Shown here: piece after piece, positions 1 through 64,000 of the stretch
How the letters are laid out: each line of letters begins with the position of its first letter
Numbering within the stretch: position 1 is the stretch's first letter
DNA from: Auricularia sp. M13
Lineage: Eukaryota; Basidiomycota; Agaricomycetes; Auriculariales; Auriculariaceae
Reading direction: 5' to 3'
Length of the DNA stretch: 64,000 nucleotides
NCBI GenBank assembly: GCA_037042915.1
Contig: CM073201.1
Location: 1,178,001 to 1,242,000, forward strand
Notes under the pieces: model-generated
Database searches by the model: none
What the model was told of the DNA's origin: nothing
Seen by the model: only the letters and a program-made list of their open reading frames with translations
Made by a program: the position numbers and the translations under genes

Positions 1-778
1 CAGCATGTCTGCAGTGCTCATCGTGTGTACAGCCAAAGCGAGGCGATCGCGCAGCGCCGCACGTCCGTTTGGCTCGAGACCGGAAGGGCGGAAAGGAAGC
101 GAAACGAGGATCTAAATCCCGCCGCCCGACCGCACAATACTGCTTCCGACAATCCCAAGGGCAATAACTCGTTATGCACATGGCCGACGAATCCTTTATA
201 GAATAATTTTAGAGGGCCCACAACGCAGCGAATTTTGTTTTATGAGATTGCTAAGCACCGACGAGTACCCATACAATGCATTCAATTCATAGGTAACCAC
301 ATCCCCGATCAACTCAGGCCCTCTTGCAGTATCCATCAACACTAAATTTCAGTCGATTACAGACGGGAAACTCTCTAGGTCTCGACATCCAACGCGCAGT
401 CTCACATCACGCATATGAGGCTAGAGACACAATCAACCGTCTCAGAACTAGCAACTGAACGTTTCTTAGTGTACTTAATCATAGGTTTCAGTACTTTCAC
501 CCCTTCGCCGACTGCGGCCTGGGTCCCCCAAAGGTCAAAGGATCAACGGCTCGGGTAATTAGTCAAGTCTGCTAGTGACAGCCGAGGAGCTTGTGAGTGA
601 CCAAAACAGGCGTCAACGCCGCTGAGGGAGAGACAGGCTCTTGAAGACGGGGATGGTACAAGTACCGGTTGGAGAGACGTGATTCATGCTCATGGGACAT
701 GATTAACCAGAGATCGGCGAAGTCCACTGCATGAAGAAGAATTGCGATAGGTTCCGTCTACAACTATTCTACAGTCGT
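1..778. other. No gene recognised at the left window edge
   Basis: I see no reading frame with family resemblance or convincing splice structure here. Stops are frequent in all frames and the short open stretches look random. A gene entering from the left cannot be excluded because the edge is arbitrary. Confidence 0.5.
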
Positions 779-1323
779 CTACGCAGGGAGCTCATGCTTC
801 ACCTCCTCGTACCCTACGAACGCCTGCGACGTCGCCTTGTCGTAGAACTTCTCCTCGTCAGGCACGACAATGTTAAGATAGTCCGGGTCAGAGAAGATCT
901 GCCAGGTGGCCACCGCCTCCGGTCAGAAAGGACTGTAACACGGAGCCATTGAGAGTATCTAAAATCGGGACGTACGGCAGCCAGGTCTTCGAAAGAGTGC
1001 ACCCAGAACTCGGCGGCACCGTCCCACGGTGCTACATTTGTTACAGCGGACAAAGCGGCCATCTTGTCGGCGTCGGCGTGGTACTTGTCAAGTGTTTAAT
1101 GCCACTGAGGATGCAGACGGCAGGGCCGTACCTGGACATATTTGATGATTGTCTTCTGCACGGCGGGGATCGACAAGACCGCCTTTGGATGCTCCTCCGA
1201 CCAACTGTGCGAACGTGAGTTTGTCGGGAACAATTGGCGATCAACGTACTACTTGTGAAATTCCTCGAGACTCAGACCCTCCTTGCGCCTGATAAACACG
1301 CTCAACTTGACGAGTCTGGGCAT
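779..1323 (-). CDS. EthD-fold small protein (dimeric alpha-beta barrel)
   Basis: Four exons read on the minus strand (1323-1253, 1204-1132, 1083-976, 916-779) give a 129-residue protein; every junction is GT-AG and keeps frame. It starts MPRLVKLSVFIRRKEGLSLE and contains the WSEEHPKAVLSIPAVQK stretch about residue 25, matching the R-x-x-G-L-S-x-E-E-F...EEH-x-x-x-V pattern of EthD proteins. The C-terminal half carries DYLNIVVPDEEKFYDK, the usual end of this fold. Such proteins are small homodimeric ferredoxin-like barrels, some linked to oxidative catabolism or polyketide cyclisation; no substrate can be inferred. Length is typical for a single-domain fungal member. A TATA-like element lies about 60 bp upstream. 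The usual Tyr of HKYWxEEH is replaced by Asn at the first splice junction (HNWSEEH), which is worth noting but not obviously inactivating. Confidence 0.85.
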
Positions 1324-1382
1324 TTCTGTCTGGAGGTTCGCCGGTAGGTTCAACGTTGAGTCTATTCGTACAAACGCCGCAG

Positions 1383-1389
1383 CTTTATA
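1383..1389 (-). promoter_or_regulatory. TATA box of the EthD-type gene
   Basis: TATAAAG on the minus strand, about 60 bp upstream of the ATG at 1323. Spacing and sequence fit a core promoter. No experimental support. Confidence 0.5.
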
Positions 1390-3641
1390 GTCCTCGGATT
1401 GCAGTGGATGTTGAGATTGGTCATCGGTCTGTTTGTGAGCGCTGAGCGCTGAGCGCCCAGGTAGCAGCTCGTGTCATTCCGACTGCAGTTTGAGGGGCAA
1501 TTCTGCCCGGTTCTATCGGGCAAGCTGAGAGTGTTGTCCTTACCGGCGTACCGCCGACATTCCGCGGAATACGTAAGTAGATTCAGACTCAGAGCAGGCT
1601 GTAGCGGAGCTGGGAAAAGCTCTTCTCCCCAAACCCACCGCGTTCAATGGTCACAACTATGCTAGCAACGCGGACAAACGTATTCGCCGCGCCCAGGGGT
1701 CCTGCTGCTCTCAGACGCGTTGTGATGGCTGCTCAAGGTAACCCGGCGTCGTAGTAGTAGGCTGGCGGTCACTCGACGTGAGCCTACGGCACGGCGCACT
1801 GAACTGGACTATATAAAGCGCGCCAGTCTTGGTCCGCGAAGGCCATCGTGGTTGTCTGCAGCAGCTGGTATGGTATTCTGCAGAAGAAAACTTGCGCGAT
1901 TACAGACGAGCTGCTTCTCCTGCACTTTCTTCAGGCTCGGTGAAGACGACACCACTTCGCGTGCGCTTTGCCCAGGCCGGGTATCTAGGCCTTCGAAATT
2001 CCTCGTGAGCGCGTGCGTCGCAGGCGGCCGCCATCGTCTTCGCTTCGTGGCGCTGGCAGCGGGAAACTACGGCACTCGACCAGTTCCCTGCTCACCGGCA
2101 TACTTGGTCCAACCTAAGAGCACGACGCGTAACGAGCGGCGCCAGCACGCGATGTCTTACCCTAGATGTCTGTTGGCGAGCCATACTGTGGCAGAAATCA
2201 AAGCAGATTTTCCACTTGAAGGCTCTTGAGGTGAGTGGCTTGGAGTGCATCACTGCCGACTAGACAGGCTTGAAGCTGACAGAAGCGTTGAGCAGTGAAG
2301 ATAGGGAGGATAAATGTCCATGGTAGCCATGTCGCCATCGGGCGTCCTGTTCACTGGAAGGGGCGCTCACTGGCAAGGTTTGACTTGGGGTGGGCGTCGT
2401 CGTGCCACTGATCATGAATAAAGTAGACGGGGATCGGAAAGCCTGGTATGTTGGCGCCACTTACTATTAGCCACGACCAGCTTCCGACGTGGAGATCTCC
2501 TCCGTCGTGGCTGGCGAAGACCACGAGATCGTGGGGCATGATGCACGCGGGCGATATGTTCATGCTGGAGTGCAGCTCAACGTGTCGTCGCGCCCCATCG
2601 ACATACATATTACAGTAACGTCTGACCACCGCAGGCCCCATTCCAAGGCTGCATTGCCCGGCAATTGTGGCATGCACATTCTCCGCGGAGAAGTCCTCAA
2701 TGAACTCAGAGGTCCGCCGATACGCGTAGTCGCCAAGTTCTGGACCTCTACTTATATGAAACGAATTACTTATGCAGCCTCGAGTCGCACAAGCTGATGT
2801 GGCATCAAGCCATCTGGTCGGAGGATTAATCGACTAAGTATGTGCCGCCACTCTGCGGACCTGTTTCATGACCACCCCGCCCCTCGCGCATCGCCAGACG
2901 CCAATCACCGTCGCGGTGTTCGCAGCATGGAGAGACGCACGCTGACTCCACTGGCACGAGCTGCGTCAGGGTGCCGCTTCGAAGTCGAGCAGATGACGAC
3001 TCGGCGCCACCACCCAAGTGCGCATGCTTCGCGACCATGACGCGGACGCCGGAGAAGCAGATTGCCTGAGTGAATGGGTGCTGCGTGCTTCGCACGCTCC
3101 AAACTTGCCATGGCAAAGGCCAATCCGACGAACAAGCGGTGCAGATTTGGACTCAAATGAATCCTCCTCATGATGATCGTGTGTGCGCGCGCGGGTTCAT
3201 GCATCACTCTTCGTCCATACTTACCGCCACAGCTTGACCATGCGTAGGGCATAAACTGACAGAGCAGGGAGGATGTATTTACGATTCCCACAAGGGAAGC
3301 GGGTAGATACATCACGTCGCGGAACGCAGCGCTAGGAGCATAATTCTACGCATAGGGGGAGAGCATAGCAGGGGGGGGACAAGCAGGGGCTCTGTAGGCA
3401 GGAGCAGCGAACGGGGGAGCAGAGCGGGGAGTGACAGCGAAGAAAAACAGAGCAGGTAGGTAAAGCCGCTCTGGCGAGACGTAATCTAAATAAATGAATA
3501 TGGGGTACTTGAGTAATATGGCACTATATCAAGCCGCAAGACGTGGGCTATCACTGTATCTTTTGGGATACTTTTTGGTTACGGATTCGGAGAGAAGGGA
3601 AGGGATCGGAGGGATGTGGGCGCGGGCGCGCGGTGCGACGA
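1390..3641. other. Gene-poor 2.2 kb; TATA-like site and fragmentary open frames
   Basis: No complete gene was recognised. A good plus-strand TATA match (TATATAAAG, 1810-1818) precedes an ATG at 1871 and an open frame to 2229, but that translation is Cys/Arg-rich and resembles nothing. On the minus strand about 2351-2740 there is a protein-like stretch (motif MPHDLVVFASHDGGDLHVGS) that may be an exon or gene remnant; it is interrupted by stops on both sides and I cannot assign a family. From 3350 to 3480 the plus strand is strongly G/A-rich with several runs of four to nine G. I treat the interval as intergenic with possible decayed coding sequence. Confidence 0.4.
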
Positions 3642-4910
3642 TCACGAAGAGGGCGCGGGCAGCTTGCCAGCCTCTAACAGGGCAAGACCGGCCTTGCCGT
3701 GCTCGTTCGTGTGCTGATAGTGGTAGCCTGCAGAGACCGTCAGTCCAGGCGTTTACGTGATGGTGATCAAAGGGCACGGACGCAGCCCGCTCATGTTCTT
3801 GAATCGCTTATTGCACCCGACCTGGCAGATGTACGGCTTGAGGTCGTCCGAGTTGGGGTCGATCGGCGCGAAGTTGCACTGGCCGTGCGTGAGGTGGTAC
3901 TTGAGCCCGTTGGCCTGCTTGTAGCTCTTGTTGCAGCCCTCCTTCGGACACCCTGGCAAGCGCATCCGGGCGTCAGTCAGTCTATTCTAACTCGGCACCA
4001 GTGTGCTGGCATGCGCTGCTCACTGAAGGGCTTCGGGCGGGAGCCCGGGATGGGGGCGTCGGACGAGTGGGCGACAGCTGAAGAATCAGCGGCCGATTTC
4101 GGGGCATCAGCCGACGACGACTCGGCGCTGGACGCGCGGCGGCGGTGGGGCTCGGGCGAGCCGTCGCGCGAGGGGGCCGGGGAGGGCGTGGCGCTGGGCG
4201 AGAAGAGCAGCTCGGGCGGGACGCACTCCGCGGCGTCCGTCGCGTAGTCGCGCTGGCGGCGGGTCGGGTACGGCGCGTAGGCCGGGGCGGAGAAGCCGGC
4301 GCTCCGGCGGACGAGCACGGACGTGGTGTCGAACGCGGACACGCCGAAGGGCACGGCGGACGTCGAGGCGACGGGCTGCTCGTCGAGCTCCATGTCGTCC
4401 GCGAGATCAAAGCCGCCGAAAGCGTCCGGGCCGGCGAGGGGGTCGACGACGACGACGTGGGCCTCCTCGAAGTGCTCGACGAGCGCGTGCAGGTCGTTGA
4501 GCGTGAGGCCGCAGCAGGTGTAGTTGCGGCACTGGGGCGGTTGAGTTGGGCGCGGGGGGCGGGACGCGCTTATGTAACGCACCATGTCCTCGGAAAGCAG
4601 ATTCGTGTCCGCGCCGTTGACGGCCCTGATGAGCGCGTCGTGCTCGGTCTCGATCGACGAGCCCAGCGCGGGCTTGAACGACGCCGCGTCCAGGCTGCAC
4701 ACCACGCGTCAGCGCCACTGATGCCGCGCCGCAATCAACTCACCCGAGCACGCCGGGGCTGACGCCGAGCGAGAAGCGCTGCCCGTACGAGCCCTGCAGC
4801 AGCGTCCGCGGCGAGCCGTACGACGCGAAGAGCGAGCGCGGCGTCGCGCGCAGCGAGTCTTGGGTCACGCTCGACGACGACGCGATGGGAATGGGCTGGG
4901 CGTGGGACAT
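3642..4910 (-). CDS. Sfp1-like split C2H2 zinc-finger transcription regulator
   Basis: Four exons on the minus strand (4910-4744, 4694-4024, 3952-3782, 3727-3642) join in frame. Exon 2 carries the N-terminal atypical finger: CRNYTCCGLTLNDLHALVEH followed by FEEAH. This is the signature near the start of fungal Sfp1-type proteins. Exon 3 gives the C-terminal finger pair CPKEGCNKSYKQANGLKYH and YICQVGCNKRFKNMSGLR, completed by exon 4 (YHYQHTNEHG). In yeast and other fungi Sfp1 shuttles to the nucleus and controls ribosomal-protein and growth genes downstream of TOR and PKA; a similar role is inferred here. Between the fingers lies a long Ser/Pro/Ala-rich, probably disordered stretch. The intron within the last finger has a GTCCGT donor, less canonical than the others. 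The ATG at 4910 is the first in frame and starts MSHAQPIPIASSSS. A transposon ends about 150 bp upstream. Confidence 0.88.
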
Positions 4911-5058
4911 GGCGGCCAAGTCTATACTTCTAGACGAAACGCGAGAACAGAAGAGAACGGATTATAAGAACGGGTCGGGGAGGGGAGGGGAGGAGGGATG
5001 GCCAGGAGGAAGCCGGGATCGGTTGCTACTTAGCCGTCTCGCTTCCCAGGGCGGAACA

Positions 5059-5188
5059 CAAGGGGCCCGCACGATTTGGATCCGTGATATCGTCTGGGGG
5101 AGGGGGGGTCGTGGGAAATGATCTGGCGTCTACCGGCATCCCGGCAGATGCGATGTCGGTCGATGGCTCGGACTGCCACCGAGCTGCG
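5059..5188 (+). repeat. Left terminal inverted repeat, 130 bp
   Basis: This stretch recurs in reverse complement at 9906-10035 without a mismatch, including a G5-A-G7 tract that would be prone to slippage. It begins CAAGGGGCCCGCACG and ends GAGCTGCG. It lies between the Sfp1-like 5' region and the transposase gene. Confidence 0.9.
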
Positions 5189-5200
5189 GTCTTATTGCAG

Positions 5201-5233
5201 CCGTCTCAAACGCTCAGTGAGCGTTTGAGACGG
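5201..5233. repeat. Perfect 33-bp palindrome inside the left end
   Basis: Two 16-bp arms (CCGTCTCAAACGCTCA and its reverse complement) surround one central G. It starts 12 bp inside the left inverted repeat and lies downstream of the transposase stop codon, so a transcript would form a strong hairpin here. It has no counterpart near the right end. It may be a transposase-binding subterminal site, a terminator-like hairpin or a nested tiny insertion. Confidence 0.85.
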
Positions 5234-5310
5234 GTGCAATTGAAAATGCGCGATTTCTCGAACAGTCCGCGCAGGTGAATTCAAGCAAAGTACACAAGTG
5301 AATGCTATTA

Positions 5311-8300
5311 CTAGGCTGCAGACTGGGACGCTAGTTTAGTTTTATACTCTTCAATGGCATCCGAGTCAGGCAAGCGAGCAACTTCACGATGTCGTTGCGT
5401 CTGCTCCTTCGAAATCCCGAGTCTCAACGACTCTTCCGAGCTAACGTGAGTGTCTACTAGTAAGCGCATGATGTGAGCTGGCTCGTAGTCGGCGTCATCG
5501 CTGTGAGCAGCGGCGCAATGGAAGAGTGCATTGTACTTCCAAATTGTACGGAGCTGCCCCGATTTCGATGGCGCGCACAGCGCACAGTGAATTGGAACAT
5601 TGCTTGATTTGCTTGTATCCGTGGATTCTGCCGCTTTCTTGTAGTTCATGTTCTCGTAGTGATATTCGCAGCTCGATGAGATTTGAAACTGGTTCTTCCG
5701 GCGCCTGAGCATTGTAGTGCAAGCACCGAGGCCGCAAAAACCGCATGGATTGGCAGGGACTTGGTCCTGTGGAATGAATTAGTGCAGCAAATATTGATCT
5801 GACGTCGATCTTACGCATTGCGGATCAGGGACCTTTCTCAGTGCGCGAAGAAGGTGCTCGCCAACATGATCCCGCATCTTGGATAGCTTGAGATTAGCAC
5901 GGCAGAGCTTGCATGGCAGTAATTCTTGCGCTTTGTGCTTCTTCTTTGGCTCAAGGTGCGGCGGCAACGACTGCACCTTGAAAATAACTTTGCCTGAACT
6001 GCGTGAGGAGAGCACAGCACTGTGAAATTGGGCGCACCATCTGCAGAACGCAAAGGCAGATCCTTCATGTTTTCAACGACGGGGAGGAGGAGAATGTTGG
6101 ACATGATCCCCTCTGTTTCAGGGTTGAGCGCGTCCCAAGCGTCCTCGCACGTCTGCAACATGTCATCCTGTGAAAAGGACCATGTAGCGGTAGGTCCGAC
6201 AGCTAAAATATAATCAGAGAATACTACTTCGTTGCTCTAGGACGCACTTTCGGAATTCCGGACTACCTGGCTCAGCACCGGAGCCATGATAGACGTAATC
6301 GCGGCAGGTACCTCAAGGACATAGCGCGCGTGCGAGATCTGCGTATCCATTTTGTCATCCAGCTGGAGATACTCTCCGGTCCAAGTCCACGTGTGTGGCT
6401 CCGCCTGCTCAAGACGGAGCACTTGCCCGATCACCACCGTCTTGAGGTTCTTCGAGTTCTCCTCAAACTCATCGAGAGTGAGCGAGACACGCGCTTCACC
6501 CCATGACATGCGAAATGCTGAAATTTCGAGCAGGACCAGTGCGTAAGCTGTTCCGACGCGCGCAAGAAACGCAACAATGTCGCCAACTTTGACAGTAGAC
6601 CCGTCGTCCATCTGCGTGCCGCCAAGAGCCACTACTTTTGAGTGGTGGAAATCTTGGAGAGAGCGCCCTGCTGCACGGAGCGGCCGGGTTGTGAGCTTCT
6701 TGTTGGACTCATCGGTAGAGAGTGTTGCAACATAGGCAGACTTGTAGAATGTCTTGCCCTCTGCATTCACGAATGTCGGAAAAACTTTCTGGTGAATTGT
6801 CTGCGATAGCTCCGGTGATGACTCGTCAACGACTGTGTCGGGAAAGAAGTCGTCGATGTCAAATCCAGGTTCTACCATGGCCGCGTCGAGCTCGTCTGAC
6901 GGATTGCGTGTATTTTCCGAAGCATCCGTTGCGTCGGCAGCTCTATCTGTGGTCTGATAGTGCGGCTGAACAGCACTGGTCGTGCGGTGACGGGGAGAGG
7001 CTCCTGCGCTGCTAGCCTCCGGTGCTGGCTCGGCCATTGGAATATGTAAGGACTCAGCTGGTTCCGCGCGTTCCGAGCGGTTCTCAAGCTGTTCATTATG
7101 CAGAGTACGCTCATCGACGCCGACATAGAGCCCAGCAGGACGGAGCACATCGTGATTAGGGCGAGAGAAACAAGCCTCGAAGTCGAAGTCTGGCCGTCCC
7201 GGGAAAGCCTTACGAAAGCGGGCAAGGGCTTTTTCGCGGCCAGTCGCCCACGCCCGCGCAAGGTCCACATTTCCGACGCACACATCTCCCTTCCAGGAGC
7301 GCGGGTTGAGATGGTCAATCCCGATCGTCTTCGACACATCGAGTCGGCGATGACCACGATCGAGATCAGGCCTCCGCTGAAATATGGCCTGGATGAGACA
7401 CGCAATGGCAAGCTTGCTCGAGAGCTGAGAAATGTCGAAGTTGCGTGCGTGATCGAGAGTGCGGACCTCTGAGAAAACCTGCTCCAGTCGATCTGTCCCC
7501 TCGAGCAGTAGCCAGAAGCAGAGCGTCGGGTCAAGGAGCTGGAGGCGAGCAACAATCGTAAAGATGTTCTTCACAATTGCCTGTGTGTCGTAGTAAAGTG
7601 CGCCGGTCATGCAGGTGTTACCGTGCGCATCGTACAAAATGACCGCAGCATGTGCAAATGCCGCCAGTGACTCCAGTTGCTGCTGTAAGTTCATCTCAAC
7701 GTCGATAAATGGGCAGACGAAGAACCAAAGAATGTCCGAAAAAAACTGGACAGAAGAGCGCCGCTTTGATTCGGCAGGCGAAGAGACTAAGGCGGGGGCG
7801 TTGTTCAGCTGCTGGAGCGACTGCATTAGACTAACGGCCTTGGGCACGTTCTGCTTGTCTGCAGGGTCCAGTAAGTTGCGCGCGGTCAGGTACTCCATTG
7901 CTGTGAATACCCGGAGAACCATAATGACGTCGTGCGGGCGGATATTCGTACCATAGAGCATGATGCCCTCGGAACTCCGCAGGAGGGTGGCAAAGCGCTT
8001 GAACACATGCTTCGGATCGCACGTCGTTGTCATCCCTCCATCCGCGGACATGTAGCGATTGAAGCCACGCAGCGGAGCCAGCTTCTGTCCGAGCGGTGTG
8101 AGAGGTGAGATCTCGGCGACAACGCAAAGAGCGTGCTTTGCGCGGCGATACGTTGCATCGCCGTCGCTGCCGAGAGACCAGATGGGGCCGTTCAACATGC
8201 GTCCATACTGATGCAGATTCCAGGACTCCACAACAGTCGTAAGCCAAGCCTGAAGCTGCTCGGCCTTCTCCTTTTTATTGGAAGGGGACGAAACGAGCGG

Positions 8301-9775
8301 GACCGGCGTGTAATGCTCGCGTTGCGAATAGGGCGCAATGGCGACAATAGTGGCCTCAGTGCCGAAGGCAACTGTTTTCGCATGTAAAGCACGTCTAATC
8401 GTCTCGATATTCTCAACGGAAGTCGCCCGAGTGTCCAGACTGCCGATAGTCTCGCGAGCCAGGCCAAGAACCTGGTCGCGGTCTTGATCGTAACGTGCGC
8501 GTGTCTCAAGCGCCACTCCATCGAACATGAGTATATTTCCAGCGTGAGAGCCGCTGCGGCTGGACGGAACCGGTGGAGGGCGAAATTCTGGGTCAAAAAA
8601 CGCGGCGATATTGTGCAGAACATCGTCACGAAGAGGTATCGCGACGGAAGCACGCATCCGCGGAATCTTTGCACGACGCTCGAGCGTGCGCTTCGAGAGG
8701 AGCCCAAGTCCCTTGCACATTGCAAAGTGCATCCTCTCACCACCAGCGTAGGCCGACAAGAGCGAGATGTCGCGGAACCGTTCATCAGAGACGTGCGGGT
8801 GATACTGTCCGTCGGCTGCCAGTTTCAGAACAGAGAGAATTCGAGCCGGGGTTGATTCAGTGCGGAGTGATGCAGCAATGACCCAGCGCACGCGCTGGAT
8901 ATCGTTCTTGGAGAGAAACAACAGAACGCGTTCATGATCCCGCACGCGATTCTGCGCATTGCGGTGACGCCGGCGCAGGGACTGGACCTGCGTAAAACAC
9001 AAGTGAGTTACAAAGCAAAGGGCATTCACGTGCACTCACCTTGGATCGTAATTTCTTCTTTTCTGCAACGTGATAGTGCGTGACGGCAGCAAGCTGACTG
9101 TGTGTAAGCTTGTAATATGGGGTGTTCAGCGGTGCATCTGCACGAGCGCGTTCCAGCATGTGAAGAAAAGCGCCAGAGCCAATGACTTTGAGACACTCCA
9201 CACAGGCCTCAGTGGCAGTCGTCGTCTGCTGGCGGCACTTCTCTGAGCGGAAGTAGATTCTGTTCAGACGTGTATTATAGCCACACGGCAGCCAGCCCAG
9301 GGAATCATCGATGTGCTCCTGGAACGGGTACATGTTCCAGAACGAGCCCCAAGTCCAGACATAGTAAGCACCCGGGCAAGAGTAGTACACCGGACGCCTC
9401 GGGGTGGACGGAACCGCGGGGAGACTATGAGAGACTACAGGTGTTGTGAACTATGAGACGGATAATTTAGCCTAAACACCTTCCATTTGAATGTAATTAA
9501 ATCACCTTTCTCTGCTCAGCTACGCGCTTGTTACAATTTCTAGACTTGCGGTGCGTCAACATATTATCTGCAACCGCCGTCGGGCCCGAGTTGACCTCAA
9601 ATCCGCAGAGATCACAGACAAAGAAGTGATAGCCAGTATTCTCGTCGTATTTGGACCACAGCTCGAGGTCAGAGGTCACACGGATTGCGCGTGAGCTGGA
9701 GCTCCGCGCATGGAAGACACCGCTGGGAGGAGGTACAGCCAAAAGCTGTACGGTATTCGGCAGAGCACTAGACAT
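5311..9775 (-). CDS. Transposase-like protein with N- and C-terminal zinc fingers
   Basis: The multi-exon model runs from the ATG at 9775 through exons about 9775-9506, 9454-9040 and 8997-6252, and further short exons to the stop at 5311; roughly 1,400 residues. The first exon holds a CDLCGFEVNSG...H finger (about residue 60). The largest exon is a globular core with FDGVALETRARYD, GSDGDATYRRAKHA, a CDPKHVFKRF motif and LEGTDRLEQVFSEVR; the spaced acidic residues could form an RNase-H-type D-D-E/D centre, but that is inference. The C-terminal exons carry CKLCRANLKLSKMRDHVGEH and further Cys pairs (NPCGFCGLG; HCALCAPSK), typical of DNA-binding fingers. All exons are open and splices (for example TTTTAG acceptor about 6206) restore frame. 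I know similar proteins as abundant unnamed Agaricomycete hypotheticals. Lying between identical inverted repeats makes a transposase the simplest explanation. An alternative upstream Met at 9976 lies inside the repeat and is less likely. Confidence 0.75.
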
Positions 9776-9905
9776 TGCGCCGGTAGAGCACTCGATGGGA
9801 CGGTGAGTGTAGCAGTACAAGGAGCGTAGCTTATCGATCCAGCACAATGCGCGTGCGCTCGCATGCGCTGGCAAGCGGGCCGCACCCGCACTCACGTGCA
9901 GAAAG

Positions 9906-10035
9906 CGCAGCTCGGTGGCAGTCCGAGCCATCGACCGACATCGCATCTGCCGGGATGCCGGTAGACGCCAGATCATTTCCCACGACCCCCCCTCCCCCAG
10001 ACGATATCACGGATCCAAATCGTGCGGGCCCCTTG
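9906..10035 (-). repeat. Right terminal inverted repeat, 130 bp
   Basis: Reverse complement of 5059-5188 with no difference. Its outer end (plus strand ...GGGCCCCTTG) is followed immediately by a 26-bp palindrome. Its inner end lies about 130 bp upstream of the transposase ATG, so it may carry promoter sequence for that gene. Confidence 0.9.
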
Positions 10036-10061
10036 GGCGAAAGCCGAATTCGGCTTTCGCC
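10036..10061. repeat. Perfect 26-bp palindrome abutting the right repeat
   Basis: The half-site GGCGAAAGCCGAA is followed directly by its reverse complement with no spacer; the centre is the EcoRI-type hexamer GAATTC. It begins at the very base after the inverted repeat ends. No copy exists at the left junction. It could be a hairpin-derived insertion scar or pre-existing target sequence. Confidence 0.85.
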
Positions 10062-12605
10062 ACATGGCCGCAATTTCAGCCCCATCATTTCGCCGTCCCC
10101 TCGTTCCCACGCTCTCAGCCCGTGTCATGCCAATGTCTCCTCCACCACCGCGTCCTTCGCTGCCCGTCGTCCGCCCCGTGCGCGGTGGTCGCGCAAATGC
10201 AAAATGCACGCTGCGCCCTGCGTCGCCCCCAATCGGGAATGGTCCGCCGGCGTTTTGCCTCGCGCGTGTCATCCGGCGCCCTGGCGGCAGATGCTCGTCC
10301 TTACTCCTCAGCGGCCGCGCCCAGCATGGGCCCGGTGGACCGCCGCCGCCGCTGCGACCACCATGACTTCACTTCGCGCGGCGAACAGCACCAGGCGCGC
10401 GCGCATGTGTCTCCGCGGATCGCTGTCGTGCATCAGAGTTACATTTGACTTACACGCGCCACCGCACCGAACGAGAGACAGCGTTCAGAAACGCTGCCCC
10501 CGAACGGGGAATGGAATGGAATGGAATGCACGGCGCACGACCTAGAATGCACGCTGCAAGGCACCCGACTCCCCCAGAGTCAGAGTCAGTCAGCAATTAA
10601 GCAGCAGTCCATGGTTTTCGGCACCCCCTGAGCAGGCCCAGTCAGGACGAGAGGCCGGGGAGACGCCAGATAGGGTTCTTCATGCACGCGCGCGCGCATG
10701 CGTTGCGTCAGCGCTCGCCGCGAGCAATGTCATCGCTAGCCCAAGACAGTCCCAAGATGGCCGCCCAGCAAGCTTCTGAGCGCCGGGCGGCAGCTCATTT
10801 CTCCCCGGTCGCCAGAACCACCAACCACATCCTCCCCGGTCGCCAGGCAATACACAGACTGAGACTGGCCCGCCCCATCCCTGAGCGACGACGCGGTAGA
10901 GTACGAAGCCCGCGCTAATTTCCTCGACGGCGACAGGACAGGACAATCAGGGCTGACTGAATACGAGCCATCTGCCAGAAATTAGAAATTGCCGTGCGCC
11001 GGCCTCCTTCCCGGACTGGTGATAGTCGCCGTTGGCAGGCCGGAACTGCTGTTTGTGCGCACAAAGCTGGCTTGATGGGTGCGCCGCGCGCGCCTACAGA
11101 AGCAAGGGGCTCGCCGAGACGCGCTGCTGCGAGCGAGAGACGCCGCTCCGTCGCGGTGGAAGCTCCCGCGTCCCATGTGCACACGACCCAGAGACACACC
11201 AGACATAGACACAACAGACATAGACACACACACGCACACGCCAGACGGACGACGCAGCATCGACAGCGAAGTCACACGCACAAGCAAGCACCGCACGCCC
11301 AGGAGCCCAGAAGCCTTGCAAGCCATACGCCGTGCGATTGCACGGGCGGTGCAGTACACCCAATCGGGTACCGTCGCATCCCGCGCGCATCGCATCAGTT
11401 CGACAGGGAGAGGATACAGAGGCCGACCCTAGCCCCTGAAACAGCCTAGCAGAGCAGAGAGGAGACGAGACGCGAACGTGGGAGCAGGGAAGAACGGCGG
11501 GACGGACGGAAGGCGCGAAGATGTAGTGACCCTGTAGCGCCGCCAAGCTTGCAGCGATCCTGATCAGAACAGACAACCGGCAGCGACCACGCCCGCGGCC
11601 AACGAGTCCGTATGCCGAAAGAAACGGGAGGGAAGAGCGGCCACGGGGGCAGAGCGCACCGTCTGGTCTGGTCTGGGAATAGCCATGCATGCACGCGACG
11701 GATAGACGGGTGTGGGGAAAAGAACGCGCCGGATGACGGTGACAGCTTGCTTGCTTGTTTGCGTGAGTCTGACCCGCTTCAGTTCAAGGTTTGACTGAAG
11801 GCTTTGCACCGGAGCCAATGGACGTCGAAGGAAGCGATGACGAGGACGAACAGGGGTAAAAGAAGTGGATGCTGGTGCACGGCGGCCTCGAGGTTTGGGT
11901 GAGGGTGAGGGCGAGGCGGTGAAGCGCGCGAGCAGTCGGACCTATGGCGCCAATGAAAAAAAAATGTCATGAAAAAATCGCGGCAGCCCGAACGACGGTC
12001 TGCAAAATGGAGAAAAAACGCGCGCGGGTGAGCAGGCTGCACACCCCTGCAGAGTACCACGACGCACGGAAAGAGGATCTGGTTGCGCGATGTCGGGCGC
12101 GGACGCGTTCATTGTGGCGTGCGCCGTCGAAAAAAAGGTTGGACGTCCCGCGCGCCATTCCTGCTCGAAAAATCCAGATCTTCGCGCGAGAGTGGATGTG
12201 GGGGTCCCGTGCGCCTGGCCGAAGCAATGGGAGGCGAAGAGAGCTGACGGATGTCGGGGAGAGATTGGTGCAATGTGGAAAGGAGATGAAAATTGTCGTT
12301 CGGACTCCGCCGCGGCGCGCGTCAAAGCCATGAGTCGCCGCGCGCTAAATCGGGATTATACCTCCGCAATTCACGTTCGCTTGCATCCCTCCTGGCAGCC
12401 TGCACTGACGCCGACAGACAGACGCTGGGATATTAGGGGCGTCTATTAAGTATCTAAACATTCCTCTATGTCTGTGCCTAAAGCCATCGTGAAAAGTTGT
12501 GCAAGTAATACAGTTGCGAGAGTCAGGACACGGGATCGCGGGAAGGTCAATGAGCGACGTGGTATGTAGGTCTAATAGTGTGAGTATAAGGGAACCATAC
12601 GGCGT
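10062..12605. other. Gene-free 2.5 kb; probable displaced Sfp1-like upstream region
   Basis: No exon or family resemblance was found on either strand, although long GC-driven open frames occur. It holds four exact GGAAT units (10508-10527), two copies of CTCCCCGGTCGCCAG 31 bp apart (10801-10815, 10832-10846), a CA-rich patch with repeated AGACATAGACACA units (about 11195-11235) and several A-runs about 11955-12135. Since the transposon splits it from the Sfp1-like gene, this is likely that gene's original long 5' regulatory or untranslated region, and beyond it the 3' flank of the hydrolase. Confidence 0.5.
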
Positions 12606-14050
12606 CTATCCGCGCGGCACGCCCTTGTCGAGCTCGCGAACGATGAGGTCGTTCACGGCGCGCGGGTTGTCGAGGTAGACTGCACACTTGATCAGCTTCT
12701 CGCTCTAAGCCACAAGTGTAGGACGCACCGTGGTGTCCCGCGTCTGGGACGATGTACATCTTGGCTTCTCGGTTGCCTGCTGCTTTCAGCGCCTTGACGC
12801 TTTCGGTTCCACCAGCGGGGTCCATCCAATCGTGATCGCCGTCTTCGATGCATGAGCCTAAAAACATCAAGCAAAGCAACTCGTGCACTCACAGACGAAG
12901 GTAATGGGGATCTTCAGCTTGTCAATGCGGTCGACGAGCGGTCTGCGCGCGTGGGCGCCGGGCGCGAGGATATGCGAGATGCAGTACTCGCTGCTGCCCT
13001 TGGCGGCGGTAATGTTGTATATATACTCGTTCATCTCGCGCGTCTCCTCCTCGGTAAGTCCAACAAAACGGCGGCTCGAGTACTTGCCGACGAGCATGGG
13101 GCCCCACATGCCGGCAGTGCGGACGACCTGGAACGGCGAGAAGCCCTCCTCCCAAAGGTACAGCCCGACGCGGCGCAGCAGCGGCTGGTTGCGCGCGGCG
13201 CGGCGCTGCTCCTTCTCGATCCTCTTCGCCTCGTCCTTGGACGCCGCGTGCGCCGCGCCGTCGCCGTGCGGCGACGGGTCGACCTCGGCGGACGGCAGCG
13301 ACGCGTCGTCGGGCCCGCGCGGCACGCCCGCGGGCGAGAGCAGGATGATGCGCGCGACGCGGTCCGGGTGGCGCAGGGCGTATGCGACAGAGAGATAGCC
13401 GCCGAGCGAGTGGCCGATGAGCGTCATCTGCGGCAGCTGCATTTTCTCTCGCCATTGCTCCTGCGCTGGGCCGTCAGCGGTCAATTACAACTCGATAAAT
13501 TCTTGGTACTCACGAGGGAATCGATAAAGAAGCTCTCGGCCTCGCGCACGCGGCCGTCGATGTCCGTCTTCTTCGCTTTGACCTCGAATGGCACGCGCGC
13601 AGAGCGGCCCATGCCTAACCAGTCGAGCAGGAACACGGGCGCGCCGCGGCGGGCGGCCCATTTGCCAAATGTCTCGAAATTCATGAAATAAAAGCCAGAG
13701 CCGGCGCCGTAGCCGTGCAGGACGACCGTGGCGGGCGGGGCACGGTCAGCGGGCGCTGGGTTTGCCGGAGTAAACGATATGGTGTTGATGTACTTCTTCG
13801 CGGTGGCATCGAGCGCGACATGCTCGACGGTGGCCGTGACGGGCGGGGCGGGCGTCGGGATGGGCGTGCCTTTGGGGTAGAAGTACGGCAGCCGTCTGAG
13901 CAGGCGCTCCTCAGCCAGCGCACTCTCCTTCTCGCCGGCGGCCCACCAGGCCTTGAGGGACGCCTTGAAGCTGTCGGGCACGGGGCGCGCGGGCGCCAGC
14001 GGCGAGTCGGCGGCGGCGACGGCCTGGGTGAGGACGGACGCGGCGGCCAT
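12606..14050 (-). CDS. ABHD4/5-type alpha/beta hydrolase (Cld1/Ict1-like)
   Basis: Four exons (14050-13514, 13460-12893, 12842-12729, 12679-12606) join in frame to about 430 residues. The protein has an oxyanion motif HGYGAGSGFYFMNF, then LLDWLGMGRSAR, the nucleophile elbow GHSLGGYLSVAYALRHPDRV (Ser, about residue 196), an acid-loop DHDWMDPAGG and the catalytic His in GHHVYLDNP. This set is characteristic of the CGI-58/ABHD4 group, whose fungal members (Cld1, Ict1, Ect1) are lipid acylhydrolases or acyltransferases acting on cardiolipin, lysophosphatidic acid or acylglycerols at mitochondria and lipid droplets. Ser, Asp and His are all present, so catalysis is expected, unlike mammalian ABHD5 which lacks the Ser. 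A charged Arg/Lys/Glu insert (KDEAKRIEKEQRRAARNQP) sits in the cap. The chosen ATG precedes MAAASVLTQA; an in-frame ATG at 14164 would add 38 residues, possibly a targeting extension. Confidence 0.9.
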
Positions 14051-15228
14051 GCGGGCTGTTCTGGCGAGACGTAGGGCGGACGTGGTGTCGGTGAATGCGG
14101 TATAAGAGCAAGGTGCAATGCTCCCGCCGTCCCGCGCCCGCACATGGGTGGCTGCGCGGCGCACTTGCGCAATGGTTCGGCATGAGGAACGCGTGGCTGT
14201 GCTCCAACGATTGCCTCCGCGCGCGCTGTCCTCGGACGGAGCTCGTAGAAATCAAAAGTCTCGCACGACTGACCTTCGGGTTTTTGGATGCCAGGAATTT
14301 CTAACTTCCCTGCGTCACAGAGCGCGTCGCCGGTTTCGTTTTCCTGGGAGAGCCACAGATTTGTCAGCACAGTGCAACGCGTGTCGTCAACACGCACACG
14401 TCAGCACAGGTCCGATTTCTTTTCGGCGCTTATATAATACGCTGACGTTCCAAATTCGTGCGCAGGCCGCCGCACACTGGTTTTGCGCTGCTCGTTGAAA
14501 CACAGCCTTTCACGCAGGCAAGAATCACCGACATGCTCGCGGCCAACGCGAATCCAATCCCCGATGCAAGGCTTCTGCGCTTTAAAATATCGATTTTCGG
14601 TCACCAACACTTCGACATTGTTTGACACCTCTTCCACGCTCGTGACCTCAAGCAACTCGCCCAACAAGCCGCCCATAATGCCGCTGGGCCAAAATATCCC
14701 TGTCCTTCATGCGGACCGCCTCTGGCAACCGTGGTGTGGGCAGTTACAGGCTGGGGAGTTACTATGATGTAAGCTACCCGATGCCAACCGGTATAACTGT
14801 ACGACTTGTAAGTACAAGTATGTCCGCGGGGAGATTGGCACTGACATTAAGGTAGGAACCCGCATGAAACCCGTAGATGTCGAATGGGTCGATGACCACA
14901 TCGCTGGCCGACGTTCCAATCGACAATTGGGGTCTTGAGAACCCAGAACATCTCAATGCAGGCAGCGAACGCGTACCCGCGTAAAGCATGGCTTTCATTT
15001 TCTCCGAGAAACGGTAAGCTCGAAATCTGCGTGCCGGAGTGGAGGCGAATATAACCAAAACCACAGGCCCTTTGCGACATCTGCAATACTGTACCTTGCT
15101 ATACTCAGGGCACGAGCCAATGAGACTATGACCGATTCATCACGCCCAGGAGCCAGGCCACTGGTCACAGGAGCTCCGGGATGCGCGTCCCGGTACAAAT
15201 CAGACGCACACCGGTGCCACTTGGGGAA
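14051..15228. other. Divergent intergenic region with possible unassigned minus-strand exons
   Basis: Between the hydrolase (-) and the aldolase-type gene (+). Two minus-strand stretches look somewhat protein-like: about 14774-15010 (motif DVVIDPFDIYGFHAGSYLNV) and about 14401-14676 (motif MGGLLGELLEVTSVEEVSNN). They could be exons of one short gene, but I could not connect them with clean splice sites or recognise a family. Confidence 0.3.
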
Positions 15229-15237
15229 TATATATAA
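15229..15237 (+). promoter_or_regulatory. TATA box of class II aldolase-type gene
   Basis: TATATATAA, 58 bp upstream of the ATG at 15295, with a pyrimidine-containing leader between. The strongest TATA match near a gene start in this window. Confidence 0.65.
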
Positions 15238-15294
15238 CAACCGGCGTCGACCCCACACTTGCTTGTTCCTTGCGACAGAACCAGCACCAGCACA

Positions 15295-16356
15295 ATGCCC
15301 GACGGCCAAGAGGCAAACGGCAACGGCCAGATCACCGGCTCGCAGGACGACATCGTCGCGATCTTCGACAAGAAGGCCGGCGGCAAGGCGAATGGCCAGT
15401 TCGCGCCGCCCAAGTTCGCGACGAAGCTCGAGGAGCGCGAGTGGATCAAGCACCGGCTCGCGCAGGCGTACAGGATCTTCGGCTTCCTGGGCTACGACGA
15501 GGGCGTTGCGGGGCACATCACCATGCGGGTGCGCCATTCCGTGCGAATGCAAGCTGAGGCTGACGCTGTGGCAGGACCCGGTTGACCCAAGCACATTCTG
15601 GGTGAATCCGTTCGGGCTGCACTTCGGCTCGATCAAGGCGCAGGACCTGCTGCACGTTGACCACCACGGCAACATCCTCGACGACTCGGGCCCGCGGCGC
15701 GTGCTCAACAAGGCCGCGTTCATGATCCACTCGGCCATTCACGCCAAGCGCCCCGACGTCGCCTGCGCCGCACACTCGCACTCCATCTACGGCCGCGCGT
15801 TCGCCACGCTCGGCGTCGAACTCGACATGCTCACGCAGGACTCTTGCGCGTTCTACAAGGTGCGGGCGCAGTGTGGCGCGCCGATCGGCAGTGCCGCACT
15901 ACTCAACATTGCAACTCTTCACTGACTTCTTGCCCTCTTCTTTCTATTTGGGTGGAATAGGACCACGTCGTGTACCACAACTTCCGCGGCGTCGTGCTCG
16001 ACGAGGAGGAGGGCCTGGCAATCGCGGAGGCGCTCCAGGGCCGCAAGGCCGCGATCCTGCAGAACCACGGGCTGCTCGTCGCAACGGACAGCATCGAGTC
16101 GACGGTGCACTTTTACATTGCGCTGGAGAAGTCGTGCCAGGTGCAGCTCATGGCGGACGCCGCCGCGCGCGGGCGCGGCATCGAGGCGCAGAAGATCACC
16201 GAGGAGGACGCGGCGAACACCTGGAAGACCGTGGGACCGGTCCGCGGCGGCTACTTCGCCGGCCTTCCGCACTTCCAGGCGCTCGAGAGGCGCGAGGCCC
16301 TCCTTCCGCCTGAGCTCAGGTTCGACGCTCCCAAGTATTGGAAGCAGCACGTTTGA
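15295..16356 (+). CDS. Class II aldolase/adducin domain protein
   Basis: Three exons (15295-15528, 15575-15859, 15961-16356) keep frame and give 304 residues. The domain runs from EEREWIKHRLAQAYRIFGFL (about residue 50) to WKTVGPVRGGYFAGL near the end. Zinc-site features are visible: AHSHSIYGRAF supplies the HxH pair and ILQNHGLLV the later His. Related folds bind a divalent metal and cleave sugar phosphates (fuculose- or ribulose-phosphate aldolase/epimerase), but eukaryotic single-domain members of this length are mostly uncharacterised, so no substrate is named. The length, the WVNPFGLHFGSIKAQDLLHVD strand region and the N-terminal Gly/Asn-rich lead are usual for the fungal family. TATA promoter and a short leader precede it. 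Cytosolic location is likely as no signal or transit peptide is seen. Confidence 0.92.
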
Positions 16357-17183
16357 GCGGCGGGTGCGCCGACTCGTCTTCCCTAGCACTGGGCCGACTT
16401 GAATGCTCGCGTGCTTCCATCCCAATCTATGTGCACCAGGAAACGAATGCTGTATGATGTCAAGTCTATATCCGAAACGACCTGTAAGATTACTCTGGCC
16501 CAAATATGCTCCGAGATAACAGATGAGTGGTCCCGTGAGACGGTATGGGGTTCCATCGAAGTCGCTGATCATTCCAATGAGGCCTATGTGAATCTGCGTG
16601 CGTTGAACTCCGCGGTCCGTCATGCCGCACCGTTGCGCTGCTTCGACACACAACGAGAACAGACTACATGCGTCCAGCCTGATAGCTGAGGGGTTGTGGC
16701 TGACTTGTGCTCGCAGACCGCGCGCTGCGACTACGTGCCCCTCAAAGAACCACGATACTGTATCTCAAGCGTGTAACGTGCCCTTCAGCGCGCGAAGTCC
16801 GATCGGTTGAGTTCGTTGTTGTGTTCTCTGTCTAATGCAGATCGCAATACACACTCCTGATCTTCATGTGCTATCCACGTGGGGCGTCGCGAAGCGTTAG
16901 GCAAATGAACGATGCACCACAGTCCCAGGCGCAATGTGCAAAGCTGTGAAGTGGCGATGATGCAAATGAATTGAACTTCCAAAAGCGGGCGCACCACGCT
17001 TGAGAAACGGCCGTTCATTGGTTGCGATTGTCAGGAAATGAACGTGGTGCAGGCGGTTTAGGTCACGTGATTCGTGATCGCACCACGCCTGGAATTTGCA
17101 TCGGGCTGATCGGGCTGAGCTTGGAAACGCGCGTCCACTGTCGGGGTTAGCCGACGTAAGCGAGCACCACGTTCACTAACTCG
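16357..17183. other. Intergenic, nothing recognised
   Basis: No coding pattern was found beyond a 96-codon open frame on the plus strand (16399-16689) without family resemblance. It holds the 3' flank of the aldolase-type gene and the promoter of the next gene. Confidence 0.5.
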
Positions 17184-17190
17184 TATAAAA
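17184..17190 (+). promoter_or_regulatory. TATA box of the 17.3-kb gene
   Basis: TATAAAA, 72 bp upstream of the ATG at 17262, followed by a C/T-rich leader with TTCCTC patches typical of fungal transcription starts. Confidence 0.6.
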
Positions 17191-17261
17191 ACCGTCGGAG
17201 TTGGTTGACCTCTCTTCCTCAGACTCATCTTACTGCATTCCTCATAGTTCCCCGTTGCACT

Positions 17262-18193
17262 ATGGACGCCAGGCTGCCTGCGATCGATCCGTCTGCCAGC
17301 GGAAATGACGATCTGTTTGTCTATGGTACGCCGGCAGGCTTGGTTCAGTTGACTGGCTCCGGCATGGACTCCGCAGACAATGTAACCGTCCCGAATGCCG
17401 ACATGGAGAACTATCGGGGTCGCAACCTTACTACAGGCCCTACCATTGACCCCCGCGGCTTTCAAGATGGCTCTCATGGCGGCATGCCCGCTGCAGAAAG
17501 CGAACCCGCACCTACGAGCCTTGCAGAGCTCATCGAAGAGACCGTGAACTCCAGCAGTGGCATCGCCGCACAGCAAGCACAGGTTCGTCGCGTCCTTTAA
17601 GGCCCTCCATTGTTACTGAATTCCTATCTCGCCCTCCCTACCGCCAGGATACCTCTTCGACGGTCTTCAAATGCAATACTTGCAAGTTCCAGATGTCCTT
17701 TGACACGCATGAAGAACTCGAGTCTCATGTCTGCCATGGCCGTCATTTCGAATATCCGGCACTCGAGCTCGACGAACACATCACGCGCGTTTGCATGGAC
17801 TTCTCAGAGATCCTTTGGGCCATTCTCCAGCACATCGAAACCTTGCGCGAGCGATTCGAAGACAATCCCTCCGATTGGGTTGAACACGAACTGAATCGCA
17901 ACAAGGCAAGATACCAAAGGCTCACTGAAGAGTATCTACGCCACATCTTGTACCACCTTCAGAGCCGCGAACGGCCTGCTGTTCCCGCTGATCGTCTGCA
18001 TGCAGTTTTGTCTACCCTCGACTGCGAACTCGGCGATTGGCAAGAGGCACGGTTCGGGTATCGCAGCAAGTTGCCGTCGCTCGCCTCCCTTTACTACGAG
18101 GAGAGAGTTTACGAGCTGGCTCAAGCCGCCGTCGACATCATACTGCATACATTTCTGGCGTGGATCTCGCACAACATTAACCCGCACGCCTAG
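17262..18193 (+). CDS. Unknown protein with one C2H2-like finger
   Basis: Two exons (17262-17582 and 17648-18193) give 288 residues. The first 107 residues are polar and probably disordered. Exon 2 opens with one finger, FKCNTCKFQMSFDTHEELES followed by HVCHGRH, and continues into an all-helical stretch (HITRVCMDFSEILWAILQHI; a charged helix NRNKARYQRLTEEYLRHIL) to the end. The pattern suggests a single zinc-binding site plus a helical interaction domain, but I do not recognise a family and claim no function. Expression support is indirect: a good TATA box and clean splice sites. It may be a lineage-restricted Agaricomycete protein. Confidence 0.7.
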
Positions 18194-19185
18194 TCCCATG
18201 GATGGCGCGGCTGGACGGTTTCTGCGGTTTTCTCACTTTCCCGTACGCCCTTTGCTCCTGCATCTTCAGTTCATTCCTGACTCAGGTCCTGTTCAGATCC
18301 CACATCTTCAACATGATGTCAACTCCCCTCTGTCTCCACGTCTTTGTACGCCTTACTGTAGACATCCTCCGATCCTGCTATAGCATGTCTCCCTGCCAAT
18401 CGGCGTAGATTTCACCTGAAATGCTGCCACCTCAACACTGGATTCTGAGAGACACGACCATGAGGCTGAGAACTCAGAATATGTTTATTGAGCTGATGAA
18501 TATGAATGATTCACCGCGGACAGCCGAGTGAAGGACATCGCCTTCGCGCAATTCGAATTTGACGTCAAGGATGCCATGAAAAACCACAGTGAACAGCCGC
18601 CTCAATGGCCACCTCGAAGGAGGGGACTGAATCAGGTCGGATGCTAATCCAAAGTATTAACATATCGCTAGAGCGCTCGTCCGCGCAGCCGATGATAACA
18701 ATCTAGGTGCTGGCCCAATTAATCTGCATTGAGCGTAGAGCGGCGTGTATCTCAGTCGCCGGGCTTGCCTCACAGACGTTCAGGATGTCGTTGTTGCCGA
18801 TTGCGACGACCTTGAGCTCCTAAGTTCCTCCGATAGTACTCCTGAGTCAGGACCGCGGGGCACTGCCCACAAACTGCGACTGGTACGGCAAATGAGAACT
18901 GGGCCTGAGGAAGCAGAACGTAGTCCGGGATAACAGTATTGAACCTCCAACGCGGAGATCGCGGCCAGGGTAGGTTTGAATGACCGCGCCAGGAGCACTC
19001 GACATCGTCTCCAGACAGGTAACAAGCACACAATACAGAAAAGAGCATGAAAAGACTGACTAGTAGGAGGCCCCTTAATCTCAGTAGCAACAGCCGAGAG
19101 GAAATATGATAGTGTTCGGGGAGAGAGAGAGCGTCGGACCTGAAAACGCGTTCTTGCCCGCAAGTTCGAACGACCGGCGCTGGGC
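18194..19185. other. Intergenic with possible small minus-strand gene about 18706-19090
   Basis: On the minus strand a hydrophobic start (MLLRLRGLLLVSLFMLFSVL) at 19090 could be a signal peptide, and about 110 bp before a stop near 18706 another frame reads ELKVVAIGNNDILNVCEASP, which looks coding. The frames do not join by an obvious intron, so this could be a decayed or mis-modelled gene. No family is assigned. The remainder shows nothing. Confidence 0.3.
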
Positions 19186-22001
19186 ATGGACGAGCTCGAG
19201 TACAGCATCGACTCGTGTAGCTCGCACTCTGCGCAGTACGTGCCCGAGCACATCCGGTCGCGCGACACGGCGGTCGCCGCGCGCTGGGTCGCGGCCAAGG
19301 CGCTCGAGCCGGGCCCGCAGTGGGTCCTCGTCAAGTGCGCCGCCGCGTTCAACGGGCCGCCGCCAGACTCGTGACACGTGCGCAGGCTAGCGGCCACGAG
19401 CGTCGTCAAGAGCGTGCTCTTTGGCAAGGTGCGCCGGGCCTCCTTGCGCCCGCTGCCACCGTGCTCATTTCACGATTCCAGTATCACAAAACGCACCCAT
19501 GCAACGTCCGCGACTTTGAGGTCTCTATTGGCATGGAACCCGACAAGATGACGCCCGTCCTGCGCGACCGGCTGCAGAATAATAGTGCGGCACGAGAGCT
19601 CATGCGCCATTCTACGTCGGATTGACTGGCTCCAGGTATTTGGGAGTCTTTCTATCTACGCTGGAGGGACGACGAGGGCACACCGATACCGACGCGTTAC
19701 CTCAAGATTATGCCCATTTCGTATGCAACGATCCATTCCCACAGCGGGCGGGCGTTCACCAGCTATCCTCGTGCAGTACACATCATGCCAGCTTTCATCC
19801 TTCACTGTGGCACGTCTCGCTCTACGGCGCTGCCGACGAGGTGCTAGTCGGCGCTGCCATTATGCAGCACCGATCGGTGAGTTCCTTCGGGCGTACTTGC
19901 TGCAGCTCTGCACGGTCTCACGCGAACGTTCACGCAGAACAAGGAGGCGCGTATGGTCAAGCTCATGGCCAAATATCTGCGGCAGCGCGGCCTCGAGAAA
20001 CCATATCGCCAACTTCTTGCCGAGCACAACCTCACGCTGGAGCATCCGGCGATATCATCTCTCCGTGAAGCTATCGACCGTGGCGACTGGAGCGCCGCGG
20101 AGCTTATCATACCGGAGATTTCGCGACAAGGGCTATTTGACAATCATATCGACGCCCAAACGCCCCATCTTGCCTGGACATGCCTTTCGGGTGCGGGAAC
20201 GGGCGCGAGTACGTCCCCGCCCTGCGGGCGCATGGACCATCTGCTGTGCATCGACCCGCCGACCCAACGGATCTTCATGCTGGGCGGCTGGAACGGCCAG
20301 GAGAACGTCCGCGACTTACATGTCTATTCCATCCTGAACGACAGCTGGGAATTGCTTTCACCCGACATCGAGCGCAACGGCGGGCCCAGCTCGCTGTTCA
20401 ACAGCCGCATGGTGCTGGACCCGACGGACGGCTGCATCTACCTCATTGTGCCTTTAACTGAAGACGGCACAGCTGTGGGCGAGGAGGAATCTTCGTTTGC
20501 GGAGACGCTCCTTCGCAGCACCAGGCGCCGGCAGGGATTCTATGCTTGGTACCGTTATCAGACTCGTCCGGAGGGAGGAGCTCCTGAGGTTTCGGAGCAG
20601 TGGCAATTCGTCAGCCCCGATGTTTCTGTGCGTGCTCGTTTGATGATGCACTCACTGTACAGCAGAGCGGACTGACAATCCAACACTGCAGAAGGACAAC
20701 GGCCCAAAGTATTCACAGGAATACGACGTGACGTTGGACGCGAAGACCAGGACGATATACGTGCGCACCTCGCCGACCGACCTGCGCGACTCTGTCACCG
20801 TGCTCCAATCGCAAATGTATGCCTACGACATCGAGCGGGGAACTTGGAGACAGATAACAGTGCCGAAGTATCTGCCTCCCATCCCAGGTACATATTCCTC
20901 TGCTTGCTTGCGTAGAGTAGGCGTGTTCACCAGCGTACACGTGCACAGGAAAGATGTGTATGCTTCACGGAGAATACGGCATGCGGCTGTGGATGCTCGG
21001 GCACAATGCGCCAGCGTGCGCAATGAGCATCCTGTCCGTCGGCGTGGAGGAAGGCGCGGACATCGAGGCCATGCCGCTATCGTCTGCCTACGGAGTTGAT
21101 TTCCAGCCGGCGCCCACGATGACCGCAGAACACATCTTCGGCGACGCAGACCTGCAGGAACTCTACATGTATGTGGCGCGTGCAGCGAATATACCCGAAC
21201 CTTATGCCATCTTGCAGATGTCCGGAAAGCAAAGAGCACACCGCGTCTCCTGATGGAAGCTCCAGTCGATTGTGGATGTTCCAGTGCCGCCGGAGGCGCT
21301 GGCAGATTGTGGCTCCTGTGCCAAGGCGCGGCGGCGGCCACGGCAAGCAGCCGCCAGAACGGGTGCTCTTCCAGACGGTGTACGACCCTACGACCTGTTC
21401 CTTCTTCCAGTCCGGAGGCCTGCCCGTCCACGCGGAACCTGCGGCGCCATTGGACCAGCTGTGGCAGGCCCGCGTTTGTCGGTAAGCGTCCCCGACCCCG
21501 ATGCAATCCGGGCAACACTGACTTTGGGGCATCCCCCTTCGTCAGCCCCAGCCGCGATGACGTTGCGCGACGCGCACTCTTCCTCTTGCGCAAGCACCAG
21601 TGCGTACTTTTCGATCACGCTGTGCCGTTCGCGCGTTTTCGCTTTCGTGCGCGGACGCGTTGCATTGGCGCATTGCTGACGTGTTGCCGTTGCCGGATCG
21701 CAGGTTCCTCGAATTATGCAACAGCGCTGCGGATGACGAAGAGGCGCTTGCGTTTCTGCGCTCTAGCGTCGTCCCGGTGCTGGACGATGCGAAACGCGAG
21801 GAGGCGGCGGAGTTCCGCGCAGTCGTCAAGCTGCTCTATGAGCGGCTGAACGTGCCCGTCGCGCTGACATCCAATGACGAAGGCCTTCGGACACTGGGCG
21901 CAGGCCGCAGGGAGCTGTTTCAGAGTCTTATGGCCTTCGTGAACGCGGCGGCGCAGGAGCCGGCGAGCGACCTTTTGGACATTGTCGACGCGGTGTTGTA
22001 G
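19186..22001 (+). CDS. Muskelin homolog (discoidin-LisH/CTLH-kelch protein)
   Basis: Many short exons; the first are 19186-19334, 19386-19428 and one starting at 19482. The start MDELEYSIDSCSSHSAQYVP and the following FGKYHKTHPCNVRDFEVSIG match the discoidin-like N-terminal domain of muskelin. Further exons give ESFYLRWR, RYLKIMPIS and FHPSLWHVSLYG, the end of that domain. Next comes the LisH/CTLH region (LRQRGLEKPYRQLLAEHNLT...EHPAISSLREAIDRGDW), then kelch repeats (RMDHLLCIDPPTQRIFMLGG; NDSWELLSPD; SGGLP region), and the muskelin C-terminal helical domain ending LLDIVDAVL. Muskelin is a subunit of the GID/CTLH ubiquitin-ligase complex in animals and many fungi, where it recruits substrates and shapes the assembly; the same role is inferred. 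All expected modules are present and I saw no break. Exact boundaries of middle introns (about 21,240-21,700) are the least certain part. Confidence 0.88.
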
Positions 22002-23667
22002 ACTGCTCGGAGATCCCGGTCTGGACTTTTTCTGGATACTCGCACGCAACGAATGGGCTGGACTGCATCCTGTGTATTTCTCTTTCAGTGTTTTAGAGTA
22101 CTGTATCGCTGTTGGACGTCATTTTCAGGGATTCTCTGCGCCTCGACTTGTATCCGAGTCAGATGTCCTCGTGACTCGAAACACGGTGCGATCGGTGGTA
22201 CTCATCCTTGGGCTCCATGATCCAATCCCCACGCTCGCGTGCGGACCTGCGCTGCATCGCCATTCCCAGTTGGGAGCGCCTGGCGTCTCGGGGGAACAGC
22301 GCCGCGGAGAGATTAACATTCGCATCGGCTTAACAAATCAACAAGTCACGTTTCGCAGGCGGATTTGCCGCCGCCAGTCCAGGTGACCGCAATGTGCATC
22401 TCTACCTCAGCTCGAAAGTCGGTTCCGCGCAGCCGTACAGTAATTCCCTGCGGTGGCAAAGGACGACGCGCTCATTAATCGGTCGGCGGACGCGGATATC
22501 CCGCTCGGACTTGCCGTCTTGAGAACGGGAATGGTTTATGACTCTGAAGATTCACTCGGTTTAACCCAGGACGGAGCTGTCATGCCGTCATATCATATTA
22601 AAGCAGCGGTCGGAGGGGGACATCGGCCGTGTGCACTGGCTTTCCCGCGGGCTGGCGCGTCCCGCACAGTGCTCCGTTTCGCGCATACATGCTCAGTCGA
22701 TGCGCATTTGGGATCAAATCTGACTCGATATTGCGCTCATTAAGCTAACATCGCGCCTAGCTATGACTTCGCTGCGACTCTGCGAAGGACACGGAACAGC
22801 ATCAGCACCGCGGCCGCGGACGTATAAAGCCTTCTTCGCTAGTGGAAAATATGCTCTCATCATCCCAGACACAGTTCCCCAGTCCCGCAAAGAGATTCTC
22901 TCAGCTCTTACCTCTCGGATAGCCTATACTAGCTATCCTCACTTCTCCACTCAAGCAAAACTCAGAATTTATATCATGTGTGCGCCGCGCCCCAGTTGTT
23001 CCAAGCACCCAGACTGATAGTTGTCGTAGCTTCTCGAAGCGCAGACTTCACCGCGCAGCTGCACAATGCGCTCCAGGCGAGGGGGCAATACAACGCGCTG
23101 ACATGGCGAGAGTACACTGATGGCCCGCGCCACGCTCCTCAGTGGACAGTAATTGCATACAGTACGTGGGACGTCTCTGAAGTTATCGACTAGCACGGAC
23201 TGATATTGATATCCGCTCCTCCAGTTAACGGCGTAGAATATGGCAGGGGTACTGCGCCTTCCAAGGCAGCCGCGAAGAGCCACGCATCTCGGATAGCCCT
23301 GCAGCACCTCGGATATCGCGTCTAGCGGTGCGAGTCTGAGCCGCGGAATCAATGTTCCTCAATAGGAACTAAACTTCATTTTCTTCCCGAGGACTATCAT
23401 TTATACTTCTTTGTCTGCCTGCAACCCGTTATTCGCCAACTATGTATCAATTTGCCTTTCCCTCATGTATAAACACTGTACTTAGATCATGGACGCTACT
23501 AGTACTATGCATCTCCTCTTTGCAAACAATAAACCCGATTTGCTGAATGTGATGAAACTCCGAACGCTCCGGTGCTGAGAAAACTCCAGTTCGAATCGCT
23601 TCATAGTCATGGTACACATATAAACACAAGATTGGCCGGGAGGCGTTGATGAAGAGCCGTTCAAGAT
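22002..23667. other. Intergenic 1.7 kb; isolated TATA-like site
   Basis: Between the convergent muskelin and BAR genes. A TATAAAG at 22823-22829 is followed by an ATG near 22850, but the frame closes after about 23 codons and no splice continuation was convincing. Open frames at 22453-22743 and 22978-23193 resemble nothing. A short transcript or non-coding RNA is possible but unsupported. Confidence 0.4.
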
Positions 23668-24876
23668 CTAGTTCGCACCGGCTCCTCCACCACCACAGAT
23701 CGAGAGTTCCTTCATTTCCTGGAGAACACCCTCAACCTGGAGGCATTTGTAAGAGAGTAGCACCGTGAAAACTCCTAGTTCATACCTGGGCATCGAGCTG
23801 GCCGGTCGCATAGTCGTCACGCACTGAGTCCGCAAAGTACCGTTGTACGCCGCCCATCTTCTCGTATCCCTCCTCCGCGAATTTGCATTGCATGCGAATC
23901 ATGGCCTCGAAGGTCGGGTCAAAGTAAGGGACGCGGAGATCGAGGAGTTGAGGAAGTTCAGTCAGGAGCTGCTCGTTCATGTACTCGAACACCTCTTTGG
24001 CATCATCGTGTTCTTGTTGCGCCTGCATTAAACTGATCAGCCATTGTCGGATATGACGCTAACATTCATACCTTGGGAAGTTTCGTAACATCCTCGCTGG
24101 GCTTGTCGATGAGTTTCCGCACTTTGCTCCGCGCGGAATCGTAATCCAGAAGCTGATCGCCATACTGAGTAGCATGAACGGCTTGCAGACAGATTGCACA
24201 CCTTCTTGTTGCGCTTGGAAATCGTATCATTGATGATGGGGAAGTATGCACACATCTTGCCGAGCGGCTCGAGCACACATGTCCGATAGGGCGCGTCCTG
24301 TGGCAGAGCGTGATTAGCACGAGTATAACACGCGAGGACTGGAACGCACGAGCTCGCGCCCAATCCCAGCGTCAAGGTCGTCTACAGAGCGCTTGTAGGC
24401 GTGGCACGCCATGGCGCCGTCCGACGTGCGGTCGGCTGCACCGTAGAATACGTCGATCGTATCTGCCAGGCGCGTCTGCGCCGCAGTCATGGCTGCAGGG
24501 CTTCAGAGGAGAGCCAGGTGCGCATGGAAGCCGTACGTACCGCGCATGGCGTCTAGGTACGCCTTTGCCTCCTTCTGCAAGGCATTGGTCTCCTTCTCGA
24601 AGCTGCGGGCTGCGGTGAGCGAATCGCAAGACCAGGGACTGTCGGCTCACATCTTGTACTTGGCCTCTTCGTCTGCAAATTCACGGTCGACAGTGCGCTC
24701 TATTTGACCGGTCTTTTGCATCAACTGCAGAGAGCTGACTTCAGCGCCGGCGCCAGCGTCATCGGCATCGGGCGCACCGTGGTCCCCGCGCGGTTGACCG
24801 ATTTCTTGAATCTGGCGCTCGCATTAGCGCATGTTGAGAGTACAAGCGCAGCGCTGGCCTACCCTGACCAACTCAT
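23668..24876 (-). CDS. BAR-domain protein, Rvs161/Hob3 type
   Basis: Exon 1 is only 14 nt (24876-24863, MSWSG); exon 2 continues FKKSVNRAGTT and the next LMQKTGQIERTVDREFADEE, the amphipathic N-terminus of Hob3/Rvs161 proteins. Later exons encode MTAAQTRLADTIDVFYGAAD, PLGKMCAYFPIINDTISKRN, LLDYDSARSKVRKLIDKPSE and LLTELPQLLDLRVPYFDPTF; the protein ends LQEMKELSICGGGGAGAN. This covers a complete N-BAR fold of about 260 residues without an SH3 domain, as in Rvs161 rather than Rvs167. Such proteins form curved dimers (in yeast, Rvs161-Rvs167 heterodimers) that tubulate membrane at endocytic necks and organise cortical actin and cell fusion. The tiny first exon is why a start codon is not visible in simple open-frame searches. 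I saw no truncation. Confidence 0.92.
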
Positions 24877-25220
24877 TGTGTCGCGCGTAAGAGATGGACA
24901 GCTGGGAGCAGGTGACGGCGAGGAACGGATGGTACAAACTCCGAAATCGTCGCGTTCCTCTCTTCCACGAGGCCTTTTAGTATTACTGTATCTGGAACCT
25001 TGCATAACGGCGCGGATATGGTTGTGCACGATGGCTTTGACTAGTGCAAGTCGTGCCTTGTCTTGCCTACACCGCAGGCCAGCAAGCTCTGCTTTGCACT
25101 AAAACGTTTCAATGACATTGTTTGACCTTCATGCATAGGAGATGCAGGGTTGGACATATCCTCCACAACAGGATAAACTCATCACCATGAACCAGAAATC
25201 GTTACAGTGCTCAAATCGAC

Positions 25221-26476
25221 TCAAATCAAGGGTTCCTCAGCAGGACGATCCTCGGGCTCGCCTCCGCCATCGGAACTGCTAGGTCCCAACAACGGGCGCG
25301 TGTGAAGAACCCACAGCAGCGTCCTACGAGTACGTGTAAGTCATATGAGAGATGACCGCCGGGCTGGATCTCATTTCTCACCCCAGTACCACAGGCTGCA
25401 AAAGCCAGAACGGAATCGACACGTAGAACTCGATTGCCTTCGACTGGGTATCGACGTGCAGACCGACAGCCATGGTCGCAATGCATGCCAACATCTGCAA
25501 GGCGAGGAGCGGCGAAACAATGCGCACCATGGCGTCGGCAACCTGATCTAGGGATCAGACAATGCAACACTCGCGAATATCACGACCACGCACAGGGCTG
25601 CTCGAGCCTGCGCTTTTGGCCCACCTGGACGCAAAGAACGACGATACCAGGATGTTGCCATACTCGAGGAAGACGACGATCGGGAATCCCCATGAGACCT
25701 GTCGGTTGACGATGGAGACCATCCTGAGGACAAAGTACGTCAGCTATGTTGGCGACCGGACAGTCGGAATTAGATGGACGTACATGTAGTCGACCGCGTT
25801 CGGGCTGCAATGGTAGGAGACGGTTGTCAACTGCCTATCAAGGGGCAACAGATGACGGATACATACGCGCAAGTCCACCAGCCATCCGAGCTGAACATGC
25901 CCTCGCAGACGTTGTTCGCGAAGGACGTGGCGAACAGCGAGCCCTGGATCACGAAGAACAAGACGAGGTCGCAAAGGCCTGAGATCCATCTTCCGCGTTC
26001 ATTGGGGATGAAGAGCTTTCCGGCGGTGACCTCGAAGAAGACGGCCTTGGCAGCAATGAGGGTGAACAGGGTGTAAAGTCCATTGAACAGAGCCGTCAGC
26101 GCCTGCAGATAGAAGTGAGCGATTTCCCTGAAGTGCCGTCCGTCTTGGTCTTTGAGCAGAGCCGCGGAAACACCAATGAAGGTGGCGTGCGAGATGGCGA
26201 GAGCCAGTGTGGCCGGCCAAAGAAAATGCCAGGCAACCTTGGAGTAACCGTCCTTGGGCTTGCGGTGGGTGAGCTGAACGCCTCCAATGCCTAGGGTGAT
26301 GGCAAGCAGGACACTCTGGAGGGATCAACTGAGATTCATTCATCGACTACGACTACAATCAATGGACTTACGCTGAAGCAGATGATCTGAACAGCCCCAG
26401 CATGGTAGGATGCACGCGCCGAAAGTCCATAGTCGTTCCTCGAGCCGATTGGAAAAGGGTAACTCTGATGAGACAT
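25221..26476 (-). CDS. Polytopic membrane protein of unknown function
   Basis: The ATG at 26476 starts MSHQSYPFPIGSRNDYGLSA; the first exon ends IICFS and joins SVLLAITLGIGGVQLTHRKP. Further exons encode hydrophobic segments WHFLWPATLALAISHATFIG, LQALTALFNGLYTLFTLIAA, LVLFFVIQGSLFATSFANN, a region VSWGFPIVVFLEYGNILVSS, and LLALQMLACIATMAVGLHVD with FYVSIPFWLLQPVVLG. I count about seven likely transmembrane helices, total near 320 residues, ending in a short Glu/Pro/Asp-rich cytosolic tail (stop at 25221). The layout recalls seven-helix fungal membrane proteins, but no diagnostic motif (retinal lysine, pheromone-receptor or sugar-transporter signature) is visible and I do not assign a family. 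Splice sites are canonical where inspected; the middle junctions are approximate. Confidence 0.7.
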
Positions 26477-27705
26477 GTCGTGTGAGAGTTGTACACGATG
26501 CAAGGACGGATGCCGGCACGCTTTATAGCGCCGAACACCCTCGGTATCAATGGCTGCGCATCGGTGCCGCGGAGATATCGTCGGTCTCTCGCGAGTCCGT
26601 GGTTGGGCCTCACGACTGCGCAAACGCATGGAACTTCCTGACTTGCTACTCTAGGACAGTCAAGCTGCGCGTACGCAGTCCAGCGCCTGAGAACTAAGAA
26701 GAGTTTTATCTTAAAGGGGCAATAATAGGGACTTAGATTAGCGCGCCTTTCGCAGCAGAGACCCGTAGCATTAGACCGCTGAGATAGACGGGCTTCGCAT
26801 GTCATTGACAACGCGGCAGTTGAACCTGCAGATTCAAAAACGCGATCGATGTACTAGACACGGTCACGTGAGCTAGAGAAGGCATATGTGCAGTGGTGCT
26901 TATATCACAAAGTTAACCGCGAGAACCATTCCCTTCAGTGCTGTCCGTAGGTGCCTGAAGTGTGGGATGATTCCCGTGGTCATCGATGGCCGCCACTGCG
27001 CTCCGCAACCTGGCGAAAAACACCCGCGGCTTCGCAGACTGCGAACCGCAGGCGATCTGCTGCAGTTCATTCGGGTATAGATTGGAAAAAAAAAGCCACA
27101 CAGTCGGGGGTAGATAAGAGAATATTGCTCAGTACAATGCGCTTTCAAGGCCACAATGTCCGCGATCTTTTAGGCGTTCCGGCCCAGAGTCGAGCACGGA
27201 CAAGTCCAACGGAATGGCAGAGTTATTGAAGTATATGCTGTGAAAATATCAAAGAGAGGACTCAACTTAAAGGCTGGGAACCCGGAGATGTCCCCTCTCA
27301 GAGCATTTTGCCTGCGCATTGCGCATTCATTGAAGTATGTTGAAGCCCGTGACGCGTGCTGCTCCGAGCCCAGCCGCAGCCAACAGGTATGGATTTTAAG
27401 CATGTTTCGCAAGGACTTGACTACGGGACCCTGTCGCAGCAGACTACTGCAGGGACACGTCCTGAACACGTCTCGGTGCTGTCAATCTGTTCATGTTGCA
27501 GTTTGCAGCCGCATATAGTAACAATTCCCCATGATTTTGACATTCTCTTATCACGTGGTCTCCCTGGGAGCGCCTCCCGACAGTGAGGCCTTTGCCCAGA
27601 AACCACGACGGGGTTATCCTTCTAGAGCCGTCCTGTCGGACCGATCGGACGCATTACACGTATTCATTCTCCGCATTATCGGCTTGTTTTCTTCCGTCAG
27701 GTCAC
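26477..27705. other. Divergent intergenic region, nothing recognised
   Basis: Lies between the membrane-protein gene (-) and the GTPase gene (+). Short open frames occur on both strands but with no family resemblance. No TATA element flush to either gene was noted. Confidence 0.45.
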
Positions 27706-28739
27706 ATGTACCATCTACTGAAAGGACTATATACACACCTTACGCGGTAGCGGAGTCTCTCCTCTGGCAGTTTCCATCTTGCTGAGCGAGCGTGAGGTAG
27801 CAAGGAGGAGTTTTCCGTTCTGATACTCGGTATGAGCCCCCAAATCGACATTCATCGGGTATACTCAGTTGCCTAGGTCTTGACGGCGCTGGGAAGACGG
27901 TAACTCCTTTTATTGGTCCGAGATTCAGTCTTGAACTGCGACCAGACTTTCCTGGAGAAGATCAAGACCCTGTATTCCGATTCTCCTGGGCTGCCACCAG
28001 ACAAGATTGGTCCGACAGTCGGCCAGAACAGTGCGCACCATCGTCACGGCATCACCATCGTCGCCTGAACATAGTACAGTCGGAAAGATTACTCTTCCGT
28101 CCAGCGTTCTGCAATTTTGGGACCTGGGCGGTCAACGGAGTCTCCGCGCTCTCTGGCCGCGCTACTTCGACGAGTGTCACGCCGTCGCATTCGTCTTGGA
28201 CGCTGCGGATCGCGACAGGCTGCCTGAAGCGTGGGAAGTATTTGGTGCGGTATTCTTGCTTCAGTTGCAATGACTTGGGTGCTGCTCACACCCCTGCAAT
28301 GAACAGACAGTGTTTTCTCCGCACCGCAAATCCTCGGAGTGCCGCTGCTTCTGTTAGCGAACAAGCAAGATGCACCAGAAGCCATGTCGATCGAAGAGGT
28401 ACGCGAGAGCTACGATTCGTGGTCGGCACAACATGCGCGGGATCAGGCGCAGCGTGACGACGACGCGCGAGAGGCAGACGAGCGTCCGCTCTCTTCCAAC
28501 AACGGAGAACGCAGTGCAAGTCTCGATGTCATGGCTATTTCTGCCATTGAAGGGTGGGTCGATATAATACTGTTTCCGTTGGCGCTTATACCAATGTGGT
28601 CGCGTCTTCAGAACAGGAGTGCGTGCGGCAGTCGACTGGCTCTTCCTGCGCGTCCAGAATAGTAGAAGAAGGTGCGCGTCACATTTTATAGATGAACCTC
28701 CAGAGTATCTGACGCAAGTTATCAAGAGGGGACTCATAA
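27706..28739 (+). CDS. ARFRP1/Arl3-type small GTPase of the trans-Golgi
   Basis: Begins MYHLLKGLYTHLTRKEEFSV, the N-terminus typical of ARFRP1 (yeast Arl3). P-loop GLDGAGKTTFLEKIKTLY is built from three exons; then switch 1 KIGPTVGQNIGKI, switch 2 FWDLGGQRSLRALWPRYFDE, NKQD (LLLLANKQDAPE) and SAIEGTGVRAAVDWLF. In yeast and animals this GTPase, N-terminally acetylated rather than myristoylated, is docked by Sys1 and recruits Arl1 and GRIP-domain golgins at the trans-Golgi; that role is inferred. The residue after Met is Tyr, as required for the acetylated form. An Asp/Arg/Glu-rich insert of roughly 20 residues precedes the SAIEG motif. The last exon is my best guess: an intron at 28672-28726 would end the protein SRRGDS; without it the frame runs on to 29044 and would overlap the neighbouring gene. 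Convergent with the SDR gene, about 190 bp apart. Confidence 0.88.
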
Positions 28740-28929
28740 GGGGCAGCTTCATGCCTTGCATATGTCTTCTCTATCGCGCAGCGACTGCACATTTGCACCT
28801 GCGCATAACGTGTTCACAAGAGATTGACAAGAAACGTATACATATTCAACAAGCGAGCGTGGGTATGTCGGGCACAGCAGAATACCGCGACGCCTGCGGT
28901 TCTCTGCACTTGAGAAGAAATGCTTTCGC

Positions 28930-30392
28930 CTACGCATTCCAAGTGCCCTTCCAGATAGCCGCGCCGAAGGCAATAGCGACAGCGAACACCAGCATCTTGG
29001 TGCCGAAGAGGTCGAAAATGTCGCCCAGCGTGCGCGCTGTCTGACGTAGCGACCCGACAGTGCCAAAAACCTTGGCGCATCGCGAATTCAGGATTTTGTA
29101 GGGTCTAGGACAGCGATGAGCCACCAACTAGTGTCACGGCCAAAAAGAAATTCGACAGTTACCCTTCGTCTAGAATGTCGCGGTTGAGTCGGAAAACCTG
29201 GGCAACGTCAAATTAAAGCTATTTAGGCGCCAGATGCACAAACCTCGCCGTGGTCTGGTATCGTCCATACACAGGCGTGTGTCGCTGGGTCGGGATGTGT
29301 TGCTGCGGCAAAGATTGCACCACTGCAGAAAACAGTTGCTTTCAGTTTATATCTTCACTAAAAGTAGGATATCTTGACCTAACACGGCTCATCCTCGCGA
29401 ATGGGATTCCAGCCAGAAGGAACCGTACGGCGGGATCGACGATAGCGGTGTCCGTGAACCAGGGCGCGATAACACCAAGGCGGATTTCCTGGACAGTAAA
29501 TTGGTCGTAGAGAGATCCCATAAGGCCAATAATTGCGTGCTTTGAAGCAGAATATTGATATCCCGAAGGAATGCCCATGATGCCGGCTGCATGATTGGAG
29601 GACGACAGCATTAGACAGTCTGTTCCGCCGAGCGGTCCCGCGTACCCATGCTTCCTATGAAAATAATGGCTGGAAAGTGTCAGCAACCGTAGGAGGACTA
29701 GAAGATCAACGGTACCTTTGTTCCAGTTCTGCTTGTCGTGGCCGAAGTAGAACAGCGTCAGTTGCATAGCTGTGCATGTGAGGCTCGACGTGTATGCAAC
29801 GCAGTTTTCAGCAGCGCACTGTAGAACACGGCCGTGAGATTGATCTCGAGTGTCTTGAGCACCGGCTTGGTAGGCTCGCTGCCGCGGAGACTGTCGCGGA
29901 TGCCTGGGTGCTCGTTAATCCCAGCGTTCGGAACGACTAAAGTAATCGTTAGACTGTGAAGCAGAACCGGTGGGACGCTGCAGCGGACCAATATCCACCG
30001 AGCCATATGTCTTCAGGGCCAGCTGGAAAAGAGCGTGTTGCTGCTCCCAGTTCGTCACGTCGCAAAGCTGAGAGACGGCCTCGCCGCCATTGCGGACAAT
30101 TTCTTCAACTACCTTGGCCGCAGCGTCGGTCTGCACGTCGCCAATGACGACTTTGGCCCTGTAAGACAACTTTTAGCTGAGGACAAGGATGCACTTATTG
30201 GACATGAGCACGAACCCGTGGCGGGCAAAGTCGAGCGCGGCCTGGCGACCAATGCCATTGCCACCACCTGTTGTTGGTGGGTCCATTTGCTCAACGCAGC
30301 AGGACATAAAGGCGCATACCAGTTATGAGCACGACCTTGCCTGCAGCGCGACTTGCGTGGGCGAACAGGTCTGCGTCTGTCACGGTGCTCAT
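28930..30392 (-). CDS. Short-chain dehydrogenase/reductase with C-terminal membrane tail
   Basis: Starts MSTVTDADLFAHASRAAGKV, followed across the first intron by the dinucleotide-binding motif LITGGGNGIGRQAALDFAR. Later exons give AKVVIGDVQ (acidic residue after beta-2), VPNAGINEHPG (NAG motif), and the active-site YQYSASKHAIIGLMGSL (Y-x-x-x-K). A short exon reads AIFAAATHPDPATHACVWTI and joins VFRLNRDILDEG. The last exon ends TARTLGDIFDLFGTKMLVFA plus VAIAFGAAIWKGTWNA, a hydrophobic helix at the very C-terminus. This is a classical NAD(P)-dependent SDR of about 330 residues; the substrate is not evident. The tail could anchor it to the ER or peroxisome surface. Asp in GDVQ at the end of beta-2 favours NAD over NADP. 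Active-site Tyr and Lys are intact. Confidence 0.85.
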
Positions 30393-30775
30393 CGTGGTCG
30401 TGGTGAGAAAGCGTAAGCCTGTACGGAACCGCGCATTGTACCCTGCAGCCAACGATCATCATGTCAGTTGAACTCTCCCGAATCCCGATCAGGGAGCGGC
30501 AATATGCATCTGCCTGGTGTACCTCTCAAATGCACACTGTCCTTCCGCATCGGCGATTGCGGAGAGCTGATAAATACTGTAATTGTGGAGACGGATAGAT
30601 ATCATTCTGGTCGTTATACAACTGCGTCAAGATCCTACAGCAACTTCCTCTGCATTGGATATACAAGGACGCGAATACTCTCCATCTATAGTCCGCTCAC
30701 ATGCATGCTACAAATGGCGACGACACTATATGTTACTGGTACGCGAGCAGCACGAAAGCACACAAGAAGTCAAAA

Positions 30776-33700
30776 TCAGCGCCTCCCAATACCACGAAGA
30801 GCATGCTGAGTCCGTGAGACGAGATCCTGCCACCCTTGCTGCATCCACAGCCAGCCGTCCTCGAGCGCCCCTGTCAGCGCACCGCTGTCCCAAAGAGACA
30901 TCTCGCCCTCCAACGTGCTATCGGACACACTTGTCGCGTTGAAGCGCAAGACGTCCTTCACACTGACCAGTCCCACGAGGCTGCCGTGCTGCTCCACGAG
31001 GATTACTCGCGGACCCATACACCGGAACAGCTTCTCTACAATATCCAGCGACATTTGAGGCTGGACGGTGATTGGAGTCTGACAAAGGGTTTAGAGCTGC
31101 TGCAATAGTGCAAGCTGAACGTACCTGATTCACCCACGGCCACAAGTGGAGAATTTCAGAGTTGCGAGCAGTCGCATTCTCAATCAGCTCCGCAACTTCC
31201 CCTTCCTCGATACCCATGGCAGCTCCAGAGGTCAGCGGAACGGACGGTGGGTATCCGTTGACCTGTGAGTTTCGCCTAGTCCGCGTCTCTTCCACGGTGG
31301 GCTGCGCGAAAGAGCACTCGGTGTGAGGAAGAAAACCACTGGTTCTCCGAGCGCGTCCTATCCTCAAGTCAGCTCGCAGGACAGAAATACTCCAAGTAGA
31401 CAACGCACCAAGGACAAAACGCAATTCTTGGCGCTCAATGTATCCGAGCAATGTGCGGCTCGCATCAGTTGATACGATCGGGTATCCTTGCACCGTCGAA
31501 TTATCCAAGAATTTCTCTGCGTCGCAAGTCGTCAACGCAAACGAAGGCAACGAGCTATTGATACTAACCTAACTCTTCCGCGGTCATGCCGCGGGCAGGC
31601 AGGGTGAGTAAGTCTTTACGCATCACCAGCGACACTGCAAAGATACGGGTTGGCAGGGTTTACGGCGGATATGAGGGGGCATACCTGGCACATTTTCGTG
31701 TGCCTCGTCCTCGTCCTCCTTATCGTGTAGGTAAGGAAACCCGTTGAAGCGAATCATTTGGTCGGCAATGCCACCCGAACCAAACCAGTCCCCCACTGAC
31801 TTGGTTACAAGCAATACAATCTATACACGTTTTCAGAGTCAGACCACACAGGCAAGAGTTGCGCACCATGAGTGGAAGAACATAAGTAAGAGCCCCAGTC
31901 AACTCGAACATGATCACTACCACACTGACGGTGATGCGCATGACGCCGCTGGTGATCAACAAGCAATTAGCGATAATGTAAAATTAGGCAGCTCAAAGAC
32001 TAACCCGAGAGCCGCGGCAGCTCCAAGCAAGGCGTAAGTGCCAGGTGTGATGCATGGTATATCTTGTGGGCACTGGCTGAAGTATCCAGCCGTCGGATTG
32101 GCCCTGCCCATCCATGTATCAGGACCAAGTAACCCATGAAGCACATAGAGCGCAACACCCACCGATACATCGCCTTGACAATGATACCAATCATGCGTCC
32201 AAACGTTGCGCCGACAGCCATGGAAGGGATGAAGATGCCTGCTGGAACGCGGCACCCATAGCTGACAATGACAAAGCCGACTCTGAAGATCGTAGCAAGG
32301 AGAAGCAAGTTGACCATGCGCCATTGCGCCCACGTCTGACACAGGTTCTCATAATCGCCGCCGCCGTCGCACTCACGGAACAAGATAGCCAGGCTCTCCG
32401 TCATGTCGATTCGGAGGAACATGTTGAAGTACCCGAAGAGCGCGGTGAGCGCCGCGAGCGCGACGACCTCGAACACAGCGTGGTCGGCAAGGTATTTGCG
32501 GCGAAATGCCTGCACCTGCAAGTTGAATTTGATGACGAAGGAGCCGTAGAGTCCGCCAAAGACGCCGATGATGACGAAGAAGGGTATCTCGAACCAATAC
32601 CACGAGCGGTCGTAGGTGACCTGGAACAGGACGAGCTTTCCGGTACGAAACGGGTTCATGGCCTACGAAGATAATGAATAACATGTCGATACAGTCTTGC
32701 TTGCACCTGGAAACTCACAGACAGCGCCATCGTCGCGACCAACGCACAAACGAAGCTGCGCCACATCGTCCGAATGGAAAAGTTGGCAGTCATTTCCTGC
32801 AGGATGAGTGAGCGAAGTGCTGGCTTGAGACTAGCGATAATATGATACCTCAATCGAGAACAATACTCCACCTATGGGAGCACCGAACGCAACAGCTACA
32901 CCCGCAGCACTTGCGGCAGTGAGCATTTCGCGCATCTTGCCTGGGAATACGTTAATAGAAAAGTTCTGAACACTTGTGCGGGAAGGGAAGCACCCTGACT
33001 ACGAGAAACATGGCTGAACATGCGTGCGACCACGTTCCCTATGCAGCAGGCCACATGGACTGAAGGGCCTTCTTTGCCAACAGACAACCCTGACGCGATG
33101 GCCAATGGCTATGATAGAGGTGAATCTCGGTGTAAGAGGGTTGCAGAAGGTGCGAACCAGCGTCAAGCTCTTGAGTGCAAGGGTGGTGAATCCAAGATAG
33201 CCTTGCATAACGAAACCCGCAATGATGCACTTGATTTCCGAAATGCCTGACCCTGCGGCATACTTCGCAAATGTCTTGACCAGATGCGCGGCGACATAGG
33301 CAAACATTATCTATGATGGACCGTAAGCACAAAGAGCGGGCGAGCAGATGGAGCGCACAGAGAATATCACGTAGATAATCCATGAGGCTGCGAAGTACTC
33401 GCTCCATGGCCGCCACGCCTGGCATGCCATGTGCTCATCGCTGACTTGTGTGCAGCACGACTCCACGTTGAGCCACCAGCCCTCGCGACAGTAGCCAGTC
33501 CTCAAGTCGGCGAGCCATTCAGTGAGAATGGAAATGAGGGCCGCGTTGACGCCAATTAATGCGCCTTGTACATCATGAGTATGGGAGCTCGATAGGGTTG
33601 CAAGGTTCGTACCAACAATGACAATAACCAGCCAGCTTTGGCCGGCAATGAGAAACCTCTTTGCGAGTACGGCGATTGAACGTGACGTGAGGCGCCCATT

Positions 33701-33966
33701 CTGAGCGCGTAGCAATACGTGGTTCGCTCTGGTCTCGCGCGCACGTCGGTTGCGCTCAATGACTGAGTCCTTTATCCAGTCTACGATACGCCGTTAACTT
33801 GCGTGGCCGCGAGCTGGTAGTCGGTTGAGCAGACCTATCGTCGAGAAGTCCTCATATTTTCTGGAGCGGGATGAGTACCAGAAATAACAAACTACCAGAG
33901 CATATACCTGAGTCTGTCATATTCTTCTTCATCGTCCTCGCTAGACTGCAGCGGCGCAGGCTGCAT
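30776..33966 (-). CDS. CLC chloride channel/exchanger, Gef1 type
   Basis: Intron-rich gene. Exon 1 (33966-33908) starts [20 protein letters not shown] and joins [20 protein letters not shown], the conserved cytosolic lead of fungal CLCs. Membrane exons show [20 protein letters not shown] (anion-site helix; Ser instead of Pro as in Gef1), [16 protein letters not shown] (gating Glu), [13 protein letters not shown] and [20 protein letters not shown]-like sequence in the exon about 32200-32290. The C-terminus has a CBS pair: a first CBS about 31.4-31.6 kb and a second with [33 protein letters not shown], near the end. Yeast Gef1 acidifies Golgi/endosome compartments and supplies chloride for copper loading of Fet3; a similar role is inferred. 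About 790 residues, the usual size. The start was chosen from the acidic frame preceding the conserved lead, 208 bp from the stop of the upstream gene. Confidence 0.92.
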
Positions 33967-34174
33967 CGACGGTCAAGAAGAGCGGCAGGTTCGGAGTTTA
34001 GCGCCTGCGCGCCTGCATGCCATCGTATCTCCGACTCCTCTGAACGATGCATTTCACGAGGAGAGTCGGCACAAAGATTCTTCAAGTCCACAGATATGTA
34101 GTTGTGATTTCCACTTCGCTGCGAAAATTATATCATACGCTTTATTCGGCTAGCAAGACGTCCCCGTATGACAT

Positions 34175-37100
34175 CTAGCCAGAGATAGTAGAAACTCCAG
34201 AAAATGCGTCCTCCACGACGGCCGCCCATTGCTTCTTATGCAACGTCCCGGATACCCCAGGAACCGCGTCCTCTTTGCGACCGACATATCTGAGTTTCCC
34301 TTCGATTCCGGCCAGAGCGAATACGGAATCTATCCTTTCGCGGACGTGGCTCCACGCTCCTTGGTTGCGAGGCTCCTCCTGTACCCATGTGTAGCGCGTG
34401 TTCTCGCCGGTGTGTTTCCTGAGAGTATTCGCCAGCTCCTGGAACGGAAATGGGCTCAGTTGCTCGACCCTGACGAGCGCCACGTCGTTCGACAACCCGC
34501 GTGCAGCGCGTTCCTTGTGCATTTCGTAGTACACCTTTCCCGACATAAGGAAGACTTCTTTGACCTGCTGTGCGTCGTGATCGTAGATGACAGGTAAGAA
34601 TTCACCGCCGAACGAAAAATCAGATAATGAAGACGAAGCTTCCTGCACGACGGTTAGTAACACAATGTCCTGGATAAGACTGCTACTTGCCGGTGCGCGC
34701 AAAAGGGCTTTTGGAGAAGCGACTATCAGTGGCTTGCGGTAATTTCTAAGCATCTGGCGGCGGAGCAGGTGGAAATAATTGGCGGGTGTGGTTGGGTTGA
34801 CGACTTGCATGTTGATGCGCCCTTGATTTTGAGGAGAGTATTCGTACGCGTCGTTTGTCAACTGCGCATGAGAGCCGTCAGACTATGCTAAACCTGCGGG
34901 GCTGGCGAACCTGTAGCCAGCGTTCTATACGAGCACTTGAGTGCTCGGGACCGGCGCCGTCGAGACCGTGAGGTAACAAAATGGTGATGCCGCTTTGCTT
35001 GAGCCACTTGGCTGTTGAATATTAGGCGGGATTAAGTCTGATGGCACGGCATAGGAAGTGCTTACTCTCGGCCGAAGCAATGAATGTATCGATAATTATC
35101 TGCGAGGATAAGACGGAATAAGGGTTCGGGGAATGACAACAGACCTGTGCGCCATTGAAGAAATCGCCGAACTACATCAAGCAGAGCATCAGTCGCAAAG
35201 CAGCATCGCAGGATGTTGTCGCGTACCTGGGCTTCCCATACAGGCAGGAGCTTCGGATTGTCCCAGCTCATGCCGTATTCAAACTGGACGGGCGTTAGAA
35301 TCAGGCCGCATTAGCGACATAACGAGAGTACAGACACCAAGAACAGCGAGTTCACTCAATGAACCTGTAGAAGCAGGCTTAGAACGAAAACCACAGCTAT
35401 CCGGGACGCACTATTTGCCAGCTCAAGCATGCCATGGCTGGGGTCCTTGTTCGTCTCGTTCAGAGGTACGACGACTTGCTCGGTCTTTTGGTCGACGAAC
35501 ATCGCGTGCCTATCGCAATCCGCGCGTGAGCGCGAGCACGAGTGTCGACGAGAAAACATTCACCGGTGAGAGAATGTGCCCTGAGTCGATTGTCAGCACT
35601 CTAGGAAATGGTGAACGACATCAGCGCACTCTTCCAACATCCTGGCCTGATATCCGAACATAGTAACCTTCCCCCATGAGCGTGCCAAACGCCAACGCTT
35701 CCGCCGTTGCCCAGTCCACTTTCTCCCCTGATTCAAGGGACGCCAAACGGTTCTTCACATGGCGCTGTAGTCGCGGGTGTAAGTTCTGCGCGCGATAAGT
35801 ATGATAGCCTTTGAAAGCCGTGGCAAGCCTCACGAAATGCGGAGGAAGTGCGACGCTAGCCTTTCCGACTTCTTCCAATATGCGACGAGAGACAGAGGTC
35901 GCGGGATCATGTACAGCCTCTACCGACGCCGGCCACACATACTTCGACCATTTAGACTTGAGCATGTCCGCTTCCGGCTGGAAGGATGGCGTCGCCGAAA
36001 GTTCGTCTTCGAGATATTGGCGTAGTTTATGCCTGGGCATTTCAGCCTCCGTTTTGCTGAGCACACCGGCGCTCTTCGGGTATAATGAGTTATGAGTATG
36101 ACGCCTAGACTATCATCAGATTTACTCACGATGAGTTTGTCCTCATATAACTGCGGCACAGATTTTCTGCTGCGAATTTGGTTGTACATCAAAGGTTGAG
36201 TGAATGCCGGCTCGTCTAGTTCGTTATGACCCCTGAGGAAGCTCGTCAAATGCGTTCAGCGCTGCTGCGATAGCACAAACCATCGACGATACGTGATCAG
36301 GTCGATGACGATGTCCTGTGAGAACCTCAGAGACCATCACATGCTATGTGAGGCTGCAGACCTTGCGGAAGTGATTCCTGTACATGAACGCAATCTGCAT
36401 GGCACGAACGACATCTTAGGAATAAACGAGTCAGCATTGCAGCGTTGCAAACCAATGCCATGCTACCTTCACTGGAACCGCATATGAGTGTCAATCCGAG
36501 CGTGAAACCCACGAACTCACACATAGTCACCGTTACAGTGCAATACAGGTGCATTGATCATCTTCGCAATATCGGAGCAATACATCGACGAACGACCACT
36601 GGTCCCAGGGGTCGTATATCCGATGCTGGATCATTTAGACATGTACCATGGCATGGTACAGTAGCTGCGTACTTGTTGCTGTCTGGCTGTTAGACCCTTG
36701 GACAAGTTGTGCGTTTGGACTCACTTGACCACCAAATGCACCGTTCCACCACAGGTGAAGTGCGGAAGATTACCTGAAAATGGTTAAACACAGTTGCCGG
36801 CAGTAGAGTGACAACGGACTGAGCCCAAGGCATTCCTGAAGTGATGTCAACACAAGATAGTTGCCTTGATGAGTGAACGAACCATAACAATCCCTTGACC
36901 AGTGAAAGCCTACACAGGCGGTCAGGAACGCGAAGATGACCTATCACGAGACGTACCGCGTCCCCGTGTAACTGAACAGACATCACCCTGTCTCCAAGCA
37001 TACAATCGGGACCAGCGTCATGCAACAGAGAGTACTGCTTAGAGCGCGCCTTTCCGAGGGCAACAGGATTCACGGCCTCTGCATCAATGTGAGTTTACAT

Positions 37101-38412
37101 CGATGCAGCAATGCTATGTAGCCTGTCTACCTAGGTGCGACGGGTTCGGCAGAAGAGAAACCTCAAAAGAGATAAGAGAGAATATTTGCTTGTGGCAAGC
37201 GCGCTCACCTTGATAGCTTTGTGATCTGATGTGGCGTCACCGTAGACGAGAGTGGGTGACGCGACTGTATGATCCATATTAATGCAGCGCACGGCAGCGA
37301 CAACCTGCGCAGGCCGCACCGAGATGGCTGATCACGTCCCCAGTGGCCGCCAACTCTTCGGGCACCTCCAGATTGCCTTTAATCTTGGAGAAGAGTGCTC
37401 TTCCTGGGAAGCCAAGGAGATTGACAAGAAGATTTAACCGTCCTCGATGCTGTTTAGTGATCAGGACCGTCCGAGTGGGCCGCCCTGTAGTCCGCATAAC
37501 GAACCGGCATTCCCATGACCACATGCTCAACTCCCGCAAAGGACGCGATCTCGAATAAAGCGTCGAGGGCAGGAATCATGGATTCAGCGCCTTCGATGGA
37601 AGTGAGTATTGCGGGCCAAAGAATGGGATACGGATATCATACCCTCGAGTCCATAGCGCTTGGCTAGACGACATGAGCGTCACACGTTGTATGCGATGGT
37701 CCATGTGCTTACTATTCGGGAATTTGAGCTGTAGGAACTGGTCGAGCGTTTCACTGGCAGCCAACAGCTCGTGTATACGCTTCTGCTTCGCGGCCGAAAT
37801 CGGTGCAAGGGGCGCGTCAGAACTCTCGAGCAAATGGGAAAACCACAAGCGCTCGGTCTTGGACGGTGAATGCATGAACTCATTTGCGATGCGGCCGACA
37901 TAGGTCTTGCGCAGGTGGTCCTCAATCTGATCCAGAGTCCATTCCTGCGAGCCTGCTTTTTCTGCAGAAAGAGCGTCCTGGCCGCGGTTCCAGATGATGC
38001 CGTCGATGCGGTATTTGCGGTCGCGCGAAAGGCCGTATCTAACGGGGTCCAGAGCAGCGACCTCCTCACGCTGAAGGATGTCCAGAGGGTCGATTTTGGC
38101 TGCTCGATGCCCGTGCAGCCTTCAAACCACGGTTCACTGAGCTACGCGGCGTCGAAGTCAAGCGAGACGAACCTCATGGAATCCACATAGCGCAACAGAG
38201 CCGCATTGGTGGCACGGTTCTCCAGCTGCGTTGGAGTGTCTAGGCTCCGTTACCAAGTGATGCAGGCCAGGCCAGGGATGCGTACAGTCTGGCATGTCGA
38301 ACGCGTGAGCCTTGCGGAAGCCGAAGGACTGGTCATGATACGCTCGACGAGATGCAAATAGCTGAGCATAGCGCAGCGCGCCGTACGGACGGCGGCCCTG
38401 GCGCAGAAACAT
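34175..38412 (-). CDS. DHTKD1-type 2-oxoadipate dehydrogenase E1 (mitochondrial)
   Basis: Starts [20 protein letters not shown], an Arg/Ala/Tyr-rich presequence. Exons give [20 protein letters not shown], then [14 protein letters not shown]-like and [20 protein letters not shown] (thiamine-diphosphate domain), [64 protein letters not shown] with [25 protein letters not shown], and a C-terminal domain [20 protein letters not shown] with [14 protein letters not shown]. These match the 2-oxoglutarate dehydrogenase E1 superfamily; the shorter N-terminus and overall length (about 900-1,000 residues) fit the DHTKD1 branch, which decarboxylates 2-oxoadipate from lysine and tryptophan breakdown, better than Kgd1. 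It would act with E2/E3 subunits in the mitochondrial matrix. I saw no inactivating change, but many small introns make some junctions approximate. Final sub-branch assignment needs a tree. Confidence 0.85.
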
Positions 38413-38831
38413 CGAGCAAACTGGCGGCCGCAGTGAGCAGAGTCTAAGCGCTTGAACGCGCTTGAAGGTCCGTCCGTCTCGCGACAGGTCACGCGCCTAC
38501 CAAGTTGCCTATTACGACAACGGTGAAACTGGCCGCAGCAGCTGTGTGAACCTGTATTATCCCAAGTGAATGAGTAGGACTATCAGGAATTGCAGATAGA
38601 ACGCAGAATTCGAATGTCACAAAGCATGCTTCGAATTTGCAGCTCAGAAGCAGTTTGATCGGTGTCTAGCAACTCAAGGGCCAGTTGTATTGCACCTAGG
38701 TCACCTCGAGCGGTGAGAACAGTACCATGAACTAAAAGGTGCACTTTGCATGTCGATATATGTAACTTTTGCAAAGCAAGATAGCTCAAGACGTATACGA
38801 AAGATCATCTTTGCCATGCCACCACTACAAC
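38413..38831. other. Intergenic between DHTKD1-type and MYND genes
   Basis: About 420 bp upstream of the dehydrogenase start and downstream of a MYND gene on the same strand. No coding pattern; presumed promoter of the dehydrogenase gene. No clear TATA box. Confidence 0.45.
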
Positions 38832-40238
38832 CTACGCCATCCCATTGCGCCGACGCTGCTCTCGGGGCTCGACCAATGCGTCGAGAGCATGCAGGACCTT
38901 GATCCCGTCCTCCCAGCAGTATCCTTTCTGCTCGACAGCGAGTCGGAATCGCTCTCTACGTTCGATGCCCTCACTGTCCTCTTCGGTGTCCCCAGAAGCT
39001 TTGAACACGGCCCAAAACTTGCCAACATCCTCGCACGACGCCTTATGGGGCGCCTCAGGCCACTTCCAGTGTTCTTTTTGGCACTCGCGTGAGCAATACA
39101 GCATCAGTCCGCAACGCTGGCAGACGCGGAGTGGCGCCCCGACGTCCTCTCCCGGGCGAAAGCAGGAGGGCCCGCAGCACGCGTTCGCGCCCTCGTAGGA
39201 GGAAAGCACGGTGAACAGCAGCGTGTGTTTGTCGAACATGGCCAGCACGTTGCTCCTAAACGCCTGGATCATCTGAGCATCCATCGGAGGTCGTGCATGC
39301 TCGGGAATGGCGCCGTAAACGGTGTATTCCATTTTCTGTAACACGCTTCTGATTTCTGCCCTTTCCTCGAGAGGAATCCGCTGCACCCTAGGCAGTGCAG
39401 AAATTAGTCGCTTAATCGCCTGGAAGAGCGGCCCCGCGACTGGCTGCAAGTATGGCTTCTCGTCGTTGTCGGGTACACAATCCAGGAACGCGTCCCAGAA
39501 TACGAAAAGATGCTCGAGCCCTTCGTCTGGTTTCGGGAAAACGGGCCCTGGGAGCGGAGTGTTGGCCACCAATGCATCGGAAATGGCGCAGAACCGCTTC
39601 GCAAAGAAAGACACGAGCTCGGGCGCCTCGATGACAGCCTTTTCGGCACTCGAGCATAGGCGCAATATGTATGCGATATAGAAGAGCGGATAGGTCTGCC
39701 ATGGATTTGTGCGCTCTGTATATTTGATCCACTGGATCATAGACGCGACCATACTCCGAGGGCCTGTGGGGAGGAGGTAGGCAGCGGACGGCGGCCATTT
39801 GCCATTGGCCGCCTTCTGAGCAAGTTTGTGCGGCGACACTTGGTCCAGGGCAGCGAAAACGAGAGCCACGAGGCTGATTATAACGCGGGACAGATTGCGG
39901 TCCTTGGTAAGGTTGCCCGAGGTGGGATGCAACGACTGGCAGAGAGGATGGGACATATCGCAACCGCACACCGACCACGTGCGATCCATTTCAGCAAGCT
40001 GCTGGTCAGACAGCGGCGTGTTGAGGAACTTCAGAGCACTATCGAGTAAGGGTGCGTATCGCGAGCGGAGGAGACTTGGGAACGAGTCCCCGCCTTTGAG
40101 GATTACCAGCCCGACACACATAGCCGCCACGCAGAACGGCGCCTGGCTTTTGTCTGTCGCGTCGATCGACTGGATCAACGCGGCAGACAATGCCACGTTG
40201 GCGCGCTCTTCGCTGGACAAGGGGCTTCTCCGACGCAT
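38832..40238 (-). CDS. MYND zinc-finger protein, tandem copy 1
   Basis: One uninterrupted frame of 468 residues from the ATG at 40238 (MRRRSPLSSEERANVALSAA). The frame is open a further 30 codons upstream but without an ATG. The first 340 residues are helical and lack motifs I know. The MYND finger lies about residues 355-400: CQRCGLMLYCSRECQKEHWK followed by WPEAPHKASC, preceded by an extra Cys cluster (CCGPSCF). MYND fingers bind proline-rich peptides and bring partners to chromatin or other complexes; no SET domain is present. Such MYND-only proteins with a long variable helical N-terminus form big families in mushrooms, of unknown function. Copy 2 lies directly upstream with the same plan, including the shared KWPPS...LLPTGP patch. 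Intronless structure contrasts with neighbouring genes. Confidence 0.82.
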   Translation of the reverse strand: MRRRSPLSSEERANVALSAALIQSIDATDKSQAPFCVAAMCVGLVILKGGDSFPSLLRSRYAPLLDSALKFLNTPLSDQQLAEMDRTWSVCGCDMSHPLCQSLHPTSGNLTKDRNLSRVIISLVALVFAALDQVSPHKLAQKAANGKWPPSAAYLLPTGPRSMVASMIQWIKYTERTNPWQTYPLFYIAYILRLCSSAEKAVIEAPELVSFFAKRFCAISDALVANTPLPGPVFPKPDEGLEHLFVFWDAFLDCVPDNDEKPYLQPVAGPLFQAIKRLISALPRVQRIPLEERAEIRSVLQKMEYTVYGAIPEHARPPMDAQMIQAFRSNVLAMFDKHTLLFTVLSSYEGANACCGPSCFRPGEDVGAPLRVCQRCGLMLYCSRECQKEHWKWPEAPHKASCEDVGKFWAVFKASGDTEEDSEGIERRERFRLAVEQKGYCWEDGIKVLHALDALVEPREQRRRNGMA

Positions 40239-40409
40239 GCCGGCAGACTCAGAGTCAGAGGTTGAACAGATTTGCAAAGTTTCCGAACGGAACCAAGCTG
40301 CATTGAAGTTCGGCGGAGCCGCTACCAAAAGTTTTCTGACACACAGTTCAAATTAGCGTTCATGCTTTCATGGCCTATCACAATATGTACAACACTAAGT
40401 ATTCTGTCT

Positions 40410-41816
40410 TCACGGCTTGGCGTCTACAAGGCTCCTTTTTCGAAATGACAGAGCGTGCAAAGCACGGAATGCCTCCCTCTCGCCGTCCTTTGCATAACCA
40501 GCTCGTAACACCGCCTGAACGTATGCATCGGCCTTGTCATACCCTTTGATACCCGATTTGACAATTGGTTGCAAGATTGCACCGAACTGACCAACGGCCT
40601 TGCATGTCGCTTTATGCGGTGCAGTTTCCCATTTCCAGTGCTCCTTCTGGCACTTGGGAGAGCAATAGCGCAGCACTCTGCAGGCTTGGCATAATTTGAG
40701 TGGCTCGGGGACATCTTCGCCTGTAAGTACACACGATGGCCCTGCGCAGGCGTTCGACTGGATCCAGTGATGCAGCAAGGTCAGGAAAGGCGAGTCTAGC
40801 CCGCACATAGACCTGGATGCGAGTTCCTTGTCAAACTGCGAGAAATCTCGCTCGGGTCTTTCTGCCTCGGGCATTGCCTTCCAGAAGATGCGGGACATGT
40901 GTGCGACCGTGAACTGCATACGTTCCCAGTCGCTGGCGCATTCGATAGGCTTGTGGATGTTCTTCATGACCGCTTGTGCTCGTTCGACGGTGGAAAATAA
41001 AGCCTTGGCGTGTTGTTGAAAATGTAGCTCGTGGTTAGCTGTGTGTTCGGCGAGATAGTTGCCTAGCGCAGTGAAGAACATAATCAGATGCTGAAGAGCG
41101 ATAAGCGGGCTGGGAGACATGTGGGTGGATGGGGCTCCTGCTTCCAATTGAGATACAACGCGTCCAAGTCGCTCGACAAAGAGATCCAGGAGTTCGCCAG
41201 AGGATGCCATAGACCTTAGCAGTGAAGGGCAGAACCGGGTCAGTACGGTAAGGTGATCAAGCGGATAGGTCTGGCAAGCGTTATCGCGCCGAGTAAAAAG
41301 CAGCCAGCGGACCATCGCCTGTACCTGAGCGTCAGGACCGGTAGGAAGCAGATGAGACGGGGATGGCGGCCATTTGCCGCGCGATGCAGATTTGAGCAGC
41401 TTTTCAGGGGTGGCCGGCTCCATAACAGCGGTGACGACTGTGATGAGACTGAGAATGACGTGGGAAAGATTGTTGTATTCGTGGTGGTTAGCGTCCACCT
41501 CATCGTGGACCAGGACTCTGACCGCCGGGGTTTTGTCACACCGACACACACTCCAGTGCTGCTCCAGCGCGTTCAGCTGCTCTTCCGACATTGGTGTGCT
41601 AATAAAATGGACTGCAGTATTCAGGATAGCAGCAAAATGCGTGCGCGCGTCTCTCTTGAACTCCGCGGACGTCGCGAGCCATTGGAGTCCGTAGGCGACA
41701 GCAGGCAGGCATAGCGCGGGCTTCGGTTTCGCTCGATCGCGTATAGCTACGGAGAGGAATTTGGAGAGGAAAATGAAGACAGTCAACGCGTTCTCGTCTT
41801 GCTTTGGCTTGGACAT
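40410..41816 (-). CDS. MYND zinc-finger protein, tandem copy 2
   Basis: Intronless frame of 468 residues if begun at the ATG at 41816 (MSKPKQDENALTVFIFLSKF); an in-frame ATG at 41912 would add 32 residues but would leave only 26 bp to the divergent FGAM synthase start, so I prefer 41816. The length then equals that of copy 1. Shared landmarks: GKWPPSPSHLLPTGP, the W-x-x-x-T-x-R-x-N-x-x-Q-T-Y-P-L patch, and a C-terminal MYND finger CQACRVLRYCSPKCQKEHWK followed by WETAPHKATC, preceded by CAGPSCV. The two proteins are clearly paralogs but diverged over most of their length, so the duplication is not recent. Only about 170 bp separate its stop from the ATG of copy 1. Function unknown; protein-protein recruitment is the general role of MYND fingers. 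Confidence 0.82.
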   Translation of the reverse strand: MSKPKQDENALTVFIFLSKFLSVAIRDRAKPKPALCLPAVAYGLQWLATSAEFKRDARTHFAAILNTAVHFISTPMSEEQLNALEQHWSVCRCDKTPAVRVLVHDEVDANHHEYNNLSHVILSLITVVTAVMEPATPEKLLKSASRGKWPPSPSHLLPTGPDAQVQAMVRWLLFTRRDNACQTYPLDHLTVLTRFCPSLLRSMASSGELLDLFVERLGRVVSQLEAGAPSTHMSPSPLIALQHLIMFFTALGNYLAEHTANHELHFQQHAKALFSTVERAQAVMKNIHKPIECASDWERMQFTVAHMSRIFWKAMPEAERPERDFSQFDKELASRSMCGLDSPFLTLLHHWIQSNACAGPSCVLTGEDVPEPLKLCQACRVLRYCSPKCQKEHWKWETAPHKATCKAVGQFGAILQPIVKSGIKGYDKADAYVQAVLRAGYAKDGEREAFRALHALSFRKRSLVDAKP

Positions 41817-41938
41817 GACGGTGGTTGAAGGCAAGTGGTAAAAGTTTCGGGATTCACCGATTATGGTGAGTGAGGTGGCAAATACCCGGCCCGGTCTCCG
41901 ATCTTTGTCCATCTCCCTGTCGCTTTCGCAGTTGCACG

Positions 41939-44900
41939 ATGCTGGTGCTCGCTGGACCGCGTGTGCTGTCGGAGTCGAAGCTCGCTGTCCTCCTTAAGGA
42001 CGTCCAAAAGGCTCTCCCGCGCGTCGCGGGCATCCAGGCACAGTATGTGCACGTAGTGCACGCTGCATCGCTAGACGCAGATGCCCTATTGCACAAGGCG
42101 GATTCCAGCGAACGCAGGATTCTAGATGCTCTGCTCGCATATGGGGACCGATTTGCGGCGTCTGATCTTGCTGTACACTCAACGATCCACGTATTCCCTC
42201 GCCCAGGCTCCATTTCGCCCTGGTCGAGCAAGGCCACCGATATTGCGCGTATATGCAACCTTGGATCAATCGTCTCGCGCCTCGAACGCGGTCTCATCTT
42301 CAAAATCACCACTAAAGACGGGTCTGCTGTCACCCAAGACGAGCTCTCTCAAATTTCCCATTCGCTTCACGACCGCATGACACAAGCAATTTATCTGTCT
42401 CAGCCAGGCGAGGACACCCATTCGGTGGAGCCACGTCCGTTGCGCACTGTTCAGCTACATGATGCACCCGATGCCCATTCCAAGCTCGTCGAGGCCAATC
42501 GCACTCTCGGACTCGCTCTTTCTCCTGACGAGATTGGATACCTTGTGGATGCCTTTGTGTCGGGACCTACGCCTATCGGTCGGGATCCAACGGATGCAGA
42601 GCTATTCATGTTCGCACAGGTCAACTCCGAGCACTGTCGTCACAAAATCTTCAACGCAGACTGGACTATCGACGGCGCAAAGCAGCCGTCCTCGCTCTTT
42701 GGCATGATCCGCAACACCGAACGCTCCATCCAAAGCGCACACACGATATCCGCTTATTCAGACAATGCTGCTGTGCTGGAAGGCCATGTTGCACCGCGCT
42801 TTGGGGCTCAGAGCGACGGCCTTTATTCAGCCACCGAGGAAGATATACCCATTCTCGTTAAGGTCGAGACGCACAACCATCCGACAGCCGTGTCACCCTA
42901 TCCAGGCGCAGCAACTGGATCTGGAGGCGAAATCCGCGACGAAGGGGCCGTAGGTCGTGGCTCCAAGCCCAAGGCGGGGCTCACCGGTTTCTCCGTGTCC
43001 AATCTCCGTATCCCTGGCTTCGAGCAAGACTGGGAGCGCGCCAACGACGTCGGTTATCCTTCCCACATCGCGTCTTCGCTCGACATCATGATAGAGGCGC
43101 CCCTCGGCGCGGCCGCCTTCAACAATGAGTTCGGGCGTCCAGCGCTGGCGGGCTATTTCCGTACGTTCACTGAGTCCTCGCCAGACGGCGACGTGTGGGG
43201 GTACCATAAGCCTATCATGCTTGCGGGGGGCCTGGGAAACGTGCGCCCTCAATATGCGAAGAAGACGGCCATCTCGCCGGGTGCGAAGCTCGTTGTGCTC
43301 GGTGGGCCAGGCCTGCTCATCGGCCTTGGCGGCGGCGCGGCCTCCTCGCAGGCAGCGGGCGCGAGCTCGGCCGAGCTTGACTTCGCGTCCGTTCAGCGTG
43401 ACAACGCCGAAATGCAACGCCGCTGCCAGCAGGTCATTGATGCGTGCATTAACCGCGCCGAGGGTAATCCCATCGAATCCATCCACGATGTCGGCGCTGG
43501 CGGCTTGTCGAATGCGCTCCCGGAACTCGTCCACGACTCCGACCTGGGCGCCCGTATTGAGATACGTGATGTCCTCGTCGACGACCATTCCATGTCGCCA
43601 ATGGAGATTTGGTGCAACGAGTCGCAGGAACGCTACGTCTTGGCTGTCTCCGCCAGCGCGATCTCTGCCTTCGAAAACATAGCGCAACGCGAGCGTGCCC
43701 CGTGCTCAGTCGTTGGCGAGGCAACGGAGGAGAAAATCCTCGTCGTGACGGATCGCTTGCTTGGGCAGAATGTTGTAGACCTCCAGATGTCGACGCTCTT
43801 TGGTAAACCGCCCAAGATGTCGCGTACAGACTCTGCGCGACCGATCGAGCGCGTGCCGTTCGACACGAGCCTGTCCCGGTACCTTCCGGCGTCGACGTCG
43901 CTGGCCGAACGCGTGACTCTGGCAGCGCGTCGCATACTGCGCCTTCCGTCAGTAGGCTCCAAAAGCTTCCTTATCACCATTGGGGACCGGTCAGTGTGCC
44001 GCCGCTGCCTGTGGCACAAGCATGCGGACTGAGCAAGTGCAGGTCCATCTCAGGCTTGGTCACTCGCGACCAGATGGTTGGCCCATGGCAGGTGCCCGTC
44101 GCAGATGTCGCCGTTACGCGCGCGTCCTATGGGTTTGGTGTCCTCGTTGGAGAAGCTATGGCGCTCGGCGAGCGTACGCCTGTTGCGCTGCTGGATGCCG
44201 CTGCATCGGCCCGTATGGCGGTCGCTGAGGCTCTAACTAACCTCGCTGCTGCGCGCGTCCCGTCGCTCTCCCGCGTCAAGCTCAGCGCGAATTGGATGTG
44301 CGCTGCAGGACGCGCAGGTCAAGGCGCAGCGCTGTATGCGGCCGTTCGTGCTGTTGGCGAGGAGCTCTGCCCTGCACTGGGCGTTGGAATTCCTGTTGGC
44401 AAAGACTCGATGAGCATGGCAATGCGCTGGACGGACGACGGCAACAAAAAAGAGGTCACTGCCCCGTTGTCACTTATCGTGACCGCGTTCGCGCCGGTGG
44501 ACGACGTGGGCAAGACATGGACTCCTGTCCTTCGGTCGGATGTCCCTGACACGGTGCTTGTCTTCGTCGATCTTTCCCACGGGCACTCGCGGCTTGGTGG
44601 CTCTGCCTTGGCACAGGTATTTAATATGCTCGGAGAGGCTCCTGCAGACGTAGACGACCCGCTTGTCCTCAAGGCGTTCTTCAACGCTTGCCAAGACCTG
44701 AAGGAGAAACATCCTGACGTTGTCCTCGCATATCACGATCGCTCCGACGGTGGCATTTTCACAACGCTAGCCGAAATGTGCTTCGCTGGTCGTGTCGGTG
44801 TTGAAATATCGCTCGACGCGTTACCGGGCGCCATCAAAGACCCAGTTGCGACGTTGTTCAACGAAGAGCTCGGCGCGGTGTTGCATGTGCGCCGCGACGA

Positions 44901-46005
44901 TCTTACTCACCTTGTCGCAGCCTTTGCCCACCACGGATTCCCCACGAGTTCACTACATACAATCGGGACCCTGACGGCAGACCAGTCCTTCGTCATTAAC
45001 TGCGCGGCCGAAGTGGTCTACTCCAGCAGCCGCGCCGAGCTGCAGCTCTTCTGGGCCGAGACCTCCTTTCGCATGCAATCCATACGCGACGACCTCGACA
45101 CGTCTCGCGAGGAATATGCTCTGATCTCAGATCCCACGCACACCGGACTGTCGTACCATTTGACTTACAAGCCCGAGCCCGCCCTTCCCCGCGAGCTTTC
45201 CACTGCCCGGCCTCGCGTTGCAATCCTGCGTGAGCAGGGTGTCAACGGGCACGTCGAGATGGCGTGGGCGTTTTCTGCAGCAGGGTTCGACGCCGTGGAC
45301 GTCCACATGTCGGACATTCTCGCCGGCCGCACTCGGCTTGCCGATTTCCGCGGCCTGGCTGCATGCGGTGGTTTCTCCTACGGCGACGTGCTCGGCGCCG
45401 GCGCGGGATGGGCCAAGTCTGTCCTTTTCAATGACCGCGCCCGCGGCGAATTCGAACGGTTCTTCGCACGCAGTGATGCATTTGCACTGGGCGTTTGCAA
45501 TGGCTGCCAATTCTTCAGTCATCTCCGTGGCCTCATCCCTGGCGCGAAGAACTGGCCTTTGTTCGGCGCGAATCGGAGCGGTCGGTTCGAGGCTCGCGTC
45601 TGTACTCTGGCCGTGGACGAAGGACTTGTAACGTCGCAGTCCGTATTCCTGCGTGGCATGGGCGGCTCGCGTATTCCTGTTGCTGTGGCGCATGGTGAAG
45701 GGCGTGCGTCCTTCACAGACGATGGCGCGTACGAATCGCTGTTGTCTCTAGGTGGTACTGCGCTCCGCTACATAGACAACCGAGGCCAGCCGACACAAAC
45801 CTATCCTCTCAACCCCAACGGCAGTGCGGGTGCTATAGCTGGTGTCCAGTCGCCGGACGGTCGCATATTGGCCTTGATGCCACATCCAGAGCGGGTCGTG
45901 GCGCTCGAGAGTAACAGCTGGTATCCGCCTGTCGAAGGCAAGGCATGGCAAGGCGTAGGTCCATGGTTCCGGATGTTCCAAAACGCGCGCCAGTGGTGCG
46001 AATAA
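41939..46005 (+). CDS. Phosphoribosylformylglycinamidine (FGAM) synthase
   Basis: Two exons (41939-43989, 44043-46005) with one 53-nt intron give 1,337 residues, the normal size for eukaryotic PurL/Ade6. It makes FGAM from FGAR, glutamine and ATP, step four of purine synthesis, in the cytosol. Visible parts: N-terminal domain MLVLAGPRVLSESKLAVLLK; FGAR/ATP domain with FMFAQVNSEHCRHKIFNADW, VKVETHNHPTAVSPYPGAAT, IHDVGAGGLSNALPEL; second half-site LSHGHSRLGGSALA, AYHDRSDGGIF; and a C-terminal glutaminase domain with nucleophile Cys in GVCNGCQFFSHL (codon 45496-45498) and LMPHPERV for the His-Glu pair. All catalytic features are present. I chose the ATG at 41939 because it begins MLVLAGP as family members do. 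It is divergent from MYND copy 2 (122 bp) and convergent with VPS8. Confidence 0.96.
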
Positions 46006-46106
46006 TCGATTATTTTCTGTATGTTCCGATATTGTTCTACATAGACTGGTCCCACAGAAGATACGGTGTCTAAACAGCATGAAGAAAATTGTATAGTACA
46101 CGAGAG

Positions 46107-49100
46107 CTATGAAGGCACTGGAGATAAAATGGGAGAAGGGATCGGTGTGAGAGCAGCATAGCAATGACTGTGATAAATAATGCCTGTGCGTAAAATGACG
46201 AGCTGGTTGTCGCTCGCAGTCTCTGAGTCGTCTGCGTCGTTCGTTGCTGGTTGCTTGCCCTTACCACGCGCGGACGGTGTAGCCGCGGGAGGTAACACGG
46301 ACGCGGTCGACTGAATAGATTTTCGACAACGACCACATGTGTCAAACTTTGCCGTCCAACCGCGTTGGCGCTGGGCTGTGAGGTCCTCGACCACCTCGAA
46401 GATATCGCGCTCGAGCAAGCGATTGGTGATTTCGAGTGAGTCGCCATCAGCTTTGTATGTCTCGAGGGTGGTCGTGAGAATGCGCTTGAACTCCGTGTAT
46501 ACGGTTTTCGAGGCAGAGCGTGCTGCAGACGAGGAATCGACCAGCCGTTTGAATAGGCGCGAGAGCGAGACCTTCGAGCGCGAGTGGGAGAGCAGCTCCG
46601 AGAACGTATCCTGCACCAATGTGCGCATGAAAGCAAGCATGGAGTGATCTTGATCACCCATGTCGTCAGTAGGGTCCACATTGAGGGCGAGCGAGCTGGA
46701 AACAATTTGGACGGTATCCAGCTGACTGCGCAGTACGTGAAGCCAGACGTCCTCAACTGGAACATCCTGCAGATCTGAATGTCTTCTGCATATCGACACC
46801 GCAACACGGGCCACGTTCTGCAGGTTGTCGGTGACGCCTCGGAGGTCGATTTGAGCGGCCTTGGAGCCATCGTCCTGCAGGTCCTCCGCCAGCCGCGTAG
46901 CCAGCATTTTCCCAATTTCTTCGATTTTATCCAAAGCGCCATCCACATCACCCTGGCGATCTCGTACCCAGACGACGGCGCCATAAACTTCATGCTCCTC
47001 GCAAATCGCCACAACGCGCGCGAGGTCGAACGTGTCGGGCGGCAGGTCCTCCATCGCCTCGATGATGCCCGAGGGGTCGTATGTGCACATAAGGGATAAA
47101 TAGAGGTGCCGTGATTCGGCGTCGAGCTTTGTCGACGGTGTACCGGCCAACGAGCGCAGCGGCGCGTCGTACGTGTCCTGGTCGGCGAGCCCGGGCTGTA
47201 GCAACGAGCGCAGGTACGAAAACTGCCGAGCAGGGTGCTGGATCGTCTCGAGCACGCGCGCATGAAGACGGGGCATGTGCCGGTCGACAAGCGCGGCGGT
47301 CTGCACGAGGCCGTACTCGAGGAACTGGTCCAGCGCGTCCATGATGCAGACCACGAGCTCGTCCGGCAGCTGGCCCTTCAATGGCCGCGCGGCCGTCGCG
47401 AGCACCTCGTCCACCGCGACGAACATCTCGGGCGCCTCGACGTCCGGATCGCGCAGGTACGTGCTAATAAGGTCTGGCCAGTGGCGGTCACGTCTGTGCC
47501 AGCTGCGCAGGATGCGGAAGAAGCCCGCCTGGTCGAACAAGCCCATGATGTGATCGCTGTCGTGCGGCGTGTAGCTCGAGAGGAGGCATTCCGCGGCTAG
47601 CTGCCTGTCCTCGCGTGTCGTGGGGTCCGGGTCATTCGCGAGGCCGATGAGCACGCTGTGCAGCGAGCTGGGCGGAAGCTCGATGAACTGCGGGTACTTG
47701 GGCACGTTGCGCGCGATGAAGATGTACACGAATGTTTCGTCTGTCGAGCTCAGCGGGGGCACAGTCGGCGAAGTCAGGACCTCAAGCAGGATCTTCAGAA
47801 TGATGAGCCGCCCGATGCCGCGCGAGTCGTCGTTCAGGTACGAGTCCTCGAACGCGATGTCGAGCGCATGCAGGAATGCTTCTGAGTCAAACCGCAGGAG
47901 CAGTCGGAGGTAAGGATACGTTGGCTCGGGGATCGATTCGTCGTCCATGGTCAGGATCAGCCGTCCTCCGTCCCCTGCGGGCCACACACTGGACCGTCCG
48001 AAGAACAAGAACGTGTAGATGTCCTTGCGCGCCTGCACTGCTTCCTCTTCGGGGATGGGCTCCTGGCTGGGATAGGTCAGCCCAGAGAGAACATTGGCCA
48101 GGTAGGTGAAGATCTTGTAAGCGTTGAGCGTGAGCCGCTCGACGGCATCGTCGTCCAGGTGCGAGAGCGAGCGCTCCTTGCGATACCGCTGCACTTTGCG
48201 CACGAGCCCGAGCAGCTCGACGAGCGGCGACATATAATCGCGCAGCGAGCGCGTGTAGACGTATATGAGCGCGTCGTACAGCTGGTGGCGCTCGCAAAGC
48301 GTGATGGCCTGGTTGATGTCGAGGCACTGCGGGTCGATGTGCCAGATGACGCGCTCCGCCTTCTCCAAGTCTTCGCGGGCCTCGTGATACGCGATGAGCT
48401 GCTGCGTGACCATGGGCGGGACAGCTTTGATGCGACCGTCCAGCACAAATGGCTCGATTTGGACGAGGAAGATGGGCGTGATGAGGTGGTTCTGGTATAG
48501 CTCGAACAGGTCCTGGAAGAGAAAGTCGTATTCGTCTAGCGCCATGCACGCCCGTGCACACGTCGCCACAAGATCTTCGAATAGCGACGTACGATCCACC
48601 CCACGCCCGTTCGGTGCCATATGCGTACCATCGCGCATGCGGTCCTCGGAGAACGCGTAATGCGCCGAAGCAGTCATGAGCTCGTATAACCGCTTGCCAA
48701 CGAGCTCTCTCAATGCTGCAGGGTCTTCCGGGAGGCCGAGCTTATTGCCAGTCGCTTCGCCCGTGTAGTAGGCTCTGCAGAGATCCACGGCCGCAAGGAA
48801 GTCTCCGTCGCGGACATATGCCAGTATCCGATCCGCCCACGAAAGTAAGGAGCCAACTTGCAGCTCTTTCCGGCCCTACACGATGTAAGCTTCACGAAAT
48901 GAATAACATAGCCCAAACGACGCACGAGCAGAAAGAGTTTGCCCTTGTAGGACTTGACGCTACGAGCAATATCCAGCGACGCGTCGCTGAAAACATCGTC
49001 TTCGGCCTGAGCAAACAAGCCAGCGTCTTGGATCAAAGTCTGTGGGCGGAACGGCGTGCGTTCCACGCGCTGCAGCGTCTTCATGTCGTACACTTCTATG

Positions 49101-51044
49101 CTGGACGTCGTCACCGCGGCAAGTTGCTAGAAAGAAACACAGTCAGTACCATAGAAAGGAGAACCAGACCGCTGCGCACTTGGACGTTGAGCCACTGCAG
49201 TGCAAGAATGTCCGCGTCCGTCCGCCACTTGCCCCCCGACTCGAACACCAGCGTCCCCTGCGGCTCCTTGGTGCCGGGGCGCGGCGGCAACTTCTCCTCG
49301 CGCACGCGCACGAGGTGGAACGTGCGGCCCCAGGAGAACACCAGCATCGGCTTCGTCGCGCCCGCAGACGGCGGCGTCTTTCCGTTTGCCTTGCCGTTCC
49401 CGTTAGCATTAGGATTCGTGCCGTTGCCGTCGTGCACGTTCGTGCTGGGGAACCACGCCAGACAGCCGCGCATGTTGGGCTCCTCGTCGCGGTGCACGCG
49501 GTGCCACGTGCGCGGCTGCGGTTTCAGGCCGACGAGGACGAGCTTCGACGGCGTGAGCAGCGCGATGACCTGGTATGTGTCCACCGGGTGCGGCGCGGGC
49601 CCCAGCGGGAGCACCTCCGCCGCGAGGATGCTGCTGGAGCCGTTGCGCCGCGGCTTCTCCTTCGGCGCGGGGTACTTGCCCAGGATGCGCAGTGTGTCGG
49701 CCGCCTCGACGAAGAGGACCTGGCCGAGCGAGTGGTAGAATGCCAGCCCCTGGTCGTCGGCGGACATGATGGCGGTGTGGCGCGCGCCGACGAAGCCGAG
49801 GGCGATGATGCGCGAGCCGGCTATGTGACCCTCCTTGCGGCCCGTCGAGACGGCCGCGAGCGTCGTCGGGGGCACCGTGCGTGCGGGCGTTTGATGCCGC
49901 GCGAGGTCGTAGAGATATATGTGGCCCGTCTCGTGGCCAACCGCCACGAAGGTGTGGTCGTTCGAGAGCGACAGAGCGGTCACCGCGCCGGCGGCTTTAG
50001 CTGTCACGTGGGATGTGGGGTGAGCGGCGTGTGAGGGTCGTGCAGGGGCACGCGTAAGACACGCACCGATGGCGTCTGTGCCACAGATGCAGCGCAGCTG
50101 CTGCTTGAAGTCGAACACGAACGTCTTGCCGCGGTTCGTGCCGACGCAGACGAGGCCGTTGGCGGCGAGCACGGTCGCGGTGCCGTGCATGCCGAGCAGC
50201 TCGGAAGCCTTGTGCGACCTGCTGAGGTAGATGTGGTGCCCGATTTCGCGCAACGGCGTCCAGCGGAACGGGCGGTGCGCGGCGTCGTCGGCGGCCTCGT
50301 TGTGCGGCGTCGAGGTGCCCTGCGGCGCGGCCTCGGCCCAGGATGACGTGCGCGAGATGGCGGAGAAGTGCGATGGCTGCGGGCTCATGGTGTCGTGCGC
50401 GAACGGCGACGAGAGCGAGTGCACCGTCGAGCCCGAGGGCATGCGGCCGCCGGCGGCGTAGCGCGGCGCGAACGAGCGCAGGCGCGAGATGGTCGGGTGC
50501 AGGAACGCCGGCCGGCTGGCGGGCGAGTCGGCGCGCTCGTGGTCGTCGTCCAGGTACGGCCGCGGAGACATGAGCACGCGCGTGGAGAGCGCCGGCTCTG
50601 AACCCTGAGCGCGGTTAATGCACGCCACGGTAACGCTGGGCGCGGCAAAGAAGGGCGCACCTGGTTCGATGCCAGCTCGTCGTCGTCGTCGGCCTGCGCG
50701 ACAATGAGCGGCGGTGGCACGCCATTGCCGTTGGCGTGTCCGACCATCTGCTCGACGCGCAGCTCGTCCTTCTCGTCCTCAACCTCCGCGTCGTCGTCGT
50801 CGCCGTCATCGCTGAGAGCGTCTCGCAGCTGCTCCCTGTAGTCTAGTTTCGGTGCGTCAATGCCGTCGTAAATGAAGCCGTCCTCGCTGCCCTCGCTGCC
50901 GCTGTCGAGCAGCTCCTCCATGCGCGCAGAGTATTCTTCGTGAGACACAGGCCCGGCGTCCGCTTCCCCATCCTCGTCCGAGCCTGTCTGCGAGAGTGCG
51001 TCGTCGTCAATGGCGTCTGGTCTGCTCGGCGACGCGAACGACAT
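46107..51044 (-). CDS. VPS8: VPS8, CORVET tethering complex subunit
   Basis: Starts at 51044 (MSFASPSRPDAIDDDALSQT) with a long acidic, disordered lead, then an intron and the beta-propeller exon (about 50600-49150): GHHIYLSRSHKASELLGMHG, GLVCVGTNRGKTFVFDFKQQ, VTALSLSNDHTFVAVGHETG, IMSADDQGLAFYHSLGQVLF. The small exon about 49114-48890 reads TTSSIEVYDMKTLQRVERTP. The last large exon is alpha-solenoid (NHLITPIFLVQIEPFVLDGR; ERVIWHIDPQCLDINQAITL) and ends in a RING-like zinc site CGRCRKSIQ...HSHCYAAL. This order is that of Vps8, which with Vps3 and the class C core tethers Rab5/Vps21 endosomes. Total about 1,500 residues. The final finger lacks several of the eight usual ligands, as in many Vps8 proteins. 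It converges with FGAM synthase, leaving 101 bp between stops. Confidence 0.9.
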
Positions 51045-52141
51045 TGCGCGGTGCGACGGCGCCAGTTCAAGTTGGAATTGGTTCCGTGCAACGTTTATTC
51101 ACGAGCATCTAGATAGACACCGTTCCTGGGAATCACTCGCACACTGAAATTTTACATATGCAATGAGAGAAATGAACATTGGAAGTCTCGGACTGTCTAC
51201 TCGTTAGAGATTTAGCTAAAGGTGGAAATCAAGCTCGATTCACGGCGACGAGCATTTACAGGAGAGCGCGAGTAATTACAGGTCGAGTGTGTCCTGCTGT
51301 CGAGTTTCCCAGTATTCTAACTTTTTGGATATTGCCTTGAGCATGGGCTCCCATGGACCAGCGTCATCTACATGGTTTCCAACCCATGTTTCCAAAAACG
51401 GTTGCTTCTCCTTCTTGAGCAATGTGCATGCCTAGTGGAAATGCTGTTGCATTGCGGTTGAGCGTCCTGCTGCTTTGCTGATGCACTCAGTAAGTGCAGT
51501 ACTTACCTTTCTCAGTGCCGTGGCTCAATACACAATCTGGGGTATGCCCTGCTAGGTCGCGTGATGTAGCAATAGGGGAGGATGGCGAGCGGACACTTCA
51601 GTTTCTTGACCAAGTTGCTGCTAGCGGTGGCATATCCAGTGTTGAGTAGGCCCCAGACTGAAGCATTGATACGTATCGAGCATTATGTTGCGATCGAGAC
51701 GTCCGATCGGTCATCACAGTATGTGCCATTTACAGAGTCGAGACCATGCTCCACAGGTCAAGACTGCAGTGCGGGTCCGGTAGGACATCGACGGTGGCCG
51801 TGAGCGCTTTGTAGGGCATGCCGGCGGGAGCTGAGAGCGCCGAGTGATGAGACGGACCCCGCAGCTTGCAGGGTCCGATAGCAGCGTGGAGAGTCTTGGG
51901 CTAGGTTGTTTCGAGCGTCTTGCCACGTTCCAGCAGAGTCGAGACGGAACGAGGAGAAGAGAAGCCTCTGGGACGGAGCGGTTGCCTATCTCGCTAGCCG
52001 TTGTGACTCGATTGTGGCGGGCACGACGAGAGCGAAGAATCCAAGCATTGCAAGCGGCAACAGTGTGGCTACCGCCCTTGGAGGCAGCTGAGGCCAGAGG
52101 CCAGGTTGGGCAGACGTAAAGTGCTGACTGTATTGGCCGAG
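51045..52141. other. Intergenic with a possible small minus-strand gene
   Basis: A minus-strand stretch 51431-51276 reads ACTLLKKEKQPFLETWVGNH followed by VDDAGPWEPMLKAISKKLEY and WETRQQDTLDL to a TAA; it is bounded upstream by a TAG acceptor and, 75 bp further, by an exon end ATALRK before a GTAAGT donor. It looks like the last exon of a small helical protein. Upstream exons could not be traced reliably (candidate frames between 51500 and 52100 contain stops). Family unknown. Confidence 0.4.
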
Positions 52142-52148
52142 TATAAAG
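52142..52148 (+). promoter_or_regulatory. TATA box of the Ariadne-type gene
   Basis: TATAAAG, 87 bp upstream of the ATG at 52229, with a C/T-rich leader between. Confidence 0.55.
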
Positions 52149-52228
52149 AACCGGCCGATTCAGACTCCCCCAGTCATACTCACTCACCTCGCTCCCGCTG
52201 CTGCGCCCGCCTGGCCGTCCCGCGCACG

Positions 52229-54039
52229 ATGGACTACTCGGACGACGACGACTACAACTACGACTCGGACGAGATCATGGACAACACCCAGGACGACGGT
52301 GCGTGATCCGTGCTCGCCGCCGCCGCCGCCGCACTTATCGCTCACGCGCCGCCGCCCGCAGCGTCCTCGGTGTCGGAGATGGACGAGGAGGAGGACTTCC
52401 AGATCCAGCCGACCAAGGACAAGAAGAAATCCTACGAGATCGATTATGAGTGCCTCGAGCCCGAGGCCATCCAGGCCACCCTGCGCGCCGACGCAGAGCA
52501 GATAGTCACCATATTTGGCGTCGACGTGAGTCTGCCGGCTCCAGCGTCCGTCCACCGGCGTTAGCTGACAACATCCGGTCGCAGACGAGCACGGCGTCGT
52601 TGCTGCTGCGCCACATGGGCTGGAACAAGGAGCGCCTCATGGAGAAGTACATGGACAACCCGACCGCCATGCTCGAGGCCGCCGGCATCCCGTCCCAGCA
52701 GCCGGCAGGGCCCAGTCAGCAGGCGCCCATCCGTACCGCGCCCTCCACGCGTCCGGCGACGTCCACCGTCATCCGCCGCAGCGCCCGCCGCACGCCCGCA
52801 GATGCTAAGTTGCCCCCCGTGGGCTGCCTCATCTGCTGCGACGAGAATCCCGCCAGTATGACGTCCCTGTTGTGCAACCACAACTTCTGCTCGGACTGCT
52901 GGGCAGAGTATCTCAAGGGCAAGATACGCGATGAGGGCGAGTGCCAGATCAAGTGCATGGCCGAGGACTGCTCCGTGCTCGTGCCCGACTCCTTCATCCA
53001 GGAGACCTGCGACAAGGCCGTCTACGCCCGCTTCGAGGAGCTCATCCTGCGGCACTACGTTGCACACACCAAGAACCTCAAGTACTGCCCGTACCCGTCC
53101 TGCATCTACACCATCTCCTGCTCCTCCTCCCAGCTCCGCTCGCTCTCGACCGTCGTCCCCACCGTCGTCTGCAAGAAGGGCCACGCCTTTTGCTTCGGCT
53201 GCCCGATCGAGGGCGATCACCGCCCGCTCATCTGCGCCGTCTCCAAGCTCTGGCTGCAGAAGTGCCGCGATGACAGCGAGACCGCTAATTGGATCAAGAG
53301 CAATACGAAGGAGTGCTCCAAGTGCCAGAGTACCATTGAGAAGAACGGCGGCTGCAAGTCAGTACATTTTTGCCGCCCTGCGCGCCTCGTGTCGAGCTGT
53401 CACTGACCGCCTCTTCATCCCAGCCACATGACCTGCCGCAAGTGCAAACACGAGTTCTGCTGGGTGTGCATGGGGCCCTGGAGCGAGCACGGCACGGCGT
53501 GGTACAATTGCAATCGGTTCGATGAGAAGGGCTCCGTCGACGCGCGCGACTCGCAGTCCAAGAGCCGCGCGTCGCTCGAGCGCTACCTGCACTACTACAA
53601 CCGCTGGGCGAACCACGAGCAGTCCGCGAAGCTCTCGGTGGAGCTGTACGCAAAGACGGAGAAGAAGATGGAGGAGATGCAGATCACATCGCCGCTGACC
53701 TGGATCGAGGTGCAGTTCGCGCGCAAGGCGGTGGACGAGGTCGAGCGCTGCCGGACGACGCTCAAGTGGACATACGCCATGGCGTACTACCTCGAGAAGA
53801 GCAATGCCAAGGAGCTCTTCGAGGACAATCAGCGCGACCTCGAGAAGGCCGTCGAAGACCTCAGCGAGTTGCTCGAGACGCCCATAGACCCCGAGGGCAT
53901 CGCGCAGCTGCGCCAGCGCATGACGGACAAGACCGTCTACGTCCAGAAGCGCAACGAGATCATGCTCGAGGATACCGCCAAGGGCTACCTCGAGAACCGC
54001 TGGACGTGGAACGTCCCCATCGAGGGCCTTGATGCGTGA
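52229..54039 (+). CDS. Ariadne-type RBR ubiquitin ligase (ARIH1-like)
   Basis: Four exons (52229-52298, 52362-52525, 52585-53357, 53424-54039) give 540 residues. Acidic start MDYSDDDDYNYDSDEIMDNT, a UBA-like helix bundle (RHMGWNKERLMEKYMDNPTA), RING1 CLICCDENPASMTSLLCNHN with FCSDCWAEYL, IBR (CPYPSCIYTISC...CKKGHAFCFGCPIEGDHRP), and RING2 CSKCQSTIEKNGGCNHMTCR with KCKHEFCWVC. The active-site Cys is the one in GGCNHM. The rest is the Ariadne helical domain (LERYLHYYNRWANHEQSAKL to LENRWTWNVPIEGLDA), which autoinhibits the enzyme until a neddylated cullin binds. It takes ubiquitin from an E2 such as UbcH7-type and passes it to cullin-ligase substrates. Length and order match animal and fungal ARIH1. 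Intron 3 falls one codon after the catalytic Cys. No defect is seen. Confidence 0.95.
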
Positions 54040-54529
54040 GCCGGCCTCGTCCTCGTTGACACTCACCCATCATCCATTTGTATATACCACATACTATTTC
54101 CCCACTCTTGTCGCTCGCATTGCTGTCTGCCACTTTGTCATAAATAGGAACTCGTCAAGGTCACTGAACAATGGAATGCCATTAATTTGCTACTAGTTTG
54201 TTTCTACCTCCTGGCTCAATATCTCGCCCACTTGGTTGCTCTCTAACTTATCTGCCTGCTCTGCTTATACTTGACTGAAGCGACTGGTTGTGGCCTGCGT
54301 CACCGTGGAACTCGAGCTAAAGACAGTCTGTTGCTGCGATCATGATATCTCCGATGGTCGTCATCACCGCCTCAGTCCGGTAAAAACGACAGATGCAGGC
54401 GCCAGATTCCTGCTCAGCCTGTCTGTCTCTCTGTTTCCCACTTTCCCTTCGCCGACCCCGACCTCAGCACAAGGTCTTCCACTTTTCACTTATTTTTGCC
54501 CGCATTTTCTATCTACATAGTACGATTCG
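54040..54529. other. Intergenic and promoter of the GH128-type gene
   Basis: About 490 bp with T/C-rich stretches (for example CTGTCTGTCTCTCTG about 54420) just before the next ATG, as usual for highly expressed fungal genes. No gene was seen. Confidence 0.5.
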
Positions 54530-56191
54530 ATGACGCGCATCAGCGGACTGGCAGCGTTCGCGATCCTCGCGTGTGCGATGGCGCCGGTGGAGGCGTCGAG
54601 CCGCATGAAGTTCACGCCCGCGGAGGTCGCGCACAAGGGCGTCGTGCACGCACGCGCGCTCAAGCCCGCGGGCCACGGCGTGCCGCAGGTCGCGCGCGCC
54701 GTGTCGCAGGCGCCGGCGACCAAGGTCAAGCGCGCGCGGAAGGGCAAGAAGAGCGGCAGGTGCAAGCCCAAGCCCACCCCGACGCCCGCACCCGAGCCTG
54801 TACCCGAGCCTGAGCCGTCCCAGGAGCCCGCCCCTGCCCCCGCCCCCGAGCCGACGCCGACGCCTGAGCCTGTTCCTGCGCCGGAGCCGACGCCTGAGCC
54901 TGTTCCTGCGCCGGAGCCGACGCCTGAGCCTGCTCCTGCGCCGGAGCCGACGCCCACACCGGCGCCTGAGCCCGAGCCCGCCCCAGAGCCAGAGCCCGCC
55001 CCGGAACCCGAGCCTGAACCAGCCCCGGCCCCGGAACCCGAGCCAGCACCCGAGCCAGAGCCAGCGCCCGCACCCGAGCCCGAGCCCACACCTGAGCCTG
55101 AGCCGGCCCCGGAGCCCGCTCCAGAGCCAGAGCCCGCCCCGGAGCCTGCACCAGAGCCCGCACCCGAGCCACCGGCCCCGCAGGTCAAGCGCAAGGTCGG
55201 TATCGCCGCGGACTGGAACTCGCCGAAGGACGTCGTGAACCACTTCAAGGGCGACAACATTGTTGGGTGCGCAGCCAGACTGTTTGTGCCGGTCCCGAGC
55301 ATTTGTTGAACGATCTTCGCACAGCACGTACAACTGGTCGCCGTGGAGGCCTGACTGGTACCCGTCCGACGTCGACTACTGGTGAGGTCGCGGATATTTC
55401 CTGCAGGCAGGAAGTTGACGATGTTGCAGGCCCATGTTGTGGGGAGAGCAGAGCATCGCCGACTGGGGTCACGTTACCCAGGGCTATGCGACGACGGCCA
55501 TGGGCTGCAACGAGTACGTGCGAACGCCGACCTGCGAGAAGCCTCGAATCTCATAGCGCACTGCAGAGTCAACCAGCAAGGACAATCCGTGATGGGTACG
55601 GACCGCGGCGTTGAGATCTGGAAGCAGTATCTCCTGCCGCTCAAGGGCCAGGGATACCGCCTCATCTCGCACTCGACGAACCAGGCTCCGGACGGCCTGC
55701 AGTGGCAGAAGGAGTGGGCATCCAAGTGCCCCGAGTGCCATGACTCGGTCGATTTCTACAGCGTCCACTGGTACGGCACAGACACTGGCGCTTTCAAGCA
55801 GTACATGCAGGAGTTCCACGATGCTGTCGGCAAGCCGCTCATGGTGACCGAGTTCGCTTGCAACGTCCGTGGACCTCGAGAAAGCTATTGTGCTTTGCCA
55901 CGCGCTGACGTCGGTTACAGGACTTCTCGCAGCAGAAGGTCTGCAGCAACGAGGAGGCCAGGGCTTTCATGGACGACCTCACCGGCTGGATGAACGAGCA
56001 GGACTACATTGCTGGATACTTCTGGTTCGGTGAGTTCTGGTCCGCGTCATCGCGGATACCCGCGCGCTCACACAACTTCTTTGTGCTCAGGTATGTGGCC
56101 TGCCATGCCGGGCGGTGTGTCTGCATCCAACTCGCTCGTCAACGGCGACGGGTCGCCAAACGACCTGGGCAACAACTACAAGAGCAAGTAA
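54530..56191 (+). CDS. Secreted GH128-type glucanase with Pro/Glu linker
   Basis: Begins with signal peptide [23 protein letters not shown] basic region ([17 protein letters not shown]) leads to about 130 residues of P-E-P, P-A-P and P-T-P units. The catalytic part starts [20 protein letters not shown] and continues across introns with [51 protein letters not shown] (the acid/base Glu site), [19 protein letters not shown] and [10 protein letters not shown] (nucleophile Glu), ending [20 protein letters not shown]. These are the marks of Asl1-like GH128 beta-1,3-glucanases. The basic patch and rigid linker suggest a wall-tethered enzyme acting on beta-glucan during wall remodelling or spore formation. 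Introns lie about 55268-55334, 55384-55430, 55518-55567, 55869-55920 and 56031-56092. No break was seen. The start was chosen for its signal peptide. Confidence 0.88.
54861..54950 (+). repeat. 30-bp coding minisatellite in the linker (three copies)
   Basis: Three nearly identical 30-bp units encode E-P-T-P-E-P-V/A-P-A-P. Around them the same dipeptides continue with more divergent codons to about 55170. The array is prone to copy-number change. Confidence 0.75.
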
Positions 56192-56537
56192 GCGCGAGCC
56201 TGGACAGCCCTCGCGAGGAGAGCAACGCTCGCTATTTATCTACTTCATTTTGTAATTTATCATACCCCGTCGTTCCCTTGGCCCGTGGCCGCTGTTCTCC
56301 TTCCAGATTTTGCACTCAAATGGGGATACCTCGAGGTTCTGAGCATGAGTGAACGGAGGGCTGTCGCGATCGATTCGATCTCCGAGATTAGACTTTTTCA
56401 AAAGAAAAAAAAAATCCCCGCAGTGCATGCTGAGTGCACGAGTCATCTGCCACCGACTCGTATTGACTCGCTCTGCTGCTTCTGCGTATATCTTCCAGCG
56501 CCCCTCGCTCCCCTGCCTCGCGTATACCGCACGAAAA
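56192..56537. other. Intergenic; lysyl-tRNA synthetase promoter
   Basis: Contains an A-run of ten (about 56404-56413) and a C/T-rich leader before the ATG at 56538. No gene. Confidence 0.5.
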
Positions 56538-59062
<2,525 letters not shown>

Positions 59063-59739
59063 AACTCGCCGTAGAAGTAGAGAGAATGGTCATGGTGGCG
59101 GGGCAGTAGAACATAACATGTATGGAGGAGGCAGCGAGTGCCTGTTGATTAATGGAGGTGGTTGTGGGATCACGCGAGGCACGCCATCTGCGCGCTCGTT
59201 TCTGTTGCGAATAGCATGGGCCGGGGGAGGACTGAGCATGCATGGTGGCAAATCCCGGGTGATGCCCTGACGTCTTGCTTCGCCCCTTTTAGTACTGTGC
59301 TTTGGGCGGCGGCAGCAAGACGAGACCTTTCGCTCGTCCCTCTGCCCTGCGCATCCCTTTGGTTTTGCTCCTTCCCGCGTCGCGTTGTATGGCATCGTCT
59401 GTGTTCTGGACGCTCTTTGGCTGCTGCAGACGGGTGCCGCATGATAATCAGGCAAGCGTGTTGTGCTCGTGGAGGCCGGCTGTGGCGTTGACGGCGCTGG
59501 TTGCAGGACGAGCCCGACGAGCGGACGCCGCTGCGGCGTGGCGAGAACGAGCTCAGTTTGCCCGGGTCCGTCGCTGTGACCTGACGCGGCGAGCGCACTG
59601 ACTCGCGATAAGTGCCCACGACCGGTCGCTCGCAGACAGCGCGCGCCAGGACCGCCTCTTGAGCATTCTGCGCACGGTGGCCGAGTGCGTGCTCTACTCG
59701 CAGTGCTGCTCACTGGCTGACCAGGTCCTACGTAGCAAC
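59063..59739. other. Intergenic, nothing recognised
   Basis: GC-rich spacer between the synthetase and the next small gene. Several long minus- and plus-strand open frames are compositional; none resembles a protein. Confidence 0.45.
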
Positions 59740-60297
59740 ATGGTCGATGTCTCGAGCCCGTCGCCGTTTCGTGCAGAGGCCCGGCTGAGCGTGACGGCCA
59801 ACTCGTCGCCGCACCGTGGCCGCAGCATCCGCGCGCGCACGCCGTCGCCGCACACGCCTCCGCCCACGGGGCTGCACGGCAGCGCCATCACGCGGGCAGC
59901 GACGCCGCCGTCCGTACCGCGCGTGCCCAGAGTGAACCTCCGCCACGTGCGCGGCACACCCGTCGCGCGTGCGGCGCGCGGCGCCCTAGGCACCGGCCGC
60001 GGCGGGCCTCTGTCCAAGCGCACGATGCAGATCGCCCCCGACCCGGACGACGACGCCGACGTCGACACGCCGGCGGTGCGCGTCTCTATCTCCGACCACG
60101 ACCGGCAGCTCTCCGACCCCCAGGTGCGCAACGGCGGCCCTCGTAGCGCGTGCCCGGCTAGGCTGACGCCTTCTCTGTGTCCGGCTCCGATCCAGGACAA
60201 CGAGGCCGGCGCCGCGGCACGGCCACCCCAAAACGCGGTCGCTTCACTAGCGACGACGTCTCGACGCGTGCTCGAAGTGCGCGCATGGGACGACTGA
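59740..60297 (+). CDS. Predicted small disordered basic protein
   Basis: Exon 1 (59740-60123, 128 codons) starts MVDVSSPSPFRAEARLSVTA and is rich in Ser, Pro, Arg and Thr with repeated phosphorylation-like T-P and S-P sites (RARTPSPHTPPPTG). It reaches a GTGCGC donor after LSDPQ; an acceptor about 60195 continues DNEAGAAARPPQ to a TGA at 60297. A different acceptor would read TPKRGRFTSDDVSTRARSAR, which looks equally protein-like, so the C-terminus is uncertain. No domain is visible. It could be a chromatin- or cytoskeleton-associated disordered protein, or not be a gene at all. Sixty per cent or more GC and a strand-biased codon pattern favour coding. Confidence 0.45.
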   Translation: MVDVSSPSPFRAEARLSVTANSSPHRGRSIRARTPSPHTPPPTGLHGSAITRAATPPSVPRVPRVNLRHVRGTPVARAARGALGTGRGGPLSKRTMQIAPDPDDDADVDTPAVRVSISDHDRQLSDPQVRNGGPRSACPARLTPSLCPAPIQDNEAGAAARPPQNAVASLATTSRRVLEVRAWDD

Positions 60298-62327
60298 GTG
60301 ATCTGTGCCATCACGTCCGGACCATGTTTCTGGCAGCCTGCTTCATGTCTCATGCCCGCTCACAGGGTTTGTCTGCCTCATTTAGCATCACACTCACACT
60401 GTCCATATAACCCCTGCAACTCTCTCTCTCTCTGTCTCTGCCCTCGCTCCGTTGGCCTTAGCCCGTCTTTGTGTGTGCGCCCACCCCCACTTATCGTCAC
60501 GCATCGTGTTCCTCCCTCATCGGTTTGCCACTGCTTTAATGCGCTAGCCCGCCCGGATGCCGACAGCTGTACAGCCCGTGCTCTCAGAGCACTTCGGCGG
60601 CTCAAATTCACGTGAAATGACTGGACAATGGTTTTTTGGAAGCTCCGCCGCTGTTCCAGTGCAGTGCAAGCCAGTTTCTTCGAATTCCATGACGTCTGAC
60701 ATGCACTGGACTGTCTGTCTTCGCCAATACAGGAGGTGTAAATCGTCCCGCACCGCCACTTGTTGTTTGTGACGTCCGCGGTGCGCAGCATTGTCCTCAT
60801 TAGACTGGTCCAGGATCGGTGCTCTGTGCGATTTCGCTGCGGTGGAGCCCGTGGGCATGGCTCTGCCGTGGACAGCGAAGCCCTGGTCAGCTCCCTGTTG
60901 GGAAAAGGGAACAGTGAGAGAGTTCGATCGAGCCATGAACGCGTGAGAGCGCAACTCTAAAGTACACGCCCTGCTCTTTCGAACCAGAGGCACTGGACCA
61001 GTGCTACCCCGATGCTTCTGCGTGGAAACAGGCCATGTGTGGGGGGACTGGGGAACGGGGTGGGGGGTACGGCCAACGTGTCTCGACGGGGAATTAAAGA
61101 CTCAAGAAGCACTGAGGCACGAGTGCGCATCGACGAGCTTCTTCCGCAAAGAAACGTTCGGGCGTTCGCCACAGAATGTTAATCCGTCTGCCGGCAGCGG
61201 GAGACATGGGGGAAGACGCGAAGACGTCCCGTGCGCTCTGTCCGCCGTCGGTTTCTTGCTGCACTCGAGTGCCGGGTCCGGGTATCCCCCCCCAGAGCGC
61301 GTGGACAGGCCATGGCTGCAGAGTCGGTGCGCAGTCCGATAGTAATTTTGTGAGTTGATATCATGCTGCTTTGCATGGAATCCCGGGACCTGACGATGCC
61401 GCCGGGTAGCCTGCAAGTTTCCATAAGGGTGCGAGGTCGGCTGCGCGGCGGGAAGAAACGCCCAATGCATACCTCCCGCCGGTGCTTACCGTCGTGACGG
61501 GTGCTTGAGGCAATGCCATTACTCGACATTTGATAAAGACTCCGAAAGATCGCATGCATGATTCCAACTTATATTGCACTGGTTTTGAGCTGAACCCTCG
61601 GCGTAGAGCGCGACATCGATCGTTGGCGTTAGGATCTACAAGCGAAATACGCTCAGCGCGGCGGTCAACTGCTAGACTGCCATATTGCGGCATTAGAAAA
61701 GATACCGCACGACCATGTGCTCATGTGCAGGCCATTAGTACGTACGGTCGGGTCCTCTGCCTTCCTCCCACTTGGTGCAGGAATTTTATAGTATGTATGC
61801 CGTCATCGCACTGGTTCCCCTTGATAGACTGCAATACCACGAAGACGAAATTGAACTCGGAAGGCGCAACAATAAGAGCCCCGGATCCAGTAGGCTTTAA
61901 GGGTGTCATTAAATCGACAGGGTGCAGAGACCAGTCAGACTGACTCCGCCGCCAGCGCCCTTCTTTAGCGCGCAGAGCAAATCGATGCAGGAGACCTCGG
62001 GACCTGACAGTAAGGCGCCCAGATTGTTCCTGTCAATCATGAAAGCGCCGCGTATGTAGATATAGAACTTTGAGAAGGATATACGGGCGCAGAGAACTGG
62101 TTTTGTAGAAACCACGACGTGAAACGTCCACGCTGTCTGACACTGGGAGCACCAGGAGGCAATGAATGCATATGCCATGCAAGCGAATGAAATAGGTCGA
62201 CAACAGAGTCTCGTTCGAGTCCATATCACCAGACGCCGACAGGAGATTGGTGCATATTTCTGCGCGCGTTACGAAGTGGAAGATGTTCGAGGAAGAGATG
62301 CGGAGCAAGCCGAGCCTGTCGTGCGCG
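60298..62327. other. Gene-poor 2 kb before COG3
   Basis: Contains a TC repeat (about 60419-60436), C/T-rich stretches to 60530 that may be a 3' UTR or promoter, and otherwise nothing recognisable. Open frames on both strands (for example 60544-60993 minus, 61530-61943 plus) have no family resemblance or sensible splice partners. Confidence 0.45.
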
Positions 62328-64000
62328 ATGACCACCATGAGCTCTATGCAGCGCCGCGGGCCCGGCGCGTTACCAGCTGCTGCATCAGTGGTATCCAGAG
62401 TCATCAGCGTAGAAGATTGGGAGGCCAAGGCACCCCTCGGCCCGCGTCAGACGCGTAGCGTGAATCAGCTCAAGCCGCTGTGCGAGGAGCGTCCGCTGCC
62501 GCTCAAGGTGCGCTGTACACTCACGGTTGGCGGCCTTATCTAACATCCAAGCAGTTTGCGCCTGAGCAGAAGTCTTCGCGACCCGGCACGCCGTTGGGCA
62601 AGATGGGCCGCGGTGCAGTGCTGCCGGGCTCGCCGTCGACGCGTCCAACGACGCCCGTACCGCAGCCCGCCCACCCGCTGCACCCCAAGTTCCCCATTAC
62701 CACCCCGCAGCAATTTCACGATTGGTTCGCTGCCGTGGACCGCTCCGTCGCGCACAGCCAGGAAGCGCACTTCCGCGTGCACCTGGCCACCGTCGCGTCG
62801 CATCGCGAGAACTGCGACGCGCTGCTGGCTACAGTCGGCGAAGTCGAAACAGACGTCGCAAGTATGCTTGAGGAGTGGAGAAGCGTCGAGCAGGGCGGGC
62901 GCAATCTCAAGGACGCGTGTGAGCGCTTACTGGAAGAGCGGGTGCGTCTGTCAAACAATACGAGACGGCACGCATGTCTGAACTGCAACAGGACAGGTAT
63001 CTGCAGGCTGCGGACGCAATCGGCACTCGGCTCGAGTACTTTGCAGAGCTGGAACAGGCTACGCGCATGTTGAACCACCCTGGCGAATCCCTCGTCCTTC
63101 AAACCGACTTTTTGATGATGGTCGAGCGTGTAGACGTGTGTCTAGAATATATGAAGGCTCACGTGCGTAACTTTCATAGGTTTGGAGCTCTCACTCAACC
63201 TCTTGCAGCGACATTTCCGAGAGGCAGAAATATATATCCTTCGCTTCCAGCAATGCTTAACACGAGCCATGACTTTGATCAAGATGTATTTTGTGGGCTC
63301 CCTTAAAGCCCTGACGGTCGATATCACAAAACGGCTCGGGGATAAGGTACCGACCTTTCTACGACATTGATTGTGGCTAAATCTCCATCAGGATGTCTCG
63401 TCGACGTCTGGCGTACATCTTTATTACTCCAAATTCACGTCGGTGTCGAATCAACTAGCGCCCTTACTAGGAGAATTTGAGCGTCGTGCTCACGCACATC
63501 CGGATGAGTTGATGAACTTGCTCACTGAATGCCATAATGCGTACTTTTCGGCGCGGCGAGGACTTCTCATTGCAAAAGTATCGGAGGAAGTGAAAGGATT
63601 AGATCCCGCAGGGGCCGACCTGGTGGAATTGGTGAGCACGATCACACTGGCCGGACAGCTTGTTGATTCACACTCTTCTAGACACGCTCTGGTTGCGGTT
63701 ATATTCGCCAGCTGTGCACCGACGAGTACAACCTTTACAAGCAATTTTTTGACTCAGGGGAGGACAAGCTATAGTGAGTGATTTCTCCTGCTCAGGTCGA
63801 CCATTTACCACCACTTTGCAGCGCTTACCTGGAGAACTTGTGTGATTACCTCTACGATGACTTGCGCCCGCGAATACTGCACGAACCCCGCCTCCATGTA
63901 CTAGGCGAAGTTTGCACAGTATTGCAGGCGTTGATGGTCCTCGACGTCCAAGATGCGGACGACGAAGAACGGAATGGCCACCATGAACCGGAATCCGCCC
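62328..64000 (+). CDS. COG3: COG3, conserved oligomeric Golgi complex subunit (partial)
   Basis: The 3' part lies beyond the window. Exon 1 (62328-62507) starts MTTMSSMQRRGPGALPAAAS and has VISVEDWEAKAPLG; exon 2 from 62555 gives KFPITTPQQFHDWFAAVDRS and EEWRSVEQGGRNLKDACERL-LEER. After a 48-nt intron comes YFAELEQATRMLNHPGESLV, then the family hallmark AEIYILRFQQCLTRAMTLIK with MYFVGSLKAL, and later CTDEYNLYKQFFDSGEDKLY and YLENLCDYLYDDLRPRILHE. COG3 (yeast Sec34) is a lobe A subunit of the vesicle tether for retrograde intra-Golgi traffic. The coiled N-terminal part and helical domain are intact as far as seen. Alternative starts are the ATG at 62337 or an upstream ATG at 62283; 62328 gives the exon length in frame and the most family-like start. 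Confidence 0.9.

Follow-up and report, generated by a model that had tools for sequence, protein, structure and literature searches.

A mushroom DNA transposon family with 8-bp target duplications and a transposase core of probable P-element affinity

The P superfamily of DNA transposons includes Drosophila P, THAP9 and zebrafish Pdre2 and, in rust fungi, P-1_PSt and P-1_MLP. Its signature is described as D, D and E, with a [C/D](2)H motif that follows the second D (PMC8230255, section 3.4). For the P element, D528/E531 is given as the DxxE counterpart, target duplications are likewise of 8 bp, and the THAP domain is reported as restricted to animals (PMC7776569). Galileo is a Drosophila element of the same superfamily with long inverted repeats (PMC3688188). 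Duplications of 8 bp are also made by Zisupton (PMC12730594), of the KDZ (Kyakuja-Dileera-Zisupton) group.

The DNA analysed here (the window) is a stretch of 64,000 nucleotides from Auricularia sp. M13. A preliminary description made from its sequence had proposed that positions 5059-10035 hold a whole-looking transposon of an unnamed family, a proposal which the genome supports. The 4,977-bp unit has 130-bp identical inverted ends, which proved exact (Table 1), and encloses one intact six-exon gene; the next longest inverted pair in the same 6.1-kb stretch measures 29 nt at 72% identity. The end sequence is not unique, since it recurs in two further complete copies, with 98–100% identity at their ends, and in one relic end. 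Both 130-bp ends are the points where homology between copies starts or stops. The 47-bp palindrome inside the left end also occurs by itself elsewhere in the genome, at three places, and no second copy of it with two or fewer mismatches abuts its right end.

Table 1. Coordinates of the element and its gene in the window
Feature	Position	Strand	Evidence
Left terminal inverted repeat, 130 bp	5059..5188	+	Starts CAAGGGGCCCGCACGATTTGGATCC; 100% complementary to 9906-10035
47-bp near-perfect palindrome	5194..5240	.	Directly inside left end in all three near-identical copies
Exon 6 and stop codon, C-terminal Cys/His array	5311..5766	-	Counterpart in 11/12 fetched relatives, not L043
Exon 5, C2H2/C2HC-type finger	5815..5970	-	PF18574 E 1.6e-4, 21.9 bits, below cut-off 25
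Exon 4	6021..6167	-	Gene model; 44-50% identity to L039-L041
Exon 3, putative transposase core with conserved acidic motifs	6267..8987	-	Gene model; 13-member family alignment, invariant columns
D515-x2-E518 (DRLE), proposed catalytic Glu	7482..7493	-	13/13 rows
D340-x2-H343 (CDPKHVFKR), D(2)H motif as in P superfamily	8007..8018	-	13/13 rows
D291 (GSDGDATYRR), proposed second catalytic Asp	8163..8165	-	13/13 rows
D172 of 932-aa frame (FDGVALE), proposed first catalytic Asp	8520..8522	-	D in 12/12 covering rows; L046 fragment not covering
Exon 2	9040..9450	-	Gene model; 32.8% identity to L039, L040, L041
Exon 1, N-terminal Cys/His module (CDLCGF...H...C)	9506..9775	-	Gene model; counterparts L041 E 3e-6, L039 and L040 E 0.02
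Right terminal inverted repeat, 130 bp	9906..10035	-	100% complementary to 5059-5188

The protein family is encoded by at least 15 loci of this genome, and three different queries returned the same 15. The number of independent sites is 14: both C11 copies sit inside one inverted duplication, which spans 8.3 kb or more, and count as a single duplicated insertion. All 15 loci, including twelve more distant relatives, have CAAGGG at both ends; the end search used CAAGGG-type words, so that the common word is partly a search criterion. The ends have independent support, since those of L039, L040, L047 and L048 are where homology to the sister copy stops, as is the case within a base for L043 and L049, and since duplications were not a criterion in finding them. 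Repeats of more than 100 bp at 85% identity or above were found in 6 of the 15 copies only, those of the window clade, the other nine having, by the same measure, repeats of 7–24 bp.

Perfect 8-bp target duplications were present at 12 of the 14 independent sites, the exceptions being the C8 copy and the window copy itself (flanks GCGGAACA / GGCGAAAG). As a control, shifted pairs of 8-mers matched in 5 of 23,520 comparisons. The duplications show a preference for G......C, with G at position 1 and C at position 8. L047 and L048 are 99.4% identical over exactly the element length at two different sites, where their duplications differ (GTCATTAC and ATGAAGTT). A 6-bp duplication with CCAAGGG...CCCTTGG ends was rejected because five of the twelve sites (CGCCGACC, GGGATACT, ATGAAGTT, CGTCCACA, GCTCTTGG) lack that form while all twelve fit 8 bp.

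Could these loci instead be a host gene family carried in segmental duplications with inverted flanks? The duplication that holds both C11 copies would agree with this, as would the finding that dN is lower than dS in every usable pair (e.g. 0.046 vs 1.31 for L042/L043), L047/L049 being left out because one of its sequences was read out of frame and held 13 stops. However, homology ends at the CAAGGG ends, within 3 bp, in three near-identical pairs (C9/C11, L039/L040 and L047/L048), and the 8-bp duplications refute the host-gene reading for the family, making it wholly improbable. Inverted ends, target duplications, several insertions and a transposase gene, the hallmarks of class II (TIR) cut-and-paste elements, are all present, and the window element is a real DNA transposon.

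The gene model predicts a protein of 1,386 amino acids and five GT-AG introns of 48–99 nt, and this reading frame is without internal stop in all three near-identical copies. The single open multi-exon gene first read from the sequence was recovered, as were its other reported features: each terminus of the protein carries Cys/His-rich modules, where fingers had been recognized, and the four spaced acidic motifs of the core (FDGVALE, GSDGDATYRR, CDPKHVFKR and FSEVR) all fall in a 932-aa open frame (9035-6240). Within this frame, D172, D291 and E518 would match, as conserved motifs, the D, D, E triad of the P superfamily. The window core has D340-P-K-H343, and D-x-K-H is found in 13/13 aligned rows. 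Judged by its sequence, the transposase bears the acidic residues described as the P signature: D, D, D(2)H and a final E, which here lies in DRLE.

When the exons of the window gene were scanned against Pfam, the core itself had no match, which agrees with the description of the family as unnamed; nor was a description of it found in full-text searches, which covered mainly openly accessible papers rather than subscription journals or Repbase. Proteins of this kind are probably scattered across further mushroom genomes. PF21787 (P-element RNase H) is the only Pfam transposase family matched by members of the family (L045, E 5.4e-4, 20.7 bits; L043, E 0.0042; two consensus rows, 0.18 and 0.03). 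Across the entire genome it gave three matches at E<=1 (0.08, 0.13 and 0.27), all at the first Asp of family members, and in 14 control genomes none. All scores lie below the Pfam cut-off of 24.6 bits and cover 29–42 residues around the first Asp; the window protein and L044 had no PF21787 match, and non-transposase families reach similar values in some members (Serum_albumin 0.012, Thump_like 0.065). PF21789 (TNP-like RNase H C-terminal) had four weak matches in the genome, the best at E 0.18 and none in the family, so single E-values near 0.2 arise by chance. PF21788 (GTP-binding insertion domain) had none in the genome, the controls being equally silent, and no THAP domain was found when exons 1 and 2 of the window gene were scanned with Pfam. 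Sequence searches of the PDB, run with the window core and with two alignments, returned chance matches only (best E 0.55) and no P chain, and AlphaFold2 models from the window sequence alone were too poor to use (mean pLDDT 35.9 for the 932-aa frame and 43.0 for a 216-aa part). One scan each of viral contigs and of bacterial and archaeal genomes found no relatives.

These searches bear on a second reading, that of a DDE cut-and-paste transposon of its own superfamily outside P, in which the D, D, D(2)H, E order and the 8-bp duplications would be convergent or deep features of RNase H enzymes. The PF21787 match is weak, sub-threshold and confined to the first Asp region, PF21788 and the P chains in PDB are unmatched, the first two Asp residues are 119 apart, and a C-terminal Cys/His array is present where no THAP domain was found, all of which would suit such a reading. 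Against it, PF21787 matches fall, genome-wide, in this family alone, and both DxxE and D(2)H are as in P; the absence of THAP leaves room for a fungal P branch, since that domain is reported as animal-restricted. We consider a separate superfamily rather unlikely.

Three better-known groups also deserve attention. Membership of KDZ, of the Zisupton type, is suggested by the 8-bp duplications common to Zisupton and the mushroom family and by a genome rich in KDZ elements, which are, as here, DNA transposons of Agaricomycetes. The KDZ domain is, however, missing from the family: PF18758 has 149 matches in the 52-Mb genome, none of them inside the 15 elements (coordinates compared by eye), and no scanned member matches. 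Judged by the Pfam KDZ domain, this reading is refuted, and it is very improbable. hAT elements would be alike in making 8-bp duplications and in having an RNase H domain split by a helical insertion; their target preference is for nTnnnnAn, in contrast to G......C here. No hAT transposase or dimerisation domain was matched in the natural members scanned at E<=10, a setting at which the HMMER filters still drop most matches above about 0.1, and the hAT reading was rejected. MULEs have long repeats and 8–10-bp duplications; this candidate was likewise rejected, with no MULE match in any Pfam scan.

The reading that we prefer, at a probability of roughly 0.7, is that of a complete, probably autonomous cut-and-paste DNA transposon with a DDE-type transposase, whose core most likely represents a distant offshoot of the P-element (TNP/THAP9) type. 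The observations behind this reading are the ends, the 8-bp duplications, the boundaries of the copies, the frames kept intact in three copies and the values of dN, which lie under those of dS. The single 1,386-aa transposase would bind the CAAGGG ends, for which its terminal zinc modules are the probable contacts, excise the element and join it to target DNA with an 8-bp stagger. Sites with G at position 1 and C at position 8 would be preferred, and gap repair after joining would leave the 8-bp duplications. Its catalytic core is expected to adopt an RNase H fold with a metal-binding triad of D172, D291 and E518; it carries the D(2)H motif, which a large insertion separates from the last Glu. 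On balance we lean towards an undescribed mushroom branch of cut-and-paste transposons whose core reads D, D, D(2)H, DxxE. It would be a superfamily of its own or a deeply split P lineage with its own zinc modules replacing THAP, and with very long and very short repeats in one genome.

Beyond the preliminary description, the present analysis adds the family boundaries, the 8-bp duplication, the G......C preference and the P-like affinity. Proteins that lack a Pfam model are assigned to a defined transposon family, one whose ends are exact, whose duplication length is fixed and which has a target preference; its copies can now be masked and dated, and their movement tested. If kinship with P is true, P-type transposases, present in animals and rusts, also occur in a mushroom-type fungus, there with another DNA-binding part, and a comparison becomes available as to which parts of the P machinery, such as the GTP-binding insertion and THAP, are essential.

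Membership of the enzyme in the P superfamily is likely but unproven. The present family differs from P in several respects: neither a THAP domain nor a GTP-binding or C-terminal RNase H domain of Pfam was detected, the protein has Cys/His modules at its two ends, the termini read CAAGGG, and the exact inverted repeats range from 6 to 130 bp. Compared with DmTNP, the window core has 119 vs 73 residues between the first and second D, 49 vs 36 from the second D to D(2)H, and 178 vs 192 from D(2)H to E, while the distance from the second D to E is 227 vs 228. Shared with the P superfamily are the 8-bp duplications, the order and type of the acidic motifs (D, D, D(2)H, DxxE) and, in some members, the weak PF21787 match. 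While long inverted repeats are limited here to the 6/15 copies mentioned above, those of the window clade have their counterpart in Galileo, a P-type element that likewise carries them.

The element of the window (the C9 copy) is a real and complete transposon within a well-bounded family. On re-measurement, the unit and identical 130-bp inverted ends given in the preliminary description proved exact, and between the ends lies, as had been proposed, one multi-exon gene, whose predicted model of six exons encodes 1,386 amino acids without an internal stop. Its five GT-AG introns measure 55, 52, 99, 50 and 48 nt. The model was predicted from genomic sequence, with support from the similarity of flanking exons to relatives. 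The protein motifs that had been quoted all lie within a 932-aa open frame, and Cys/His modules are found at the N- and C-terminus, where finger modules had been placed. The N-terminal module has counterparts in three relatives (L041, E 3e-6; L039 and L040, only E 0.02; L-numbers denote fetched genome loci), and the last part of the C-terminal array is matched in 11 of the 12 fetched relatives, the exception being L043.

Coordinates of the window element, its gene, related copies and neighbouring features
Feature	Position	Strand	Remark
Window element (complete copy, C9)	window 5059-10035		4,977 bp
Left inverted repeat	window 5059-5188		130 bp, perfect
Right inverted repeat	window 9906-10035		130 bp, perfect
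Gene of the element		minus	one gene
Exon 1	window 9775-9506	minus	predicted gene model
Exon 2	window 9450-9040	minus	predicted gene model
Exon 3	window 8987-6267	minus	predicted gene model
Exon 4	window 6167-6021	minus	predicted gene model
Exon 5	window 5970-5815	minus	predicted gene model
Exon 6	window 5766-5311	minus	predicted gene model
Open frame	window 9035-6240	minus	932 aa
47-bp palindrome	window 5194-5240		near-perfect
26-bp palindrome	window 10036-10061		perfect
Hydrolase-like frames	window 12867-14164	minus	right of element
Complete copy	C11:23753-28729		
Complete copy	C11:2421040-2426012		
Locus L008	C11:22000-31000		segmental duplication
Locus L009	C11:2419500-2428000		segmental duplication
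Relic end, L010	~5255 (C1:5393254)		
C8 copy, L039	2456-7939 (C8:2894555-2900038)		
Element in L047	1504-7662		
Element in L048	1534-7698		
Palindrome variant, L052	C12:176441		
Palindrome variant, L053	C12:1192803		
Palindrome variant, L054	C1:8711565		

A search with the 130-bp end, as the preliminary description had advised, hit the 52-Mb genome at seven sites. Six are the paired ends of three complete copies, in all of which the full reading frame is kept, and the seventh is a relic end on C1 that matches query positions 1-59 at 81% identity and begins CAAGGGGCCC. The 9.5-kb locus holding this relic shows no recognisable second end. Between C9 and C11, identity is 99.5%, and homology stops no more than 3 bp from the element ends. 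Since the two C11 copies share inverted flanks (gap-free over about 280 bp on one side and 1.5 kb or more on the other; 8,294 bp at 99.1% when the pair is aligned with gaps), they represent one insertion, later duplicated together with its surroundings. The inverted segmental duplication (at least 8.3 kb, 99.1% identical, transposon included) has one place about 24 kb from a contig end and the other 2.4 Mb inside.

Three queries from different branches (the window core, part of L045, and L049) returned the same 15 loci, all of which were fetched; the count is a lower bound. The word CAAGGG stands at both ends in 15/15 loci, having been partly a criterion of the end search, which sister-copy boundaries and duplications were not. 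A perfect 8-bp duplication was present at 12 of the 14 insertion sites, the C11 pair being counted once: GCACGGCC, CGCCGACC, GCTTGAAC, GGCAAGGC, CGTCCACA, GGTTGATC, GGGATACT, GTGGAAAC, GTCATTAC, ATGAAGTT, GCTCTTGG and GTCCCATC. In a control in which the flanks of 14 elements were compared at shifted positions, 5 of 23,520 8-mer pairs matched. No target duplication was found at the window copy (flanks GCGGAACA / GGCGAAAG) or the C8 copy (flanks GCACCACT / TGCTCGAC); the latter lacks one though both of its ends are present, and its sister L040 has one. The elements of L047 and L048 are 99.4% identical over exactly the element lengths, with different duplications, and those of L039 and L040 are 97.0% identical, again over exactly the element lengths. 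The copies are therefore transposition events, and an origin as duplicated host genes is contradicted by the sister-copy boundaries and the 8-bp duplications. Over the 12 duplications, 17 of the 24 outer positions are G (first base) or C (eighth base), with binomial p 2.4e-5 against the window's base composition; the target preference is palindromic, G......C.

Members of the window clade have long exact inverted repeats, of 130 bp (window copy), 118 (L008), 111 (L041), 84 (L040), 82 (L039) and 48 bp (L009, with 2 bp missing from each end); those of the remaining nine elements measure 6-14 bp. Just inside the left end, all three near-identical copies carry a palindrome of 47 bp that is nearly perfect (ATTGCAGCCGTCTCAAACGCTCA with an almost exact complement), close variants of which stand alone in L052, L053 and L054, with TA flush on both sides in the last two; it resembles a tiny MITE of foldback or mariner type. 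Flush with the right end of the window element is a perfect 26-bp palindrome, GGCGAAAGCCGAATTCGGCTTTCGCC, with no second genomic copy at up to 2 mismatches. The simplest guess for this palindrome and the missing duplication is a rearrangement at the right flank after insertion. Farther to the right, frames appear by eye to be alpha/beta hydrolase-like (GHSLGGYLSVAYALRHPDRV).

Substitution rates (Nei-Gojobori) mostly point to purifying selection on the family's protein. Over 1,386 codons, C9 and C11 differ by 12 synonymous and 6 non-synonymous substitutions (dS 0.012, dN 0.002). Values for L042/L043 were dS 1.31 and dN 0.046, for L039/L040 0.065 and 0.012, and for L039/L041 2.7 and 0.40; the weakest contrast is that of L047/L048 (0.015 and 0.007), and in L044/L045 and the two window comparisons synonymous sites are saturated or nearly so. 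The L047/L049 pair was excluded because of a frame error.

The genome is rich in Kyakuja-Dileera-Zisupton (KDZ) mushroom transposons, with 149 matches to the transposase domain PF18758. None of these lies inside the 15 elements (coordinates compared by eye), and KDZ was rejected, as were hAT and MULE, no Pfam model of either having matched any scanned member. The only Pfam transposase family matched was PF21787 (TNP-like RNase H, N-terminal), with all scores under the curated cut-off. It was found in two of three scanned members (L045, E 5.4e-4; L043, E 0.0042; no match in L044), in one of ten at E 0.18, most of those ten rows being without the first-Asp region, in two of seven in another scan, and in both consensus sequences (E 0.18 and 0.03); the Pfam scan of the window protein gave no PF21787 match. 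A PF21787 scan of the whole 52 Mb at E<=1 is the better control: its three matches (0.08, 0.13 and 0.27) all fall at the first Asp of family members. PF21789 (RNase H, C-terminal) matched the genome only outside the family, from E 0.18, a level at which single E-values can therefore arise by chance; PF21788 (GTP-binding insertion) gave no genomic match, and no control match either. Non-transposase matches in the ten-member scan were Serum_albumin (0.012) and Thump_like (0.065), in one member each. PDB sequence searches reached no P chain, structure models from the window sequence alone had mean pLDDT of 35.9 and 43.0, and no relatives were found in viral and prokaryote sequence collections.

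A full-text search, with subscription papers and Repbase largely outside it, gave among the matches listed no description of the family or of CAAGGG-ended mushroom elements with 8-bp duplications. Among fungi, P elements have been recorded from rusts (P-1_PSt, P-1_MLP and others) and described as 'previously unknown in any Dikarya' (PMC3164196). The term P element is absent from the main text of the Kojima 2025 survey of fungal TET-encoding transposons (PMC12730594). For Marasmius oreades, passages of one paper name hAT, LINE and Mariner elements (PMC9674265), and those of another Plavaka, Dileera and Kyakuja, the term 'P element' not occurring (PMC8290104).

In transposition, the CAAGGG ends would be bound by the transposase, possibly via its zinc modules. 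Judging from conservation, D172, D291 and E518 (numbered in the 932-aa frame) may hold two metal ions and the element ends would be cut; the freed element would then be joined to the target at points 8 bp apart, with G......C preferred, an outcome seen in the 8-bp duplications that gap repair would leave. With the window protein aligned to 12 relatives, D172 is Asp in all 12 rows that cover it, and D291 (in SDG/TDG), D340 (in D-x-K-H) and D515-x2-E518 (in DRLE) are conserved in 13/13.

A P-like transposase is the best but unproven placement of the family. The P-superfamily signature is given as D230, D303, a [C/D](2)H motif at D339, and E531 (PMC8230255), and P element D528, three residues before the Glu, contacts GTP; P elements also make 8-bp duplications (PMC7776569). 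Motif order and local motifs agree with the window family. The spacing between the first two Asp residues, 119 in the window core vs 73 in Drosophila P transposase (DmTNP) and 87 in zebrafish THAP9 (PMC10983969), fits poorly, and that from the second Asp to the D(2)H motif is 49 vs 36 in DmTNP. A separate superfamily, apart from P, seems the less likely reading. The P-like placement finds a good fit in the distance from the second Asp to the Glu, 227 in the window core vs 228 in DmTNP and 245 in zebrafish THAP9 (same source).
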